NCBI RefSeq assembly: GCF_018919395.1
Contig: NZ_JAHLME010000002.1
Coordinates: 846,182 to 910,181, forward strand
Length of the DNA stretch: 64,000 nt
Origin: Geomonas azotofigens
GTDB taxonomy: Bacteria; Desulfobacterota; Desulfuromonadia; Geobacterales; Geobacteraceae
Reading direction: 5' to 3'
Program-made: the position numbers and the translations under genes
The notes under the pieces: generated by a model
Database searches by the model: none
Told to the model about the DNA's origin: nothing
Seen by the model: only the letters and a program-made list of their open reading frames with translations
Shown here: positions 1 through 64,000 of the stretch, in pieces
Layout: each line of letters starts with the position of its first letter
Numbering within the stretch: the first letter of the stretch is position 1

Positions 1-170
1 ATGGTCGACTGGTTGAGGGCGGCGCTCTCCATTTTTCGCGATGAGGATGTGTAGATGTGCAGCAGGTAGAGAAGCATGGCCCCGCTCCCCGCCAGGACGG
101 CGGAGGAAAGCATGTGGGCCTGTTTGAGGGCCGCGGTCATCGCGGCGTACAGTGGCAGAGAACGCATCAT
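1..170 (-). CDS. Hypothetical single-span membrane protein, C-terminus outside the window
   Basis: An open frame begins at an ATG ending at 170 (a second ATG follows at once) and runs off the left edge without a stop, giving at least 56 residues. It starts MMRSLPLY. A hydrophobic stretch at about residues 20-42 (HMLSSAVLAGSGAMLLYLL) would form one membrane helix. An AGGGA sequence four bases upstream could be the ribosome site. I do not recognise the family. It is transcribed in the same direction as the ccdA cluster, with about 210 bp between. Confidence 0.5.
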   Translation of the reverse strand, partial: MMRSLPLYAAMTAALKQAHMLSSAVLAGSGAMLLYLLHIYTSSSRKMESAALNQST

Positions 171-177
171 GGCATCC

Positions 178-388
178 CTAAACGCCGCCGAAATCGCTAC
201 GGGTATCGACGGCTGCAGAACCGCGGGCCCGATCGGGCCCAGCTACTTCGATTCGTCGCGTACGGGAATTGCTCGGATGCATCGGCGGCTGCAGGTTCCC
301 TCTCGCCCTGCCGATAGCGTATACACTATTCTCTTTAACAAGTAAACAGCAAAGGCGCTGCTCCGGCAGAAGCGCCCCGGCCCGACGG
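178..388. other. Intergenic region with candidate terminator
   Basis: No gene is supported here. On the minus strand, just after the ccdA stop, a GC-rich hairpin (GGCGCT / AGCGCC arms, about 355-380) precedes TTTGCTGTTT and could end the arsenic/thiol operon. An AT-rich stretch near 319-345 is a plausible promoter for the leftmost gene, but no clear -35/-10 pair is visible. Confidence 0.35.
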
Positions 389-1075
389 CTAGAACCCGTT
401 CCAGACCAGGTAGATGCCGACCAGGGCAACGATGGCGCCGCCGACCCGCTTGGACCAGGCCGAGAAGCTCAAAACTCCCCGCGCCGCGGCAAACGATTCC
501 ACGAAGCCGGTGAACGTGCCCGCCGCCAGCATCAGCATGCAATGCCCCACCGCGTAGGTGAACAGGAGCGCTACGCCGTAGAGGACCTCTCCCTTGGTGG
601 CGACGACGGTGAGCAGAACGACGAGGACGGGAGTGGCGCAGGGCGAGGAGACCACGCCGAAGAAAAGGCCCAGCAGGAAGGCGCCGATCGCTCCCCCCTG
701 CCTGGGCCGGTAGTCGAACCGCAGCGGCAGACGCACCTCGTAGAACCCCATGAGCTGCCCCCCCATCACCAGCGCAACGATCCCGGCAACGAGGTACCAC
801 CGGCCTCCCACCGTGCCGAACATGGTGCCGAACCACCCGGCGGCCGCGCCGAACGCGGTGAAGGTGAGCGAAAGCCCCACGACGAATGCCAGGGACAACG
901 TGAAGGCCCGACGGCGGTCGCCGTCGGCATAGCCGCCGACGAAACCGACCACGAGCGGAATGGTAGCCAGCACGCAGGGCGAGGCCGAAGACAGCACTCC
1001 CGCCAGGAACACCGCGCCGAAGGCGATCAGCGGGTAGGTCGAGACGATCAGCCCGACGTCGTCGAGGATGGTCAC
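389..1075 (-). CDS. ccdA: CcdA-family transmembrane thiol-disulfide transporter
   Basis: Polytopic protein of 228 residues with about six hydrophobic helices. CcdA/DsbD-beta proteins carry electrons from cytoplasmic thioredoxin across the inner membrane to exported thiol proteins. The two conserved redox cysteines, each followed by a small or proline-containing stretch, are visible as SPC34 in helix 1 and SPC146 in helix 4. Its start overlaps the stop of the exported thioredoxin-like gene by 4 bp (ATGA), so the two are translationally coupled. CcdA very likely reduces that protein's CIPC site. It is the last gene of the ArsR operon. Confidence 0.88.
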   Translation of the reverse strand: MTILDDVGLIVSTYPLIAFGAVFLAGVLSSASPCVLATIPLVVGFVGGYADGDRRRAFTLSLAFVVGLSLTFTAFGAAAGWFGTMFGTVGGRWYLVAGIVALVMGGQLMGFYEVRLPLRFDYRPRQGGAIGAFLLGLFFGVVSSPCATPVLVVLLTVVATKGEVLYGVALLFTYAVGHCMLMLAAGTFTGFVESFAAARGVLSFSAWSKRVGGAIVALVGIYLVWNGF

Positions 1076-1449
1076 CGCAGTCCCGCCGCCTTCAACTCTT
1101 TGACGATGTCCGCCTTCTCCAGCGCCCCGACGTGCCGCTTCACCTCGCGCCCCTTGGCGTCGAAGAAGATCTGGGTGGGAATCATCTGGATCCTGAACCG
1201 TTCCGCTGCGGCCTGGTCGGCGTGGACGTCGATGAAGAGCACCGATGCCTTGCCCCGGTACTCGGAAAAAAGCTGCTCAAGGACCGGGGCCATCTGCCGG
1301 CACGGGATGCAGGTGCGCGCCCCCAGGTCGATGACGGTCGGCTTCCCCGAGGCGAGCGCCTTGCGGATGACGGCGTCGGAAGCGGAGGGGAGCTCGGCAT
1401 GGGCGGTGGCGGCGACGAGGAGAGCTGCCGCGAGGATTAGCCGCCTCAT
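1072..1449 (-). CDS. Exported thioredoxin-fold protein (CIPC)
   Basis: 125 residues. It starts MRRLILAAALL with a short signal peptide ending near AHA-E19, followed by a thioredoxin fold with a C47-I-P-C50 active site in the sequence RTCIPCRQM and a cis-proline context IPTQIFF near residue 91. The predicted site of action is the periplasm. A longer frame exists upstream, but the ATG at 1449 fits the signal peptide and overlaps the preceding gene by 4 bp. The downstream overlap with ccdA makes CcdA its probable electron donor. Its target is unknown; a metal(loid)-exposed thiol protein or the permease itself is possible. Confidence 0.85.
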   Translation of the reverse strand: MRRLILAAALLVAATAHAELPSASDAVIRKALASGKPTVIDLGARTCIPCRQMAPVLEQLFSEYRGKASVLFIDVHADQAAAERFRIQMIPTQIFFDAKGREVKRHVGALEKADIVKELKAAGLR

Positions 1450-1676
1450 GACAGCAACCCGACGATCTCGGCGACCGTGGCCACCTTCCCCGAAACCTTC
1501 ACCTGCCCGTCGACGACCAGCGCCGGCGTGCTCATCACGCCGTACTTCATGATGGTGGGAATATCCTGGACCTTGACCACCTCGGCGCTCTTGCCGCTCT
1601 CCTGCAAGGCCTGTCTGGTGTTTTCGTAGAGCGTCGTGCACTTGGCGCAACCGGTTCCCAGCACTTCGATTTTCAT
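1446..1676 (-). CDS. Small cytoplasmic thioredoxin-like protein (CAKC)
   Basis: 76 residues with no signal peptide. It matches the thioredoxin_3 (TM0996/MTH895-like) family: MKIEVLGTGC10AKC13 at the start, PTIMKYGVMSTPALVVDG in the middle, and the cis-Pro motif TPA. Such proteins often follow ArsP/SO_0444-type permeases. The stop overlaps the start of the exported thioredoxin by 4 bp. A Shine-Dalgarno-like AAAAGGAG lies before the ATG. Inferred role: cytoplasmic thiol partner of the permease or carrier of reducing equivalents to CcdA. Confidence 0.85.
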   Translation of the reverse strand: MKIEVLGTGCAKCTTLYENTRQALQESGKSAEVVKVQDIPTIMKYGVMSTPALVVDGQVKVSGKVATVAEIVGLLS

Positions 1677-1688
1677 CGCAATCTCCTT

Positions 1689-2636
1689 TTACAGTATGGT
1701 GTTGAACAGATAACCGACCACGATGATGGCCACCGCGACGGTGCCGAAAAAGGTCGCCAGCAGTCTCGTCTTCAGGACGTTCTTCAGGATGACCGCCTCC
1801 GGAAAGGAGAGGGCCGTCACCGCCATCATGAAGGCCAGCACCGTGCCGATGGGGAGCCCTTTTTCCATGAGGGCCTGCACGATCGGGATGATGCCGGCCG
1901 CGTTGCTGTAGAGCGGCACGCCGATGATGACCGCGACCGGCACGGCCAACGGGTTGTCCCTCCCCGCGTAACGAAGGAGCAGGTCCTCCGGCGCATAGCC
2001 GTGGATGAAGGCCCCGAGGCCGATCCCCACGACGACGTACGGCCATATCTTCCTGAGCAGGCTGACGGTGTAGTCGCGCGCGTCGGCGAGCTTCTCCCTG
2101 AAGCTCCGCTCCTGTATCTCGGAGGCACCGACCTTGATCTCCCAGACATAGTCCTGGACATAGCGTTCCATCTCGAGCCTGCCGATCACGATGCCGGCCA
2201 GGATAGCCACCAACACCCCGGAAACGATGTAGATGGTCGCGATCTTCCAGCCGAACAGGCCCCACAGCATGATGAGCGCCACCTCGTTCACCATGGGCGA
2301 GGAGATAAGGAAGGAAAAGGTGACCCCGAGCGGGATGCCCGATTCGACGAAACCGATGAACAGGGGGACGGCCGAGCAGGAGCAAAACGGGGTGACTATG
2401 CCCAAAAGGGCGGCGAGGACGTTGCCGACGTACTCGCGATTGTGGGACAGGATGCGCCGGGTGCGCTCGGGCGAAAAGTAGGAGCGGATCACGGCGACGA
2501 CATAGACGATGGTGGTCAGCAGCAGGAATATCTTCACCGTGTCGTAGATGAAGAAGTCGAGCGCCTCCCCCAGGGGACTCCTGGGGTCCATCCCCAGCGT
2601 GGTGAAGACCAAGTCGTCAGCTAAATCCTTGAGCAT
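1689..2636 (-). CDS. ArsP/SO_0444-type permease (DUF318 family)
   Basis: 315-residue inner-membrane protein with about eight hydrophobic helices and a soluble loop near residues 150-205. The signature TPFC85SC87SAVP matches the CSC motif of the ArsP/SO_0444 permeases, a family that includes exporters of trivalent organoarsenicals. The neighbouring ArsR regulator and thiol-redox proteins support a metal(loid) efflux role. The real substrate (methylarsenite, arsenite, another thiophilic species) cannot be told from sequence. It lies 12 bp upstream of the small thioredoxin gene, in one operon. Confidence 0.85.
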   Translation of the reverse strand: MLKDLADDLVFTTLGMDPRSPLGEALDFFIYDTVKIFLLLTTIVYVVAVIRSYFSPERTRRILSHNREYVGNVLAALLGIVTPFCSCSAVPLFIGFVESGIPLGVTFSFLISSPMVNEVALIMLWGLFGWKIATIYIVSGVLVAILAGIVIGRLEMERYVQDYVWEIKVGASEIQERSFREKLADARDYTVSLLRKIWPYVVVGIGLGAFIHGYAPEDLLLRYAGRDNPLAVPVAVIIGVPLYSNAAGIIPIVQALMEKGLPIGTVLAFMMAVTALSFPEAVILKNVLKTRLLATFFGTVAVAIIVVGYLFNTIL

Positions 2637-2770
2637 CTACAATCCTTGCCGCCCCCATCGGATCGGAATCCGCAGGCTCGTGACGGACGGGGGCCTCGCC
2701 CCGGAATGGTACGAGCTCGCGGCGGCAGTTCCTTCCATCCGGATTAACGGATACGTGGGGGCAAAAAAAA

Positions 2771-3109
2771 TCAGGCGCAGCTGGCGCCTTCGGAAAACGA
2801 GGCGAGTCTCCTGATGTCGTCAGCGATGGCCGGGATTTCCGGAAGCCGGGCGCGGAGCACCTCGGCAATGTCGTGCTGCAGCGCGTTGTCGGTGGAGATG
2901 GAGTAATAGATCCAGACCCCTACCCTCCTGTCGATGACCCACCCTGCCCCTTTCAGGTAGGCGAGATGCCTGGACACCGTGGACTGGGGCAACTGCAGCG
3001 TCGCGGTCAGGTCGCAGACGCAAAGTTCTCCGGCGCTGAGCAGGAGCGCCAGGAGCCGGAGTCGCGTTTCGTCGGCGAGCGCCTTTAATTGTTGCATCTG
3101 TTTTTTCAT
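2771..3109 (-). CDS. arsR: ArsR/SmtB-family transcriptional repressor
   Basis: 112 residues with a winged helix. The metal-site motif ELC30VC32DL lies at the start of the DNA-recognition region, with recognition helix STVSRHLAYL and wing GVWIYYS; C111 near the end could add a third thiol. Family members release DNA on binding As(III)/Sb(III) or similar. I choose the ATG at 3109 (MKKQMQQL), not 3118: the -10 box TATAAT occupies 3117-3122, so the upstream ATG lies inside the promoter. It is the first gene of the operon and probably self-repressed. Confidence 0.9.
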   Translation of the reverse strand: MKKQMQQLKALADETRLRLLALLLSAGELCVCDLTATLQLPQSTVSRHLAYLKGAGWVIDRRVGVWIYYSISTDNALQHDIAEVLRARLPEIPAIADDIRRLASFSEGASCA

Positions 3110-3116
3110 GGCTGAC

Positions 3117-3144
3117 ATTATATCCGGATATCCGAATATGTCAA
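3117..3144 (-). promoter_or_regulatory. arsR promoter with operator in the spacer; likely leaderless
   Basis: On the minus strand TTGACA (3139-3144), a 16-bp spacer and TATAAT (3117-3122) form a consensus sigma-70 promoter. The spacer is almost filled by a near-palindrome centred on CGGATATCCG (3120-3139), which is a natural ArsR operator. Only seven bases separate TATAAT from the ATG at 3109, so transcription would start at or next to the A of the start codon. No Shine-Dalgarno is present. Confidence 0.8.
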
Positions 3145-3258
3145 CACAAGGTCATCACTTCGCCCCGCCGCCCGCGTTTCCACCATTGTCCTGCGAGACG
3201 TTGGCAACCTTTTTGAGCGTGAACGCTGCCCCCCCCAAGATGTCGCGATCTTTTGGCG

Positions 3259-3773
3259 CTTAAACTTATCTTATCGCTGTTTGAAAAAATCTTTTTGAAG
3301 TTCGAGCGCCGGTTTGTGGAATTGAAACTCCGCTTCGTGACGTTGTCGCGAAATTTTTGCGCTTAAACTCATCTCACCGAGGTTTGAAAAAATCTTTTTG
3401 GAGTTCGAGCGTCGGTTTGCGAGTTTGAAATTTCGATTTGCGAAGTTGTCGTGAACTTTTTGCGTTTAAACTCATCTGACCGAGGTTTGAAAAAATCTTT
3501 TTGGAGTTCGAGCGTCCATTTCAGAATTTGAAATTTCGATTCGTGAAGTCGTCGCGAACTTTTTGCGCTTAAACTCATCTGACCGAGATTTGAAAAAATC
3601 TTTTTGGAGTTCGAGCGTCGTTTTTTGAAATTGAAACTTCGATCCGTGAAGTTGGCGCTAACTTTTTGAGTTTAAACGTATCTTACCGAGGTATGAAAAT
3701 ATCTTTTTGAAGTTGAAACGCCGATTCGTGAAATTGAAACTTCGATTGATGAAGTTGTCAAAAACTTTCCGCG
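3259..3773. repeat. Five tandem copies of a 103-bp repeat
   Basis: Copies begin at 3259, 3362, 3465, 3568 and 3671, each exactly 103 bp long, and a decaying sixth copy starts at 3774. Each unit has a TTAAACTCATCT start, a conserved block TTTGAAAAAATCTTTTTGGAG, a GTTCGAGCG block, a TTGAAATTTCGATT block and an AACTTTTTGCG end. The inner copies (2-4) are most alike and the outer ones have diverged. The period is not a multiple of three and all frames are broken, so it is not coding. A- and T-tracts recur in phase with the unit, suggesting curved DNA. Confidence 0.93.
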
Positions 3774-3850
3774 CGTGCACGTATCTTCAGAAGATTGGCG
3801 CTTCATTTGGGTATTGAAAGGCGTGTGGAAACAAGGAGGGAGGGGGCGAA

Positions 3851-3884
3851 GCTTCGGCCTGCCGAGGTGGCGGCAGGCCGAAGC
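3851..3884. repeat. Perfect 13-bp hairpin
   Basis: Arms GCTTCGGCCTGCC (3851-3863) and GGCAGGCCGAAGC (3872-3884) with an 8-base loop. It lies just past the stop of the convergent-side FN3-like gene at 3903. No T-run follows on either strand, so it is either a non-canonical terminator or a dispersed GC-rich hairpin repeat. Confidence 0.6.
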
Positions 3885-3902
3885 GGTGGGATGGGGTAAG
3901 GT

Positions 3903-4574
3903 TCACAAAACGATGATGGAAACCGGCTGGGACCAAGGTCCCAGCCCCTCCGGGCGATCGGTCCTCATCCTCACGTAGTACTTGTTCGCCGGTTCGAGGT
4001 TCCTTTGGAGGATCCTGCCGCAACTCGAGTAATGCCCGCCTGGGTTGTACCAGCTCTCTTCCGAAGTGGGCTCCCCCTTGCAGAGATTGATCATGTACGG
4101 CCCCCCGCCCCGCACATGACGGCCCATAATTATGATCGCCCCCGACTCGTTTCTGACCCGTTTCAGCTCCAGGCGTATCTCGACCTGTTGCGGAGACAGC
4201 TGTTTGCGGGAACTCTTCTGGTAAGTCTCCTTGATGGGCAGGTTCAAGGCACGGAGGATGCCGGGGTCCTTCAGGTGGATCGCAATGGTCTTAACGTAGC
4301 TGACGGAGGCGTGCATTTCGAGCTCCGAGAGATCCCGAATTGCCTGGCGCTTTTTCTGGAGCAGGGTGTCACCGCGGTCTGCCCCAACGCTCAGTTCTTT
4401 CATGGTTGTCACATGATCCCGGAACCTCTGCCCGGGGTGGATGTGTGCCGGCCGGTTCTCGTTGTACAGCTGACAGGCATCGAGTGCATCCGCAAAACCG
4501 TGAAGGATTACAAAGTATTGGGGGAAAGGCTGCCTTCGCAAATTCAATTCCACGATGTCGTACTGGTGGGGCAT
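3903..4574 (-). CDS. Hypothetical protein with fibronectin-like C-terminus
   Basis: 223 residues with no signal peptide or membrane helix. The ATG at 4574 has an excellent GGAGGTGCCC site; the slightly upstream GTG would overlap it. The last 35 residues (NLEPANKYYVRMRTDRPEG, then LGPWSQPVSIIVL) look like the closing strands of a fibronectin type III domain. The middle is helical and charged (residues 75-130). This resembles lineage-restricted Geobacter proteins of unknown role. It stands alone between the repeat array and a region of about 400 bp without genes. Confidence 0.7.
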   Translation of the reverse strand: MPHQYDIVELNLRRQPFPQYFVILHGFADALDACQLYNENRPAHIHPGQRFRDHVTTMKELSVGADRGDTLLQKKRQAIRDLSELEMHASVSYVKTIAIHLKDPGILRALNLPIKETYQKSSRKQLSPQQVEIRLELKRVRNESGAIIIMGRHVRGGGPYMINLCKGEPTSEESWYNPGGHYSSCGRILQRNLEPANKYYVRMRTDRPEGLGPWSQPVSIIVL

Positions 4575-4865
4575 GGGCACCTCCGTTCAAATTTATTAAC
4601 AGCCGCCAAGTTTTATTAGCAGATGCCAATATATCCGATCTCGCAGGCGTGTCAAGAAACGGAGCAGCACCGGGTCGTTTTTCCCTTAAGCCGAGCATCG
4701 GGCCGGAGCAAATCGCCTGCGCCCAACGCACTCCGGCAGCTTCAGCCCCCCGTCCCCGTCTTTGTGTGCGTACGAGATCCTGCGCCCCCTTGGCGGTCAT
4801 CAACGCGTTACTCCGCCCATTCATCCTCTTCATCCATGTCAAGACCGGTACTGCGTGAAGTTATG

Positions 4866-4903
4866 CACTGCGACCTTGCAATTCGCAGTGTTTCATCTAT
4901 AGT
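4866..4903 (+). promoter_or_regulatory. Promoter with perfect inverted-repeat operator
   Basis: TTGCAA (4876-4881), 16 bp, then TATAGT (4898-4903) gives a sigma-70-like promoter for the secreted Cys/His-rich protein. A perfect 8-bp inverted repeat, CACTGCGA (4866-4873) and TCGCAGTG (4883-4890), brackets the -35 box, as expected for a dimeric repressor or activator. The rest of 4575-4860 holds no gene I can support. Confidence 0.6.
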
Positions 4904-4974
4904 ACGAAAACGCACAAGCTGAAGCGTTTTTAACAGTGGTGCCCATTACGAGCAAGGATGATCGTGACCATCTT

Positions 4975-5304
4975 ATGAAAGTGGTATCTGTCATACTGAT
5001 CATAGCCTACCTGTTGCTTCCCGCCCTCTGCTTCGGGCATCCCTGCGACGAGTTTTCAGCACATGCCGATCATAGTAGCATCGAGATTACCCAGTGCGAT
5101 GAAAGCCCAGGGGACCATTCCGACAATTGCGAAACCGCCTGCTGCTGTGCTGGCCACGTCCCTACATCCTTGATCCATCCCCCCTACTTCGACATCACCG
5201 ACCATCCTCTGTCCAAAGAACCCTATCTGGCCCTGCCACGCATGCTGGACAAGATATTCGTCCCTCCGGAAAATCACGCCGCAGTCGCACGCCATCACTG
5301 TTAA
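4975..5304 (+). CDS. Secreted Cys/His-rich small protein
   Basis: 109 residues from the ATG at 4975, chosen because it opens directly into a signal peptide (MKVVSVILIIAYLLLPALCFG). A longer GTG start at 4936 would put charged residues before it. The mature part is rich in Cys, His and acidic residues: GHPCDEFSAHADH, then CDESPGDHSDNCETACCCAGH. This suggests periplasmic metal binding. Such proteins commonly accompany heavy-metal efflux genes, but no efflux pump is adjacent here. The operator-bearing promoter upstream suggests inducible expression. Function not established. Confidence 0.7.
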   Translation: MKVVSVILIIAYLLLPALCFGHPCDEFSAHADHSSIEITQCDESPGDHSDNCETACCCAGHVPTSLIHPPYFDITDHPLSKEPYLALPRMLDKIFVPPENHAAVARHHC

Positions 5305-5482
5305 GAACCCCTCTTGTTGCTACGCCCGTTTTGCCGAAAGCATCACAGGCAGTAAAACCACATCAAACCGCTGAATACCGGCTGTCCTCGGCAACGCGTT
5401 CCTTGCTATTAGGCATCAGTGGCGCGAGTAAGCCGAAAAGTCTTTATGGGATTGACAGCAGGTAACAACTAGGAGAGAACGT

Positions 5483-5770
5483 ATGAAATGCCCGATATGT
5501 CCAGGAGTCGAACTCAAAATAGCTGAGCGCCAGGGAGTGGAAATCGATTACTGCCCCGAATGCCGGGGTGTCTGGCTTGACCGGGGAGAACTGGATAAGA
5601 TCATCGACCGATCATTTGCGCCGGCAACAACCAGTGCTCCAGTGGAACAACAGAATTACCAAGCGCCATCACATCGGCAGCATCATAGGGAAGACCATCA
5701 TGATGGCCACGGCTATCAGCAAAGTGGCTATCACAAGAGAAAATCATGGCTGTCTGAGTTGTTTGATTAG
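5483..5770 (+). CDS. TFIIB-type zinc-ribbon protein
   Basis: 95 residues. The N-terminal half is a zf-TFIIB domain: MKC3PIC6 and C24PEC27 with the family signature CRGVWLDRGELDKI. The C-terminal part is low-complexity and His/Gln-rich (HRQHHREDHHDGHGYQQ, about residues 66-85) and ends KSWLSELFD, a tail shared by many members of this family. GGAGAGAA precedes the ATG. The role is unknown; the family is widespread, cytoplasmic and predicted to bind zinc. The His-rich linker may add metal binding. Confidence 0.85.
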   Translation: MKCPICPGVELKIAERQGVEIDYCPECRGVWLDRGELDKIIDRSFAPATTSAPVEQQNYQAPSHRQHHREDHHDGHGYQQSGYHKRKSWLSELFD

Positions 5771-5886
5771 CGGTTTATTCTAACCGAGTCAGGCTTGCGC
5801 TGTTGCAAGGTCCGTTGTCAGTTCAAGGTTGCAACATCGCAAGCCTGGCCACAGATTCTCCCATCGTCCTCAAAAAACATCATACT

Positions 5887-6318
5887 TTAGGGCACAGTCC
5901 AGTCGAAACTCTGCATCCAGTTCACGCCACCGTCACCGCCATCGGAGCCGTTGTACTTGTAGGTGAACTTCAGCTGCATGCCTGGCTCCACAGGAACCGC
6001 AAGCTTGACGCTGAAGGGAAAGGTCCCGTCCTGCCTGACCTGGCGCGGGATGACGAAGCAGACGTTGCGTGCTCTTGTTTCCCCTGCGGCATCGACTGCC
6101 GCGATCCAGATCTCGATCCCTTCCATGAAGGCGTAGCGGAGATTTTTCCCCACCCCCTCGACAACCGTCTCCATTCCCGCCTGCTTCAATTCCCACGCCA
6201 AGGCCAGGTCGAACTGCGAATAGCTAAACGGCAGGGACGCGAAGCGCTCGCCGTTCACATCGCTGTGCGTCGTGTTACCGCTGAAGATGGTGGAGAGAAA
6301 TAGCCAAAGCTTTCGCAT
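5887..6318 (-). CDS. Conserved hypothetical protein
   Basis: 143 residues, soluble and mostly beta by appearance, without a clear signal peptide (the start MRKLWLFLSTIFSG is hydrophobic but short). Notable stretches are FDLALAWELKQAGMETVVEG and VEPGMQLKFTYKYNGSDGGDGGVNW. No family recognised. An upstream AGGTACAG could be the ribosome site. It is monocistronic, in the same orientation as the transporter to its right. Confidence 0.6.
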   Translation of the reverse strand: MRKLWLFLSTIFSGNTTHSDVNGERFASLPFSYSQFDLALAWELKQAGMETVVEGVGKNLRYAFMEGIEIWIAAVDAAGETRARNVCFVIPRQVRQDGTFPFSVKLAVPVEPGMQLKFTYKYNGSDGGDGGVNWMQSFDWTVP

Positions 6319-6359
6319 TTATCTGTACCTCCGAGGTACACGACGATGGTAACTGGCCC

Positions 6360-6485
6360 TTACCCCTTAAGATTCTTATTGGCGAGGAACCGGTACAGCG
6401 GAACCGGCATGAAGACCTTGCCGATTCTCCGGGAGAGATAAGCCGCCAGCAGGAAGGGAATGATGAGGATGTGCTCGTCGGTCAT
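6360..6485 (-). CDS. Possible 41-residue membrane-associated peptide
   Basis: A short frame starts at an ATG six bases past the stop of the DMT transporter: MTDEHILIIPFLLAAYLSRR, then a basic tail ending NKNLKG. It has one amphipathic/hydrophobic segment and could be translated by coupling with the transporter. There is no strong Shine-Dalgarno of its own. It may instead be chance. Confidence 0.35.
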   Translation of the reverse strand: MTDEHILIIPFLLAAYLSRRIGKVFMPVPLYRFLANKNLKG

Positions 6486-6490
6486 CACGT

Positions 6491-7408
6491 TCACGCCGTC
6501 TTGGCGCTGCTCCTTACTTGGATGACAAAATTGCAGAGTTCCGAGCAGAGGATGCCGGCCAGCATCAGGGCACAGCCTAACAACCCGCGGGATCCCAGCA
6601 CCTCGCCAAGGAAGAACCACCCCCAGGTAGCGGCGAACACACCCTCGGCGCTCAGGATCACCGCCGTGTGCGCGGGATGTGCATCGCGCTGCGCCACCAC
6701 CTGCATGGTGTAGGCAAAGCCCACGGAGATCAGGCCGCCGTAGAGGATGGGACGCCAGGCCGCAACCACCGTAGTGAGCGTCATGGACTCGAAGACGAAC
6801 GCGGTGATAAGGCTCAGGACTGAGCAGACCGCGAACTGCAGGGCGGAAAGCTTGAAGGGGTCCAGGCGCGGAGAGAGCCAGCCGATCAGGAGCACGTGCC
6901 CCGCCCAGAAAACGGCACCGATCAGCTCCAAAAGATCACCGATGCCGATGGTGAAGTGGTCGGTGACGCTCAGAAAGAAAAGTCCGGCGGCAGCGAGGAC
7001 GGCGCCGAGCCAGGTGCCGATGCTGGGCCGCTGTCCCCAGAAGGTTCCCAGCAGAGGAACGAGGACCACGTAAAGTCCGGTGATGAAACCGGCGTTACCC
7101 GCCGTGGTGTAGGCTATGCCGACCTGCTGCAGCGAAGCCCCCATGAAGAGCGCGCCTCCCGCCATCAGTCCGCCGTGAATCAGCGCGCGGGTACTGGCTT
7201 GCGGCAGGCTGCCGTGGTAGGGTCCCAGCCGGCGCCGATTCAGATACACCAGGGGGAGCAAAGAGAGGCTCCCCAGCGCGAAGCGGACGCCGTTGTAGGA
7301 AAACGGCCCCAGGAAATCGAGTCCCTTGCGCTGCGCGACGAACCCGCCGCCCCAGATGGCGGCGATCAGGAGGAGTAGGAGATCGGACTTGATGGTTTTG
7401 GCCTGCAT
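6491..7408 (-). CDS. DMT-superfamily (EamA/RhaT) transporter
   Basis: 305 residues with ten predicted transmembrane helices arranged as two EamA repeats (about residues 8-145 and 155-290), the layout of drug/metabolite exporters. The family start AAIWGGGFVAQRKGLD is typical. Substrates range over amino acids and metabolites and cannot be assigned here. It is transcribed alone or with the small downstream frame. GGAACATC precedes the ATG but is a weak ribosome site. Confidence 0.85.
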   Translation of the reverse strand: MQAKTIKSDLLLLLIAAIWGGGFVAQRKGLDFLGPFSYNGVRFALGSLSLLPLVYLNRRRLGPYHGSLPQASTRALIHGGLMAGGALFMGASLQQVGIAYTTAGNAGFITGLYVVLVPLLGTFWGQRPSIGTWLGAVLAAAGLFFLSVTDHFTIGIGDLLELIGAVFWAGHVLLIGWLSPRLDPFKLSALQFAVCSVLSLITAFVFESMTLTTVVAAWRPILYGGLISVGFAYTMQVVAQRDAHPAHTAVILSAEGVFAATWGWFFLGEVLGSRGLLGCALMLAGILCSELCNFVIQVRSSAKTA

Positions 7409-7621
7409 GATGTTCCTTAAGCGGTAAGTGGTGTCGCGCGGCGCGGTCGGCCAGTGTCACCGCTTTTGCCTGGAAAGTCAAGGGGGACCGGGAGGGACAT
7501 CGAGAGAATCAGAAGGGCTTTATTCGGAAGGCTTGGCCGGAGCCGTTTTGTATTTTTCAAAGACGACGGCCTTGGCGTCATCGGTGAAACCGAGATAGGT
7601 AATTAACTTCCAGGGGAGGTA

Positions 7622-7689
7622 CAACCTCCGCCAAAAGCAAAAGGCTCCGGCTGGCACTGGCGTGCCAACCGAAGCCTTGGCGGAGGTTG
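7622..7689 (-). terminator. ssrA terminator inside a larger inverted repeat
   Basis: A 17-bp near-perfect stem (7641-7657 with 7662-7678, loop TGGC) is followed on the minus strand by TTGCTTTT, a rho-independent terminator directly behind tmRNA. It sits inside a second pair of perfect 13-bp arms, CAACCTCCGCCAA (7622-7634) and TTGGCGGAGGTTG (7677-7689). The outer arm touches the CCA end of tmRNA. Confidence 0.75.
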
Positions 7690-8038
7690 GTGGAGGTGGC
7701 GGGAATCGAACCCGCGTCCGAGAATCGTACACATAAGGCGTCTACATGCTTATACCTGTTTTTACTTTAGCCGCTCGGGACTCCACAGGCCGGGATTCCC
7801 GATTGCCGATTCCGCTAAATTTCGCCGCAGGGCCACGGACTCTCCCTGAAACTATCCCACTGAATGACGTTCTATCCTCCCACGTGGGAGATGGCAGGTA
7901 GAACGTTAGCAGGTTATTAAGCTGCTAAAGCGTAATCGTAATTGTCGGCGCTTAATGCGTCCCGGATTGTTTAACGAGCCACCCGGACCTCGGCATGCAA
8001 CCTTAGCTTCTTACCCCCGTCGAAACCTTTACACCCCC
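7688..8038 (-). ncRNA. ssrA: Transfer-messenger RNA
   Basis: The 5' end reads GGGGGTGTAAAGGTTTCGAC and the 3' end CCCGCCACCTCCACCA; GGGGGTG pairs with CACCTCC as the acceptor stem, and a T-loop GGTTCGATTCC is visible. The resume codon opens the tag ADNYDYALAA followed by TAA (about 7920-7955). tmRNA with SmpB rescues ribosomes stalled on broken mRNA and tags the product for proteolysis. Length about 351 nt, one piece. Its 3' end is a common integration site, but no integrase or repeated 3' end is seen nearby. Confidence 0.96.
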
Positions 8039-8058
8039 CTAAAACCTTAAATTTTAAC

Positions 8059-8532
8059 TTAGTCCCTGTCCCTGGATCCTCGGTTTCTTTCTTTCAGCGC
8101 GACCACGACGTCGCGCCGCATGTCCTTCTCCTTCATGACTTCGCGCTTGTCGTAGTTCTTCTTGCCCTTGGCGAGTCCCAGTTCGGTCTTGACCTTGCCG
8201 TCCTTGAAGTATACCCGAAGCGGGATCAGCGTGTAGCCTTGCTCCCTGATCTTGGAGAAGAGCTTCACGATCTCCTTCTTGTGCAACAACAGCTTCCGCA
8301 TCCGGTCCGGATCGTGGTTTTCCCGGTTCCCGAAATCGTACGGGTTGATGTGAAAGTTGTGCAGGAAGGCCTCGCCGTTCTTCACCATGGCGAAGGAGTC
8401 GTTTAGGTTGGCCTTGCCATTGCGCAGGGACTTTACCTCGGTCCCCTGCAGCACCATGCCCGCCTCGAAACGCTCTTCGATGAAGTAGTCATGGAAGGCC
8501 TTCTTGTTGTTGCAAATCAGCTTCTCACCCAT
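8059..8532 (-). CDS. smpB: SsrA-binding protein SmpB
   Basis: 157 residues, the usual length. It shows the hallmarks [31 protein letters not shown]-type core (here [21 protein letters not shown]), LLLHKKEI, and a basic C-terminal tail [16 protein letters not shown]. SmpB binds tmRNA and places it in the empty A site. It lies immediately upstream of ssrA on the same strand, with about 20 bp between stop and tmRNA 5' end, so the two could be co-transcribed and processed. Confidence 0.97.
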
Positions 8533-9013
8533 AACGACTCATAGTACCAGAATCGCCTACAAAAGGACAGGGGGAAAAATATAAGGGTTTTTTTGCTTAC
8601 GGCAGAAAATCTCTAACGAGCTCGACGACCTCCTGCAGTGCTCTGGAAATTAAAGTATCGATAACATCGAGGTGGAAAAGAAAGCCTCTGATCCCGGAAG
8701 TATGACCTGAGGCTTTCTTGCTCTTGGGACCTTGTCTGCTTTCCCACTTGAGCTTCAGCGCTGTGCGAGATGGCGGAGAAATACAATGCGGCAACAATCC
8801 TATTCTCACTTCATGACAGGGACAGGAAGTACTGTATAATCGAAGCTAATTCCTTTATCCACATCAACCTTTCTCTAAGTTGCAAGTCTTGATCGATTGC
8901 CGGAACTAAGTCAGTTTCGAGGTATCTTCTTTCCTATAAAAATTACTCTTTCCGCTCGATCGTCGGGCCGAGGGCGTGCAAGCTGTCCAACCTATTGCAC
9001 ATCGGAGACCGGC
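8533..9013. other. Gene-poor spacer with hairpin and promoter repeat
   Basis: No gene is supported. A perfect 11-bp hairpin, AAGAAAGCCTC (8678-8688) and GAGGCTTTCTT (8709-8719), is followed on the minus strand by TTTCC and could terminate a minus transcript. The copy of the shared promoter repeat (8787-8880) lies to its right. A minus-strand frame here (8597-8809) runs through the hairpin and shows no family; I regard it as chance. Confidence 0.5.
8787..8880 (+). promoter_or_regulatory. Promoter repeat, copy 1
   Basis: A segment of about 94 bp aligns with 9634-9730. Both carry AATCCTA-TCTC, ATGACA (8813-8818), 16 bp, TATAAT (8835-8840), then GCTAATT and a pyrimidine-rich stretch. It drives the membrane protein starting at 9014, leaving a leader of about 165 nt. 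The ACAG / CTGTA ends of the spacer are mirror-related. Confidence 0.65.
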
Positions 9014-9643
9014 ATGAGCCCCAACGTTGACGAACTGATCCGGAAAATGCACGACCTCGAGGAAGAGCTGGAGGTCGAGTACCACAACAGGCGAGCGCAG
9101 TTCGATTTCACCATCAACGAGAAGCGGGTCCGCTTCGCCGAAGAGGTGGCCCGCCAGCAACGCCGACTCAAGACCGGCCTGTTCAGGTATATCCTGGAGG
9201 CACGACTCCTCAACGTCATTTCCGCGCCGCTCATTTATCTTGGCTTCGTGCCATTCATCGTGCTTGACCTGTATCTTTTCCTGTACCAGTCGATCTGTTT
9301 CCCCATTTACGGGATTCACAAGGTGAAACGCTCAGACTACCTGGTCTTTGACCGGGAAGATCTTCAGTACCTGAACATTATCGAGAAATTCAACTGTTTC
9401 TACTGCTCGTACGGCAACGGTCTGGCGGCATTGGTCAGGGAGATCGGCGCACGGACCGAGCAATACTGGTGCCCGATAAAGCACGCCCGGCGCATTCGCG
9501 ACGCCCACAGCCGCTATCCCCGTTTCTTCGAGTTCGGCGACGCCGAGACCTACGGCAAAGGTTTGGAACGGATAAGGAATGCGCTGCGTGCGACCTCAAA
9601 AAATAATTCTGGCAGTACAACTGGCAGCATCGACGGCAAATAA
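9014..9643 (+). CDS. Conserved membrane-associated protein of unknown function
   Basis: 209 residues from ATG 9014. Residues 5-50 are a charged coiled-coil-like helix (KMHDLEEELEVEYHNRRAQF). A hydrophobic hairpin follows at about 72-105 (VISAPLIYLGFVPFIVLDLYLFLYQ). Then comes a conserved soluble part with FNCFYCSYGNGL and YWCPIKHARR, whose cysteines could bind metal or haem. A longer start at 8897 lies within the leader and has no good ribosome site. Homologues of this type occur across proteobacteria without a known role. It is expressed from the same kind of promoter as the sensor downstream. Confidence 0.75.
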   Translation: MSPNVDELIRKMHDLEEELEVEYHNRRAQFDFTINEKRVRFAEEVARQQRRLKTGLFRYILEARLLNVISAPLIYLGFVPFIVLDLYLFLYQSICFPIYGIHKVKRSDYLVFDREDLQYLNIIEKFNCFYCSYGNGLAALVREIGARTEQYWCPIKHARRIRDAHSRYPRFFEFGDAETYGKGLERIRNALRATSKNNSGSTTGSIDGK

Positions 9644-9730
9644 TCCTACTCTCGCTGCAATGACAGTGACAGAAAGTGCTGTATAATCTAATGCTAATTT
9701 CATCTTCCACATTGATTTTTCTGTCACAGA
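9634..9730 (+). promoter_or_regulatory. Promoter repeat, copy 2
   Basis: Second copy of the promoter repeat. ATGACA (9660-9665), a 16-bp spacer and TATAAT (9682-9687) keep the spacing of copy 1, with about 70 percent identity by eye over the whole segment. It stands directly before the Cache-domain sensor gene at 9743, overlapping the end of the preceding gene. Confidence 0.65.
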
Positions 9731-9742
9731 GGCAATTCGCGA

Positions 9743-11008
9743 ATGGCGAACACTGAACCAGGCCACACTCCACCCCGGGACAAAGACAGTTTCTTCTCCA
9801 GCCTGGTGGTGGGAGTGCTGTTGTTCAACGTCTTCGCCTACCTCATGGTGGGCAACTCCCTCTACAACAGCCGCAAGCACTACGACAAGCTTGCGGAAGT
9901 GACTACGCAAAACCTCGCCAGATCCCTCGAGTCGAACGTCTCAGACATCCTGGACAAGATGAACATCGTCCTTTTCTCGGTCGGCGAAGAGGCACAAGAA
10001 CAAATCGCCTCGCGCGGCATCGACAAGGGAGCGTTGAGCGCTTACGCCAGGCAACAGGTCCAGGTACTGCCGGAAGCCGACAAGATCGCCATCACCGACC
10101 CCTCCGGCAACGTTCTTTGCGGCAGCGACGGCACCACCGCCTCCGTCAATATCAGCGACCGTGACTATTTCCGAAGACTCAGCAACGGCCTCGACGAACA
10201 ACTGGTGGTTTCCAACCTGCTGCAGGAGAAAATTACGGGCAAATGGATGATCATCGCCGCCAGACGCTACAACAACATGGACGGTTCCTTCGCGGGGGTG
10301 GTGGTTGGTAGAATCGATGTCGCCTACTTCGACAAACTCCTCGCTCACCTCGATATAGGCAAGTACGGCGCCGTCGGCGTTCGGGATACGGATTTCAAGC
10401 TGGTCGCCCTGCACCCGAAGGGGAAGGAGGCGGCAAGCCAGATCGGCTCCAACGTGATCTCCCAAAAGACACGCGACATGATCCTCGCCAACCCGGTAAC
10501 CGCCACCTACAAGACGGTCTTCGCGCGGGACAAAAAGGAGCGGATGGTCACCTTCCGCAAGATCGCCAAGTATCCCTATTACATCTTTGCTACCATCTCG
10601 CCGGCCGACTACATGACCTCCTGGCGCAAGGAAGCCGCGGTGGGGCTGGTGCTGATGTTGCTCTTCACCACCATGACGGTGGCCTCCGCGCGTTTTCTTT
10701 ACAAGAGCAAGATGAGCGCCCTGCTCCACGCCGAGGCCAAGCGCTACGGCGACGAGATGAAGCAGCAAAACGAGGAACTCAACGCTGCGCTGGCCAGGAT
10801 CAAGCGCCTGGAAGGGATTATCTCGATCTGTTCCTACTGCAAGAAGATCCGCACCGAGGAAGATTCATGGCAACAGCTCGAAATGTATTTCAGCGAGCAT
10901 TCCGACGCCATGTTCAGTCACGGCATCTGCCCGGACTGTGCCGCCGACCAGCAACGGATCTTCAAGGAGGTGGCACTGTCCCACAAGGACTTCACCAAAT
11001 ACCCCTAA
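9743..11008 (+). CDS. Membrane sensor with Cache domain and C-terminal CxxC domain
   Basis: 421 residues. A transmembrane helix lies at about 18-42, then an extracytoplasmic PDC/Cache-like sensor (about 60-280; DKIAITDPSGNVLCGSD, ISDRDYFRRL) and a second membrane helix at about 296-318. A coiled coil (335-355) leads to a Cys-rich ending: ISICSYCKKIR, W..LE.YF, then SHGICPDCAAD. This ending is known from the C-termini of PAS/GAF signalling proteins. There is no kinase, GGDEF or chemoreceptor output domain, so it must act through a partner. The hybrid kinase 80 bp downstream is the obvious candidate. Confidence 0.8.
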   Translation: MANTEPGHTPPRDKDSFFSSLVVGVLLFNVFAYLMVGNSLYNSRKHYDKLAEVTTQNLARSLESNVSDILDKMNIVLFSVGEEAQEQIASRGIDKGALSAYARQQVQVLPEADKIAITDPSGNVLCGSDGTTASVNISDRDYFRRLSNGLDEQLVVSNLLQEKITGKWMIIAARRYNNMDGSFAGVVVGRIDVAYFDKLLAHLDIGKYGAVGVRDTDFKLVALHPKGKEAASQIGSNVISQKTRDMILANPVTATYKTVFARDKKERMVTFRKIAKYPYYIFATISPADYMTSWRKEAAVGLVLMLLFTTMTVASARFLYKSKMSALLHAEAKRYGDEMKQQNEELNAALARIKRLEGIISICSYCKKIRTEEDSWQQLEMYFSEHSDAMFSHGICPDCAADQQRIFKEVALSHKDFTKYP

Positions 11009-11095
11009 ACGTGCACCAGCAATCTGCCGAATACTACTTCATACAGTGATGACAATCCGAACGCAAAGACCGACTCAGCCTAGGCGGTGACCCAG

Positions 11096-13486
11096 ATGTT
11101 CTCCCGACTCTCCACGACCAGGCGATACGCCCTCTCGCTATGCTTCATCTGGGTTTTGCTCATCGCCGTATCGCTGGCGTGGTTCTACGTTCAGCACAGA
11201 AATAACCTCGATGAAGTCGCCAAGGCGCAGGCCCGCATCGCCTTCGAGAAGGACCTGCTGTACCGTAAGTGGGCGTCCCAACACGGCGGCGTCTACGTCC
11301 CCGTCACCCCACACACCCAACCCAACCCCTACCTGGCCCATATCCCGGAACGTGACATCACGACTCCCTCGGGCAAGCAACTGACCCTCATCAACCCGGC
11401 GTACATGACGCGCCAGGTTTTCGAACTGGCTGAGACAGAAAAACAGATCGCCAGGGGACACATCACCAGCTTGAACCCGATCAGGGGTGAAAACGCCCCC
11501 GACGCGTGGGAACGAAAGGCTCTTGAGGCCTTTGAAAATGGGGCGCAGGAGGTGAGCGAGGTGGTGACGCTGGACGGCCGCCGCTTCATCAGGTTCATGC
11601 GGCCTTTCAAGGTCGAGATCTCGTGCCTGAAGTGCCATGCCGCCCAAGGCTACAAAAAGGGCGACATCCGGGGCGGCATCAGCGTGACGGTGCCGCTCAC
11701 GCTCTTCTCGGCTGGCTCTAACCAGGTGCTCGCCAGCACCGCGGCGACCCTTCTGCTGATAGGTAGCGCGGGATTATGCCTGATCCTCTTGGGGGCCAGG
11801 AAGATTTCGCAAAGCTCAAGGCGCCTGGAAGAGACCAATGCCGAACTGTTGAACGAGGTGACCGAACGCGAGATCGCCCAGGAACAGCTCCGGGAGCAGG
11901 CCACTCTCCTGGAGGAGGAAGTTGCCGAACGCCAGGCGGCCCAGGAGGAGGCGGTAGCGAACCAGAGGACGCTGCAGCTGATCATGGATTCTACCCATGC
12001 CGCCATCTACGGGATAGACACGGCGGGGAGATGCATCTTCGCCAACAGGACCTGCCTCAAGCTTACCGGCTACGACAACCTGGACGACTTGCTCGGCAAG
12101 AACATGCACGACATCATACACCACACCCAACCCAACGGGCTCCCCGCGCCGGTGGCGCAATGCAACATCTTTAGGGCCTTCAACGAAGGTGCAGGGTGCA
12201 CCGTGCGCGACGAGGTGTTCTGGCGCAAGGACGGCACCTCTTTCCCGGTGGAGTACTCCTCGTATCCCATCGTGAACGACGGGGTTATCGAGGGCGCCGT
12301 GGTCAGCTTCGTCGATCTCACCGAGCGCATCGCCCTGGAGGCGCAGCTGCGCCAGGCGCAGAAAATGGAGGCAGTGGGACAACTGGCCGGCGGAGTCGCC
12401 CACGATTTCAACAACGTGCTGCAGGTGATCAGCGGCTACGGCAGCATCTTGAAGCTGGATGAAAGGCTCGACGAGCGGCAGAAACAGGAAGTCGACCAGA
12501 TCCTTTTGGCGGCGGAGCGGGCGGCGCAACTGACCAGGGGACTGTTGGCGTTCAGCCGCAAACAGGTGATCACGCTGGCACCGGTGAATCTCAACGACGT
12601 GGTGGAGAGCGTCCGGAAGTTCCTGGTGCGCATCATCGGCGAGGACATCCAGCTGAAAACGACGCCCAGCACGGCAAGCCTGTACATCATGGCAGACCTG
12701 GGGCAAATGGAGCAGGTCCTCATCAACTTGGCGACCAACGCCAGGGACGCCATGTCCAAAGGTGGCGTGCTCGCCATAGAAACGGGGAGCCAGGAGGTGG
12801 AATCCCCGCTGGACCAGGAATCGGGGGAGCACAAGCAGGGCCACTACGCGGTGCTGACCGTCTCCGACACCGGTTGCGGCATGGATACGGAGACCTGCAA
12901 GAGGATCTTCGAGCCGTTCTACACCACCAAGGAGGTCAGCAAGGGAACCGGGCTGGGGTTGGCCATCGTGTACGGCATCGTGAAGCAGCATAACGGCTTC
13001 ATCAACGTCTACAGCGAACCCGACCACGGCACCACCTTCAGGATCTACCTCCCCATCTACCACTCGGACGCGGTCCGGGGCCATGACGACGGCAGGCAGG
13101 CCGCGCCGCCGCAGGGAGGGAGCGAGACGATACTGGTCGCCGAGGACGACGAAGGGGTGCGCAACCTGGTCGTCTCGGTATTGACGCGCTTTGGCTACCG
13201 CGTGATCCAGGCGGTGGATGGCCAGGACGCGGTGGAGAAGTATCTCGCGCACCGGGACGAGATCGACATGATCCTGATGGACCTGATCATGCCGCGCAAA
13301 AACGGCAAGGAAGCCTACGACGAGATCGCCGAGCAGGCCCCCGGGACGAAGGTGTTGTTCGCCAGCGGCTATACGGCGGATTTCATCCAGAAACGCGGGG
13401 TGCCCGAGGAGGGAATCGATCTGATCATGAAGCCGATCCAGCCGATGGAACTTTTACAGAGGGTACGGGAGGTCCTGGACGCGTGA
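11096..13486 (+). CDS. Hybrid histidine kinase with haem-pocket (DUF3365) sensor
   Basis: About 796 residues. Domains in order: membrane helix (12-32); DUF3365/Tll0287-like periplasmic domain with one c-type haem motif CLKCH (about residue 180); second membrane helix (205-230); coiled coil; PAS (about 290-410); HisKA with phospho-acceptor in GGVAHDFNNVLQ; HATPase with N box ATNARDAM and G box GKGTGLGLAIV-type sequence; and a C-terminal receiver (about 675-796) with DLIMPRKNG and phospho-Asp in ILMDL. It senses redox or small ligands through the haem domain. The ATG at 11096 is preferred over a GTG nine bases upstream because of GGCGG spacing. Confidence 0.88.
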   Translation: MFSRLSTTRRYALSLCFIWVLLIAVSLAWFYVQHRNNLDEVAKAQARIAFEKDLLYRKWASQHGGVYVPVTPHTQPNPYLAHIPERDITTPSGKQLTLINPAYMTRQVFELAETEKQIARGHITSLNPIRGENAPDAWERKALEAFENGAQEVSEVVTLDGRRFIRFMRPFKVEISCLKCHAAQGYKKGDIRGGISVTVPLTLFSAGSNQVLASTAATLLLIGSAGLCLILLGARKISQSSRRLEETNAELLNEVTEREIAQEQLREQATLLEEEVAERQAAQEEAVANQRTLQLIMDSTHAAIYGIDTAGRCIFANRTCLKLTGYDNLDDLLGKNMHDIIHHTQPNGLPAPVAQCNIFRAFNEGAGCTVRDEVFWRKDGTSFPVEYSSYPIVNDGVIEGAVVSFVDLTERIALEAQLRQAQKMEAVGQLAGGVAHDFNNVLQVISGYGSILKLDERLDERQKQEVDQILLAAERAAQLTRGLLAFSRKQVITLAPVNLNDVVESVRKFLVRIIGEDIQLKTTPSTASLYIMADLGQMEQVLINLATNARDAMSKGGVLAIETGSQEVESPLDQESGEHKQGHYAVLTVSDTGCGMDTETCKRIFEPFYTTKEVSKGTGLGLAIVYGIVKQHNGFINVYSEPDHGTTFRIYLPIYHSDAVRGHDDGRQAAPPQGGSETILVAEDDEGVRNLVVSVLTRFGYRVIQAVDGQDAVEKYLAHRDEIDMILMDLIMPRKNGKEAYDEIAEQAPGTKVLFASGYTADFIQKRGVPEEGIDLIMKPIQPMELLQRVREVLDA

Positions 13487-13520
13487 GGGGGACGGTGGAG
13501 ATCAGGCGGCGCCGAGTTTT

Positions 13521-14762
13521 TTACTGCGGCGCCGCTCCGGCAACATAAACACGCTCGAGACGCCCCTTGGCGAGGACGGTCGCCTCGATGCCGGCGCCGG
13601 CGGCGACGTTGCAGCCGCCAAGGACCAGGAAATCCGCCCGTTTCCCGACTTCAAGGGATCCGGTGTCGGAATCGATCTGCAGCGCCCGGGCGCCACCGAG
13701 CGTTGCCATGGCGAGAAGGTCCTGGCAACTGAAGACGCCGGGGGCTATCTGCTCGAGGAAACGGATCTCGTCCCAAAGCGAGAGCGAATCGTTGCTGGCG
13801 AGCGAGTCGGTACCGAGGGCGAGCGGCAGCCCGGCTTCCTTTAACAGCTTGTGCGGAGCGCAGCCCACGAAGAGACGGTCGTTGCTGCGCGGGCAAAGGA
13901 CGACGCTCACGCCGCGCTCCTTGAGGATGGAGACGTCGTTGGGGGTGACATGGACCGCGTGCACCGCCAGGGTGGCGGAGTCCAGCACGCCCAGCTCGTC
14001 CAGGTAACGGGTCGAGGTAGTGCGCATCGGGTGTGGCAGGTACTGCTCCCAGTGCGCCATCGGGTAGAGCAGTTCGGCAATGTCGCCGGTCGTGTCATGC
14101 ATGAAGGCGGCTTCTGCCGCGGTTTCGGAGAGATGCACCGCCTTGGGCGCGCCCAGCTTCCCGGAAAGATCCTGCAGGCAGCGGAACAGTTTCGCGGAAA
14201 CGGTGTGGGGCGCGTGCGGGGAAAGACCGGGAAGAAGCCCTCCCTGCAAGTTCTCGAGCGTCGCTTCTATCCGCGCCACCACCGTGTCGCATAAAAGGGG
14301 GTCGTGCCCGATCGCCTCCAGGAACAGCCTGCCGGTAAGCACCGTGTCGCGGTACAGGGGCACCAGGGAAAGATCGGAGAGAATGTCCCCCACGGCGGTG
14401 GTGCCGGATTCCACGCACAGCCTCATCCCTTCCCGCGCCGAGTGCTCCAGCTCTCCCGGCTCCAGAGACCGCTTTATTTTCACCACCTGCTGAATCCATT
14501 CCACGTAGCGCTTGGGAAGATAGTCGAGGTCCTTGCGGACTTTCCAGGCGGAGAAATGGGTAAGCTCGAGATGGGTGTGCGCGTTCACCATGCCCGGCAT
14601 GAGCACCGACTCGTGCAGGTCGGTGACCGGCGCGGAGAACTGCGCGCGCAACTCGTTGATCTTGCCGACCGCGACGATGCGGCCGTCTTTCACGGCGAGG
14701 GCACCCCCCTCTATGGGCGGAGAGGAAATGGGGAGCAGGTAGGAAGCGGCATATATTCTCAT
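13521..14762 (-). CDS. Amidohydrolase, aminofutalosine deaminase-like (TRZ/ATZ family)
   Basis: 413 residues. A metal-dependent hydrolase with VNAHTHLEL (first His pair), HAPHTVS, HLSETAAE, HAVHVTPND and GTDSLASND, the five metal-site segments of the cytosine-deaminase/TRZ subgroup. In bacteria that make menaquinone by the futalosine route, this group includes 6-amino-6-deoxyfutalosine deaminase; that assignment is an inference, since no other mqn gene is in the window. Start MRIYAASYLL at 14762, with GCGGGG upstream; the ATG five codons earlier lacks a site. It is convergent with the kinase. Confidence 0.78.
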   Translation of the reverse strand: MRIYAASYLLPISSPPIEGGALAVKDGRIVAVGKINELRAQFSAPVTDLHESVLMPGMVNAHTHLELTHFSAWKVRKDLDYLPKRYVEWIQQVVKIKRSLEPGELEHSAREGMRLCVESGTTAVGDILSDLSLVPLYRDTVLTGRLFLEAIGHDPLLCDTVVARIEATLENLQGGLLPGLSPHAPHTVSAKLFRCLQDLSGKLGAPKAVHLSETAAEAAFMHDTTGDIAELLYPMAHWEQYLPHPMRTTSTRYLDELGVLDSATLAVHAVHVTPNDVSILKERGVSVVLCPRSNDRLFVGCAPHKLLKEAGLPLALGTDSLASNDSLSLWDEIRFLEQIAPGVFSCQDLLAMATLGGARALQIDSDTGSLEVGKRADFLVLGGCNVAAGAGIEATVLAKGRLERVYVAGAAPQ

Positions 14763-15040
14763 TCGAAAACCCCGCACAGCAAAGAAGCTTTACCACAGAG
14801 GACACGGAGGATCACTGAGGTCTCAGAGGAAAACCACAGGAGCATAGTTTAACAGGTTCTGTGCTCGAGGCTAATGGGAAAGAAGCGGCGAGGCGACCCT
14901 CACCCCGCCCCTCTCCCAGAGGGAGAGTGAGATTGAGAGGCAACAGGGGGGGCAGAGGGCTCCTTACTGAAAGAGCTAAAAGAAAAAGACGCTGACGAAT
15001 TATCTATCCATCAGCGTCCCTTGTTGCTGCTTCGATGACG
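14763..15040. other. Intergenic repeats and pan terminator
   Basis: No gene. It contains a single-arm copy of the CCACAGAGGACACGGAGG repeat family (14793-14842), a GC-rich hairpin CTCTCCC-AGA-GGGAGAG (14911-14927) of the kind dispersed in many genomes, and the terminator of the pan operon (14988-15018). Confidence 0.6.
14988..15018 (-). terminator. Rho-independent terminator of panBCD
   Basis: Perfect 8-bp arms GACGCTGA (14988-14995) and TCAGCGTC (15011-15018), followed on the minus strand by TTTTTCTTTT. It lies 23 bp past the panD stop. Confidence 0.8.
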
Positions 15041-15445
15041 CTAGTTCTTCCAGTGCACGCTCTTCAGGGTGGCCTGGCCGGCGGCTTCCTTGCGGGTGGG
15101 GAGCATCTTGTTCTTCTCGTCGACGAAGACCAGCTTGGGCTCATGGGCGATGGCCTCGGCGTTCTCCATGTTGACGAAGCTCGCGATGATCACCAGGTCC
15201 TGCGGAGCGACCAGACGCGCCGCCGCGCCGTTGATGCAGATGACGCCGGAACCGCGCTCCCCCTCGATGGCGTAGGTCTCGAAACGGCTGCCGTTGGTGA
15301 CGTCCCAGATGCAGACGGCCTCGTACGGGATGATGTCGGCCGCTTCCATGAGATCGAGATCGATGGTGATGCTCCCCTCGTAATGCAGGTCGGCACCGGT
15401 GACGGTGGCGCGGTGAATCTTGCTCTTCAGCATCTTCCTGTCCAT
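15041..15445 (-). CDS. panD: Aspartate 1-decarboxylase
   Basis: 134 residues. It makes beta-alanine from L-aspartate for pantothenate. The proenzyme self-cleaves between G24 and S25, seen here in DLHYEGS when the start is MDRKML, exactly the usual numbering; S25 becomes the pyruvoyl cofactor. Further signatures are NVTNG-like [13 protein letters not shown] and [15 protein letters not shown]. It is the last gene of panB-panC-panD. Confidence 0.97.
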
Positions 15446-15449
15446 ATTC

Positions 15450-16289
15450 TTATTCCTCCCCTAGTACACAGTTGTCGATTAATCTTACCGAGCCGACCCG
15501 CACGGCCAGTGCGAGCAGCGTCCTCTCATCAGCTATCTGCAACGGAAGCAGGGTATCCTGATCCCTGAACTCCAGGTAATCGAGTTCCGCGACGCGCTCA
15601 CGCTCGATCGGCGCCAGCGCCTTTTGCCTCAGGACGGCGACGCTCTTCTCGCCACCCCGGAAGGCGTCACGGGCGGCGGCGATGGAACGGGAGAGGCACA
15701 GGGCGGGCTCGCGCTGTTCCGGGGTAAGCCGCGCGTTGCGGGAACTCAAGGCCAGCCCGTCGGCCTCGCGCACGATGGGCATACCCACGATCTCGACGTC
15801 GAAGTTGAAATCCCGCACCATGCGCCGGATCACGGCGAGCTGCTGGAAATCCTTCTTGCCGAAGATGGCGACTGCCGGCATGACGATGTTGAAGAGCTTC
15901 GCGACCACCGTGGTCACGCCGCGGAAATGGCCGGGGCGGCTCGCGCCGCAAAGCTCGGTGGTGAGTTCCTCGACATTCAGGTAGCTCTGGTAGCCGGCGG
16001 GGTACATGTCGGCCGCCTTGGGGGCGAAGATGACGTCCACCCCGGCCGCCGCGGCGATCTTCTTGTCGCGCTCGAGGTCGCGGGGATAGCTGTCCAGGTC
16101 CTCGTTGACGCCGAACTGGGTCGGATTGACGAAGATGCTGGCCACGACGGTCTTCGCGCGCTTGCGCGCCTCGACCATGAGGGACGCGTGCCCCTCGTGC
16201 AGGTAGCCCATGGTGGGGACCAGGGCGATCTCGCCCCGCCTTTGCCGCGCGAACTGCTGCATCTCGGCCACGGATTCGATAACGATCAT
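15450..16289 (-). CDS. panC: Pantothenate synthetase
   Basis: 279 residues. It joins pantoate and beta-alanine using ATP through a pantoyl-adenylate. It shows [13 protein letters not shown] (HIGH-type motif), [25 protein letters not shown] and the KMSKS-like LSSRNARL. The frame extends farther upstream, but the ATG at 16289 overlaps the panB stop by 4 bp and begins [10 protein letters not shown], as the family does. Confidence 0.97.
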
Positions 16290-17089
16290 TTGAAACAATG
16301 CCTTTCTTCGGGAAATGCGCCGCCCTTGACGTCGGCGATGTAGTTGGCGACGGCCTCGCTGATGATCGGCGCGAGCTCCGCGTAACGCTTGACGAACTTC
16401 GGGGAGTACTTGCTGCACAGCCCCAGGATGTCGTGGATCACCAGCACCTGCCCGTCGCAGTGCGGGCCCGCGCCGATGCCGATGGTGGGGATGGTGAGCT
16501 CCCCGGTGATGCGCTGGGCAAGCCCCATGGGGATCCCTTCCAAGACCACGGCGAAGGCGCCGGCCGCCTCGACGGCGCGCGCGTCCTCGATGAGTTTCTC
16601 CGCCTGGGCGTCACCCTTGCCCTGGACCTTGTAGCCACCCATGCGGTGCAGCGACTGCGGGGTGAGACCGATGTGCCCCATCACGGGGATGTCCATGGCG
16701 GTGATGGCGGCGATGGTCTCGGCGACGTTGACGCCCCCCTCGATCTTCACCGCGGCGGCGCCGCCGTCCTTCACCAGGAGTCCCGCGTTGAGACGGGCGC
16801 TCTTCAGGTCGGTCTGATAGGAGAGAAAGGGCATGTCGGCGACGACGAAGGCCTTCGGGCGCGCCCGCATCACGGCCCTCGTGTGGTAGATCATGTCCTC
16901 CATGGTCACCGGCAGCGTGTTGTCGTGCCCCGCCACCACGACGCCGACCGAGTCGCCGACCAGGATCATGTCGATGCCGGCGCCGTCGATCAGGCCGGTC
17001 ATCGGGAAGTCGTAGCTGGTGAGGACCGTTATCTTTTCCCCTTCCGCTTTCATCCGGTGAAAGTCGAGAACGGTTTTGGTCTTTTGCAT
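16286..17089 (-). CDS. panB: 3-methyl-2-oxobutanoate hydroxymethyltransferase
   Basis: 267 residues. It transfers a hydroxymethyl group from methylene-tetrahydrofolate to 2-oxoisovalerate, giving ketopantoate. Metal- and substrate-binding segments are visible: [52 protein letters not shown] and [18 protein letters not shown]. First gene of the pan operon; GGAGCTGAC lies before the ATG. Confidence 0.97.
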
Positions 17090-17130
17090 CGTCGAGTCAG
17101 CTCCTTGGGGTTGGCGCTAGGGAAAGGCAT

Positions 17131-17150
17131 GGGCGAATGATTATTCGCCC
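17131..17150. repeat. Dispersed hairpin repeat
   Basis: Perfect palindrome of 8-bp arms, GGGCGAAT and ATTCGCCC, around GATT, followed by CTACA. This sequence is a well-known interspersed intergenic palindrome in many bacteria. Here it lies about 40 bp upstream of panB, so it could also influence the pan leader. Confidence 0.7.
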
Positions 17151-17270
17151 CTACAGGTACCCGCCGGCCTGCGCCCACTTTTTCGTATACAGGTGAACAG
17201 AACAGGGTACCAGCTCATTCCGGGCAACTGGAGTGCGCGGTGCCTGCGCGCCGGGACCGCCGTTTCGGGC

Positions 17271-17299
17271 AAAAAAAAACGTCTCCGGTGAGGAAGACG
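17271..17299 (-). terminator. Rho-independent terminator
   Basis: On the minus strand a stem pairs CGTCTTCC with GGAGACG (one bulged base), loop TCACC, followed by nine consecutive T. It would end transcription from the chemoreceptor gene or from a small RNA within 17300-17460. Confidence 0.8.
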
Positions 17300-17538
17300 C
17301 TGTAAAAAAGAGATTGCGCACACAATTAGGGCGCAGCTCTGATCAGCTTATCGCTTCCCGTACCGGTTCCTCGCGAAATCCAGGCGGTATGTCCGTACTG
17401 CCGGCGCTCTTGGCGGCTCCACTTATCTATAGCGGGCCAAACGCCGTTAGAAACTAGCACAACCGTTGCAACAAAGTCCAGTCTTTTCTGCCCCACAGCC
17501 TGTCAACGGATGCTTCGCACCTTCGCGTGCCGGCGTTG

Positions 17539-19530
17539 CTACTCCGCGCTCGCCCTGATCTGCTCGAGTTCCTTGACCACCTGGCCGCTCTCCTGCTGGC
17601 GCTGCTCGATGCCGTCGAAGATTGCCTCGGCCATCCTGGTCACGTAGTCGATGCTCCCCTTGATCTCGCCGCTGTCCACGCTCTGGCGCCCGGCGGCGGT
17701 GACCATGTCGTGGGTCATCTCTTTCACGTCCTCGAGGGCACGCGCCACATCCTTGGTCGCCTGCCCCTGCTCCTTGGAGGACTTGAAGACCTGCATGGTC
17801 ATGGAGCTCACGTCCTCGATGGAACGGGTCACCAACTGCACGCTGGTCGCCTGCTCCTCGGTGGCGAGCTTGATCTGCTCAGTCATGTCCAGCGCCTTTT
17901 GCGAGCTCTCCAGGATGCTGCTCAGCGACGCGCCGGTCTGCTGCCCCAGCTTGACCCCTTTCTTGACCAGGTCCTTGGTGCTGGTAACGTTGTCGGCCGC
18001 GATGCGCGACTCGGACATGATCTCCTCGATGATCCCGGTGATCTCGCCGGTGGAAAGGCCGGTCTGCAGCGACAGGTTCCTGATCTCGTCGGCGACGACG
18101 CCGAAGCTCTTGCCGTACTCGCCGGCCTGCGCCGCGATGATCGAGGCGTTCAACGCCAGGAGGTTGGTCCGCTTGGTGATGTCGTTGATGACGCTGACAA
18201 ACCCCTCGATCCTGCCGCTGTTGGCGCTCAGGCGCTTGATCCCCTCGTAGGAGAGGTCGACGGAGCGCTGGATCTCGGCCAGGGCGGAGACGGTCTCCTG
18301 TACGATGCGGGTCCCCTGCTCCGCGTGTTCCTTGACGCGGCTGGAGAGGTTGTGGGAATGCCCGGTGCTCTTCTCCACCTGCCTGAGGGTCGAGGTGATC
18401 TGCTCCATGGCGGAAACCGACTTGTACACCGAGTCGGAAAGGGCGTCCATGTTCTGGGTGATCTGGTCGGTGGCGACGGAGATCTGGGCGGCGGAGGCGC
18501 TGGCGCTGTCGACCGACTCCATGACCCCGTGGCTTGCCGCGTCGATCTTGACGGCGCCCCCGGAAAGGGACTCGGCGGCGTTCATCAGGCGGTACAGATT
18601 GGAGGAGAAGTTGTCCCTCTTCTGCGAAAGGTCCGAGAAGGTCCGCCCCAGTTCCAGGGTGAGCCGGTCGATGGACTGCAGCAGGCTGATGCGCATGAGC
18701 GCCGCCGCGGCCTGGTCGGCGAAGAGGCGGATGGTGTCGACATCGGTATCGTTGAGGGCGCGGTGGCTCTTCTTGTTGTCCAGGCCGAAGACGCCGATGG
18801 TCTCGCCTTTGAGGACGATGGGACAGAGGATGAAGGTGGAGGAGCGCAGCGGCTCGATGGAATCGTAGGGAGACTGGAGCAGGTAGTCGGCGGGATACTT
18901 GGAGATGTCCTCCACGAAGTGGACCTGCTTGTCGGCGAAGCACTTGTAGATGACGCCGGAACGGGCATCGAGCGGCACGGTAACGTCTGGGCCGACCACG
19001 CTGTCGTTGCCGGCGCTGGCGGCGAAGTAGAGGTTCTTGCGCTCGGCGTCGGCCATGAGCACGTTGACCCGCTCGTAGCCCAGCACCTCGTGCAGCCCCT
19101 CGACGCAGAGGGCGAGCACATCGTCGCTGCGTACCGCCTTCTGGATGCGGCTGCCGATCTTGTGGAAGTTCTTGATGTTGTTGTCGAGGACCTTGTAGCG
19201 GTTCTCAAAGAGTTTCTTCTGGCCGTCCACTTCCTGGACCAGCTGGTCCAGTCTTTCGCCCTTTTGGTGCAGCTCGTCGATGGCCCTGCCGATGAAGAAG
19301 CCGACCACGGCGAGCACCACCGCGGTTCCGCCGCCCATGTAGGCGTAGAGTGCCATGCCTTGGGCGGAGTGGGTCATTTCAGAGAAGATTTGTGCGCTGA
19401 GCGGGAGGTTGGGGTCGGAGAACAGCAAAAGACGCAGGATAATCCATCCCAGCGGGGCCGCAGCCCCCAGAAAAAAGCCGGCAAGCGCGTAAAGCTGGCT
19501 CCTGTTGGCTCCGGCGATCGGGTTGTTCAT
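17539..19530 (-). CDS. Methyl-accepting chemotaxis protein with GAF sensor
   Basis: 663 residues. Two membrane helices lie close to the N-terminus (about 13-35 and 62-82) with only a short outside loop, so sensing is not periplasmic. A GAF domain (about 125-285; [20 protein letters not shown]) follows, then the MCP signalling domain, whose tip reads [39 protein letters not shown]. It would couple to CheA/CheW and respond to an internal small molecule or redox state. No che genes are nearby. The C-terminus lacks an NWETF-type CheR tether. Confidence 0.88.
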
Positions 19531-19629
19531 AGGTAAACCACCTCGTTGCGTTCTTTGCCGCTGGGTGCGGCCGGAGAAATTTTCCGCAGTCTAGTTCAGA
19601 GATTAGGCAAAGTCAACCATATCCTTGAA

Positions 19630-20715
19630 CTATCTCCCCAGCATGATACCCAGCGCTTCCGCATGCCGCACCATCTCCCCCGAGGGATCGATCAGGTTTA
19701 GGCTGCGCACGGCATCCTCGATGGGGACCGAGGTGATGTGCCGCCCCTTAAGGCAGACCATGTGGCCGAAGGCCCCCGCCTCGACCAGTTCCACCGCTTT
19801 CACCCCGAACCTGCTGCCGACGCAGCGATCGAAGGTGGAGGGAGTGCCGCCGCGCTGCAGGTGCCCGAGCACGGTGACCCGGATGTCCATCTCGAGCACG
19901 CCCCCAAGTTCCCGCGACAGCGCCTCCCCTACCCCGCCCAGCCGTTCCACCACCGATTTGCCGCCGGCGGCCTCCTTGACCACCCGGTTGCCGCCTTTGG
20001 GGTAGGCGCCCTCGGCGACGACCACCACGCTGAAGCGCCGGCCGCGTCTGCAGCGCGCGATGATGGCGTCGCGCACCCGGTCTATGTCGTAGGGGATTTC
20101 CGGGATGAGGATGACGTCGGCGCCGCCGGCGATGCCGGATTCGAGGGCGATCCAGCCGGCGTAGCGCCCCATCACCTCGAGCACCATGACCCGGTGATGG
20201 CTTTCCGCGGTGGAGTGGAGCTTGTCGAGGGCGTCGGTGGCGGTTTCGAGGGCGGTGTTGTAGCCGAAGGTGACGTCGGTTTCCAAAAGGTCATTGTCGA
20301 TGGTCTTGGGGACCCCCACGATGGGGACGCCGCGCCGCATCATCTCCTGGGCGATCTTAAGCGAGCCGTCTCCGCCCACGACGACGAGGGCGTCCAGGCC
20401 GAGCTTGTCGATCCGGGAGCGCACCTCCTCGGAGACGTCCACAAGTTCCACCTTCCCCTCGCGCATGATGGGGAAGGCGAAGGGGTTGCCGCGGTTGGAG
20501 GTGCCGAGGATGGTGCCGCCGCGCGGCAGGATACCGCGCACCTCCTCGAGTCCGAGCGGGCGGCACTTTTCCGGGTGGAGAAAGCCGTCGAAGCCGTCCT
20601 CTATGCCGACCACCTCCCAGCCGCGCCCGACCGCCGCCTTCACCACGCCCCTGATCACCGCGTTCAGCCCCGGGCAGTCCCCTCCTCCGGTCAAAATACC
20701 TATCTTCGTGGTCAT
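19630..20715 (-). CDS. pfkA: 6-phosphofructokinase, mixed-signature group
   Basis: 361 residues, longer than the 320 of E. coli PfkA. It carries GGGDCPGLNAVIRG, the phosphoryl-donor motif GGDGSL (Gly at the ATP/PPi discriminator), and PKTIDND, whose Lys is more usual in PPi enzymes. GYNTALETATDAL and MEVMGR-type LEVMGRYAGWIA follow. The mix suits the group III enzymes, of which some use ATP and others PPi. The start is taken at MTTKIGILTGGG (20715) with GGGGGGGACG before it; the longer frame begins in repeat sequence. Confidence 0.9.
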   Translation of the reverse strand: MTTKIGILTGGGDCPGLNAVIRGVVKAAVGRGWEVVGIEDGFDGFLHPEKCRPLGLEEVRGILPRGGTILGTSNRGNPFAFPIMREGKVELVDVSEEVRSRIDKLGLDALVVVGGDGSLKIAQEMMRRGVPIVGVPKTIDNDLLETDVTFGYNTALETATDALDKLHSTAESHHRVMVLEVMGRYAGWIALESGIAGGADVILIPEIPYDIDRVRDAIIARCRRGRRFSVVVVAEGAYPKGGNRVVKEAAGGKSVVERLGGVGEALSRELGGVLEMDIRVTVLGHLQRGGTPSTFDRCVGSRFGVKAVELVEAGAFGHMVCLKGRHITSVPIEDAVRSLNLIDPSGEMVRHAEALGIMLGR

Positions 20716-20751
20716 CGTCCCCCCCCACAGAAAGTCAAAAACTGGAATTGG

Positions 20752-21000
20752 TAACGCAAAGCCGCAGAGGCGCAAAGCTTTGAAACAGATGAGATCCAAG
20801 GCCAAAAGCTCTAACGCAAAGGCGCAAAGGCGCCAAGACTAAGCAGAAAATCGGGATTGGAACCTAAAGACCAAAAAAAGGAACGTCTTTTTGTTAACGC
20901 AAAGCCGCAAAGGCGCAAAGGACAAAGAAACAACTGGAGGAAAATCCAAAACGTATCGTTTATCTCTTTGCGTCTCCGCGGCCTTGCGCCTTTGCGTTAA
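20752..21000. repeat. Repeat cluster of the ACGCAAAGGCGCAAAG family
   Basis: Three direct copies of a 26-bp unit starting TAACGCAAAG (20752-20777, 20812-20837, 20895-20920) face one inverted copy (20966-21000). This fills the 295 bp between pfkA and the selenoprotein stop. The last direct copy and the inverted copy could form a long hairpin. No gene is present. Confidence 0.85.
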
Positions 21001-21010
21001 AGCCTTGTTT

Positions 21011-21652
21011 TTACGCCTTCAGCGCATCGAGTATGGCCTGCGGCTCCAGGCGGTTCCTGGGATCGCTGTCGGCATAGCTGGTGATGATCCTGCCATCCCG
21101 CCCCACCACGAAGGTGCCGGGCATGGGGAGCTCCCAGGACTCGTCGGCGTTGAACTCGGGAAGGTTGACTCCCAGCTCCCTATAAAGATCCTGGACCCAG
21201 TCCGGGAGCCGGTATACCAACCCGTAGCTGCGCGCCACCGCGTTGCCCAGATCGCTCAGGACCTCGTACTGCAAAAAGTTCTTTAAAAGCGTCGCCTGCG
21301 ACTTGTCCGGACCCTGCGGCGAAATCGCCATCAGCGAGGCGCCCCGCGGCAGTATCTCCGGGAGTATCTTCTGGTATGCCCTCAACTGAAGGCTGCAGTA
21401 GGGTCACCAGATGCCACGGTAAAAGGTGACCACGGCGGGACCGTGCGCGAGCGCGTCGGAAAGCGCGACCGGAATTCCCACGGCGTTGGGAAGGACGAAA
21501 TCGGGAGCGACCTCGCCCTCCTTGGGAACCTTTGCCGTGATCACCTTCTGGGCGATCTCGGCATAGGCACGCTCCAATTGCGCCTTCACCTCCGGCGTCA
21601 GCCCCTTCCCCTGCTCCAGCCGTTCGATCTGTGATCTGAGGTCCTGTTCCAT
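21011..21652 (-). CDS. Selenocysteine-containing AhpC/TSA peroxiredoxin-like protein
   Basis: 213 residues if the in-frame TGA at 21404-21406 is read as selenocysteine (residue 83). Translation across it reads TFYRGIW-U-PYCSLQLRAYQ, so U83 takes the place of the first Cys of a W-C-P-Y-C peroxiredoxin-like motif (UxxC). Both halves are in the same frame and complete a thioredoxin fold with a peroxiredoxin C-terminus (PMPGTFVVGRDGRIITSY). Start MEQDLRSQ at 21652 with GGAGGTGCGCC upstream. The predicted role is thiol-dependent peroxide reduction in the cytoplasm. Standard gene calling would split it in two or mark it broken. Confidence 0.85.
21372..21409 (-). promoter_or_regulatory. SECIS-like stem-loop at the UGA codon
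   Basis: On the minus-strand RNA, 38 nt beginning with the Trp codon before UGA can fold: UGGU/ACCA, internal loop, CCCU/AGGG, internal loop, CUG/CAG, apical loop CAGCCUU. The UGA sits in the lower internal loop. Bacterial SECIS elements begin at the UGA and span about 40 nt, as here. The fold was made by eye. Confidence 0.55.
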
Positions 21653-21791
21653 GGCGCACCTCCGTTTTTTTCCTCGCGACCGCGGCTTTTCGGCCGCCAC
21701 GCCAGCGTTCCATTCTACGCTGATTCGCCAAAACGTCAATGTTTCTCCGCAATTCCACCTGCACGACACAGATGCAGACAATTCTATATTT

Positions 21792-21805
21792 TTGACGCAG
21801 GTCAT
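21792..21805 (+). promoter_or_regulatory. HcpR-like half-palindrome
   Basis: TTGAC-GCAG-GTCAT matches nine of the ten fixed bases of the HcpR consensus TTGAC-N4-GTCAA reported for deltaproteobacteria. It lies 58 bp before the CxxC-hemerythrin operon at 21863, a location fit for a nitrosative-stress activator. The same spacer is shared with the divergent selenoprotein gene. Confidence 0.5.
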
Positions 21806-21862
21806 AAACAATTTGGAGCGGGAGGGGTATGGTCAGATCATCAAGAACACGGGAGGAAGCAG

Positions 21863-22099
21863 ATGGAATTCAAAAACGGCTTGGGCGATACGGCGATTCA
21901 AAATGTGATAGCGAGCAACCCGGAGATCGGGGAGATCCTGAACCGCTACGAGATCGGATGCGTCACCTGCAAGGTCGGCATCTGCCTCCTAAAGGATGTG
22001 GTCTCCATCCACGGTCTCACCCAGGAGCAGGAGGCGGCGGTGGAAAAGGAAATAAATGACTATTTGGACGCAAAAGAGGAAAATCGCAAGGTCGCCTAG
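21863..22099 (+). CDS. Small Cys-motif redox protein (DUF1858/ScdA-N-like)
   Basis: 78 residues. The core IGEILNRYEIGCVTCKVGIC resembles the small helical domain found at the N-terminus of ScdA/Ric and in hybrid-cluster-associated disulfide proteins, with three cysteines in C-x2-C-x4-C. The second half is helical and acidic. AGGAAGCAG precedes the ATG. It is the first of three genes with a hemerythrin and an Fe-S-like protein, suggesting a role in dealing with NO or damaged iron centres (inference). Confidence 0.72.
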   Translation: MEFKNGLGDTAIQNVIASNPEIGEILNRYEIGCVTCKVGICLLKDVVSIHGLTQEQEAAVEKEINDYLDAKEENRKVA

Positions 22100-22163
22100 A
22101 TACATCGAAACGGCACACGCCACAACCAAAACGAAGACAACCATATAAAAGGGAGAAGTGAAC

Positions 22164-22622
22164 ATGGCACATGCAGGATGCGGCTGCCCCGGCAGCATGG
22201 CAAGGGTTATCGAGAGGAACGAGGCAACCGAGCAGGATAACACCGTGAAGGCGGCTTCCGAGCTGAGGCAGTGGCCGGTGCAGCTGCACCTGGTTCCGCC
22301 GACCGCCCCCTGGTTCCAGGACAGCGAGATTCTGATCGCAGCGGACTGCGTGGCCTTCGCCCTGGGGAGCTTCCACAGCGATCTCCTGAAAGGGAAGGCT
22401 CTGGCGATCGCCTGCCCGAAGCTCGACGACACCGCCCCGTACGTGGAGAAACTGGCCCGGATCTTCAGCGAGAACAACGTGAAGAGCATCACCGTCGCCA
22501 TCATGGAAGTCCCCTGCTGCCGCGGTCTCGACATGATGGTGCGCCAGGCGCTGGCGCAGTCCGGCAAGGAGATCCCGCTGGAAACCGCGATCATCGGCAT
22601 CAACGGCGAGAGGAGAAACTAG
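22164..22622 (+). CDS. Fe-S oxidoreductase-like protein
   Basis: 152 residues. It starts MAHAGCGCPG with a CxC pair, followed by LRQWPVQLHLVPPTAPWFQDSEILIAADC and VAFALGSFH. A PCCRG motif near residue 117 and an acidic-aromatic context suggest it binds a metal or cluster; this fold is often found at the C-terminal part of 4Fe-4S proteins, here without the ferredoxin half. GGGAG lies eight bases before ATG 22164. It is in one operon with the genes on both sides. Confidence 0.72.
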   Translation: MAHAGCGCPGSMARVIERNEATEQDNTVKAASELRQWPVQLHLVPPTAPWFQDSEILIAADCVAFALGSFHSDLLKGKALAIACPKLDDTAPYVEKLARIFSENNVKSITVAIMEVPCCRGLDMMVRQALAQSGKEIPLETAIIGINGERRN

Positions 22623-22625
22623 GCC

Positions 22626-23174
22626 ATGAAACAGGACATCACCCAGAGGCTCAAGGACGAGCACCAGTTGATCTTGAGGATGCTGGCCCTTTTGGAAAGA
22701 AACGCGCGGCTCACCGAGGAAGGAAGCTTCAAGGACTACCAGTTCTACCTGGACGGTGTGGACTTCATCAGGAACTACGCCGACCGTTTCCACCACGCCA
22801 AGGAGGAGGATGTCCTGTTCGAAGCGCTGGTTGAGAACGGCATGCCCCGGGACAACAGCCCGGTGGCGGCCATGCTGATGGAGCACGACCTGGGCCGCGC
22901 CTACGTGAAGGCGATGGAAGAGGCGGCGACAAAGGCCTTGAACGGCGAGGCGGGTCAGGAAGAGGCCATCGTCGCCAACGCCAGGGGGTACCTGGATCTC
23001 TTGCGCGAGCATATCGCCAAGGAGGACGACATCCTCTACCCGCTCGCCGAGCGGATCCTGCCCGAGGGCGTGCGTCACGGCATCACCGCCGGGTACCAGA
23101 AGGCGGAGGAGAGGTCCGAGGCGGGGTTCGAGGAGCACTACCGCAAGGTCGTGGAGAAGTACGAGAAAGGCTAA
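22626..23174 (+). CDS. Hemerythrin-domain protein
   Basis: 182 residues. Helical bundle with the di-iron ligands of the HHE family: DEHQLILRML near the start, DRFHHAKEEDVLF, MLMEHDLGRAYV and LREHIAKEDDILYPL. Such cytoplasmic proteins bind O2 or NO, or help repair iron centres. It begins 3 bp after the preceding stop (TAGGCC ATG), so it is co-translated. Last gene of the operon. Confidence 0.9.
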   Translation: MKQDITQRLKDEHQLILRMLALLERNARLTEEGSFKDYQFYLDGVDFIRNYADRFHHAKEEDVLFEALVENGMPRDNSPVAAMLMEHDLGRAYVKAMEEAATKALNGEAGQEEAIVANARGYLDLLREHIAKEDDILYPLAERILPEGVRHGITAGYQKAEERSEAGFEEHYRKVVEKYEKG

Positions 23175-23187
23175 AACCTAAAGCGGA

Positions 23188-23299
23188 ACACGGAGGACAC
23201 GGAGAAAGGCCACAGAGGACACGGAGTAAAGAGCAGGTTTGTTTCCCCCCGAAGCAGCCTTTCCTCTGTGCTCTCTGTGGCCCTCCGGGTACTCTGCGG
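23188..23299. repeat. Paired inverted repeat, CACAGAGGACACGGAG family
   Basis: Left arm 23188-23226 (ACACGGAGGACACGGAG, then CCACAGAGGACACGGAG) and right arm 23262-23299, its inverted degenerate copy (CTCTGTGGCCCTCCGGGT). It sits between the convergent hemerythrin and hom genes. A lone arm of the same family is at 14793. Confidence 0.75.
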
Positions 23300-23313
23300 C
23301 AACGCTTGTAAAA

Positions 23314-23348
23314 AGAAAGGGCGGGGATTCAATATCCCCGCCCTTTCT
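23314..23348. terminator. Bidirectional terminator between hemerythrin operon and hom
   Basis: Perfect 15-bp stem AGAAAGGGCGGGGAT (23314-23328) and its complement (23334-23348), loop TCAAT. T-rich sequence follows on the minus strand. It serves hom (stop 23371) and probably also the plus-strand operon. Confidence 0.85.
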
Positions 23349-23370
23349 GCGTCTACGTTGCGACCCGTCT

Positions 23371-24678
23371 TTATTCGAGGTTGTCCTCGATCCTGATGTA
23401 GGTGCTCTTGGCGCGGATCACCTCGAAGGTGTCGATCTCGGCCAGGGCCTTCCTCACGTCCTCCTCGCGCGCCTCGTGGGTGGTGATCACGATGGGGACT
23501 TCGTCGGCGCTTCTCGCGCTCTGCAGCATGGAGGCGATGCTGATGCCGCGCGCCCCGAGGGCACCGGCGATGCGGGCCAACACGCCCGGACGGTCAAGGG
23601 CCTGGAAACGGATGTAGTACTTGTTGATAATCTCGCCGATGGGCTTGATGGGGAGCGTGGTGACCTTGTCGTCCAGGTAGCCAAGCGGCGAGCAGCGGCG
23701 GGTGATGCCGGCGCAGAGGTTGCGGGCCAGATCGACCACGTCACCGACCACGGCACTCGCGGTGGCCTCCATGCCGGCACCGCGGCCGTAGAACATGACC
23801 GGGCCGACGAAGTCACCGGTGAGCCGGATGGCGTTGAAGACGCCGTGCACGTCGGCCAGCGGGTAGTCGATGGGGATCATGGTCGGGTGGACGCGCGCCT
23901 CGATCTGGCCGCCGTCCATCTTGCCGATGGCCAGAAGCTTGATGCGGTAGCCGAAGGTGTGGGCGAAGTCGACGTCCTCGGAGGTGATCGAGGTGATCCC
24001 CTCGGAATAGACGTCCTTGAGGTCGATCTTCGTGCCGAAGCAAAGCGACAGGAGCAGGCAGAGCTTGTGCGCGGTGTCGACCCCCTCGATGTCGAAAGTG
24101 GGATCGGCCTCGGCGTAGCCCAATTCCTGCGCGCTCTTCAAGACCTCGGCGAAATCGGCGCCTTCCTGGGTCATCCTGGTGAGGATGTAGTTGCAGGTGC
24201 CGTTGACGATGCCGAGCACGGTGGAGAAGCGGTTGCCCGCCATGTTCCCCTTGATCGCGGAGAGAACGGGGATGCCGCCGCCGACCGCCGCCTCGAAGAG
24301 GACCTCGACGTTGTTCTTCTTGGCCGCGGCGTAGATCTCCTCGCCGTGCACCGCGAGCAGCGCCTTGTTGGCGGTGACCACGTGCTTGCCGTTGCCGATC
24401 GCCTTGAGGGCGAAGCTGCGCGCCGGCTCGTAGCCGCCGATCAGCTCGATCACCACGGAGATCTCCGGATCGGTCAAGACGTCGTCCGCGTTCCGGGAGA
24501 GGGTGATCCCCTCGGTGGAGACACCGCGATCGGTGGTGATGTCGAGGTCGACGATGGTTTTGAGAGAGATCCGGGTGCCGGTCTTCCCAGTGAGGAGGGC
24601 GGAGTTTTCCTTGAGCAGCTTCACGACGCCGGCACCGATGGTGCCGAAACCAAGCAGGCCTACCTTAATCTCTTCCAT
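23371..24678 (-). CDS. hom: Homoserine dehydrogenase
   Basis: 435 residues. It reduces aspartate semialdehyde to homoserine for threonine and methionine. The N-terminal Rossmann motif is GLLGFGTIGAGVV; the catalytic region has EAAVGGGIPVL, GIVNGTCNYILTRM and AEADPTFDIEGVD. An ACT domain occupies the last 80 residues (DRPGVLARIAGALG), the usual site for threonine feedback. MEEIKVG at 24678 is the start; the upstream extension is repeat DNA. Confidence 0.97.
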   Translation of the reverse strand: MEEIKVGLLGFGTIGAGVVKLLKENSALLTGKTGTRISLKTIVDLDITTDRGVSTEGITLSRNADDVLTDPEISVVIELIGGYEPARSFALKAIGNGKHVVTANKALLAVHGEEIYAAAKKNNVEVLFEAAVGGGIPVLSAIKGNMAGNRFSTVLGIVNGTCNYILTRMTQEGADFAEVLKSAQELGYAEADPTFDIEGVDTAHKLCLLLSLCFGTKIDLKDVYSEGITSITSEDVDFAHTFGYRIKLLAIGKMDGGQIEARVHPTMIPIDYPLADVHGVFNAIRLTGDFVGPVMFYGRGAGMEATASAVVGDVVDLARNLCAGITRRCSPLGYLDDKVTTLPIKPIGEIINKYYIRFQALDRPGVLARIAGALGARGISIASMLQSARSADEVPIVITTHEAREEDVRKALAEIDTFEVIRAKSTYIRIEDNLE

Positions 24679-24722
24679 ATTCCCTCTTTGATCGAATTTC
24701 AGATTTTTAAAGCAAAGGCGTT

Positions 24723-24922
24723 CAACAGGGATAAAAGGGATCAAAGGGATAACAACTGGAGCAAATCACGTGAAGCAAATCCCTTCAAGCAAATCCCCCC
24801 TGTCCCCCCTTCGCAAAGGGGGGGACGCCGGGCCAAGGGTATCGTTGATGCGATTTCAGTCGTCGGTTCGGGTTCTCTCCGTGCTTCGGACGATATCCCT
24901 TTTATCCCCTTTATCCCTGTTA
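24723..24922. repeat. Paired inverted repeat, AGGGATAAAAGGGAT family
   Basis: Left arm 24723-24752 (CAACAGGGATAAAAGGGATC, then AAAGGGATAA) and right arm 24895-24922, its inverted copy. Between them lies a C-rich hairpin (AAATCCCCCCTGTCCCCCC / CAAAGGGGGGGAC, 24779-24824), another commonly dispersed element. It fills the 258 bp between nusB and hom; no gene. Confidence 0.8.
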
Positions 24923-24936
24923 GTTTGGTTTGCCCT

Positions 24937-25374
24937 TTATTCCTTGTCGGTCACCGTGGAGGCGATTTCGTCGAGGATGCCGTTGACGAAGGACGCGGAA
25001 TCGTCGGCACCGAACTTCTTGGCCACCTCGATGGCCTCGTTCATGGTGACGTTCTTCGGGATGTCCGGACGGTACAGCAATTCGAACACGGCCAGGCGCA
25101 GGATGTTCAGATCCACGCGCGCCATGCGGGCCATGCTCCAGTGCTTCGATTTCTCGGCGATGCGGCCGTCGATCTCCTGGAGGTTGGCGGCGACACCGTT
25201 CACCAACTCGGCGGCGAAGGCGTAGGCCTTGGAGTTGGCCGAAAGGGTCGGCTCCTCCCCCTCACCGAAGCTCTCGACGATGCGTTTGAGCGTGGTGCTC
25301 GGATCCTGGGTCACCAGGTCCTTGGAGTAGAGCGCCTGCAGCGCCAGTTCTCTACCTTCTCTGCGTGTGGTCAA
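24937..25374 (-). CDS. nusB: Transcription antitermination factor NusB
   Basis: 145 residues. All-helical NusB fold: [17 protein letters not shown] at the N-terminus, [22 protein letters not shown] and [22 protein letters not shown] at the end. It binds boxA RNA in rRNA antitermination with NusE. The only possible start is TTG at 25374, directly after the ribH TAA, with GGGAG placed nine bases before it inside ribH; no internal ATG would keep the conserved N-terminus. Confidence 0.95.
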
Positions 25375-25842
<468 letters not shown>

Positions 25843-25854
25843 AATCACTCCAGT

Positions 25855-25931
25855 AAGATCGAGATTGAGATTGCAGATAAAGATCAAGATACAGAGGCAT
25901 TCCCCTTAGAGGGTTTCTCAGTCTCGATCTT
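25855..25931. repeat. Paired inverted repeat, AAGATCGAGA family
   Basis: Arms AAGATCGAGATTGAG (25855-25869) and CTCAGTCTCGATCTT (25917-25931), inverted with one mismatch, between ribBA and ribH. Transcribed as part of the rib operon, it would make an RNA hairpin just before the ribH start. Confidence 0.75.
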
Positions 25932-25946
25932 TATCCATCGTCTGTT

Positions 25947-27149
25947 TTAGATATTTTCCAGCAGGTGTCCCATCTTCTCCCGCTTGGTCTTCAGGTATTT
26001 CTCGTTGGCCTTGGAGGGCTTGATCTCGATGGGCACCCGTTCGACGATGTTGATGCCGTAGCCCTGCAGGCCGATCAGCTTCTTCGGGTTGTTGGTCATC
26101 AGGCGGATCTTCTTGACGCCCAGGTTGACCAGGATCTGCGCGCCGATGCCGTAGTCGCGCAGGTCGGCCTTGAAGCCCAGCGCCAGGTTGGCCTCGACGG
26201 TGTCGTGCCCCTGGTCCTGCAGCGCGTAGGCCTTGAGCTTGTTGGTGAGGCCGATGCCGCGCCCTTCCTGGCGCATGTAGAGGATGATCCCCTTCCCTTC
26301 CTTCTCGATCTGCTCCATGGCGGCGTGCAACTGCTCCGCGCAATCGCAGCGCACCGAGCCGAACACGTCGCCGGTCAGGCACTCGGAGTGGACACGGACC
26401 AGGACCGGCTCGTCCCCCTTGACCTCACCCTTGACCAGTGCCAGGTGCTCGAGCTTGTCGATGTCGTTTTCGAAGGCGATGGCCCGGAAGTTGCCGAAGG
26501 AACTGGGGAGTGCAACGTCGACGGAGCGGCGCACCAGCGATTCGTGCTTCAAGCGGTAGGCGACCAGGTCGGCGATGGTGCAGACCTTGATGCCGTGCTC
26601 CTTGGCGAACTTCTTCAACTCGGGCATGCGCGACATGGTGCCGTCTTCGTTCATGATCTCGCAGATGACGCCGGCCGGCTCGAGCCCGGCCAGGCGCGCC
26701 AGGTCGACGGAACCCTCGGTCTGCCCGGAGCGGACCAGGACGCCGCCGTTTTTGGCGCGCAGCGGGAAGATGTGCCCCGGGCGCGCCAGGTCGGAAGCCT
26801 GGGCGTTGGGCGCCACCGCGGTCAGGATGGTGTGGGCGCGGTCCGCGGCGGAGATGCCGGTGGTCACTCCCTTCTTCGCCTCGATGGAGACGGTGAAGGC
26901 GGTGCCGAAGGAAGAGGTGTTGTCCTGCACCATGGGGGGCAGGTCGAGACGGTCGCAGCGTTCCGCCGTCATGGTCAGGCAGATCAGGCCGCGGCCGAAG
27001 CGGGCCATGAAGTTGATCGCCTCGGGGGTCACACACTGGGCCGCCATGGTGAGGTCGCCTTCGTTCTCACGGTCCTCGTCGTCCACCAGGATCACCATCC
27101 TCCCGGCTCTGATTTCCTCAATGGCTTCCTCTATGCTAGCAACAGACAT
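25947..27149 (-). CDS. ribBA: Bifunctional 3,4-dihydroxy-2-butanone-4-phosphate synthase / GTP cyclohydrolase II
   Basis: 400 residues. The N-terminal half (1-205) makes dihydroxybutanone phosphate from ribulose 5-phosphate: [27 protein letters not shown] and [17 protein letters not shown]. The C-terminal half opens the GTP ring; the zinc site is [14 protein letters not shown] and the catalytic stretch RQEGRGIGL. It supplies both branch precursors of riboflavin. No FMN riboswitch is visible upstream. Confidence 0.97.
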
Positions 27150-27282
27150 TACGTAACCTCTCCTCGTTCAGTATCAGTCGCTGGGGGGCGAAGTTGTCAC
27201 AGTCCCGGCGCCAATTGGTTGGACAACAAACCTTAGGGCGTTGACCATACCAAAATTTTTGTCGAAGTGGAAGCAAAAGCGG

Positions 27283-27927
27283 CTAGATAAAGCCGTTCTT
27301 AGCCAGCAGGTCCATGGTGACCCCGCCTTGATTTCCATCCTTGCCCGCCAGAAGACGTTCCAGGTAGCGGCAGAGCAGGTCGGTCTCGATGTTCACCTCG
27401 TCCCCCACCCTCTTGGCAAGGAGCGTCGTTTTCGACGCGGTGTGCGGGATGATGTTGACGCTGAAGCTGTCCGGGCCGACCTCGTTGACGGTGAGGCTGA
27501 TGCCGTCGATGGCGACCGACCCCTTGGCCGCGATGTATTTCGCGAACTGCGCCGGGAACCTGAAGGAGAAGACGATGTTGTTGGCCACCTCGCGCCGCTG
27601 CGTGATAGTGGCGACGCAGTCGACGTGGCCGGAGACGAGGTGGCCGTCCAGGCGGTCCGACAGGCGCATGGCGCGCTCCATGTTGAGCGGAGCGCCGCCT
27701 TTCAGGTTCTTGAAGGCGGTGCGGTCGATGGTCTCGGGGGAGACATCGAAGGTGACGGCGCCGCCCCCCTTGCGCACCACGGTGAGGCAGGCGCCGTTGA
27801 TGGCGATGGAGTCGCCGATCCTGATCTCGTCCAGGGGGAGCGAGGTCTTGACCGTGAGGCTCCCCGACGCGCCGCTGCGCTCGATGGAGACCAGTTCGCC
27901 TACTGTTTCTATGAGACCTGTGAACAT
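27283..27927 (-). CDS. ribE: Riboflavin synthase alpha subunit
   Basis: 214 residues. Dismutation of two lumazines to riboflavin. Two lumazine-binding repeats: MFTGLIETVGELV, NGACLTV and SGHVDCVATI in the first; VAIDGISLTVNEV and the closing IPHTASKTTLL in the second. MFTGLIE at 27927 is the family start; an ATG 24 bases upstream falls in repeat DNA. The 133 bp downstream to ribBA shows nothing clear. Confidence 0.96.
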   Translation of the reverse strand: MFTGLIETVGELVSIERSGASGSLTVKTSLPLDEIRIGDSIAINGACLTVVRKGGGAVTFDVSPETIDRTAFKNLKGGAPLNMERAMRLSDRLDGHLVSGHVDCVATITQRREVANNIVFSFRFPAQFAKYIAAKGSVAIDGISLTVNEVGPDSFSVNIIPHTASKTTLLAKRVGDEVNIETDLLCRYLERLLAGKDGNQGGVTMDLLAKNGFI

Positions 27928-27938
27928 AAAACCTCTGA

Positions 27939-28071
27939 AACCATTGGCCACGGAGAAAATCTGAGAACATCTGAGAGAGGCAAAACCTTTTGAAGGTTTA
28001 AAACCTTACGGTCTTACCAGCTTTTGGTCTTGCTCCGATTTTCTCCGAATTTCTCCGTGGCTAATGGTTTT
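27939..28071. repeat. Paired inverted repeat, GCCACGGAGAAAATCTGAG family
   Basis: Left arm 27939-27978 (AACCATTGGCCACGGAGAAA, then ATCTGAGAACATCTGAG) and right arm 28033-28071, its inverted copy (TTTCTCCGTGGCTAATGGTT). Lies between ribD and ribE. Other members are at 39346-39446 and 62921-63012. Confidence 0.85.
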
Positions 28072-29164
28072 GCTTTTTTACCGGTGTGCCTTCCACCAGC
28101 AGGTCGACGCCGATGCGCTTTACTTTAACGTCTTCCAGCCGGATGGCGTCGGACATCAGGTGCACTCCCTCGCCGGCAAAGAGCCCCATGCCGGCTCCGC
28201 CCACGAGCTTGGGCGCCAGGAACAACATGCAGTGGTCGATGAGGCCGCCCCGCACGAAGGCGCCGGCCAGGTGGTGCCCCCCTTCCAAAAGGATGGACTG
28301 CACGCCGCGCTCGCCGAGCCGCGCCAGGAGGTCGTCGAGATCGACGCGCCCTTCCCTTTCCTTGCAGACCAGCACTTCGACGCCGTGCGCCGCTACCGAC
28401 TCGACCCGCGCCTGATCGTCACAGCAGGTGGCGATAACGGTCGGCGCCTGCGACTTCAGACTGAACAGCGCGGCATGGCGCGGGATCCTGAGCGTCGAGT
28501 CGACGATGACACGAAGCGGATCCTTGCCGCCGGGGACCCGGCAAGTCAGGAGCGGATCATCATTGATCACGGTGCCGACGCCGACCATGATGGCATCCAG
28601 CCTGCCGCGCAGCCGGTGCACCTCGCGCCGCGCGGCGTCGCCGGTCACCCACTTGGAGTCGCCGCTGGCCGTGGCGCTCATGCCGTCCAGGGTGAGGGCG
28701 CTTTTGAGCACCACGTACGGACGCTTGGTCTGGATCCACTTGATGAAGGGGCGGTTCAGCTCCCGGCTCTCCTGCTCCAGAAGACCCACCTCGACCTCGA
28801 TGCCGGCCTCGCGCAGCATGCCGATGCCGCGGCTGGAAACGAGCGGATTAGGGTCGACCATGGCGACGAAGACGCGCGCGACACGGGCCTCGATGAGCGC
28901 CTTGGCGCAGGGCGGGGTCTTGCCGAAATGGGAGCAGGGCTCCAGCGTCACGTAGACGTCGGCACCCTCGGCGAGCAAACCTGCCGCCCGCAGGGCGTGC
29001 ACCTCGGCGTGCGGAGTACCGGCTTTTCTGTGCCACCCCTTGCCGACGATGGCGCCGTCTTTGACGATGACGCAGCCGACCGCCGGGTTGGGGGCGGTCT
29101 TGCCCACGCCCTTTCTGGCTTCGGCGAGCGCCAGCCGCATCATGTTGAGATGGTCCGCAGACAT
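28061..29164 (-). CDS. ribD: Bifunctional diaminohydroxyphosphoribosylaminopyrimidine deaminase / reductase
   Basis: 367 residues. N-terminal zinc deaminase (1-145): GTPHAEVHAL and EPCSHFGKTPPC carry the metal ligands. C-terminal NADPH reductase (150-360): KSALTLDGMSATASGDSKW and ILLEGGHHLAGAF. Catalyses steps two and three of the GTP branch of riboflavin synthesis. It begins 9 bp after the nrdR stop, in the run comEB-nrdR-ribD. The last bases overlap the right arm of the repeat behind it. Confidence 0.97.
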   Translation of the reverse strand: MSADHLNMMRLALAEARKGVGKTAPNPAVGCVIVKDGAIVGKGWHRKAGTPHAEVHALRAAGLLAEGADVYVTLEPCSHFGKTPPCAKALIEARVARVFVAMVDPNPLVSSRGIGMLREAGIEVEVGLLEQESRELNRPFIKWIQTKRPYVVLKSALTLDGMSATASGDSKWVTGDAARREVHRLRGRLDAIMVGVGTVINDDPLLTCRVPGGKDPLRVIVDSTLRIPRHAALFSLKSQAPTVIATCCDDQARVESVAAHGVEVLVCKEREGRVDLDDLLARLGERGVQSILLEGGHHLAGAFVRGGLIDHCMLFLAPKLVGGAGMGLFAGEGVHLMSDAIRLEDVKVKRIGVDLLVEGTPVKKQNH

Positions 29165-29173
29165 TCCCGCTCC

Positions 29174-29626
29174 CTATTTCTTGAGGAGGTCCTGCAGTTC
29201 CACCATGAACTCGTTGATGTCCTTGAAGGAGCGGTACACGGAGGCGAAACGGACGTAGGCGACCTGGTCGATGCCGTGCAGCTCGTTCATGATCCACTCG
29301 CCCAGGGTGGTGGTCGGGATCTCGCGCTCACCGCTCTCCTGCATGCGGGTCTCCAGGCGGTCCACCAGTTTCTCGATGGTCTCCACCGAAACCGGCCGCT
29401 TCTCGCACGCCTTCTGCAGACCGTTCACCAGCTTCAGGCGATCGAACGGCTCGCGCCGGCCGTCGCGCTTGGTCACCAGGGGGAGCACTTCCTCGACCCG
29501 CTCGTGGGTGGTGAAACGCTTGCCGCAGGACTCGCACTCGCGCCGGCGCCGGATGGCGGCGCCCCCCTTGTCGGGGCGGGAATCGACTACCTTGCTGTCG
29601 CTGAAACTGCAGAAGGGGCACTTCAT
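29174..29626 (-). CDS. nrdR: Transcriptional repressor NrdR
   Basis: 150 residues. Zinc ribbon MKC3PFC6 with C31ESC34GKRF-type second pair, followed by an ATP-cone domain (about 49-140; [20 protein letters not shown]). NrdR represses ribonucleotide reductase genes according to ATP/dATP. Its ATG overlaps the stop of the dCMP deaminase by 4 bp. Next to ribD is its common position. Confidence 0.97.
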
Positions 29627-30078
29627 GGCTGCTGCTCCTCGTACTTCTCGACGGTGATGCCTGACTCGCGGATCATCTCCTCGGCGAGCTGGTCCGGATA
29701 ACCGGAGAGGTAGACCACGCGCTTGATCCCGGAGTTGATCACCATCTTCGAGCAGATGATGCAGGGCATGGTGTTGCAGTACAGGGTGGCCCCTTCAATG
29801 GAGGTGCCGTGCTTGGCGGCCTGGATGATCGCGTTTTGCTCGGCGTGCAGGCCGCGGCAGAGCTCGTGGCGCTCGCCGGACGGGATCCCCATCTTCTCGC
29901 GCAGGCAGCCGATATCCAGGCAGTGGGCGGTCCCCGACGGTGCGCCGTTGTAGCCGGTTGCCAGGATGTTCTTGTCCTTCACCAGGACGGCGCCGACCTG
30001 CCTCCTCAGGCAGGTGGAACGCTTGGCAACCAGGCGTGTGATCTCGATGAAATATTCATCCCAACTCGGACGCACCAT
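29623..30078 (-). CDS. comEB: Deoxycytidylate (dCMP) deaminase family protein
   Basis: 151 residues. Zinc deaminase: [11 protein letters not shown] and [11 protein letters not shown] hold His and two Cys ligands plus the catalytic Glu. An extra Cys/His-rich stretch ([20 protein letters not shown], then [11 protein letters not shown]) is typical of dCMP deaminases. Produces dUMP for dTMP. First gene of the comEB-nrdR-rib run; GAGAGGGG precedes the ATG. Confidence 0.93.
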
Positions 30079-30132
30079 GACGAGCCCCTCTCATTTGAAA
30101 TTTGGCCAGAATAGCGGTTTTCGCGAGCCCGG

Positions 30133-31395
30133 TCAAGCGGCGTGAGAGTACGGGGGAATTGATTCACATGAGGACCCTGCCGCGGCGGACGCGACCGGGA
30201 CCGTTGGGGACGCGTGCCGTGCGCCCTCCCGCCCGGTCTCGATACTGTGCAGGGCGAAGAGGAGGACGGCGCCGAGCCCGACGGTCCCCGCAGCGTGAAA
30301 AACGGCGGCGATGCCGAGACTCCCCTGCAGCAGCGCGCCGAAGAGAGGGCCCGCGGCGAAGCCCAGGTTCAGCGCGGCGTTGAAGGTCCCCACCGTCACC
30401 GCCATGCCGTGCCGCATCCCCTCTTCCACCAGGAGCGCGCTGCTGGCTGGCTGGGAGACGACGCTGCAGACCCCGATGGCCAGGGTGAGCGTGAGCATCT
30501 GGTAAAACCCGGGCGCCGCCGGGAGCAGGAAGTAGAGCACCGAGACGGCGCTCCCCCCGGCCAGCACCAGCAGACGGCGCGGCGCGCGGTCGGAGAGGAT
30601 CCCCATCGGGCGTAACAGCAGCGTCATGGCGACGGTGCCGGAGGCGAGGATGATGCCGCTGCGTGCGCCGGTCAAACCCAGCTTCGCGGTGAGCAGGATT
30701 GGGAGAAAGGAGCCGGTAAGCGAGATACCGAAGGCCCTGCCGAAGATGAAGGCGAGCAGGGCGCGGTAGCTGCCGGACCGGTCCCGCTGCCACAGCCGGT
30801 GCGCCGCCCCCCCCTCGTGCCGCTGGGCGTTGCCGGTACCGGGTAACCCGCCGGGAATGCCGCGCAGGGAGGCGACGAGGGCGGTGAGGCACAAGAGGGC
30901 GACCGCCGCGAAGACGCCCGCGAAGCCGAAGACGTCCTTGAGCAGGCCGCCGGCGAGCGGCCCCAGGCACAACGCGCCGTAAAAGGAGATGTCGAAGGTG
31001 GCGAGGACGGTGGCGCGCTGTTCCCGCGCCGCGCAGCTTCCTACCAGCGCCAGGAGCACCGGGCGAAACAGCGCGCAGCTCACTCCCTGCAACAGGCGCA
31101 GCACCGTGAGTGCCGGGACGGAGAGGTTGAACAGGTAGCCGGTCGAGACCAGGAGGTAGAGCGCGAGGCTGACCAGCACCGCATGGCGGTAGCCGACCCG
31201 GTCTGACCAGGAGCCGAGCGCCGGGCTGCAGACGATCTTGGCGAGGGAATAGCAGACCAGCGGCAGCCCGAGCATGAGGCCGCGGGCGCCGAGGCTGAAG
31301 AGATAGGTCGAGAAGAAGGCGTCGGCGATGCCAAAGCCGAGCGTTACGGCGAAATTGACCAGGAACAGGGTTCGCAGCAGGTTGCGCTCCGCCAT
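30133..31395 (-). CDS. Major facilitator superfamily transporter
   Basis: 420 residues with twelve hydrophobic helices. The MFS motif A-like loop between helices 2 and 3 reads GSWSDRVGYRHAVL, with its twin ILSDRAPRRLLVL in the second half. Close in type to sugar/drug MFS of unknown substrate. It starts MAERNLLRTLFLVN at 31395, four bases past the stop of the hemerythrin-like gene, so it belongs to the cytochrome-flavoprotein operon and may import or export the reductase substrate or its product. Confidence 0.85.
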   Translation of the reverse strand: MAERNLLRTLFLVNFAVTLGFGIADAFFSTYLFSLGARGLMLGLPLVCYSLAKIVCSPALGSWSDRVGYRHAVLVSLALYLLVSTGYLFNLSVPALTVLRLLQGVSCALFRPVLLALVGSCAAREQRATVLATFDISFYGALCLGPLAGGLLKDVFGFAGVFAAVALLCLTALVASLRGIPGGLPGTGNAQRHEGGAAHRLWQRDRSGSYRALLAFIFGRAFGISLTGSFLPILLTAKLGLTGARSGIILASGTVAMTLLLRPMGILSDRAPRRLLVLAGGSAVSVLYFLLPAAPGFYQMLTLTLAIGVCSVVSQPASSALLVEEGMRHGMAVTVGTFNAALNLGFAAGPLFGALLQGSLGIAAVFHAAGTVGLGAVLLFALHSIETGREGARHASPTVPVASAAAGSSCESIPPYSHAA

Positions 31396-31399
31396 GGTG

Positions 31400-31810
31400 T
31401 CACCCCCGTGCGGTGAGAAAGGCCTCGAAGAGGCGGTCGTGCACTTCGATGTGCTCCAGCCAGAGACGGCGGATCTGCTCCAGTTCGTCAGCGGGCGCCC
31501 CCTTCCCCAGTGCCAGGCGGTAGCGCAGTTTGGCGGTCCCGATACTGATGGACTGGTGGCAAAGCCGGTGTTCCCTCGCCTTCGGGAAGGCCACAAGCTC
31601 CATGAAGCGCTCCTCCGGCACGATCTGGGTGAGCGTCGCCGTCACCAGTTGATCGAGCTCGCCGGTCACGTCGGAGGTGGGGTGGCGGTGCACCTGCTCC
31701 AGCATCCGGTTCAGGCGGCCGATGATGCTGCGGTAGCGGCTGTCCCAGTGCAGGGGCTCGTGGTGCGGGTCACGCACGGCGGCGGTGCAGGCCTGGCTGT
31801 TCGTTTCCAT
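31400..31810 (-). CDS. Hemerythrin-like protein
   Basis: 136 residues without a signal peptide. A helical bundle with candidate di-iron ligands HHEPLHWDSRY, EERFMELVAFPKAREHRLCHQ and LEHIEVHDRLFEAFL. The order H, H-x-x-x-E, H and H-x-x-x-x-D agrees with bacteriohemerythrins. It may bind O2 or supply iron chemistry for the reductase module. Located between the outer membrane protein gene (87 bp) and the MFS gene (4 bp). Confidence 0.78.
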   Translation of the reverse strand: METNSQACTAAVRDPHHEPLHWDSRYRSIIGRLNRMLEQVHRHPTSDVTGELDQLVTATLTQIVPEERFMELVAFPKAREHRLCHQSISIGTAKLRYRLALGKGAPADELEQIRRLWLEHIEVHDRLFEAFLTARG

Positions 31811-31896
31811 CCTTTGCTTCCCTTTGGTGAGGCGGGGGGAGGAGTCCCCCCGCCGCCATTATTGCGACGCCTCGGCGCTGCCGGGGCATCGGGATG

Positions 31897-33078
31897 TTAA
31901 AAGGTCATCTGCCACTTGGCGCCGGCGATCAGGGAACGCGGCTCTTTCTGCCCCAGGGAGTTCTTGAAGTCGTTCAGGTAGTCGATCTCCGGGACGATGT
32001 TGATGTGCTTGCCCAGGGCGTAGTTCAGGTTGACGAAGGAGGCCATGCGGGCGTCGGCGTGGGCGATCGGGTTGTCGTCGATCACGTAGGAGGCGCCGGC
32101 ATAGAGCATGGCGCGGTCGCTGGCACGGTAGCCTACCTGGCCGAAGCCGCCGTAGGTGTGGGAGTTCTTGCCGTGCAGGGTGTCGTAGTAGGCGCCGTTG
32201 GCTTGGCCGGGGTTGGCCAGCGTGTTGCCGATGCCGTTGCCGGTGGCGGTGCTCATCAGGTCGCCGGTGTTCTGACCGGTGAAGACGTTGTAGCTCAATT
32301 CCACCGGCGCGAGATCCACCTTGCCATGGAAGAAGGCGAGGTAGGAGTAGATGTCGTGTTTCACCGGGGTGGAGTTGTTGGTGGAGCTGGTCACCTTGTA
32401 CCAGTTGCCGGCAACGCCGCCGCCGTAGCTCCAGTTGTTCAGCTTCCCTTCGTAGCCGACCACCATCTTCGGGAGCATGGTGTCGTAGTCGGTGTAGGTG
32501 GCGGCGTAGCTGTTGCCGGTCTGGCTGTAGGCCGCGGTGACGTCGGCGTTGGGGGAGACGTTGGTGGTGTTGTTGGCCTGGTTGCCGACCCGCGGCTGCA
32601 TGGCGTCGACGTAGAAGCCGTTGTTCATGGTCACCTTGATGTTGGCGTAGCGGCCGTCCCAGAGCGAGCCGTAGCCGTTGAAGCCGCCGTCGCTGTCCCA
32701 GACCTGCTGGGAGCGGAACACGTACGGGCTCGGGGTCTTACCGATGCGCAGCTTCCCCTCCCCGAAATCCCACTCGCCGTAGAGAAGCCGTACCTCCACC
32801 CCCTTGGAGTATGCCTTCGGGTTGTAAAGGCCGACCTCGGCCACGCCGGAGTATTCGCCCTCCTTCACCTTGACGCCGACGAAGCTGTCGCCGAAGTTGT
32901 CGAGGCTGAAGTCGCTGTCATGCCGGGCGGCGCCGGTGGCCGGGCTGTAAAAGGAGTTCTGGGTCCAGAAGGTGCCCAGCTTGATGTTGCCGTAGCCGTT
33001 GAGATCGATTGCCAGTGCGGGCGCGGAGCACGCGAGGGCGGCGGCGCAGGTCATGGCCGCGATGTTCATCTTCTTCAT
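31897..33078 (-). CDS. Outer-membrane porin-like beta-barrel
   Basis: 393 residues. Signal peptide MKKMNIAAMTCAAALACSAPALA, then IDLNGYGNIKLGTFW typical of the first barrel strand. Alternating aromatic/polar strands run throughout, ending in a terminal Phe (GAKWQMTF), the outer-membrane assembly signal. Similar Geobacter proteins are annotated as porins of unknown specificity. In this operon it probably lets the electron acceptor or its product cross the outer membrane. Confidence 0.82.
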   Translation of the reverse strand: MKKMNIAAMTCAAALACSAPALAIDLNGYGNIKLGTFWTQNSFYSPATGAARHDSDFSLDNFGDSFVGVKVKEGEYSGVAEVGLYNPKAYSKGVEVRLLYGEWDFGEGKLRIGKTPSPYVFRSQQVWDSDGGFNGYGSLWDGRYANIKVTMNNGFYVDAMQPRVGNQANNTTNVSPNADVTAAYSQTGNSYAATYTDYDTMLPKMVVGYEGKLNNWSYGGGVAGNWYKVTSSTNNSTPVKHDIYSYLAFFHGKVDLAPVELSYNVFTGQNTGDLMSTATGNGIGNTLANPGQANGAYYDTLHGKNSHTYGGFGQVGYRASDRAMLYAGASYVIDDNPIAHADARMASFVNLNYALGKHINIVPEIDYLNDFKNSLGQKEPRSLIAGAKWQMTF

Positions 33079-33167
33079 GGTACTGTTCCCTTTCGATTGG
33101 TAGTCGTTGAATTAGTTGCAATGCCATGCGCTGCCGTGGCGGGGTCACCGCCACGGCAGGTAAGAAG

Positions 33168-34703
33168 CTACTTGGTCAGGCCGGAATACTTGAGCGCGTT
33201 CTCGGCGGCGATGCGTCCGGAGTTGATGGCGTAACCCGCGGTGCCGCCACCCAGGAGCAGGTCGTAGCTGTCGCCGTACATGCCGCCGGAGTCGGTGCCG
33301 ACCGCGTAGAGGCCCGGAATCGGTTCGCCCTTGGCGTTCAGCGCCTCGGTGTTGCCGCTGATCTTGACCCCGCCCAAAGTGCCCAGGTGGCGCGGCAGGA
33401 GCTTGACCGCGTAGAAGGGACCGGTGGCGACGGGGCGCAGGTACTTGGACTTCTTGTTGAACTGGCTGTCCTCGCGCACGGAGGCGGACTTGTTCATGGT
33501 CTCGACGCTCGCCTTCAGGATCTTGGCGTCCATGTTGAGCTGCTTGGCGAGATCCTCGATGGTGTCCGCCTTGAAGGCGAAGCCGCGCTTCCTGGCCAGT
33601 TCCTTGTTGAAGGATTCGTCGAACTTGGTGAGCTTGGTTCCCTGCAGCACCCACTCGCCCAGCGGCATCTCGATCCCCTTCTCGACGGCCAGCTTCCTGG
33701 TGTTTTCGTCGAAGATGGAGTAGGCGGTGCCGCCGATCCTGGTGATGGCGTTGCCGGCGTAGGGCCAGAACTCGACGCTGGACTCGTCGACGTAGCGCTC
33801 GCCGCGCGGGGTGACCCAGAAGTAGGGCTGCACAGCCAGGGCGATCATCTGGTCGGCCGGGTGGAAGCCCGGAAGACCCGGGCGGTACGCCTCGACGGTC
33901 CCCATCCCTTCAAGCTGTGCGCCGGCCTTCTCCGCCATCCGGATACCGTCGCCGTCCTTGCCGATGTTGCCGACCGGGATCACCTCCGGGTACTCCACGT
34001 ACTTCTTCATCATCTCCTTGTTGTTGGCGAAGCCGCCGGTGGCGATGATCACCGCCTTGGCCCTGATCTTCAGCACCTCGCCCGACTTCTCCTTGGCCAC
34101 CACGCCGACCACCTTGCCGTTCTCGGTGATGAGGTCGGTGCCCGGGGTCTCCAGGAGGATGCTGCCGCCGTGCTCCTGCACGTACTTCTCGAAGACGTTG
34201 ATCATCCTCTGGCAGTGGAAGTCCCTGGGGTTCTTGTCCGGGTAGTCAGGGCCCGGGGCGATGACGTGCCAGGTGAGCGGGCCGCCGAAGCCGCCGACCC
34301 CGACGTACTCGATCTTCACGCCCAGGTTGTCGAGCCAGTCAATGGTCTCGGCCGACTTGTCCACGAAGTTCTTGGCCAGGGCGCCGTTGGCCTTCCAGTG
34401 GCTGTAGTTCATGATCAGCTTGAAGGCGAAGTCCTTGCTGACGTCGATGCCGATGCGCTTTTGCGGTTTGCTCTCCGCCGCGAAGACACCCTCGCAGAAG
34501 CTGCCGGTGCCGCCCACCTTGGCCTGCTTCTCGAGCACGACCACCTTGGCGCCCAGTTGCAGCGCCTCTACCGCGGCGGCCAGGCCGGAAGTGCCGGCGC
34601 CCACCACGACTACGTCGGTCTTCATCTCCTTCTCAGCCAGCGCCGGTGCGGCGCAGGCGAAAAGGGCGACGAACACCATCGCGATACCTCGAACTCTTCT
34701 CAT
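33168..34703 (-). CDS. Periplasmic FAD-dependent reductase (flavocytochrome c / fumarate reductase family)
   Basis: 511 residues. Signal peptide MRRVRGIAMVFVALFACAAPALA, then the dinucleotide motif DVVVVGAGTSGLAAA and a second FAD segment IIATGGFANNKEM. The capping domain spans roughly 250-380. The transfer His is kept in RHLGTLGGVK. However, the Arg that supplies the proton in fumarate reductases is absent: RYVDESSVEFWPY replaces the usual NE-x-TTR context. The second carboxylate-binding Arg before the C-terminal FAD loop is also absent (YGDSYDLLLGGG). The substrate is therefore unlikely to be fumarate. Electron donor: the tetrahaem cytochrome encoded just upstream. Confidence 0.88.
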   Translation of the reverse strand: MRRVRGIAMVFVALFACAAPALAEKEMKTDVVVVGAGTSGLAAAVEALQLGAKVVVLEKQAKVGGTGSFCEGVFAAESKPQKRIGIDVSKDFAFKLIMNYSHWKANGALAKNFVDKSAETIDWLDNLGVKIEYVGVGGFGGPLTWHVIAPGPDYPDKNPRDFHCQRMINVFEKYVQEHGGSILLETPGTDLITENGKVVGVVAKEKSGEVLKIRAKAVIIATGGFANNKEMMKKYVEYPEVIPVGNIGKDGDGIRMAEKAGAQLEGMGTVEAYRPGLPGFHPADQMIALAVQPYFWVTPRGERYVDESSVEFWPYAGNAITRIGGTAYSIFDENTRKLAVEKGIEMPLGEWVLQGTKLTKFDESFNKELARKRGFAFKADTIEDLAKQLNMDAKILKASVETMNKSASVREDSQFNKKSKYLRPVATGPFYAVKLLPRHLGTLGGVKISGNTEALNAKGEPIPGLYAVGTDSGGMYGDSYDLLLGGGTAGYAINSGRIAAENALKYSGLTK

Positions 34704-34773
34704 CGATTCCTCCTCTTGATTCCCCTCAGGGGGTTGGTGCGACGCGGTGTTGCCGCGTTCGGAACAGTTCGAG

Positions 34774-35127
34774 CTACTTGTCCTTGAATTCGAAGTCGCT
34801 GTGGCACTCGAGGCACAGGTACTCCGACGGCGTGTGCACCCGGTGGCACTTGAGGCACCCCATCCTCCCCAGGTGGGAGTCGTGCGGGTTGTTGTGCATG
34901 GCCTTGGTGCGCGCGGCCATCTGGTCGTAGCCGCCGTGGCACTCGAGACAGGCCTCGACGCCCGCGGCCGCCGTCGGTTTATCGGTCTTGTGGCAGTCGG
35001 CGCAGCCGAGCCCTTCGGAGCCGTGCTTCCCCTTGATGCTCGCCGCCCGGGCCTCGCTATGCGGCAGGGATATCCCCGCCCCCAGGGCTGCCAGCAGCGA
35101 CAGCGCTATGAAAATCTTCTTCCCCAC
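34774..35127 (-). CDS. Periplasmic tetrahaem c-type cytochrome
   Basis: 117 residues. Signal peptide GKKIFIALSLLAALGAGI with cleavage near EARA-A. Four CxxCH motifs: CADCH, CLECH, CLKCH and CLECH. Size and spacing fit the small cytochromes that feed flavocytochrome c-like reductases (the N-terminal domain of Shewanella FccA, or the separate cytochrome of the Geobacter methacrylate reductase). Start is GTG at 35127, chosen because GGGAGGTT lies before it and the signal peptide starts there. First gene of the operon, after the sigma-54 promoter. Confidence 0.92.
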   Translation of the reverse strand: MGKKIFIALSLLAALGAGISLPHSEARAASIKGKHGSEGLGCADCHKTDKPTAAAGVEACLECHGGYDQMAARTKAMHNNPHDSHLGRMGCLKCHRVHTPSEYLCLECHSDFEFKDK

Positions 35128-35235
35128 GTTGAACCTCCCAATGGTGTTGTTGGCTGGCGATGATGCGGGCCGAGGCTGCGGAGCCGGGCCATCGCGTCGA
35201 CAATCGGCAAATGACCTGCTTTGCATGTGGGATTA

Positions 35236-35250
35236 GCAGCGAGCGTGCCA
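35236..35250 (-). promoter_or_regulatory. Sigma-54 (-24/-12) promoter of the cytochrome-flavoprotein operon
   Basis: On the minus strand TGGCACG-CTCG-CTGC matches the consensus TGGCACG-N4-TTGC with one change; the GG and GC pairs are ten bases apart, as required. Transcription would begin near 35224, about 97 bases before the cytochrome start codon. Confidence 0.75.
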
Positions 35251-35313
35251 GCAAAAAACCGACATTAGATCGGATACTTGCGATAAAGCCCTGTATACAA
35301 GGTGGAAATTGCC

Positions 35314-35326
35314 TATCATTATGATA
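35314..35326. promoter_or_regulatory. Candidate activator-binding palindrome
   Basis: TATCAT-T-ATGATA, with flanking CC/GG and TGC/GCA partly matching, lies about 64-76 bp upstream of the -24 element and 38 bp before the regulator's start. This is the expected place for an enhancer of the adjacent sigma-54 activator and would also permit autoregulation. Confidence 0.55.
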
Positions 35327-35363
35327 AGGTGCATTCTTATTCTGGTAGACCTAGGAGGCGGGG

Positions 35364-36995
35364 ATGCAATCGGCGGATCTGGATTTACGGGAGCTACTTT
35401 CCTTCCGTCCCGGCGGGGGGACCATGTTTTTCATGGGGCGCAGGGCCATCATCTTCGATGCCGTCGCCCTGGGGCTTTTGCGCAAGGAGCTGATCAGTTC
35501 GCTGGGGACGGCAGCCGCGCGCAGCATCCTGACCAGGTTCGGCTACGCCCACGGCAGGATGACGGCGGAGAGCCTGAAGCTGGAGTTTCCCGATCTCTTC
35601 GCCGACAGCTGGACCGGCCCGAAACTGCACATGCTGCAGGGGATGGTCCGGGTCGAGGAGAACAAGCGCAGCGACGGCAGCGCCGACGAGCCGCTGGTGC
35701 AGTCCTTCTGGTACGACTCCTACGAGGTGGAGCAGCACCTGTTGCACCTGGGGCTTTCCGAGGATTCGGTATGCTGGACCCTGACCGGCTTCGCCAGTGG
35801 CTACGTTTCCTACTGGAGGGGGGAAAAGGTCTACTTCATCGAGGACCGCTGCTGCGGCAAGGGGGACGCGGTCTGCCACGTCGAGGGGAGGACCAGGGAA
35901 CAGTGGGGCGAGGCACTGGAGCCGTATCTCCCCTACTTCGAATCGGAGACCGGCGACGAGGTGTTCCAGAACCTGGCCAAGGCGCTGCGCGAAACGGAGG
36001 AGCGCCTGAAGAAGCAGCGGCGCCAGATGTCGTGCCTGAGCGCCGGGGGGGAGGAGTTCGGCTGCATCACCGCGCGCTCGAGCGCCATGCGGCAGGTGGT
36101 GGAGTTGACCCGGCGCATCGCCCGCGTCGATTCATCGGTGATCGTGACCGGCGAAAGCGGGGCCGGCAAGGAGCGGATCGCGCGGCTGATCCACGAGGAA
36201 TCGGCCCGCTCGGGTCGCCCGTTCGTGGCGGTGAACTGCGGTGCCCTGACGGAAACGCTCCTGGAGAGTGAACTCTTCGGCCACGCCAAAGGTGCCTTTA
36301 CCGGCGCGGACCGGGACAAGATGGGGCTCATCGAGGCGGCCCACGGCGGGACGCTGTTTTTGGACGAGATCGGCGAGATCTCGCAGTCCATGCAGGTGAA
36401 GCTCCTGCGCGTGCTGCAGGAGCGGGAGGTGCGGCGGGTCGGCGAAAACAAGTCGCGCCAGGTCGACATCAGGGTGGTCGCCGCCACCAACAGGAACCTC
36501 TCCGACGAGGTGGCCAACGGGAACTTCCGGCGCGACCTCTACTACCGCCTGAGGGTGATCGAGGTGCGGGTCCCTCCCCTGCGCGAGCGCAACGAGGACA
36601 TCCTGCCCCTGGCGCGCATCTTCCTGGAGCAGGCCTCCAAACGCGCCGGCCGCAGGGTGACCGGGTTCACCCCCAAGGCCGCCGACCAGCTTTTGCGCTA
36701 CACCTGGCCGGGAAACGTGCGGGAGTTGCAGAACGCGGTGGAACACGCCGTGGCGCTTTCCCTGGACACGAGGGCCGACCTCGAGGACCTGCCGGAAGAG
36801 TTGCGGTCGGCGCTGCCGCGACCGGGGATCGTGGAATCGGTGCGCCCGCTGGAAGAGGTGGAGCGGGAGTACATACTGGCGGCCCTGAGGGCCACCGGCA
36901 ACAACAAGGCGCGCACGGCGGCCGAGTTGAATATCGGCGTCGCCACCTTGTACCGAAAGCTCGCCGAGTACGAGAAGCAGGGGTTCCTCCCCTGA
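35364..36995 (+). CDS. Sigma-54-dependent activator with XylR_N and V4R sensor domains
   Basis: 543 residues. XylR_N (about 15-110) and V4R (about 118-180, cysteines C163, C164, C171) form the ligand-binding module of the XylR/DmpR/PoxR group, which bind small aromatic molecules. The AAA+ domain carries Walker A GESGAGKE (263-270), GAFTGA (310-315, the sigma-54 contact) and FLDEIGE. A Fis-type helix-turn-helix ends the protein (NNKARTAAELNIGVATLYRKL). AGGAGGCGGGG precedes the ATG. Divergent from the cytochrome operon, which it very likely controls. Confidence 0.93.
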   Translation: MQSADLDLRELLSFRPGGGTMFFMGRRAIIFDAVALGLLRKELISSLGTAAARSILTRFGYAHGRMTAESLKLEFPDLFADSWTGPKLHMLQGMVRVEENKRSDGSADEPLVQSFWYDSYEVEQHLLHLGLSEDSVCWTLTGFASGYVSYWRGEKVYFIEDRCCGKGDAVCHVEGRTREQWGEALEPYLPYFESETGDEVFQNLAKALRETEERLKKQRRQMSCLSAGGEEFGCITARSSAMRQVVELTRRIARVDSSVIVTGESGAGKERIARLIHEESARSGRPFVAVNCGALTETLLESELFGHAKGAFTGADRDKMGLIEAAHGGTLFLDEIGEISQSMQVKLLRVLQEREVRRVGENKSRQVDIRVVAATNRNLSDEVANGNFRRDLYYRLRVIEVRVPPLRERNEDILPLARIFLEQASKRAGRRVTGFTPKAADQLLRYTWPGNVRELQNAVEHAVALSLDTRADLEDLPEELRSALPRPGIVESVRPLEEVEREYILAALRATGNNKARTAAELNIGVATLYRKLAEYEKQGFLP

Positions 36996-37074
36996 CGGCG
37001 GGCGGGAAAGTTCTTGCCCCCGGCGGCCAAAGAGTGTAAGAAGTACCTCTTTTTTCGGAGGAGACTTTTTAAAC

Positions 37075-39345
<2,271 letters not shown>

Positions 39346-39446
39346 AACCGCTAGCCACGGAGAAAATCTGAGAACATCTGAGAGAAGCGAAACCTCTTTT
39401 TTGTTTTTTCTCCGAAGTTCTCAGATTTCCTCCGTGGCCAATGGTT
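39346..39446. repeat. Paired inverted repeat, GCCACGGAGAAAATCTGAG family, copy 2
   Basis: Left arm 39346-39384 and right arm 39409-39446 are inverted copies. The left arm is nearly identical to that at 27939 over GCCACGGAGAAAATCTGAGA and the following ACATCTGAGAGA. It starts one base past the tex stop. Confidence 0.85.
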
Positions 39447-39459
39447 GGTGTTTTAAATA

Positions 39460-39496
39460 AAAAGGGGCTGCCAGCATGAATCCGGCAGCCCCTTTT
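39460..39496. terminator. Bidirectional terminator after tex
   Basis: Perfect 13-bp arms AAAAGGGGCTGCC (39460-39472) and GGCAGCCCCTTTT (39484-39496), with T-run on both strands. It separates tex from the convergent zinc-ribbon gene. Confidence 0.88.
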
Positions 39497-39520
39497 CTTG
39501 TTCTCTCTGCTTATGCCCGG

Positions 39521-39967
39521 CTAGCAGGCGCTTCTCAGCAGCTTGCGGCCGGTCTTGAAGACGACCTCGACCTTCCCGGCCTGGCACGACGCCACGACGC
39601 CGGTCCCGAAGGTGGGATGGCTGATCAGCGTGTTGGTCTTGAACTTTCCTTCCATGCTGTAGGGGACGGCGAGATCCGGATCGAGGGGGCGGATCATCTC
39701 CTCCCAGACCGCCTCGTCGGATACCGCCGGTGCCTTGGCGGCCCTGGTGCGCGGCGCCTTCGCCTCTTTTTCAGCCTTTGCTCCCTTCACGGTGGCGGCC
39801 TTTGGTTCTTTCGCGGGACGATGGTTGTGCTCGCTGCCGCAGGTGTTGCATTTCACCCGCACCACCTGCCCTGCCACCATCGCCACGATGGTGTGGTTCA
39901 GCAGTGCCTTGCAACGCGTGCATTGCGAATCGACCATGTCTCCTGCAGCTAAAACTCTTCTTTCCAT
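39521..39967 (-). CDS. Zinc-ribbon protein with CarD/Tudor-like C-terminus
   Basis: 148 residues. The N-terminus holds two CxxC pairs, C16TRC19 and C40NTC43, forming a zinc ribbon. A basic, Ala/Lys-rich linker (about 48-82) joins it to a C-terminal module, LISHPTFGTGVVASCQAGKVEVVFKTGRKLL, that resembles the small beta domain found in CarD-like and ATP-dependent helicase proteins. Nucleic-acid or transcription-related binding is an inference. GGAGGCCCA lies before the ATG. Confidence 0.75.
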   Translation of the reverse strand: MERRVLAAGDMVDSQCTRCKALLNHTIVAMVAGQVVRVKCNTCGSEHNHRPAKEPKAATVKGAKAEKEAKAPRTRAAKAPAVSDEAVWEEMIRPLDPDLAVPYSMEGKFKTNTLISHPTFGTGVVASCQAGKVEVVFKTGRKLLRSAC

Positions 39968-40002
39968 TGGGCCTCCCTGACCTTTTTATGCTCAAACAAA
40001 AA

Positions 40003-40028
40003 GGGCTTAACCGTCGGCGGCTAAACCC
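40003..40028 (-). terminator. Rho-independent terminator
   Basis: On the minus strand GGGTTTAGCCG, loop CCGA, CGGTTAAGCCC, followed by TTTTTGTTT. It stands between the PAP2 gene (stop 40208) and the zinc-ribbon gene (start 39967). About 180 bases of untranslated sequence precede it, long enough for a leader or 3' element. Confidence 0.8.
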
Positions 40029-40207
40029 TTTCCATGCGTTATCTGATCGCGGCGGCAATCCCCCGCTCATCTGCTACGTATCGTTGGTTTAAGCGTTCCT
40101 GCTATCTTCGATGTGCTGTTGAAATATAAGGGATTCCGGCTGGCGATGCAAGGGAAAAAACCGAAAACAAAGGCAGACTGGGCGCGGCGCCGCGGGTAAA
40201 GCCACTG

Positions 40208-40855
40208 TCAGTTGACAGCGAAACGGCGCCGACAAAAAAGCAGGCGTGAGATCATCACCTCGAGCAAGATGGCGAGGTAGCCTCCAACGACGACGTCGCT
40301 CAAGAAGTGGTAGTTGGTGGCGATCAGGGCGACGCCGAGCAGGACGGCGATGAGAATGCCGATGGGGCGACTTTCTGGATAGAAGCGCCAGACCGCCGCC
40401 AGGAGGGCCACGATGACCAACATGTGGCCTGAGGGAAAGCCGTCGCAGTGCTCTTTGAACTGGAACCAGTGAAAACCGTAGTCGCCGGGCTTGGTGAGCC
40501 AGTAGCGCGTGTCGGGCCGGCCGAAGGCGATTTTCAAGAGCGCCTTGGCGAGATAGGAGGCGGGCGCGAGCCAGAGAACCTCTTTGGCCAGCAGCGTGGC
40601 GCGGTCCAGGATCCCCTTGCCGGAGCGCAGCAGGTAAAAGCAGCAGGAGGCGGCAGTGGAGATGACCACCACGGTGAGCAGCAGGTCGGGCAGCTCCGAG
40701 GTGGCCCTAAACCAGTGCCGGTTAGTGTAAAGGTAGTCCCGCACGAAGACGGCAACCGGTATGTCGAGGTACCAGACGCAGATGACGGTGAACGGGGCCA
40801 GCAGCGCCCCGCTCAGCGCCAGTCTGAAGGTTGTCTTGTCAGTAGCATCGGTCAT
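40208..40855 (-). CDS. PAP2-family membrane phosphatase
   Basis: 215 residues with six membrane helices. The three phosphatase motifs are present: KIAFGRP (motif 1), GFPSGHML (motif 2) and TNYHFLSDVVVGG (motif 3; catalytic His in NYHFLSD). Members dephosphorylate undecaprenyl pyrophosphate, phosphatidic acid or lipid A; the sequence does not decide which. Monocistronic. Confidence 0.88.
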   Translation of the reverse strand: MTDATDKTTFRLALSGALLAPFTVICVWYLDIPVAVFVRDYLYTNRHWFRATSELPDLLLTVVVISTAASCCFYLLRSGKGILDRATLLAKEVLWLAPASYLAKALLKIAFGRPDTRYWLTKPGDYGFHWFQFKEHCDGFPSGHMLVIVALLAAVWRFYPESRPIGILIAVLLGVALIATNYHFLSDVVVGGYLAILLEVMISRLLFCRRRFAVN

Positions 40856-40944
40856 ACGGATCCTGGTGCAGCGGGCTGAAATTTACCACGGCTACACCTA
40901 ACACAGATGCAGTCCAATATGAAGCCGAATTTGCGGCAACTCCT

Positions 40945-41235
40945 CTACTGACAGTTGTGAGCCAGGCATTGGAGGCAGTTGCGGAAGGTGCAGACGCCGC
41001 AGGCATGCTCCATCAGCACCGGGATGTTCTTTGCCTTCGCGACCTGCATCGCCTCGATCTTCACCCGGTGCGACACCTTGTTGGTGAAGATCACCATGGC
41101 GTCCGCTTTCTTTAATTTTGATGCTATGTTGGTCTCCGAGGTGCTGAAAAACTGCAGCTTTACCCCGGCCCGTTCCGCCTCTTCCAGGTAGTGTTTTCCC
41201 AAGCGGTCCATTCCGCCGATCAGAGCTATGCACAT
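40945..41235 (-). CDS. DUF2325 protein
   Basis: 96 residues. Rossmann-like start MCIALIGGMDRLGKHYLEEA, middle FTNKVSHRVKIEAMQVAKAKNIPV and a Cys-rich end with HACGVCTFRNCLQCLAHNC. This is the DUF2325 family, frequent in iron-responsive loci of Geobacter. Five cysteines in the last 20 residues could bind a metal or Fe-S cluster. It lies 46 bp behind the DUF3793 gene in the same direction, presumably one Fur-regulated operon. Confidence 0.85.
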   Translation of the reverse strand: MCIALIGGMDRLGKHYLEEAERAGVKLQFFSTSETNIASKLKKADAMVIFTNKVSHRVKIEAMQVAKAKNIPVLMEHACGVCTFRNCLQCLAHNCQ

Positions 41236-41281
41236 GTTGCCCTCCCCCGAGGCGTCAGCGTCTCGGCTTTGATATTCACCT

Positions 41282-42028
41282 TCACTTAATTGCCAAAAAA
41301 GGGGTGTCGTGCTGCTGGTACGAATCAGCGGCAGCGTGGCTGCCGTTTCTCAGGCACTCGAGCGGGTTGCATCCCGAAGCCAGGCGCAGCGACATCCTGC
41401 TGCGGCACTCGCGGTGGCACTCGGCAAGGCGCAGACTCTGCTCGGGCTTGCCGAAAATCTTCCAAGGTCCCTGTACGGTGAAAGCAAGCGGCACCCACCC
41501 CATGAAGCCGATAACGTCCTTCAGCGGGTACCCAAGGAACACGCCGATCTCGTGAGGGAAGCCATCCCCCGTCACACGCGTCTCCAGCTCGTCCAGGACC
41601 GAGTCGAAGTCGTGGACGTTGCCGTAACCGGCTTTGCCCAGGATGATGCGCACGCTCTTCTGCGCGATGAGGGTGCCGAGGGCCTCCTGGGAGTAAAGCA
41701 GGAGCAGGATCGAAGAGCCGCGGTCGTCGAGGACCCGAACCTTGAGGCCGCTCTCTTCAAGGAGCGCGGCGCCGTGTTCTTTCCAGAGGCGATAGAGGTT
41801 GCGACCGCAGGAGCGGCGCTTGTTGGCAAGACAGACGAGGTTGGCCGGCTTGGCCCCTTGCAGCACCTCGGCGAGTTCCAGCACCAGGAAGGAGGCGAGG
41901 CACTCTTCGTCGCTAGGGTAAAGTCCCGCGAAGTCCTGCCAGGCGGCCCTGGACCTCAGGGTTGCTCCAGGCGCATCGCCTGCGGTTACCGGCACCAGAT
42001 CCTCTTTTACCCTGGCAGCACTGTTCAT
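41282..42028 (-). CDS. DUF3793 family protein
   Basis: 248 residues, soluble. Recognised by LVCLANKRRSCGRNLYRLWKEHG and DELETRVTGDGFPHEIGVFLGYPLKDVIGFMG. DUF3793 proteins accompany FeoB/iron-uptake and DUF2325 genes in anaerobes; biochemical role unknown. The C-terminal 50 residues hold four cysteines (ECHRECRSRM, GCNPLEC). The Fur box 91 bp upstream supports iron control. Confidence 0.82.
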   Translation of the reverse strand: MNSAARVKEDLVPVTAGDAPGATLRSRAAWQDFAGLYPSDEECLASFLVLELAEVLQGAKPANLVCLANKRRSCGRNLYRLWKEHGAALLEESGLKVRVLDDRGSSILLLLYSQEALGTLIAQKSVRIILGKAGYGNVHDFDSVLDELETRVTGDGFPHEIGVFLGYPLKDVIGFMGWVPLAFTVQGPWKIFGKPEQSLRLAECHRECRSRMSLRLASGCNPLECLRNGSHAAADSYQQHDTPFLAIK

Positions 42029-42118
42029 GTCCCCTCCACACTCCCGGTACTGAATCGGTCAATCTCTCAGCACGTTACCAACACTCACACCAGGACTGTT
42101 CACCCGAGCCACAACCAC

Positions 42119-42137
42119 GATAATGAAAACCGTTATC
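42119..42137 (-). promoter_or_regulatory. Fur box
   Basis: GATAATGAAAACCGTTATC matches the 19-bp Fur consensus GATAATGATAATCATTATC at 16 positions and keeps the inverted-repeat ends. It precedes the DUF3793-DUF2325 genes. The remainder of 42029-42296 holds no gene; a GC-rich hairpin (CGGCCTCTGCC / GGCAGAGGCCG type, 42251-42282) behind the T6SS operon is its probable terminator. Confidence 0.7.
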
Positions 42138-42296
42138 AGTTTTATAAAGAAGATAGCGACTGATGTCAACAGCAAAATTTTGCAGGGGATCTATTTGGGT
42201 GGAGGCTATGGAAGAAGATGGCGAAGGGGAGACTTTCAGATGTAAAGATCGCCCGGCCTCTGCCGTTTCGCAGAGGCCGGGCGGAGCCTTGTGCTG

Positions 42297-42695
42297 TCAG
42301 TTTCCCCAAGGCTCTGTGAGTTGGAGAGATTTTCTCAAAGCTTCGTCCGCGGCCGCGATATTGTCGGGCTCACCTAAAACCGCCTCGACCCACTGGTTCA
42401 GGGCATGCACGCGGCGCACCTCCGGCAGAGATGAAGTCAGCAGCGTCTCCAATGCGTTGCTCTTCTCCTCGAAGTCGATGTCGAGGTACCACAGGGCCAG
42501 GACGTAGGACGCCATCCCCTGTTCCGACTTGAACCCCTTGCTGTCGGCCAGTTCGACGGCAGCGGCCAGGAAGTCCAGGCGCTGGTCCCGGCCGATCTTG
42601 TAGTAATCGGTCAGGTCGCGCATCAATGCCGCGTCCAGCCTCTCGATAAACTCCGCGCGCGCCACCTCGTTCATCTGCTCAATTCGTATTTCCAT
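42297..42695 (-). CDS. T6SS adaptor-associated hypothetical protein
   Basis: 132 residues, helical and acidic. The core YYKIGRDQRLDFLAAAVELADSKGFKSEQGMASYVLALWYLDIDF resembles small proteins encoded next to DUF4123/Tap adaptors in type VI loci (RARxYGF..E..VA.YV.L...LG.DF). ATG 42695 has the strong site GGGGGAGGTGTC. The frame stays open upstream through the DUF4123 fragment, so a fused 249-residue product is possible but less likely. Last gene of the T6SS run; ends PWGN. Confidence 0.7.
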   Translation of the reverse strand: MEIRIEQMNEVARAEFIERLDAALMRDLTDYYKIGRDQRLDFLAAAVELADSKGFKSEQGMASYVLALWYLDIDFEEKSNALETLLTSSLPEVRRVHALNQWVEAVLGEPDNIAAADEALRKSLQLTEPWGN

Positions 42696-43010
42696 GACAC
42701 CTCCCCCACCCTCACGTGTGGTTATGTGATGACCGTTCTGGCATCGCACAGAGCCCCGCCGTAAATCCCCCCAATTCCGCCACCACCCCTGCGCCAGCAA
42801 CCAATCAGTGAACAGGCAATCCCGCCGGAGCAATACCAGGTAGGGGGCAACCCGCGCCATGTCAGGTTGCAGCGCCCCGCGCAAAAGACAGACGTACTGT
42901 GGCGCTAGAGAGTCCAGAAGCGATGGTAGATCTGGGACCACTGCGCCATCGATGACAGTGAAGACGCTGCTACAGTCGGAGGCGAATATCATCTGTTTGA
43001 GGCTTTGCAT
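42696..43010 (-). pseudogene. Truncated DUF4123 (Tap/TEC-type) effector adaptor
   Basis: From MQSLKQMIFA (43010) the frame gives FTVIDGAVVPDLPSLLDSLA, CLLRGALQPDMARVAPYLVLL and LAQGWWRNWGD, which match the first two thirds of the DUF4123 domain. The remaining domain (LRRHLRR, LFRFYDPRVL) is missing: the frame runs into GSVRCQNGHHITTREGGG and then reads through into the next gene. DUF4123 proteins load effectors onto VgrG, so this remnant suggests a lost or exchanged effector. It starts 45 bp after the vgrG stop. Confidence 0.65.
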
Positions 43011-43054
43011 TATCCCACCCGTAACAATAGGCCGACCGGCCTTCACTCAGTCGA

Positions 43055-45106
43055 TCACGCCGCGCATAATGGTGTATGCTCTGCAGCCGCTCTCTCGAAC
43101 GACCTTGCCTGCGGCGTCGTCAACAATGGAGCATCGTGGCTTCTACCGTGCGTCGTGGTCCTGTCGTCTTTACCCGCTTCTTTTGGGGGCTTCGGCTGGC
43201 CAGGTGACGCCCCGGTGCAAACTCCCAGTGCCCCGCCGTTGTTGATCTGCACGGAGCCACCGACTATGGCGACTCCGGCAGGCGTTATGGTGATGAAGCT
43301 GCCGCCAACTTGCAAAGACACCTGAGTTAGCGACTCAACCACTATGCTTTTCGCAGCCTTTATGTTGACCGCCTCCCCCGCCTGCAGGGCGTATTTTGTT
43401 GCCACCTTCAGTTGGAGATCGGCACCGATCGTTATCGAAAGGTCCCCATCAATACTCTGGTTACAGTCTCCGGCCACCTGGAGGTGCTGGTCACGAGCCA
43501 CCTTCTCCAACCGGTCCCGGTTTACGACGAGGTGCCGGTCCTGCCCCACCCACTCCAGCGAATCCTCATTCACCCGGTTCACCTGCTCCCGCTGCGCGTG
43601 AAGGTACAACTGCTCCGCGCCTTTCTTGTCATCGAAGCGCAGCTCGTTATACCCTTGCCCGCCGGGTGTGGAGCACGATTTTATGCAGATTTTTGTTTTC
43701 TCTGCAGGCAGTTGGTACGGCGGCAGGTTCATTCCGTTATGGAGCTGACCGATGACGACCGGGCGGTCGGGATCGCCTTCCAGGAAGTCCACCACAACCT
43801 CGTGGCCAACACGTGGCAGAAATAATGCGCCCCAGCCGTTACCGGCCAGCGGCTGGCTCACCCTGATCCAGCAGGAGCAGCTGTCATCGCCCTTCCCTTC
43901 CCGGTCCCAGTGGAACTTGACTTTCACCCGTCCGTACTGGTCCGTGTGGATTTCCTCTCCCGGCGGCCCGACAACGACAGCCGTCTGCGGTCCCGGCACG
44001 ATCGGCTTCGGGGTCAGACGTGTCGGGCGGTACGGGGTCTGATGAGGTATGCACTCAAAACTGTTTTGGTAACTGGAAATGGAGCCAGTGGCATATGCTT
44101 CCATTGCATCATGCTTCACGGCCACCAGGAGAAACTCCTTACCGTCCAATTCGAGGTTGCGGTGATCTCTGAGCCGGAAGCGATAGCCGCTGGTAAACGC
44201 ACGGCAGTCGCTACTGCCAGCGACGACGGTTGCCATGGTTTCTTCTTCCTCCATGCGGATCCTCGCCAGCCGCTCGCCTGCGCCCTTGCTGCCGTAGCAT
44301 CCGGGAGCATCGTACACCTCGCATTTCGCGGCCGGTGTCCGGGCTGCGCCGGGAGCTTCCGCTTTCAATCCTGTCCTTGGAATGGCGAAGTTGTAGTCGC
44401 TCAGGGAATATCTGCCCGTGGGTATGTGGCGTGCGACCTCCAGGGAAGTAATCACATCTTCCTTTCTGGTGCCGGTCGCGCTTGATAGCGTGGAGGCGTT
44501 CTGCTGAAACGGGCAAGGCGTATTGGCATCGGGAGAATCTGCGATGACCATCGTGTGTTTCCCATCGTCATGCCGGAAAAAGTAGAAGAGACCTTCTTCC
44601 TCCAGAAGGCGGGATATAAAGTTGAAGGCCGTTTCCCGGTACTGGACACAGTACTCTCTCTTGTCGTAACTCCCGCGCAGATCGAAGCGGTACCAGGAGA
44701 AACCAAGGTTCTCGAATACCTGCTCGACTATCTCAGGGGTTGAGCGGTTCTGAAAGATCCTTATGTCAGCACTCTTGCTGAGGGTCCAGAACCAGGAAAC
44801 GAGAGTGCATCTGTAGAAGGAGAAGCGGCTATCTTCACCGTCCACGCCGCCCGACGTGCCCTGGGTGAAGCTTGAAATGATCCCGTTGAGGTACCTTTTG
44901 TTGCCGTCAGCAAGGGTGATGGAGACAGTTGCGTTGCTGCCCGGCATCGTTTGGAGCGGAATAGCGTGACGTTCAGACAGCAAAGACAGCTCGAAATAGA
45001 AGCTGCGGGAGATGCCCTCCTCCCCCCTTAATTCGGTCAAGAGCAGGGCGTCTTCACCTAGAGAGGTACGGATGGAAATGAGTCTGTCACGCTGTGTGAA
45101 TGTCAT
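43055..45106 (-). CDS. vgrG: Type VI secretion spike protein VgrG
   Basis: 683 residues. Gp27/gp5-like spike trimer subunit at the tip of the Hcp tube. N-terminal hub (MTFTQRDRLISIRTSLGEDAL), YCVQYRETAFNFISRLLEEEGLFYFF, the OB-fold VGPPGEEIHTDQYGRVKVKFHWDREG and the needle of short beta repeats (about 530-620). After the needle comes a 60-residue polar tail without a recognisable effector domain (PGQPKPPKEAGKDDRTTTHG). It stands 218 bp behind tssG. Confidence 0.95.
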   Translation of the reverse strand: MTFTQRDRLISIRTSLGEDALLLTELRGEEGISRSFYFELSLLSERHAIPLQTMPGSNATVSITLADGNKRYLNGIISSFTQGTSGGVDGEDSRFSFYRCTLVSWFWTLSKSADIRIFQNRSTPEIVEQVFENLGFSWYRFDLRGSYDKREYCVQYRETAFNFISRLLEEEGLFYFFRHDDGKHTMVIADSPDANTPCPFQQNASTLSSATGTRKEDVITSLEVARHIPTGRYSLSDYNFAIPRTGLKAEAPGAARTPAAKCEVYDAPGCYGSKGAGERLARIRMEEEETMATVVAGSSDCRAFTSGYRFRLRDHRNLELDGKEFLLVAVKHDAMEAYATGSISSYQNSFECIPHQTPYRPTRLTPKPIVPGPQTAVVVGPPGEEIHTDQYGRVKVKFHWDREGKGDDSCSCWIRVSQPLAGNGWGALFLPRVGHEVVVDFLEGDPDRPVVIGQLHNGMNLPPYQLPAEKTKICIKSCSTPGGQGYNELRFDDKKGAEQLYLHAQREQVNRVNEDSLEWVGQDRHLVVNRDRLEKVARDQHLQVAGDCNQSIDGDLSITIGADLQLKVATKYALQAGEAVNIKAAKSIVVESLTQVSLQVGGSFITITPAGVAIVGGSVQINNGGALGVCTGASPGQPKPPKEAGKDDRTTTHGRSHDAPLLTTPQARSFERAAAEHTPLCAA

Positions 45107-45116
45107 GAACTACCCC

Positions 45117-45215
45117 TCACCAGTTTTGAGACACCGACCCTTTTTGCTTTTCGCGTCTGGCCCGCACCTCTTCCGGGCTCAAGGCAGGGAAAACCGCACC
45201 GCGCGCAGCCATCAT
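45117..45215 (-). CDS. Possible 32-residue peptide upstream of vgrG
   Basis: A short frame with tandem ATG codons (45215, 45212) and AAGGAG directly before it: MMAARGAVFPALSPEEVRAR, then REKQKGSVSQNW. It ends ten bases before the vgrG start, so it could couple its translation to vgrG. The AAGGAG site is convincing but no family is recognisable. Confidence 0.38.
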   Translation of the reverse strand: MMAARGAVFPALSPEEVRARREKQKGSVSQNW

Positions 45216-45324
45216 CTCCTTCAAATGAAGCACCTTTTTGTACGTGGGACTGCCGGGAATGTATTTCTTTAAATGGAACTAAATGACCGGCCAAAGCCTA
45301 AGGAACTCACATGGCTTCCCCGCT

Positions 45325-46326
45325 CTACGAAGTTGTCAGTTTCGAGACTACGTTGGGATCGATGGTCACGAACGGGTCCTCCTCAAGAACGGCGCATGGC
45401 GCTTTGAGCCAGGTGGAATGACCAAGCCTTGGTGCGTCGGAAGCTTCCGTACCCAGTCTGCACCCGGGAACGTCTTCTCTCCTCAAAACCAGCCTGACCT
45501 CGAACTCGTACTCGGGTCCCACCAGGAACCTGACCAGCGAAGCCAGGTGCTTCCGTCTCCCCTCTGACGACAGATCAATGAAGTCGTGAAAAGCCATAGG
45601 CCCCAGACGAAGCCTAAAGGTGGATTGGATGTCGCTGGTTTGCCCGCCACAGACGGCGTCGACGCCAAGCAGGCAATTGTTCTCCCCAAGCGTGGTCAGG
45701 TCCGACGATTCCAGGTCAACGCTACGCGGCACAAAAGGCTCGACCTCGGCATCCACGCCAAATACACTTTGCACGATGCGAGCGATCGTGCCGGCTGATG
45801 CCGTCGGCCGACTTGCCTGGCCACAGAAGTGCAGCAATGCCGGCTCCGACCCGGATAGCTTTTCCCGCACCCCCTCGGTCCCGAGTCCCAGAAAGCTGAG
45901 CAGATGGATGCTGAAGACATCGCTGTTGCCGCTTTTCTTCTGTGGCAAAAAGGAGGTGCGCTTCCAACTCCGGTAAAAGATGGAGATGAGGCGGTGGTGA
46001 AAGAGGTCATAGAAGTCGCCCATGGCATGATCGTTCGCCCTTTCCCGCTCCAAAAGCAGTTCATGGTACCAATGCGGCAATACGCCGGACGGACCGGTGA
46101 GCCCCATCACGGCAGTTTCGACGCGGGCAGATCCGTCCTCACCAAAGGTAATCCCGGTGACGTCCCCTACCGGGAAAGCAAAGCCTTTCTTAACCGTGAA
46201 GCGGATCTTTTCCGTTTCTGGCGATGACGGGGCTTCAACGTCATGGTGTCCCCGATGGACCCGTTCCAGCAAACGGACCGTCGCAAAAAAGCCGGCGCCA
46301 CAGCGTTCAGGCAGATTCCCGTTCAT
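45325..46326 (-). CDS. tssG: Type VI baseplate subunit TssG
   Basis: 333 residues (ImpH/VasB family). F14FATVRLLERVHRG at the N-terminus, ETAVMGLTGPSGVLPHWYHELL and RANDHAMGDFYDLFHHRLISIFYRSWK are diagnostic. It joins TssF and TssE to form the baseplate wedge with TssK. Its ATG overlaps the tssF stop by 4 bp. Confidence 0.93.
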   Translation of the reverse strand: MNGNLPERCGAGFFATVRLLERVHRGHHDVEAPSSPETEKIRFTVKKGFAFPVGDVTGITFGEDGSARVETAVMGLTGPSGVLPHWYHELLLERERANDHAMGDFYDLFHHRLISIFYRSWKRTSFLPQKKSGNSDVFSIHLLSFLGLGTEGVREKLSGSEPALLHFCGQASRPTASAGTIARIVQSVFGVDAEVEPFVPRSVDLESSDLTTLGENNCLLGVDAVCGGQTSDIQSTFRLRLGPMAFHDFIDLSSEGRRKHLASLVRFLVGPEYEFEVRLVLRREDVPGCRLGTEASDAPRLGHSTWLKAPCAVLEEDPFVTIDPNVVSKLTTS

Positions 46327-48101
46327 AGCAGCACCTTGTCGCCACTTCGGGGCGGCCAGCGCTTGATGATGGCGTCGTTGCTTGCGGCCACCGCCACAAG
46401 TTGCACGAATGAATTGACCGACACGTACTGTCCCAGAAACCTCTCCAGAATGGATGCGAACAGATACAGGCCACTTCCCACGTACTTGTCCTCGTCGAAG
46501 ACAACGATCACTTCCAATCCGCGGCAGAAGGCTGATCCTATTCTTCTGGTAACCACGCGCGATTTCACAGAGACGATGCCGCTTATCTGGTGCCGGGTGG
46601 TAGAGGACGAGGCAAAGTCATAGAGGGACAGAAGTTGCCTCAGCGCTACCGTGCCTCCTTCGACAAGCGAAATGTAGTTAAGGGAAAGATGGGAAATCAG
46701 GCGGCGTTGCTGCCCTCCGTCGAGGAACGGACGTAGAGGTGGCGTCGGTTTGAGAAGGCAGTTGATCGCGGTAACCGGGGCGACAGACTCCGTGTCGAAA
46801 TCTCCGGCAGGATCGCCGAAAGGCACCTTTAGCGGGAGGTCGCGATTGGAGCAGGTCAGGCGGACCAGAAGCGTTTCTTCCGTCGAAGCGGTGGCAGCTT
46901 CGACAGGTTCGCAGATGGAAAGAAAAACGTCGGTGCCGCCGTCGTGCAGGCGGGATGCAGGTCGGCGCTGCATCTGCCACAAGCCTGCACTATCCTCCCC
47001 ACCGTTCCCCGATAAAACGGGGCAGTAGCGCTTCACCCCACCCGGGGATGTCGCCTCGGTAGCCGTGACTTCATCGACACAGAGTACTTCAAAGGCACCC
47101 TCACTCCTCACGTCCGGAACGACCTTGTACTCGCTCTTACCGTGATTGTGCCTGATCGGCTCCGCAACCTTCTGGAACGCGTTGACGACGGGGGTCGCGT
47201 AGAGGCAGAAGGTCTCCGGTCCAACCACCACAGACTCCGGCGCAGTGGTATTGAGGTAAAACAGCAGGTCGACGGCATCCCCTAAGGCCGCACCTTTCCA
47301 GAGCTGGGAGAGCCCGGTGAGATCAATGAAAAGAAACTTGTGCGTAAAAGCGAAGTACTCGAGAAGCAGCCGATAGCCAGGGAAAGACTGTTCCGGGTAC
47401 GGCATAAGCCCCTCATCTGCGGCGAAGCCAACAGGCCGCAGGCAACCAGGTGGCAGTTGCCGGGAATCAGCAACCGGTGCACCGGCCGACACATACTCCA
47501 CGCTGCACAGGTGATTCATCAGCAACTGATACAGCGGGAAGACGTGCTGAGGCTGACCGTTCAGATAAAACCGCAGCGCGTCCCCCGGAACGGCGGACGC
47601 ACTGTGCAGCAACAAACGAACCCGCACAACCTGCTGTGCGCCTTGTACCAGCTTTACAGGTGCCTGGAAGCAGGCATCGCTGACCTCCACAGGCCAGAGG
47701 GCGACAGGGTAGGCAGTCCTGAATTGGCAGGGCACGCCAGCAACCGGTTTCGAGAAGAGAGGCGTCCCCTTTGCGATCTTATACCCACCATCGGGCAGGT
47801 TCCTGAAAAGGGGCGCAAACTTCACCACCGACAGCGACGGGATCGGAGCCGTCAGTTGCGGATAGATTACCTGCAAGAGCGACTGGGTGATCTCCGGCAG
47901 GCCGTCGTCGATCTTGCGCTGGATGCGGGCGCACAAGAAAGCGAAGGCCTCGATGAGCCTCTCGGTGTGCGGATCCTCGCACTTGCCGGGCTCGAGCTGA
48001 AGTCTTCCGGCGACCTTGGGATACTTCCTGGCGAAGCTGCTCCCCGTGTCACGCAGGTAGCTGAGCTCTCTTTCGAAGTAGGAGAGGATGTCATCGGGCA
48101 T
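46323..48101 (-). CDS. tssF: Type VI baseplate subunit TssF
   Basis: 592 residues (ImpG/VasA family). FERELSYLRDTGSSFARKYPKVAGRL, DPHTERLIEAFAFLCARIQRKIDDGLPEITQSLLQVIYPQL and PLFSKPVAGVPCQFRTAYPV are typical. Together with TssG it shapes the wedge around the VgrG hub. It begins six bases behind tssE. Confidence 0.95.
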   Translation of the reverse strand: MPDDILSYFERELSYLRDTGSSFARKYPKVAGRLQLEPGKCEDPHTERLIEAFAFLCARIQRKIDDGLPEITQSLLQVIYPQLTAPIPSLSVVKFAPLFRNLPDGGYKIAKGTPLFSKPVAGVPCQFRTAYPVALWPVEVSDACFQAPVKLVQGAQQVVRVRLLLHSASAVPGDALRFYLNGQPQHVFPLYQLLMNHLCSVEYVSAGAPVADSRQLPPGCLRPVGFAADEGLMPYPEQSFPGYRLLLEYFAFTHKFLFIDLTGLSQLWKGAALGDAVDLLFYLNTTAPESVVVGPETFCLYATPVVNAFQKVAEPIRHNHGKSEYKVVPDVRSEGAFEVLCVDEVTATEATSPGGVKRYCPVLSGNGGEDSAGLWQMQRRPASRLHDGGTDVFLSICEPVEAATASTEETLLVRLTCSNRDLPLKVPFGDPAGDFDTESVAPVTAINCLLKPTPPLRPFLDGGQQRRLISHLSLNYISLVEGGTVALRQLLSLYDFASSSTTRHQISGIVSVKSRVVTRRIGSAFCRGLEVIVVFDEDKYVGSGLYLFASILERFLGQYVSVNSFVQLVAVAASNDAIIKRWPPRSGDKVLL

Positions 48102-48107
48102 ATTCGA

Positions 48108-48614
48108 TCACGAGAGGATGGTATAACTGCCGCTGTTGATGTCGAAGTGGGTGTCGAAGGCGGTGGGGAGCGCTACCGGCTCGACGTGCAGTAACGCCTC
48201 GATTCGGAAGTTCAGGGCTCGCTCGCCCTGAGGCGGTCCTAGAGATACCGTCACGTCCTTGAGTCGCGGCTCGAAACAGTCGAGGAGCCTTATGATTTCC
48301 AGGCGAATGGCCTGCTGTACCCGGTGTGAGCGTGGGTTATCCAGGCTGAAATCACGGCTGCCGTAGCTGAGGATGGAATTCTGCAAATGCGGAACGAGGG
48401 GGAATGGCACCTGCGGAGCCAGTCCCCTGTGGGACACTCCCCCGTGTGCCGTGAAGGACCTGGTGTTGAACAGGTTCTCCAGGTCGCGCAGCACAGAGTC
48501 GATCAGCGAGATTACGCTGCTGCGGGAGGAGCAGGCGGTTTCAGCCGGACATTCCGGCTCACGGTCGGTGAGCCTCTCCAGTAAGGATTTTCTCGGTTCC
48601 GGTTGGTAACGCAT
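48108..48614 (-). CDS. tssE: Type VI baseplate subunit TssE (gp25-like)
   Basis: 168 residues. SLLERLTDREP near the start and the gp25 core, IQNSILSYGSRDFSLDN-type LQNSILSYGSRDFS and IRLLDCFEPRLKDVTV. TssE contacts the sheath base. The ATG at 48614 is chosen because GGGAGGAAGC precedes it; a GTG 33 bases upstream overlaps the hcp stop but lacks a site. Confidence 0.93.
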   Translation of the reverse strand: MRYQPEPRKSLLERLTDREPECPAETACSSRSSVISLIDSVLRDLENLFNTRSFTAHGGVSHRGLAPQVPFPLVPHLQNSILSYGSRDFSLDNPRSHRVQQAIRLEIIRLLDCFEPRLKDVTVSLGPPQGERALNFRIEALLHVEPVALPTAFDTHFDINSGSYTILS

Positions 48615-48643
48615 GCTTCCTCCCGCGATCTTGCCAGTTTCAG

Positions 48644-49141
48644 TCACACTTTCTTGTTGGTCTCAAGGTTCCACCCGGCGGCCACTTGGCCACCGCCGGA
48701 GCCGTCGGTGCGGTTTTGCTGGGTGTAGGCGAGCTCGATCTTGCCGTAGTTGAAGGCGATCTCCTCGACGGGAATGGCTTCGCCACCATGCGCGCTGCCG
48801 CCTGGGCGGTTCAGGCTGATGATGACGTTACTGAGCTTGTATTCCATGTACTTCAGCTTATCTCCACCGGCACGGCAGATCTCGAGGGTGACGCTCGGGA
48901 TGTGCCTGCCGGTGGCGCAGGCCTCGAAGAGCTTGGGGCTCGCCTTGTCCAGCACCTTCACGACGCTGAAGTCGGAGAAAGTCGCACGTTCCGCGGAAGC
49001 GCCGCCCGCGCTGCTGGCAGTACCGGAGGTGGGCTGGGTAACGGAGAAGTTGTAGGAGAGCACCTCGATCCAGTCCCGGTGCTTGTCATCGCTGCTCTCT
49101 CCCGGTATTCCCTCTATCTTCAAAAACGCATCGAAGGCCAT
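48644..49141 (-). CDS. hcp: Type VI tube protein Hcp
   Basis: 165 residues. Forms hexameric rings of the inner tube. It starts MAFDAFLKIEGIPGESSDDKH and contains IEVLSYNFSVTQP, FSDFSVVKVLDKASPKLFEAC and VEEIAFNYGKIELAYTQQN. A Ser/Ala/Gly-rich insertion (TSGTASSAGGASAER) is at about 37-51. Between tssC and tssE, as usual. Confidence 0.96.
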   Translation of the reverse strand: MAFDAFLKIEGIPGESSDDKHRDWIEVLSYNFSVTQPTSGTASSAGGASAERATFSDFSVVKVLDKASPKLFEACATGRHIPSVTLEICRAGGDKLKYMEYKLSNVIISLNRPGGSAHGGEAIPVEEIAFNYGKIELAYTQQNRTDGSGGGQVAAGWNLETNKKV

Positions 49142-49175
49142 GACGTCCTCCCTTTCATCGTGGTCTCAACCTCGT

Positions 49176-50663
49176 TCAGCTCGTCTTAGGCGACGGCAGG
49201 TTGGCGACGAGCCTCAACGAGATGGTGAGTTCATCCAGCTGGTAGTGCGGCTTCAAGAAGGCTACCGCCCGGTAGCATCCCGGCCGGCCCGGTTGATCGA
49301 ACACCTCGACGCGGGCCTCCCGCAGCGGGAACCTTGCCTTCATCTCCTGCCCCGCATCGTCATCCAAAAGGACATAGCGGCTGATCCACCGGTTCAGGTA
49401 ATCCTCGACATTCTTCCTGGTCCCGAAGCTGCCGATCTTGTCCCTCATCATCGCCTTCAGGTAGTGGGCAAAACGAGAAACGGCGAGGATGTACTGCAGT
49501 TGTGCCGATAGCCTCGCGTTGGCGTTGGCGGCATCGGTATCGTAGATCTTGGGCTTGTGCGCGCTCTGGACACTGAAGAAGGCGGCCATGTCGGTTCCCT
49601 TGCAGTGCACCAGCGGTACGAACCCAAGATCGGCGAGTTCCTTCTCGCGCCGGTCGGTGATGGCGATCTCGGTCGGGCACTTCGCCGCCAACTCACCCTC
49701 CCCGGTATCGAAGGTGTGGATGGGCAGGTCCGCCACCGCCCCGCCCCCTTCCACGCCGCGAATGGCCGCGGTCCAGCCGTACCTGGAGAAGGCGTCGGTG
49801 ATGCGTCCGGCGAGGCAGTAAGCGGCGTTGCCCCAGAGATAGTTGCCGTGATCGCCTCCGACGACATCCTCCTCGAACTGGAACGTCTCGACCGGGTCGG
49901 TGTCCGGTCCGTACGGCAGCCGCATCAGCACGTGGGGCAGGCAAAGCGCCACGTACTTGGCATCCTCCGACATCCGGAAGGAGCGCCACCGGGCGAACTC
50001 AGCTCCCTGGAAAACCTTCGCCAGATCTCTCGGCCCGTCCAGGGCGGCGTAGCTGTCCACCCCGAAAAGGGTCGAGGACGCGGAGGTGATAAGGGGCGCG
50101 TGCGCCGCCGCGGCGACCTCGGACATCCGGGTCAACAGCGACAGGTCCCGCGGCGTGTTGCCAAACTCGTAGTCGCCGACAAGGCAGCCATAGGAGGCGC
50201 CGCCGAAGCTGCCGAACTCCTCCTCGTACACCTTCTTGAAGAGCGCCGACTGGTCGAACTCCGCCGCCTTCTCCATGTCCTTGGCGAGATCCTGCTTCGA
50301 CACGTTCAGCACACGGATCTTCAAGTCGCTGCCGGTCTCCGCCTGGTGTACAAGGTAGGAGATCCCGCGCCAGGAGGCCTCAAGCTTCTGGAACTCGGGG
50401 TGATGGATGATCTGGTTCACCTGATCGCTGATCAGGCGATCGATGTCGGCGATTCTGGCGTGAATCATCCGGTCGATGTCGCCGCCGGGCACCATCTCCC
50501 CTGCCAGCACCTGCCGCGCCAGTTCAACCAGCATCTCCTTCGCGTATGCCTTCTGCTCGTCGCAGCGGGCAAGGCGCCCCTCGCTCACGATCAGATCGAG
50601 TAACTCCGGGGCAGGCTCTGGCTCGGCGAACCGTAGCGTCTTTTCTCTGTCTAACTGTTCCAT
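49176..50663 (-). CDS. tssC: Type VI sheath large subunit TssC
   Basis: 495 residues. IDRLISDQVNQIIHHPEFQKLEASWRGISYL, EFGSFGGASYGCLVGDYEF and the conserved end RFPLREARVEVFDQPGRPGCYRAVAFLKPHYQLDELTISLRLV mark the family. With TssB it makes the contractile sheath. It begins 14 bp after tssB. Confidence 0.96.
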   Translation of the reverse strand: MEQLDREKTLRFAEPEPAPELLDLIVSEGRLARCDEQKAYAKEMLVELARQVLAGEMVPGGDIDRMIHARIADIDRLISDQVNQIIHHPEFQKLEASWRGISYLVHQAETGSDLKIRVLNVSKQDLAKDMEKAAEFDQSALFKKVYEEEFGSFGGASYGCLVGDYEFGNTPRDLSLLTRMSEVAAAAHAPLITSASSTLFGVDSYAALDGPRDLAKVFQGAEFARWRSFRMSEDAKYVALCLPHVLMRLPYGPDTDPVETFQFEEDVVGGDHGNYLWGNAAYCLAGRITDAFSRYGWTAAIRGVEGGGAVADLPIHTFDTGEGELAAKCPTEIAITDRREKELADLGFVPLVHCKGTDMAAFFSVQSAHKPKIYDTDAANANARLSAQLQYILAVSRFAHYLKAMMRDKIGSFGTRKNVEDYLNRWISRYVLLDDDAGQEMKARFPLREARVEVFDQPGRPGCYRAVAFLKPHYQLDELTISLRLVANLPSPKTS

Positions 50664-50677
50664 GCCTCCCTCCTTTC

Positions 50678-51262
50678 TCAGGCGCTCTCGCCGTCGGTAC
50701 CGCTGCCGCCGTTAGTCCCGCCGCCCGTCTCGGTGCCGCTGCCGCCCGTCTCGGTGTCGCTGCCGCCGGCGGGGTCGTGGCAGATCGCCTTCAGTGACTC
50801 CCCACCGGCCAGAAGATCCCGCAGCAGTTCATCGAGCCGGTCGTTCCCGTCCAGCCGGTTCAACAGGTCGGAGAGCCGTCCTCGCGCCTCGACCAGTTTG
50901 CGAAGGGGCTCCACCTGCTGCGCCACACGCTCGGGATGAAAATCCTCCAGCGTGCCGAAGCGCAACTCGATGCCTAACTGGGAGCCGTCGCCGCACAGCG
51001 TATTGTCGACCTTGAAGGCAAGGCGGGGTTTCATCCCTTCCATGACCCGGTCGAAATTGTCCCGGTCGATCTCCACGAACCGTCTCTCCTTAAGCTTGGG
51101 AAGGGGTGGCTCCGGCATTCCCGCTAGATCGCAGAGCACGCCAACGACGAAGGGAATCTCCTTCACCTCGACGCCGTCTTCGACCTCGACATCGTACGTG
51201 ATACGGACCCGGGGCGCCCTCACCCGCTCCAGCCTGTGTTGCAGACTTTCCGAAATGGTCAT
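50678..51262 (-). CDS. tssB: Type VI sheath small subunit TssB with Gly/Thr-rich tail
   Basis: 194 residues. RVRITYDVEVEDGVEVKEIPFVVGVLCDLAG and RDNFDRVMEGMKPRLAFKV are family signatures. After about residue 165 comes a low-complexity tail of GGSDTETGGSGTETGGG type, not part of the usual 160-175-residue protein. In other systems the TssB helices join the ClpV-recognition end of the sheath, so the extension may matter for recycling. Confidence 0.93.
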   Translation of the reverse strand: MTISESLQHRLERVRAPRVRITYDVEVEDGVEVKEIPFVVGVLCDLAGMPEPPLPKLKERRFVEIDRDNFDRVMEGMKPRLAFKVDNTLCGDGSQLGIELRFGTLEDFHPERVAQQVEPLRKLVEARGRLSDLLNRLDGNDRLDELLRDLLAGGESLKAICHDPAGGSDTETGGSGTETGGGTNGGSGTDGESA

Positions 51263-51283
51263 GGTCTCTCCTTTTGCCGCAAT

Positions 51284-52636
51284 CTAGCAGCGGTACGGCA
51301 TCGCCTTGGTGACATCGAGCAAACAGATGCGCTTGAACAACGTGTTGGCAAGGTCGAGGTCGCTGTCGCGGGGGCCACCGGCCTGAAGGCAGCGGTAATA
51401 GGCGACGAGGACCTCGGCGATCCACAGCGGCGACTCCCAGCGCTCCAGTTGCAGCTCCTCGATTACCCCGTGCAGGTCCTCTAGGAGCGGCCGGGCCAGG
51501 TCCGCCCTGCCCGCGTCCAGGCACAGTTTGACCATCAGGAGCCTGACGCGGTTGCGATCCCGCACCGAGTCGGCGCCATTGCCGGTGTGCAGCAGCGCGG
51601 CCAGGGCCTCCTGCAACCGCCCCGCCTGGACCAGGGCCAGAGCGTCTTCCCACAGCGAATGTTCGTGCAATCCTGCGGAAACCGCCGCTGCCGCCGCGGG
51701 AGGATCCAGATCCGGCGCTGTGCCGGACCGGTCCTCTTCCGCCTGCCCTTGAAGTTGCGTCGTCCCCTCCTCCCGCAGGTCCCCCGACTCTCCGAGTGGC
51801 GCCGGTCGCGGGTGCCCCCCCGCCGCGACGGGAGCTGCTGCCGGTCGTGTTCCGTACACCGCCTCGACCACGGTGCCGCAATCAGCAATGACTGAAGCGA
51901 GCTCGGCCAGGCTTGGCGGGACAGCCGGGAATTTTTCCTCAAGCACGGTTTCCAGGCGACGCAGACCATGGCTGCAACTGGTGATCCGTTCGTGAAGCGC
52001 GGCGCCGTAAGCCCCACCGGAGCGCGCGACGGCGGCGTCGAAGTCCTCAGCGCTCACGGCCGACTCGGCCAGTAACTGGTCGCGGCGGCTCTTCTTGTCC
52101 TCGTCGATCTCGCCGTAGCGGTTCCTCAACCCGGCCTCGCTCCCGACGTCCCTGGATTCGCGCCATCTGAGCCAGGAGTAACCAGGGGTGACCTCCGGGT
52201 CGGTGAGCGGGATCTGCCTGACGCGCAGGGGGATCTTGTCGGCGAGGAACTGGAAGGGAGTCGCCCGGTATTCGTGATCCCCATCCTCCGTCTGCGGGTA
52301 TGCCGTTTCCCAGAAACGCTCCGTGAGCCCGGTGACCAGTTCCAGCCCCAGCGCGAGCCCAGCGAAACCTTCGGCCACCGAGAGGGCTTCGGCCAGCCAG
52401 ACCGCCACCTGCAGGTCCTTGGTCTCGGTGCTGAGGACGGAGACGGCCAGGGAGATCGCCTTGCCCCAATCGGCCTGTTTTACGTCGTGTTGCCAGTCTC
52501 CCATGGCGACGGCATCCTCGCACCGGCGTGCCTCCATGATCTCCTCGTACACGGGTGTGTAGCGCAGATCGCGTCCGGCGGGGCTTTCCGCCGAGATCGG
52601 CAGCAGCAGTTTCTCGATGGAGAGATCCTTGAGCAT
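51284..52636 (-). CDS. tssA: Type VI assembly cap protein TssA
   Basis: 450 residues. N-terminal ImpA_N domain (LLLPISAESPAGRDLRY, DWGKAISLAVSVLS and AVWLAEALSVAEGFAGLALGL). A Pro/Ala-rich linker (about 255-315) leads to the VasJ-type C-terminal domain ending in LFKRICLLDVTKAMPYRC. TssA starts baseplate docking and stays at the sheath tip. ATG 52636 has GGGGGAGGC before it and lies eight bases behind tssM. Confidence 0.92.
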   Translation of the reverse strand: MLKDLSIEKLLLPISAESPAGRDLRYTPVYEEIMEARRCEDAVAMGDWQHDVKQADWGKAISLAVSVLSTETKDLQVAVWLAEALSVAEGFAGLALGLELVTGLTERFWETAYPQTEDGDHEYRATPFQFLADKIPLRVRQIPLTDPEVTPGYSWLRWRESRDVGSEAGLRNRYGEIDEDKKSRRDQLLAESAVSAEDFDAAVARSGGAYGAALHERITSCSHGLRRLETVLEEKFPAVPPSLAELASVIADCGTVVEAVYGTRPAAAPVAAGGHPRPAPLGESGDLREEGTTQLQGQAEEDRSGTAPDLDPPAAAAAVSAGLHEHSLWEDALALVQAGRLQEALAALLHTGNGADSVRDRNRVRLLMVKLCLDAGRADLARPLLEDLHGVIEELQLERWESPLWIAEVLVAYYRCLQAGGPRDSDLDLANTLFKRICLLDVTKAMPYRC

Positions 52637-52644
52637 GCCTCCCC

Positions 52645-55600
52645 CTAATCCCAACACTCGGCGATCTTCGCGGGGACAGTCGGAGGCAGCGGCTCGGCTG
52701 GCCGCGTTGCCAGATCACCGGCGCCGAAGAGTTGGTAGTTGACCTTAATGAAGCGCACGCCCAACCGGTGCAGTGCGTCCTTTTCCTGCGGGAAATTGCC
52801 GGGGTAAAAGGTGTGCCGTCCGGCGGGGAAATCGCGCAGGAATTCGGTAAAGCCGCGGCTGCCCGGATACCTCCTGGTGAGCGTGGTATCGCCCACCTCG
52901 ATCTGCAGCACCACGTCGCTGCAGGCCTCCGGCATGTAGATGAACGGCTTGCTCACGGGGTAATTCATGTTGACCATGGCCTGCACCCCGGTCGCACAAT
53001 GCAGTTCCAGCCTTGTTCCTTGCGGCTTGACGCGGGCCTCGGCATTGGCGTCGGTGGGGAGCCCCTTGATGGTGACCTGGTACACCGGTTTGGGAGCAGC
53101 TGCCGCGGCGGCCAGCTTGGCCTTTCCCCCTCGCGCCAGGAAGGAATAGAATTCGTGCTTGAACGGTATCGAGCCCCCGAGCGCCGCCTTCGGGAAGTAC
53201 CCGCGTTCGGGACTCCAGCCGATAAAGGGATTCGCGTAGTCGCCGACGTACTTCCACACCGGCCCGTCCTTGCCCAGGAGATACTGCAGGGTCTGGGGAT
53301 CCCTGCTCCCCTGCACCTCCTTCAGTACCGTCTGCTCCCACTGTGCCTGCAGGGCGCAAGCGGTTTCCATGCGGATGTAGGTGCCGTAGAAGGTTATGGG
53401 ACCGTAGACGAGCCGGGCGAAGGTGTCATCCCCCTGCCCCTGCACGAGGAGCTGGTTCAGACGCTGCGCCGCCTCCGCCGCCTGGAATAGCGGCGATCTG
53501 CCGGCTTCACCGGAATCGCTGAAGGCCTGCAGCGCCATCCGGTGCGCCAGCGCCCTCGATTTCGCCACCGGAGCGATCTGCGCCACGGCGTTCAGGTAGT
53601 CTTTGGCCAGATTGGTGCCGGTGTCGCTGCCGGGAAGACTCCCCCCTTTCCCCCCGAGCCCGCCGATGGCCCCGGCCACCCTGCTCGCCTGCCCCGAAAG
53701 GGAGGACGCGACACCCGCGGGGCCGGCCCCCTTCAGGGCCTGGAAGCGGTACACTTCGGCGATCCATACCGGTAAAGGCTCGCTCGCGTCGAAGGGCTGC
53801 AGTTCGGCGAGGGCGCGCCGCATGAAGCTGAAATAGGGGCCCTGCTCTCCCGCCATGATGGCCGCCATGTCCTGCCACTCCTTGGGCGCCAAAAGAAGGT
53901 TGGCACCGCCAGGCAATTGCGTCGCGAAGCGCTGCCAGGCGTTGAAGGCGGCCTGGCGATACCCCCGCCAGAATTCCCCCCGCGCCCGCTCCAGGGGGGC
54001 TCGGTCCGGGTATGCCTCGCCGAGTTCCCCGAGTAACGATGTGATCCGTTCTCGCCCCTTGCGGGTGAAGGAGGGGGGGAGAGCGGGCTCTCCCGGCAGA
54101 GACCTGGAGCCTTTCCAGAATTCCTGCCGGGAGATCGCCACCGCCGTTTCCTCCCGGTCCACGAATCCCAGCACCCAGCTGAAATCGCCCCCCTTGAGAA
54201 GCACCAGGCGCTTGAGCAGTTGCTGCAGCCGCTGCAACTCCTCCGACATCTGGGCCCGATCGGCCAGCCACGACACGTAGGAGTGGTAAAGCCCCCCTAC
54301 GGCGGGAGCAGACCATCCCTGCGCCTGCGATGCCAGCACCCCGTATTCCGGCGCCGGCCGCGCCGCCAGGCTGGCGGCATCCTCGCCGGAGAGCCGCGCC
54401 TTCAGGAGGTTGCAACGCCGGCTCAGGTGCAGGACCAGCCCACCGAAAGCTGAATCGGGCAGTGCCGGAGAAACCGCTTCCAGCGCCGTCGCCATCTCGG
54501 TGTCGAACGGCGCCAGCAGGTGTCTGCGATATTGGAGACAGTAGCGGGCCTTCAGCGCCTGTTCCACCTCGTCGCTGCGGCGAAGCCCGAAGCGCGGCAC
54601 CCACCAGTTCCGGTTCTTTCGCTCCACCTCGACCACGGCGCGGCGCATCGTTTCCAGGGCGGCAAGATCGGCGTCGATCTCCCCGCGCAGCTGCGGTGCG
54701 CCCGCCGCCGCTGCCGAAGCCTGCCGCAGCACCGCGATGCTCTTCCCGAAAGCGCCGGTGAGCATGGCGCAGAGCGAGATGCCGACCAGCAGCCAGCTGG
54801 CGATGGCCAGTCGTCCCGACAGGTTCCGCCATTTCAGGCTCCGGGCGCTGGGGCTCCAAAGCCCACGGTCCCGCAGCAGGACCTTTTCGAAGAAATCATG
54901 GAGGAAGGGGGCGTGGGACGTAACGGCCTGCTGCTCGCCATGGGGCCGACTGTTGCGAACGGGGAGCGCGCTGCACAGGTAGATGCCGCGCAGCAGCGGG
55001 GTCTCCTGGTAATGATTCGGCCCGAAGGCGACGGGCATGAAGAGCTCGAGCCCGCCTCGCAGCGCGCGCAGGCGATCCGGGAAGAGCAGCAGTGATCCCG
55101 TGGCAGCGGCGGGCGAGGCACGGTGCATCAGCAAAAGGCGCAGCGTGCGCAGCCGTCCGTCGACCGCGCGGGAGAACCTGTCCAGCACTCGCGTCACATC
55201 GCCATCGAGGTCCTTGTTCAGGAGCCCCATCGGCTGGTCCAGGCTCTGAGCGGGGAGCTGGCGGCAGAATTCGCTCATGCCGCCTACCAGGTCGCATTTG
55301 GTGATCAGCAGGTAAACCGGGAAGGTGACACCCAGGTAGCGGATCATGTCCTCGAGGCGGCTGCGCAGCTGCCGGCCCTGCTCCTCCAGCTCGCCCGCGT
55401 CACCGGCCGCCAGCGTATCCGCTGCCACGGTAATAATTACACCGTTGACAAGCTCGGTCCTTCGGTACTTCTTCAGCAGCGACAGGAAGGTGAACCACTC
55501 GTCGCGGTCCGAGCTCGAGTCGACGGGGAGGGCGTAACGGCCGGCGGTGTCTATGACGATGCCCTGGTCATAGAAGTGCCAGGAACAATTCGCCGTCGCC

Positions 55601-56088
55601 TCGTCCGCCGCGGTCTCGGAAAACGGGGACAGCAGGCGCGCGGCCCGCACCGCGCTGGTCTTTCCCGAACCGGTAGCGCCGAGCACAAGGTACCAGGGAA
55701 GGACGTGCAAAGGATCCCCTTCCTGCTTCAGATGCGAACTCTTCAGGGTGCCGATCGCCGCCCGGAAGTTCCGCTGCAGTTCGAGAATCCGGTCGGGGCG
55801 CGCCGGTTCCGTCGACGGCGATTGAGACGATACCGGCTGCCGTGGCGCGGGTGACGCGCTCTGAGGCTCTCCCGGGGCAGGCTCCTCTTTAGGCTGTCGC
55901 GACTTCCTCCCTTGCAGGAGCTTCACGATGCCTTCCAGGGCTCCCCACAACAGCAGCACCAGGAAGGGAAGGAAGATGCCGATACGCCAGGGCCAGGGAA
56001 GGAGCGGGATCATCACGATGGCGATCAGCACGATGGGAAGAAGTGCCGCGCCGAAGAGCACGTATTTACAGTAGATGAGCCACTTCAC
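52645..56088 (-). CDS. tssM: Type VI membrane-complex protein TssM (IcmF family)
   Basis: 1147 residues. Two membrane helices near the N-terminus (about 10-50) and one at about 430-450. Between them a cytosolic domain with Walker A GATGSGKTSAV (about 134-144). A large periplasmic part follows, with the IcmF-related region and TssJ-binding C-terminus (LPTDANAEARV, GSRGFTEFLRDFPAGRHTF). Starts with GTG at 56088 after GGGAGGTGC. Spans the inner membrane, joining TssL and TssJ. Confidence 0.96.
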   Translation of the reverse strand: MKWLIYCKYVLFGAALLPIVLIAIVMIPLLPWPWRIGIFLPFLVLLLWGALEGIVKLLQGRKSRQPKEEPAPGEPQSASPAPRQPVSSQSPSTEPARPDRILELQRNFRAAIGTLKSSHLKQEGDPLHVLPWYLVLGATGSGKTSAVRAARLLSPFSETAADEATANCSWHFYDQGIVIDTAGRYALPVDSSSDRDEWFTFLSLLKKYRRTELVNGVIITVAADTLAAGDAGELEEQGRQLRSRLEDMIRYLGVTFPVYLLITKCDLVGGMSEFCRQLPAQSLDQPMGLLNKDLDGDVTRVLDRFSRAVDGRLRTLRLLLMHRASPAAATGSLLLFPDRLRALRGGLELFMPVAFGPNHYQETPLLRGIYLCSALPVRNSRPHGEQQAVTSHAPFLHDFFEKVLLRDRGLWSPSARSLKWRNLSGRLAIASWLLVGISLCAMLTGAFGKSIAVLRQASAAAAGAPQLRGEIDADLAALETMRRAVVEVERKNRNWWVPRFGLRRSDEVEQALKARYCLQYRRHLLAPFDTEMATALEAVSPALPDSAFGGLVLHLSRRCNLLKARLSGEDAASLAARPAPEYGVLASQAQGWSAPAVGGLYHSYVSWLADRAQMSEELQRLQQLLKRLVLLKGGDFSWVLGFVDREETAVAISRQEFWKGSRSLPGEPALPPSFTRKGRERITSLLGELGEAYPDRAPLERARGEFWRGYRQAAFNAWQRFATQLPGGANLLLAPKEWQDMAAIMAGEQGPYFSFMRRALAELQPFDASEPLPVWIAEVYRFQALKGAGPAGVASSLSGQASRVAGAIGGLGGKGGSLPGSDTGTNLAKDYLNAVAQIAPVAKSRALAHRMALQAFSDSGEAGRSPLFQAAEAAQRLNQLLVQGQGDDTFARLVYGPITFYGTYIRMETACALQAQWEQTVLKEVQGSRDPQTLQYLLGKDGPVWKYVGDYANPFIGWSPERGYFPKAALGGSIPFKHEFYSFLARGGKAKLAAAAAAPKPVYQVTIKGLPTDANAEARVKPQGTRLELHCATGVQAMVNMNYPVSKPFIYMPEACSDVVLQIEVGDTTLTRRYPGSRGFTEFLRDFPAGRHTFYPGNFPQEKDALHRLGVRFIKVNYQLFGAGDLATRPAEPLPPTVPAKIAECWD

Positions 56089-56100
56089 GACGCACCTCCC

Positions 56101-56763
56101 CTAGAGGTTCGGAAGGACCAGACCGTTCAGCACGTATCGGTACACGAGGTACATGAGGGCGAAAAGGATGACCGGAGCCGCGACCAGGACCGCCGACAAC
56201 GGGGTCAAGGCGAAGGGGGGTGGTACCGCCCGGATCGGGGGGACCGGAAGCTCGGGCAGGGCATCAGGGAACAGCGCGAGGCCATCGAGGGGGGGAACGG
56301 CTTCCGCTTCCCCCAACAGCCGTTTCAGTTGCGCCGTCCTCAACTGCTCCAGCACGTACTCCCCCTGCTCGCCGATGTAGCGCCCCCTGAAGCCTAGGGC
56401 GAGGCAGCTGCAATAGACCTCGCGCACCTCCTCGCCCTCCAGGGTTTCGAGCCGGTCGAAGGCCTCGACGCCGGCTTCGGTGGTGTTATAGAAAAGGCGC
56501 TGCAATTGCTCATGCTGCCAGAGTTGCCGGCCGGACCACTGCGAGCCGAGGAGCGTTTCGTCGACCCAGGCGCAGACGATGAAGCGGGCCTCGTCGAAAT
56601 GGGCCGGATCGCACCCACCACCGCGCGACAGCGCTTGCGCTTGCTCAAGCAATTGCCGGATTTCCGCCTTGACCTGGGCATACTCCGCCGCGGTTCCCGT
56701 CACTTGGTTGCGGAACTCGACGACATGGGCCAGCAGCGGCATGAAGCAGTCGATCAATCTCAT
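56101..56763 (-). CDS. tssL: Type VI membrane-complex protein TssL (DotU family)
   Basis: 220 residues. Cytosolic helical hook (FMPLLAHVVEFRNQ, ARFIVCAWVDETLLGS, FYNTTEAGVEAFDRL and REVYCSCLALGFRGRYIGE) and a single C-terminal membrane helix at about 188-210. The peptidoglycan-binding extension found in some TssL is absent. Forms the inner-membrane channel with TssM; 12 bp before tssM. Confidence 0.94.
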   Translation of the reverse strand: MRLIDCFMPLLAHVVEFRNQVTGTAAEYAQVKAEIRQLLEQAQALSRGGGCDPAHFDEARFIVCAWVDETLLGSQWSGRQLWQHEQLQRLFYNTTEAGVEAFDRLETLEGEEVREVYCSCLALGFRGRYIGEQGEYVLEQLRTAQLKRLLGEAEAVPPLDGLALFPDALPELPVPPIRAVPPPFALTPLSAVLVAAPVILFALMYLVYRYVLNGLVLPNL

Positions 56764-56765
56764 GA

Positions 56766-58163
56766 TCAGCTCCTGGTGACGATCATCAGCTCGACCTCCA
56801 GGTCATCCGGCGCCTGATCCCAGAAGAGCGCGAGGTTGTGCCACTTCTGAACCAGTTCCCAATGCTCGGAGCGACTGTCGATGGCGAAGTACAGGGACGA
56901 GGAGCGGCGCGGCAGCTCCTGGGGCGGGTTGGGCAGGTGCTCCAGGGGGAGCCCCGGCAGGGCCTGGGCGATCAGGAGGGGAAGCCGCTCCCGAGCGCCC
57001 ATCTTGGCCAGGGTGGTCAGGGACCCGAGCAGCGAGGCGGGGTCCGTGTCGGAGGTCAGGACCAGGTAGAAACGGTTGCGCCCATGGAAGTGGGCGGGCG
57101 CGAGGTCGGCCTGATAATAGGAACCGTCGAAGCTGAGCGAAACGGCGTATTCCGGTCCGGCAGAGATCTGGTTCAGAAGCTTCAGGACCAGGTCGTATGC
57201 CTGCGCGAAGCAGCCGCCCAGGTCGAGGTGGTTGTAGCCGGGAAGGAGCGCGACCGCCTCGGTCCCCGCGTCCGCCGAACAGGCGACGGACTCGCAAAAG
57301 CAGGAGAGCTCGGCGACGAGCTGCCCGAGAACGCCGTACAGCTGCCAGGGATGAATGTCGCGTGCGTGGATCAGGTGGTCAAGCTGGGCGAGGTACCGGT
57401 TCACCGTCCTGAGGGCGAGGAGGTAGACGAGGTCCTTGGAGCCGAATTCCGCCCCCTGGATGCCGCGCTCTTTCTTACCGCTTTCAAGCCGACGGGAGCG
57501 CACCGCGACCACGTCCCGTATCCCCAGAACCAGGTCGTTTAGGAAGGGAGCTGCGGAGATGGTGACACAGGGGGGAATGAAATCGGGGGAGATTTCGAGT
57601 TCGGAGCCGCGCATCTCCAGCCGGGTCAAGGGGACCAGCAGGTAGTCGCCAAGGAGATCCAGCTCGCTTTCCCAGAACAGCCTGAGGACGTGGTCAAGGT
57701 GCCGAACGTCCGCGGCCGGCCCGCCGGCGTGCAGGTCCGGGCAGGAGCCGCCCTCCGCCGCGACCAGGTAACGCGTGCTGGTTGTCGCCGCTGAATCGGC
57801 CTGCTCAAGGACGGTCACGTTTTCCGCACGCTCCCGCCATTTCCTCAGCCCGAGGTACACGGTGAGGGAAGCTCCCTCGCCCGCCGCATCCTGGGGGAGC
57901 AGGCGGGACTCGACCACCGCGTTTCCCGGCAGTTCCACGTAGGTGCCATCGGGAAAGAGGAAAGCGCCGCTGGTAAGTTCGAGGGAGTGCACCCCCTTCG
58001 AGAAGATCCTGACCGCCGCGCGGCAGACGCCCCAGAAGTGCGGCACCAGGTGGCTGTGGTACGGGATCAGCAAGGAATGCACGCCGCGCTCGGCAAGCTG
58101 AAAATGCTGCGGCTGCAGGAACATGCCCTGGTGCCAGAAGATGGGACCTTGCGCCGTATTCAT
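56766..58163 (-). CDS. tssK: Type VI baseplate-membrane connector TssK
   Basis: 465 residues. PIFWHQGMFLQPQHFQ at the N-terminus is diagnostic, as is HPWQLYGVLGQLVAEL in the helical middle and the head domain with FYLVLTSD. Trimeric link from baseplate to TssL/TssM. Start MNTAQGP at 58163, overlapping the tssJ stop by 4 bp; the frame extends farther but without homology. Confidence 0.95.
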   Translation of the reverse strand: MNTAQGPIFWHQGMFLQPQHFQLAERGVHSLLIPYHSHLVPHFWGVCRAAVRIFSKGVHSLELTSGAFLFPDGTYVELPGNAVVESRLLPQDAAGEGASLTVYLGLRKWRERAENVTVLEQADSAATTSTRYLVAAEGGSCPDLHAGGPAADVRHLDHVLRLFWESELDLLGDYLLVPLTRLEMRGSELEISPDFIPPCVTISAAPFLNDLVLGIRDVVAVRSRRLESGKKERGIQGAEFGSKDLVYLLALRTVNRYLAQLDHLIHARDIHPWQLYGVLGQLVAELSCFCESVACSADAGTEAVALLPGYNHLDLGGCFAQAYDLVLKLLNQISAGPEYAVSLSFDGSYYQADLAPAHFHGRNRFYLVLTSDTDPASLLGSLTTLAKMGARERLPLLIAQALPGLPLEHLPNPPQELPRRSSSLYFAIDSRSEHWELVQKWHNLALFWDQAPDDLEVELMIVTRS

Positions 58164-58663
58164 TCCACCCTCGCATTGGTTATCTCCTGAGCACCAAGGT
58201 CCAGGTGCAGTAACCCCTGCAGCGCGTTGGCCGCATCGCGCGATGGTACGGCGAGGAGTTCGGTGACCTTCCTCTTGCCCTGGCTGTAGTAGCCGGTGGC
58301 CAAGCCCAGGTAGCGGGTCCCTTCTCCCTTGTCGCAACTCTGGCTGATTTCCTGGCCCGGTTGAACAACCAGGAGCCTCGCGTTCACCACCGATCCATCG
58401 AAGCGGCCGCATTCGAGGAGCTTCGGCACGCCGTCCTTGTTCTGGGCCAGCTGTCTGAATCCGTCAGGCTCTTTGAGTTGATACAGGCAAAGTAACAGGG
58501 CGTGGGAACTCCGGTCGTAGCGGTTCAGTTCGGGATCCGCCTGCACTTTGAGCCGGATCACCTCAGCGGGCGAGTCGGACGCGTCGTTGTCCGCCAGCCG
58601 CATGTTCATCGTGCAGCCCGCCAGCAGACCAAGAAGAGAAGAAGCGAGAAGTATCGTGTACAT
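58160..58663 (-). CDS. tssJ: Type VI outer-membrane lipoprotein TssJ
   Basis: 167 residues. Signal peptide with lipobox LLAGC (Cys about 17). The mature part has the transthyretin-like TssJ pattern: EVIRLKVQADPELNRYDRSSHALLLCLYQL and CDKGEGTRYLGLATGYYSQ. Anchors TssM to the outer membrane. ATG 58663 with GGGAGGTGGCC upstream. First gene of the T6SS operon; the 200 bp to mobA hold its promoter, which I could not define with certainty. Confidence 0.92.
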   Translation of the reverse strand: MYTILLASSLLGLLAGCTMNMRLADNDASDSPAEVIRLKVQADPELNRYDRSSHALLLCLYQLKEPDGFRQLAQNKDGVPKLLECGRFDGSVVNARLLVVQPGQEISQSCDKGEGTRYLGLATGYYSQGKRKVTELLAVPSRDAANALQGLLHLDLGAQEITNARVE

Positions 58664-58862
58664 GGCCACCTCCCATCGCGCACGTGGCGGGGTGCTTCGG
58701 ATGTCGCGCCCAAGGACAACGCACAGGTTAGCATAAATTTATTAGCTGCAAACACCGAGGCGGGATTTTAATTTTCCGCCACGGCCGGCGGCACTTATGG
58801 TATAAACGAGGCTGGTTTAGGGGCCGGGAATGGCAATGCGGGACAGTAGAGCGGAGTCAGCA

Positions 58863-59462
58863 ATGATGCCGGATTTCGTGGCGGACGACATAACGGGTGT
58901 CATCCTGGTGGGGGGCAAAAGCCGCCGCATGGGACGGGACAAGGCCTTTCTCGAACTGCGTGGAAAGCCCCTCTTCGAACGTGTGCTCGACCTGTTCCGG
59001 GAATCGTTCCCGAAGGTGCTGCTGGTCGGCGACCGGGAGGAGCGCTTCGCGGATTACTCGGTGCGCGTCCTTGCGGACCTCATCCCCGGTAGCTCCCTCG
59101 GCGGGGTCTATACCGGCCTGTCCGGCGCGGACAGCGACTGGATCTTCGTATCCTCCTGCGACCTCCCCTGCCCCAGCAAGGCCATCCTGCGCCACCTCTG
59201 TTCGCTGCGAGAGGGATTCGACGCCGTGGTTCCGAAGACCAGGCAGGGGTACGAACCGCTCTTCGCGCTTTACTCGAAGAGATGCCTGGAGCCGATCAGG
59301 AAGCTTCTCGACAGGGGAGAGTGCTGCGCGTACGCATGGTATCCGGACGTGAACGTGCGGGAAGTGGGCCCCGACGAGATCGCGCCACTCGACCCGGACG
59401 GCACCGCCTTCCTTAATCTCAACACACCAGAAGACGTTAGAAATACAGGAGGAATTACATGA
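58863..59462 (+). CDS. mobA: Molybdenum cofactor guanylyltransferase
   Basis: 199 residues. Nucleotidyltransferase with GVILVGGKSRRMGRDKAFLEL, LADLIPGSSLGGVYTGL and SSCDLPC; GTP-binding and Mg-binding residues are all in place. Converts Mo-molybdopterin to the guanine dinucleotide form used by DMSO-reductase-family enzymes. ATG 58863 with GCGGAG upstream. The end overlaps mobB by 4 bp. Confidence 0.94.
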   Translation: MMPDFVADDITGVILVGGKSRRMGRDKAFLELRGKPLFERVLDLFRESFPKVLLVGDREERFADYSVRVLADLIPGSSLGGVYTGLSGADSDWIFVSSCDLPCPSKAILRHLCSLREGFDAVVPKTRQGYEPLFALYSKRCLEPIRKLLDRGECCAYAWYPDVNVREVGPDEIAPLDPDGTAFLNLNTPEDVRNTGGIT

Positions 59463-59962
59463 CGGTAAAGGCAGTATCATTCGTGGCGAAGTCGGGAACC
59501 GGCAAGACGACCCTGCTGGAGAAGGTCATCGTTCACCTCAAGGCGCGCGGCTACAAGGTGGGGGTCATCAAGCACGACGCGCACCGTTTCGACATCGACC
59601 ATCCCGGCAAGGACAGCCACCGGCTCACGGCGGCCGGCGCCGACACCATGCTGATCTCCTCGCCGGAGAAGCTCGCCATCGTCAAGAAGCACACCCAGTC
59701 CCCTCCCATCGAGGAACTGATCGAGACCTATTTCAGCGACATGGACATCGTGGTGACCGAGGGGTTCAAGAAGAGCGGCATGCCCAAGATCGAGGTGAAC
59801 CGGCAGGAGCGGAGCACCACGCTGCTCTGCCGGGGAGAAGCCTACGATCCCACCCTGATCGCGGTGGCGAGCGACGCCGAGCTCGACCTCGACGTCCCGG
59901 TGCTGGACCTGAACGACCCGAGCGCCGTCGCGGACTTCATCGAGGAAACCTTCCTGCAGTAG
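59459..59962 (+). CDS. mobB: Molybdopterin-guanine dinucleotide biosynthesis protein B
   Basis: 167 residues. P-loop AKSGTGKTTLLEKVI, VGVIKHDAHRFDIDHPGKDSHRLTAAGA and DMDIVVTEGFKKSG are typical of MobB, a GTPase that assists MobA. Translationally coupled to mobA (ATGA). A terminator follows. Confidence 0.94.
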   Translation: MTVKAVSFVAKSGTGKTTLLEKVIVHLKARGYKVGVIKHDAHRFDIDHPGKDSHRLTAAGADTMLISSPEKLAIVKKHTQSPPIEELIETYFSDMDIVVTEGFKKSGMPKIEVNRQERSTTLLCRGEAYDPTLIAVASDAELDLDVPVLDLNDPSAVADFIEETFLQ

Positions 59963-59982
59963 CAGAACTTTCCATAGACGCG

Positions 59983-60012
59983 AAAAAGGGGGACCCGCTG
60001 GTCCCCTTTTTT
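59983..60012 (+). terminator. Terminator of mobAB
   Basis: AAAAAGGGGGACC and GGTCCCCTTTTTT form a hairpin with loop CGCT and a trailing T-run. A further inverted repeat, GCAGACCTCCCGG (60037-60049) and CCGGAGGTCTGC (60094-60105), lies between it and the next gene; the right arm includes the stop codon of the minus-strand gene. Confidence 0.85.
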
Positions 60013-60104
60013 GTTCCCGCTACGGCCATCTCGGATGCAGACCTCCCGGCACGCGGTCCGGTACGCGGTCCGGCGCGGGGAAGGGACGGCCGCCCGGAGG
60101 TCTG

Positions 60105-60380
60105 CTATTCCTGCTGATCCAGCAGCTGCCATGCGGCGTAGCCGGACTTGCGCTCGGTGAGCCTGCGCCCCGACAGCTTGACGGACTTGCGGACCGGATC
60201 GGTCTTGACCGTCACGTAGGCACGTACGATGGCCGCGACCGTGGCTTCCTGGAGGGTGATGGCGGTGCCGTCGGCAAGCTCTAGCGTGGTACGCAGGTGG
60301 CGATGGTTCTTGGGGATCTCCGCCACGACCTGCACCACGTCCTCTGTACTCAGTACGATCTCCCCTTCGGTGGGTTTCAT
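60105..60380 (-). CDS. Conserved hypothetical protein
   Basis: 91 residues from ATG 60380 (MKPTEGEIVLSTEDVVQVV). Beta-rich, ending in KSGYAAWQLLDQQE. The repeated pattern of LRTTLELADGTAITLQEATVAAIVRAYVTVKTDP suggests a small beta barrel. No family known to me; similar short proteins occur in Geobacter. AAAGGAGC precedes the ATG. Confidence 0.65.
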   Translation of the reverse strand: MKPTEGEIVLSTEDVVQVVAEIPKNHRHLRTTLELADGTAITLQEATVAAIVRAYVTVKTDPVRKSVKLSGRRLTERKSGYAAWQLLDQQE

Positions 60381-60413
60381 GGGCCATGCTCCTTTGCCGC
60401 TCGACGCCAATGC

Positions 60414-60447
60414 AAAAACCCCGGGAGCCTGTGAGGCTACCGGGGTT
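60414..60447 (-). terminator. Terminator of tRNA-Gly
   Basis: On the minus strand ACCCCGG-type arms (60418-60424 and 60440-60446) with an inner AGCCT/AGGCT stem, followed by TTTTTG. It lies 13 bases past the tRNA 3' end. Confidence 0.85.
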
Positions 60448-60459
60448 CTGGAGATTATT

Positions 60460-60534
<75 letters not shown>

Positions 60535-60665
60535 TCAACAGAGACCCTGTTTATAGCAAAACCCGCCCGACCAGTCAACCTCTTTTTTTTAATGACACGA
60601 AAAATTTGATCCACCAATGTACCAAATGTCGTATCATATCGCGGGCCATAGGCTATACTGCTCAC

Positions 60666-61295
60666 ATGAGAAAGGAAGACAGGATACGCGAGATGATCGC
60701 TACCGAGGCGGCCCGGCTCATGTACGAGGACGGAGTCCGGGAATACCGCGACGCGAAGAGGAAGGCGGCCAAGCGGTTCGGCCCGGAGAAGGCGCTCTCC
60801 CTAGGGTCCCACCTCCCGACCAACGCCGAGATCCACGAGGAGCTCGCCCGCCTGATCGCGACCCGGGAGGAGGAGGTGCTCCCTAAGCGGCTGCTGCAGC
60901 TGCGGATCACCGCCCTCTCCTACCTGGAGCTTTTCGAGGAGTTCTCGCCGTATCTCGTCGGCTCGGTGCTCTCCGGCGCGGTCACCGGGCGCAGCGACAT
61001 CGACATCCACCTCTTCTCCGATTCCGTGGAGGCGGTGGAGAACCTGTTGCGGGAGCGGGACATTCCGTTCCAGACCGAGACGGTCCCCATCAGGAAAGGG
61101 GGCGTGATCAGGGATTACACCCACGTCTACCTCGAGGACCAGGGAGTCGAGATCGAGTGTTCGGTGTACGCCGAGGCCGAGCGCCGCAACCGCACCAAAA
61201 GCAGCATCACCGGCAGGGCCATGGAGCGGGCCGGCGCCGCACAGTTAAGAAAGATGATTGCCGCGACCGCCGGCGCCACCAACGACGAGGGCTGA
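60666..61295 (+). CDS. Nucleotidyltransferase-fold protein
   Basis: 209 residues from ATG 60666. VGSVLSGAVTGRSDIDIHLF is the G-S...D-x-D motif of the polymerase-beta nucleotidyltransferase fold; the acidic third residue may be in VEIECSVYAEAE. The N-terminal 75 residues are helical and basic. It could be an aminoglycoside-type or tRNA/protein-modifying enzyme. The function is not known. A longer frame upstream covers tRNA sequence and is not credible. Confidence 0.78.
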   Translation: MRKEDRIREMIATEAARLMYEDGVREYRDAKRKAAKRFGPEKALSLGSHLPTNAEIHEELARLIATREEEVLPKRLLQLRITALSYLELFEEFSPYLVGSVLSGAVTGRSDIDIHLFSDSVEAVENLLRERDIPFQTETVPIRKGGVIRDYTHVYLEDQGVEIECSVYAEAERRNRTKSSITGRAMERAGAAQLRKMIAATAGATNDEG

Positions 61296-61361
61296 GCACC
61301 TCACTGCAACCCGTTGAGGCGCCCCCCACGCCCCCCCATCAAAGACGACAGAGGAGATTTC

Positions 61362-61796
61362 ATGGAGAACCGAAAAGCGGAGCTGATCGAGACGCTGCTC
61401 CCGAAGGACACCAATTCTTACGGCAACATTTTCGGCGGCGTGATCATGAGCATCATGGACAAGACCGCCGGCGTGGTCTGCTGGCGTTATTCCCGCAAGC
61501 GCGTCGTGACGGCCTGCGCGCAGCGCATCACCTTTCACACGCCGATCAACGTCGGAGAGGTGATCTACTCCCGCGCCACCATCATCCACGTGGGACGCTC
61601 GTCCATGGAAGTGGAGGTCGAAGTGGAGGCGGAAAACGTGACCGACGGCGCCAAGCGGCTGGCCGCCAGCGGCGCCTTCACCATGGTGGCGGTGGACGAG
61701 AACTGGCACCCGGCGCCGGTGCCGCAATGGCAACCGGTCACCGAAGCCGAGATCGAGAAGTGGCGCGCGGTGGAGAAGAGGAGAAAGCAGGGATGA
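61362..61796 (+). CDS. Acyl-CoA thioesterase (hotdog fold)
   Basis: 144 residues. PKDTNSYGNIFGGVIMSIMDKTAGVVCWRYS is the YciA/BFIT-type thioesterase start, with RITFHTPINVGEVIYSRATIIHVGRSSMEVEVEV as second strand set. It hydrolyses acyl-CoA; the chain length cannot be told. GAGGAG precedes the ATG. Overlaps the next gene by 4 bp. Confidence 0.9.
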   Translation: MENRKAELIETLLPKDTNSYGNIFGGVIMSIMDKTAGVVCWRYSRKRVVTACAQRITFHTPINVGEVIYSRATIIHVGRSSMEVEVEVEAENVTDGAKRLAASGAFTMVAVDENWHPAPVPQWQPVTEAEIEKWRAVEKRRKQG

Positions 61797-61993
61797 GGCG
61801 CATGGTGCTTTTGGCGCTGCTGTTGCTGCCGGGGTGCGAGACGCTGAACGACGCGATGATCCGCCACATGCTCAAGGAACCGGGGCTGAGCGGAAAGATC
61901 AGCGACCAGATCCGGGACGGACTGGAGAGACGGGAGAAGGCCCCGTCCGCGACGGTGCCGGAGGCGGCGCCACCATTTCTCGATCAGGGATAG
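61793..61993 (+). CDS. Small predicted lipoprotein
   Basis: 66 residues. MRRMVLLALLLLPGC is a lipoprotein signal with lipobox LLPGC15. The rest is short and polar (GKISDQIRDGLERREKAP). The start overlaps the thioesterase stop by 4 bp; the last ten bases overlap the end of the convergent gluQ gene. Role unknown. Confidence 0.65.
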   Translation: MRRMVLLALLLLPGCETLNDAMIRHMLKEPGLSGKISDQIRDGLERREKAPSATVPEAAPPFLDQG

Positions 61994-62910
61994 ACGAAGG
62001 GAGCCGGGGTTCGAGGAATGGCGGAGACGTCGAGATGGGCTACTCCCCACTCCAATAGTTCCGCCGGCGCGGCATCCCGCAGTTGCGGCGGGGGGACCTG
62101 ACCGAGAAAACGAAGCGCCGCGAACAGCAACCGCCCCCCTTCCCGCTCCAGGTCGCGGCCGGCGGCGAGGGAAACGGCATTGTCGCGCTTGCTGAGCTTG
62201 GCGCCGTCCGGGCCGGTGACCAGCGGCAGGTGGCAGTAGGAAGGCGTCGGGAAACCGAAGATGCGCTGCAGGTAGATCTGGCGCGGCGTCGAGGCCAAAA
62301 GGTCAGCCCCCCGCACCACCTGGTTCACGCCGGAGGCGGCATCGTCGACCACCACCGCCAGGTGGTAGGCGTACGGGCCGTCGGCCCGGTGAATCACGAA
62401 GTCGCCGCAGGACGCGGTAAGATGCTGGCTGTAGCGCCCCATGATCCCGTCATCGAAGGAAATAACCTCGTCGTAGACCTTCACCCGCAGCGCCCTCTCC
62501 ACCTTTTCCGGCGGCAGCCCATCGCGGCACAGCCCGGGATAGACCAGTCCGTCTTCATGAGCGGCCGAGGCGATCTGGGCTATTTCGCTCCGGGTGCAGC
62601 CGCAGGCGTACGCGAGGCCCCGCCGCTGCAACTCTTCGGCGGCGGCCCGGTAATGTTCGGTGCGCCGGCTCTGGTACAGCACCTCGCCGTCCCAGCGGAA
62701 ACCGAGCTTCTCCAGGGTCGCCATCATGTCATCGGCGATACCGGGCACCACGCGCGGCAGGTCCAGGTCCTCCATGCGCAACAGCCACAGCCCCCCCTCC
62801 CTCTTGGCTCCCAGGTAGCTGCCCAGGGCGGCGACCAGTGAGCCCAGGTGCAGCGGCCCGGTCGGGGAAGGCGCGAAACGGCCGACGGTCTGTGTTCTGT
62901 CTGTGGCCAT
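61984..62910 (-). CDS. gluQ: Glutamyl-Q tRNA(Asp) synthetase
   Basis: 308 residues. A shortened GluRS without the anticodon-binding domain. GRFAPSPTGPLHLGSLVAALGSYL carries the HIGH motif, and AKLSKRDNAVSL the KMSKS; the zinc ligands are in ACGCTRSEIAQ with YPGLCRD. It attaches glutamate to queuosine in tRNA-Asp. Start MATDRTQT at 62910; upstream sequence is repeat DNA. Confidence 0.94.
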   Translation of the reverse strand: MATDRTQTVGRFAPSPTGPLHLGSLVAALGSYLGAKREGGLWLLRMEDLDLPRVVPGIADDMMATLEKLGFRWDGEVLYQSRRTEHYRAAAEELQRRGLAYACGCTRSEIAQIASAAHEDGLVYPGLCRDGLPPEKVERALRVKVYDEVISFDDGIMGRYSQHLTASCGDFVIHRADGPYAYHLAVVVDDAASGVNQVVRGADLLASTPRQIYLQRIFGFPTPSYCHLPLVTGPDGAKLSKRDNAVSLAAGRDLEREGGRLLFAALRFLGQVPPPQLRDAAPAELLEWGVAHLDVSAIPRTPAPFVYP

Positions 62911-62920
62911 GAGAACACCG

Positions 62921-63012
62921 AAAAGCCATTGGCCACGAAGATTGTGAGGCGTGCAAGCCCCGAGGTGGGGTTTCTCACAACTCCTCACCCTTTCTCCGTG
63001 GCCAATGGTTTT
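62921..63012. repeat. Paired inverted repeat, GGCCACGGAG family, copy 3
   Basis: Left arm 62921-62948 (AAAAGCCATTGGCCACGAAG, then ATTGTGAG) and right arm 62974-63012 (CTCACAACTCCTCACC, then CTCCGTGGCCAATGGTTTT). Ends four bases from the ppnP stop. The outer bases CCATTGGCCACG are shared with 27939. Confidence 0.8.
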
Positions 63013-63015
63013 GTA

Positions 63016-63327
63016 TTAGAGGAATGAGCAGCAGTAGTCAGCGACGGCGGTGACCTTCAGCTTGAAGCTGGAGTTCTCGGGCACCTCGAAGGCCTCGCCC
63101 CCCCTGACGGGGACCCAGTCCGGGGACCCGGGGAGCAGCACGGTCATCTCGCCCGACATGATCTCCATGAGTTCCGCGGAACCGGTGTTGAAGGTGTACT
63201 CGCCGGGCATCATGATGCCCAGGGTCTTGCGGGACCCGTCGGCGAAGAAAATGGTACGGCTGGTGACGCCGCCGTCGAAATAGACATTGGCCTCTTTGAT
63301 GACCGTTACGTTGTTGAACTCAGACAC
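63016..63327 (-). CDS. ppnP: Pyrimidine/purine nucleoside phosphorylase
   Basis: 103 residues, single cupin domain (former DUF1255). [62 protein letters not shown] and [16 protein letters not shown] are all conserved. Phosphorolysis of many nucleosides. Start is GTG at 63327 with AGGAGG upstream. Confidence 0.93.
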
Positions 63328-63396
63328 TGAAACCTCCTAATGGTATGAAATCGGGTGCGAACCCTGTACTAAGCACTCTCGCGGAGGCAGGCCCCC

Positions 63397-63744
63397 CTAC
63401 CGCTCCCACTCGCCGCTCTCCCAGCGCTCCAGCGCGGCCTGGGCCCGAAAGCCGATCAGCCCCGGTTGTCTCGCGATCACGACCAGCATCGCCACGCAGC
63501 GCTCGGGAGCTTCCCTCATGGCGTACACGGCCACCATGCCGGCGATGACGGGATTGGGGTCGTCAAGCAGACGCAGCAACTCCGCCACGCCCCCTTCGCG
63601 CTGCAGGGCACGGTAGTAGCGGTTGAGATCGGCGACTTCGGCGGCGGCCAGATCCTCGGCCATGGCTTGCAACGCCTCGCCATGGCGCACGGCCGCCTTG
63701 GCAAACCACCCCACCAGCTTTGTCACCTTCTCATGCTGCTGCAC
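63397..63744 (-). CDS. HEAT-like repeat hypothetical protein
   Basis: 115 residues. All-helical with repeat-like segments (GGVAELLRLLDDPNPVIAGMVAVYAM and LIGFRAQAALERWESGE), resembling DUF2019/HEAT proteins. Start is GTG at 63744 with GAGGA upstream. Cytoplasmic; role unknown. Confidence 0.7.
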   Translation of the reverse strand: MQQHEKVTKLVGWFAKAAVRHGEALQAMAEDLAAAEVADLNRYYRALQREGGVAELLRLLDDPNPVIAGMVAVYAMREAPERCVAMLVVIARQPGLIGFRAQAALERWESGEWER

Positions 63745-63992
63745 GCATTCCTCACGGGTTGAAGCACCGGCGGCGTCAGAGCCGCGGCCACAAGTGGTGA
63801 AAATAGCAGTTTTTCAACCGGCCATCAAGGATAAAGACTTTACCGGTCGGAGTTACTGAAGCAGCGCTTCGCACTACCAGACACTGTATAAGCACACCAA
63901 ACTCTGAAAAAACGTATTGCGTTGACAGCAGGGAGCCCCTGGCTGTATAGTTCCGACTAATTATTCAACTGTTACAACAAGGAGCTTGTACT
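63745..63992. other. Intergenic region with promoter
   Basis: No gene. At 63923-63952 TTGACA, 18 bp and TATAGT make a promoter on the plus strand whose CTGTATA-GT-(N4)-ACTAATT segment resembles the promoter repeats at 8787 and 9634. It precedes the gene starting at 63993. Confidence 0.6.
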
Positions 63993-64000
63993 ATGTTTAG
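63993..64000 (+). CDS. Start of a gene cut by the window edge
   Basis: ATGTTTAG follows AAGGAGCTTGTACT, a strong ribosome site at proper spacing, and a clear promoter. Only two codons (Met-Phe) are inside, so the product cannot be named. Confidence 0.5.

Follow-up and report, generated by a model that had tools for sequence, protein, structure and literature searches.

A candidate UxxC selenoprotein gene with a peroxiredoxin-like domain in Geomonas azotofigens

The gene and its surroundings

The window, by which we mean the whole 64,000-nucleotide stretch of DNA analyzed from the soil bacterium Geomonas azotofigens, carries on its minus strand a 213-codon reading whose sole internal in-frame stop is a TGA at codon 83. 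Window positions of the relevant features are as follows.

21011..21652, minus strand: predicted Sec83 coding sequence of 213 amino acids, UGA read as selenocysteine, stop TAA
21652-21650, minus strand: start codon, ATG
21013-21011, minus strand: stop codon, TAA
21404..21406, minus strand: in-frame TGA, codon 83, predicted Sec (TGA in 48/71 homologues, TGC/TGT in 23/71)
21395..21397, minus strand: Cys86 codon (TGC), second residue of UxxC, invariant in a 47-row alignment and aligned with the peroxidatic position
21378..21393, minus strand: core SECIS-like hairpin GCCUUC-AGUU-GAGGGC (6 bp, 4-nt loop, G at loop position 2)
21366..21406, minus strand: UGA plus the whole predicted hairpin region, -11.1 kcal/mol
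21659..21663, minus strand: GGAGG, a ribosome-binding-like site judged from sequence, six bases ahead of the ATG
21712..21739, minus strand: weak promoter-like sequence TTGACG-16-TAGAAT, 10/12 matches
21863-23174, plus strand: divergent cluster encoding a 78-aa CVTCKVGIC protein, a cysteine-bearing protein of ~152 aa, and a hemerythrin

The initial annotation had placed the gene correctly at 21011-21652; the strand, which it left unstated, is minus. It had also described two halves of one protein in a single frame, parted only by the TGA, and a single AhpC-TSA domain (PF00578) indeed runs across both (residues 46-190, E 3.8e-25, 88.7 bits against a gathering score of 26). The active-site motif reads TFYRGIW-U-PYC, and the second Cys of the motif is retained, as had been said, in the form of Cys86 of W-U-P-Y-C. 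Promoter-like sites number two in the region versus 0.7 in shuffles.

In the divergent cluster, the 78-aa protein matches TIGR03980 (hybrid-cluster-associated redox-disulfide domain) at 24.7 bits, below the cut-off of 44.95. A second in-frame TGA proposed for this neighbor was rejected, the gene being an ordinary 78-aa ORF. A phosphofructokinase gene lies downstream of the window gene on the same strand. Within the flanks fetched for 12 named loci, genes for the hemerythrin and the ~152-aa protein are found near the gene in 10, and phosphofructokinase in 9. A role in oxygen or nitrosative stress would fit these neighbors, which are no proof of it. Just past the stop codon of the gene, an intergenic repeat, AACGCAAAGGCGCAAAG, occupies 20753-20998 in direct and inverted copies; five matches with up to two mismatches occur in the window, versus 0.01 expected.

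Conservation of the UGA codon and of the hairpin behind it

Codon 83 was compared in 71 homologues and is TGA in 48 and TGC or TGT in the remaining 23; the set is not an unbiased sample, and many of its TGA rows are closely related, so that statistics drawn from it are not independent. Left out before counting were one degenerate relative (L100), the loci L012-L022, which repeat whole-genome loci, and weak matches; second gene copies in genomes G431 and G271 are likewise absent from the counts. L100 (G300:C55) has two TGA codons and one TAA in its matched stretch and is perhaps a decaying copy. In the 48 TGA forms the surrounding motif is W-U-P-(Y/F)-C.

The nearest named records are from Geomonas species (Geobacteraceae), with protein identities of up to 92%, and TGA relatives were found throughout the Geobacteraceae and in other families of the phylum. 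In 48 genomes of the family, strong matches (E up to 2.4e-41) numbered 24, of which 21 carry one TGA and three carry none, and a survey of 395 genomes of the phylum gave 31 matches at E < 1e-25, comprising 28 with one TGA, two with none, and one with two TGA and a TAA. Scanning contigs with six peptide patterns yielded 31 homologues, nine TGA and 22 TGC/TGT, a ratio that is biased because one pattern, TFYRGIWC, matches only Cys forms. One TGA form, L023, is placed beyond the phylum, in Myxococcota; the biased scan cannot establish the absence of others.

A tree was made from all 71 sequences, and the alignment used for the predicted structure holds 47 of them. On the tree, the TGA/Cys label changes at least six times, and three of these changes are forced by well-supported branches. 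The Cys forms L059/L060 and L057 are placed among TGA forms of the window's own genus, and their genomes keep selA; the simplest reading of these placements is that Sec was probably lost to Cys at L057 and at L059/L060. With TGA and Cys forms and selA throughout, the genus offers a natural experiment on why some members retain Sec and others abandon it, and with close Sec and Cys versions side by side the cost and benefit of Sec in a UxxC motif become testable.

The loop of the candidate SECIS hairpin begins 16 nt past the UGA. The initial annotation had drawn a stem-loop at this codon, and a stem-loop can be folded there, lies within published limits, and is conserved in TGA forms; as a single sequence it is unremarkable. 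Starting at the UGA, 41 nt reach a folding energy of -11.1 kcal/mol, which 11 of 200 dinucleotide shuffles match (z -1.83). A search of positions 20700-22000 against Rfam gave no match to a SECIS family up to E 5. Because of these two results, the single-sequence hairpin is, by itself, weak evidence for a SECIS.

Comparison across homologues is more informative. Bacterial SECIS limits are given in the legend to Fig. 2 of PMC13188914, and we applied them through our own implementation rather than bSECISearch, with the upper limit on stem length not enforced. The SECIS check proposed by the initial annotation thereby came out in its favor, the window hairpin lying within the limits of that legend (6-bp stem, AGUU loop, spacing 16, -11.1 kcal/mol). 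By the same implementation, the limits accommodate a hairpin in 42 of 48 TGA forms versus 5 of 23 Cys forms, and six TGA forms fail; after random synonymous recoding, the limits are reached by 19% (TGA forms) and 16% (Cys forms). Mean folding z is -1.47 in TGA forms and +0.20 in Cys forms. Fisher's test of the association between hairpin and TGA gives p 8e-8, which is a guide only, the rows being related.

Individual stem pairs were compared in 22 TGA forms, namely L074, L023, and 20 forms from Geobacteraceae. Sixteen of them have U-A at pair 17:24 and the other six have G-C, and the switch is made through CTT to CTG and AGG to CGG, silent on both sides. At pair 16:25, 21 forms have U-G and one has U-A, and two forms have lost the outermost pair, 13:28. 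In two of the three Cys forms from the genus, pair 15:26 is mismatched, with C facing U; the third, L057, keeps all six stem pairs, two as G-U. Codon usage tells a similar story in 16 same-genus TGA orthologues: codons 85-91 form the longest run of invariant codons (seven, the next being three), nine of the ten codons 85-94 are invariant, and outside codons 84-95 one codon is kept at only 9 of 81 invariant residues. Two of these fixed codons, CTT and TTG, are each used for 8.5% of the leucines in ten window genes whose ends were roughly set. By comparison, then, the SECIS is clear, with a pair changed silently on both sides.

Reading of the UGA

The genome holds selA, selB, the tRNA-Sec gene selC, and selD, each above its curated cut-off; the initial annotation had named absence of the machinery as grounds for abandoning selenocysteine, and all four genes are present. 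The selD gene (L102, G000:C18:49370-50287) has an in-frame TGA of its own, in QAAG-U-AAK, and a strong hairpin of -13.6 kcal/mol follows it. Among 51 genomes holding the window gene in TGA or Cys form, 49 have selA above cut-off, the two others being G004 and G400 (78% and 82% complete); this co-occurrence adds little, because 355 of the 395 phylum genomes have selA.

Under the standard code, the TGA is of course a stop that splits the ORF, as would be expected of a gene broken by a frameshift-free nonsense mutation or by a sequencing error. Such a stop does not fit the finding that 48 homologues, drawn from many genomes, share the TGA at this codon, nor the RNA-level constraint around it, nor the selection on the downstream half, where dN/dS over codons 97-213 lies at 0.06-0.25 in comparisons with 11 TGA relatives and at 0.19 and 0.22 in those with two Cys forms. 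With TGA conserved, the stem codons invariant, and dN/dS low downstream, pseudogene and sequencing error were rejected, and a broken gene has next to no probability. Alternatively, the codon might be a genuine stop or a leaky one at which a near-cognate tRNA, for Trp or Cys, inserts its residue, or it might separate two products. Termination in general competes with Sec insertion, and this general knowledge is what speaks for a stop; the presence of Cys at the position in the other 23 homologues, the complete Sec machinery, and the tie between hairpin and TGA forms speak against it, and we consider any of these outcomes very improbable.

Selenocysteine rather than a broken gene, as the initial annotation proposed, is thus upheld: because the UGA is conserved, Cys homologues exist, the hairpin is conserved in TGA forms, and selA, selB, selC, and selD are present, codon 83 is almost certainly decoded as Sec, as far as sequence comparison can tell. 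SelB with Sec-tRNA(Sec) would decode the UGA, guided by the hairpin just 3' of it within the coding region, and the predicted product would be a 213-residue protein of peroxiredoxin/thioredoxin fold bearing Sec-Pro-Tyr-Cys (UxxC). Taken as a whole, an intact selenoprotein gene for a Sec83/Cys86 oxidoreductase or thiol-dependent peroxidase is the best explanation, and a highly probable one. Gene callers that read UGA as stop would split or drop the gene, despite its widespread TGA relatives.

Active site and known relatives

The same genome encodes a candidate TxxU Sec-peroxiredoxin, with the motif FTPVU, outside the window (L104, G000:C11:823900-825600, locus bases 637-1137). No clear SECIS was seen there, the 33-47 nt after its TGA folding poorly (-3.6 to -8.3 kcal/mol). 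L104 and the window protein are of one fold family, align locally, and are both selenoprotein candidates; they differ in that L104 has Sec at the peroxidatic position, whereas the window protein has Sec three residues earlier and Cys86 at that position. In the alignment, U83 accordingly falls on the T and C86 on the U of TxxU, and against solved peroxiredoxins U83 falls on the Thr/Ser of TxxC and Cys86 on the peroxidatic Cys. The initial annotation had suggested aligning the protein with AhpC/TSA-like proteins and Sec homologues, and doing so confirms TGA and Cys at one codon and puts Sec on the Thr/Ser position. Its view that Sec replaces the catalytic Cys therefore needs correcting for this protein, the peroxidatic position being that of Cys86, and the stronger peroxide reductase it foresaw is unsupported as stated, Sec being off the peroxidatic position by alignment.

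"Peroxiredoxin" does hold at the level of family and fold, given the PF00578 domain and the structure matches. The predicted structure (pLDDT 95.4, pTM 0.92) has the classical peroxiredoxin fold, with best matches at Z 21.7 (Bcp4, 3hjp) and 21.4 (AhpE) and identities of 15-26% among the matches listed; ResA appears among the Foldseek matches below Bcp/PrxQ and AhpE peroxiredoxins, and in a second structure comparison all 50 of the 50 matches listed are peroxiredoxins or thiol peroxidases. PrxQ/Bcp, AhpE, and ResA are thus alike in fold, but the peroxiredoxins carry TxxC and ResA carries CxxC where the window protein has UxxC. The classical Thr/Ser-x-x-Cys (or TxxU) motif is lacking, with Sec standing for Thr/Ser and the Cys kept. 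As modeled, the fold alone favors a peroxiredoxin; the motif appears to favor thiol/disulfide-type chemistry with Sec83 attacking.

From the motif alignments and the presence of ResA among both fold and profile matches, we lean toward attack by Sec83 in disulfide-type rather than classical peroxidase chemistry. Most likely, Sec83 would attack and Cys86 would resolve it as a selenenylsulfide, which would make the protein a putative thiol/selenol disulfide oxidoreductase or else a peroxidase that works in the same way and depends on thiols. The top fold matches count against disulfide chemistry because they are peroxiredoxins, as does a proposal in PMC3514251, made there without experiment, that cyanobacterial CXXC PRX-like proteins are not protein disulfide oxidoreductases. 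A Sec-decoded true peroxidase, in which Sec83, or Cys86 aided by Sec83, would reduce peroxides faster than the Cys relatives do, is a putative activity to which we give an appreciable but minor chance: the AhpC-TSA domain, the peroxiredoxins at the top of the fold matches, and the alignment of Cys86 with the peroxidatic Cys argue for it, and it is opposed by the placing of Sec on the Thr/Ser of TxxC, off the peroxidatic position, and by the TxxU Sec-peroxiredoxin already available for that role in the same genome. Rather unlikely is an undescribed branch with two centers three residues apart, peroxide reduction at Cys86 being coupled to selenenylsulfide exchange at Sec83; if true, it would combine Sec at the thioredoxin-nucleophile position with Cys at the peroxidatic one.

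The window gene is a further member of the already described Prx-like UxxC selenoprotein class. The protein resembles, we presume, CDD PRX_like2 (cd02970). PMC13188914 lists a UxxS selenoprotein family under cd02970. Table 3 of PMC1794560 gives Prx-like UxxC/UxxU thiol:disulfide oxidoreductase selenoproteins of PF00578, Geobacter included, and Prx-like PF00578 selenoproteins are also tabulated in PMC13188914 and PMC9312934. With the tabulated UxxC proteins the window protein shares the AhpC-TSA domain, the UxxC with Sec first in the motif, and occurrence in Geobacteraceae; it also shows the offset of Sec between TXXU and UXXC families that the legend to Fig. 3 of PMC1914089 describes with Geobacter sequences. 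Likeness to the published Geobacter Prx-like member WP_010940744.1 is by description only, and by description, too, domain and motif are alike in the UXXC Prx-like family of PMC1088965 and in Prx-like 1 (pfam00578, UxxC; Table 2 of PMC2398784), which, unlike the window protein, comes from marine metagenomes.

In a word search, the main text of the G. bemidjiensis genome paper (PMC2996986) contained neither "selenoprotein" nor "selenocysteine", and our literature search found no paper joining Geomonas and selenoprotein. An NCBIfam search of the window protein gave no family above cut-off; its similarity to the SelL-related redox protein NF040769 is weak (30.9 bits, far under the cut-off of 120). 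Two further relatives in the same genome, L105 and L106, are TlpA/ResA-like and have the ordinary Cys motifs WCPPC and WCPYC.
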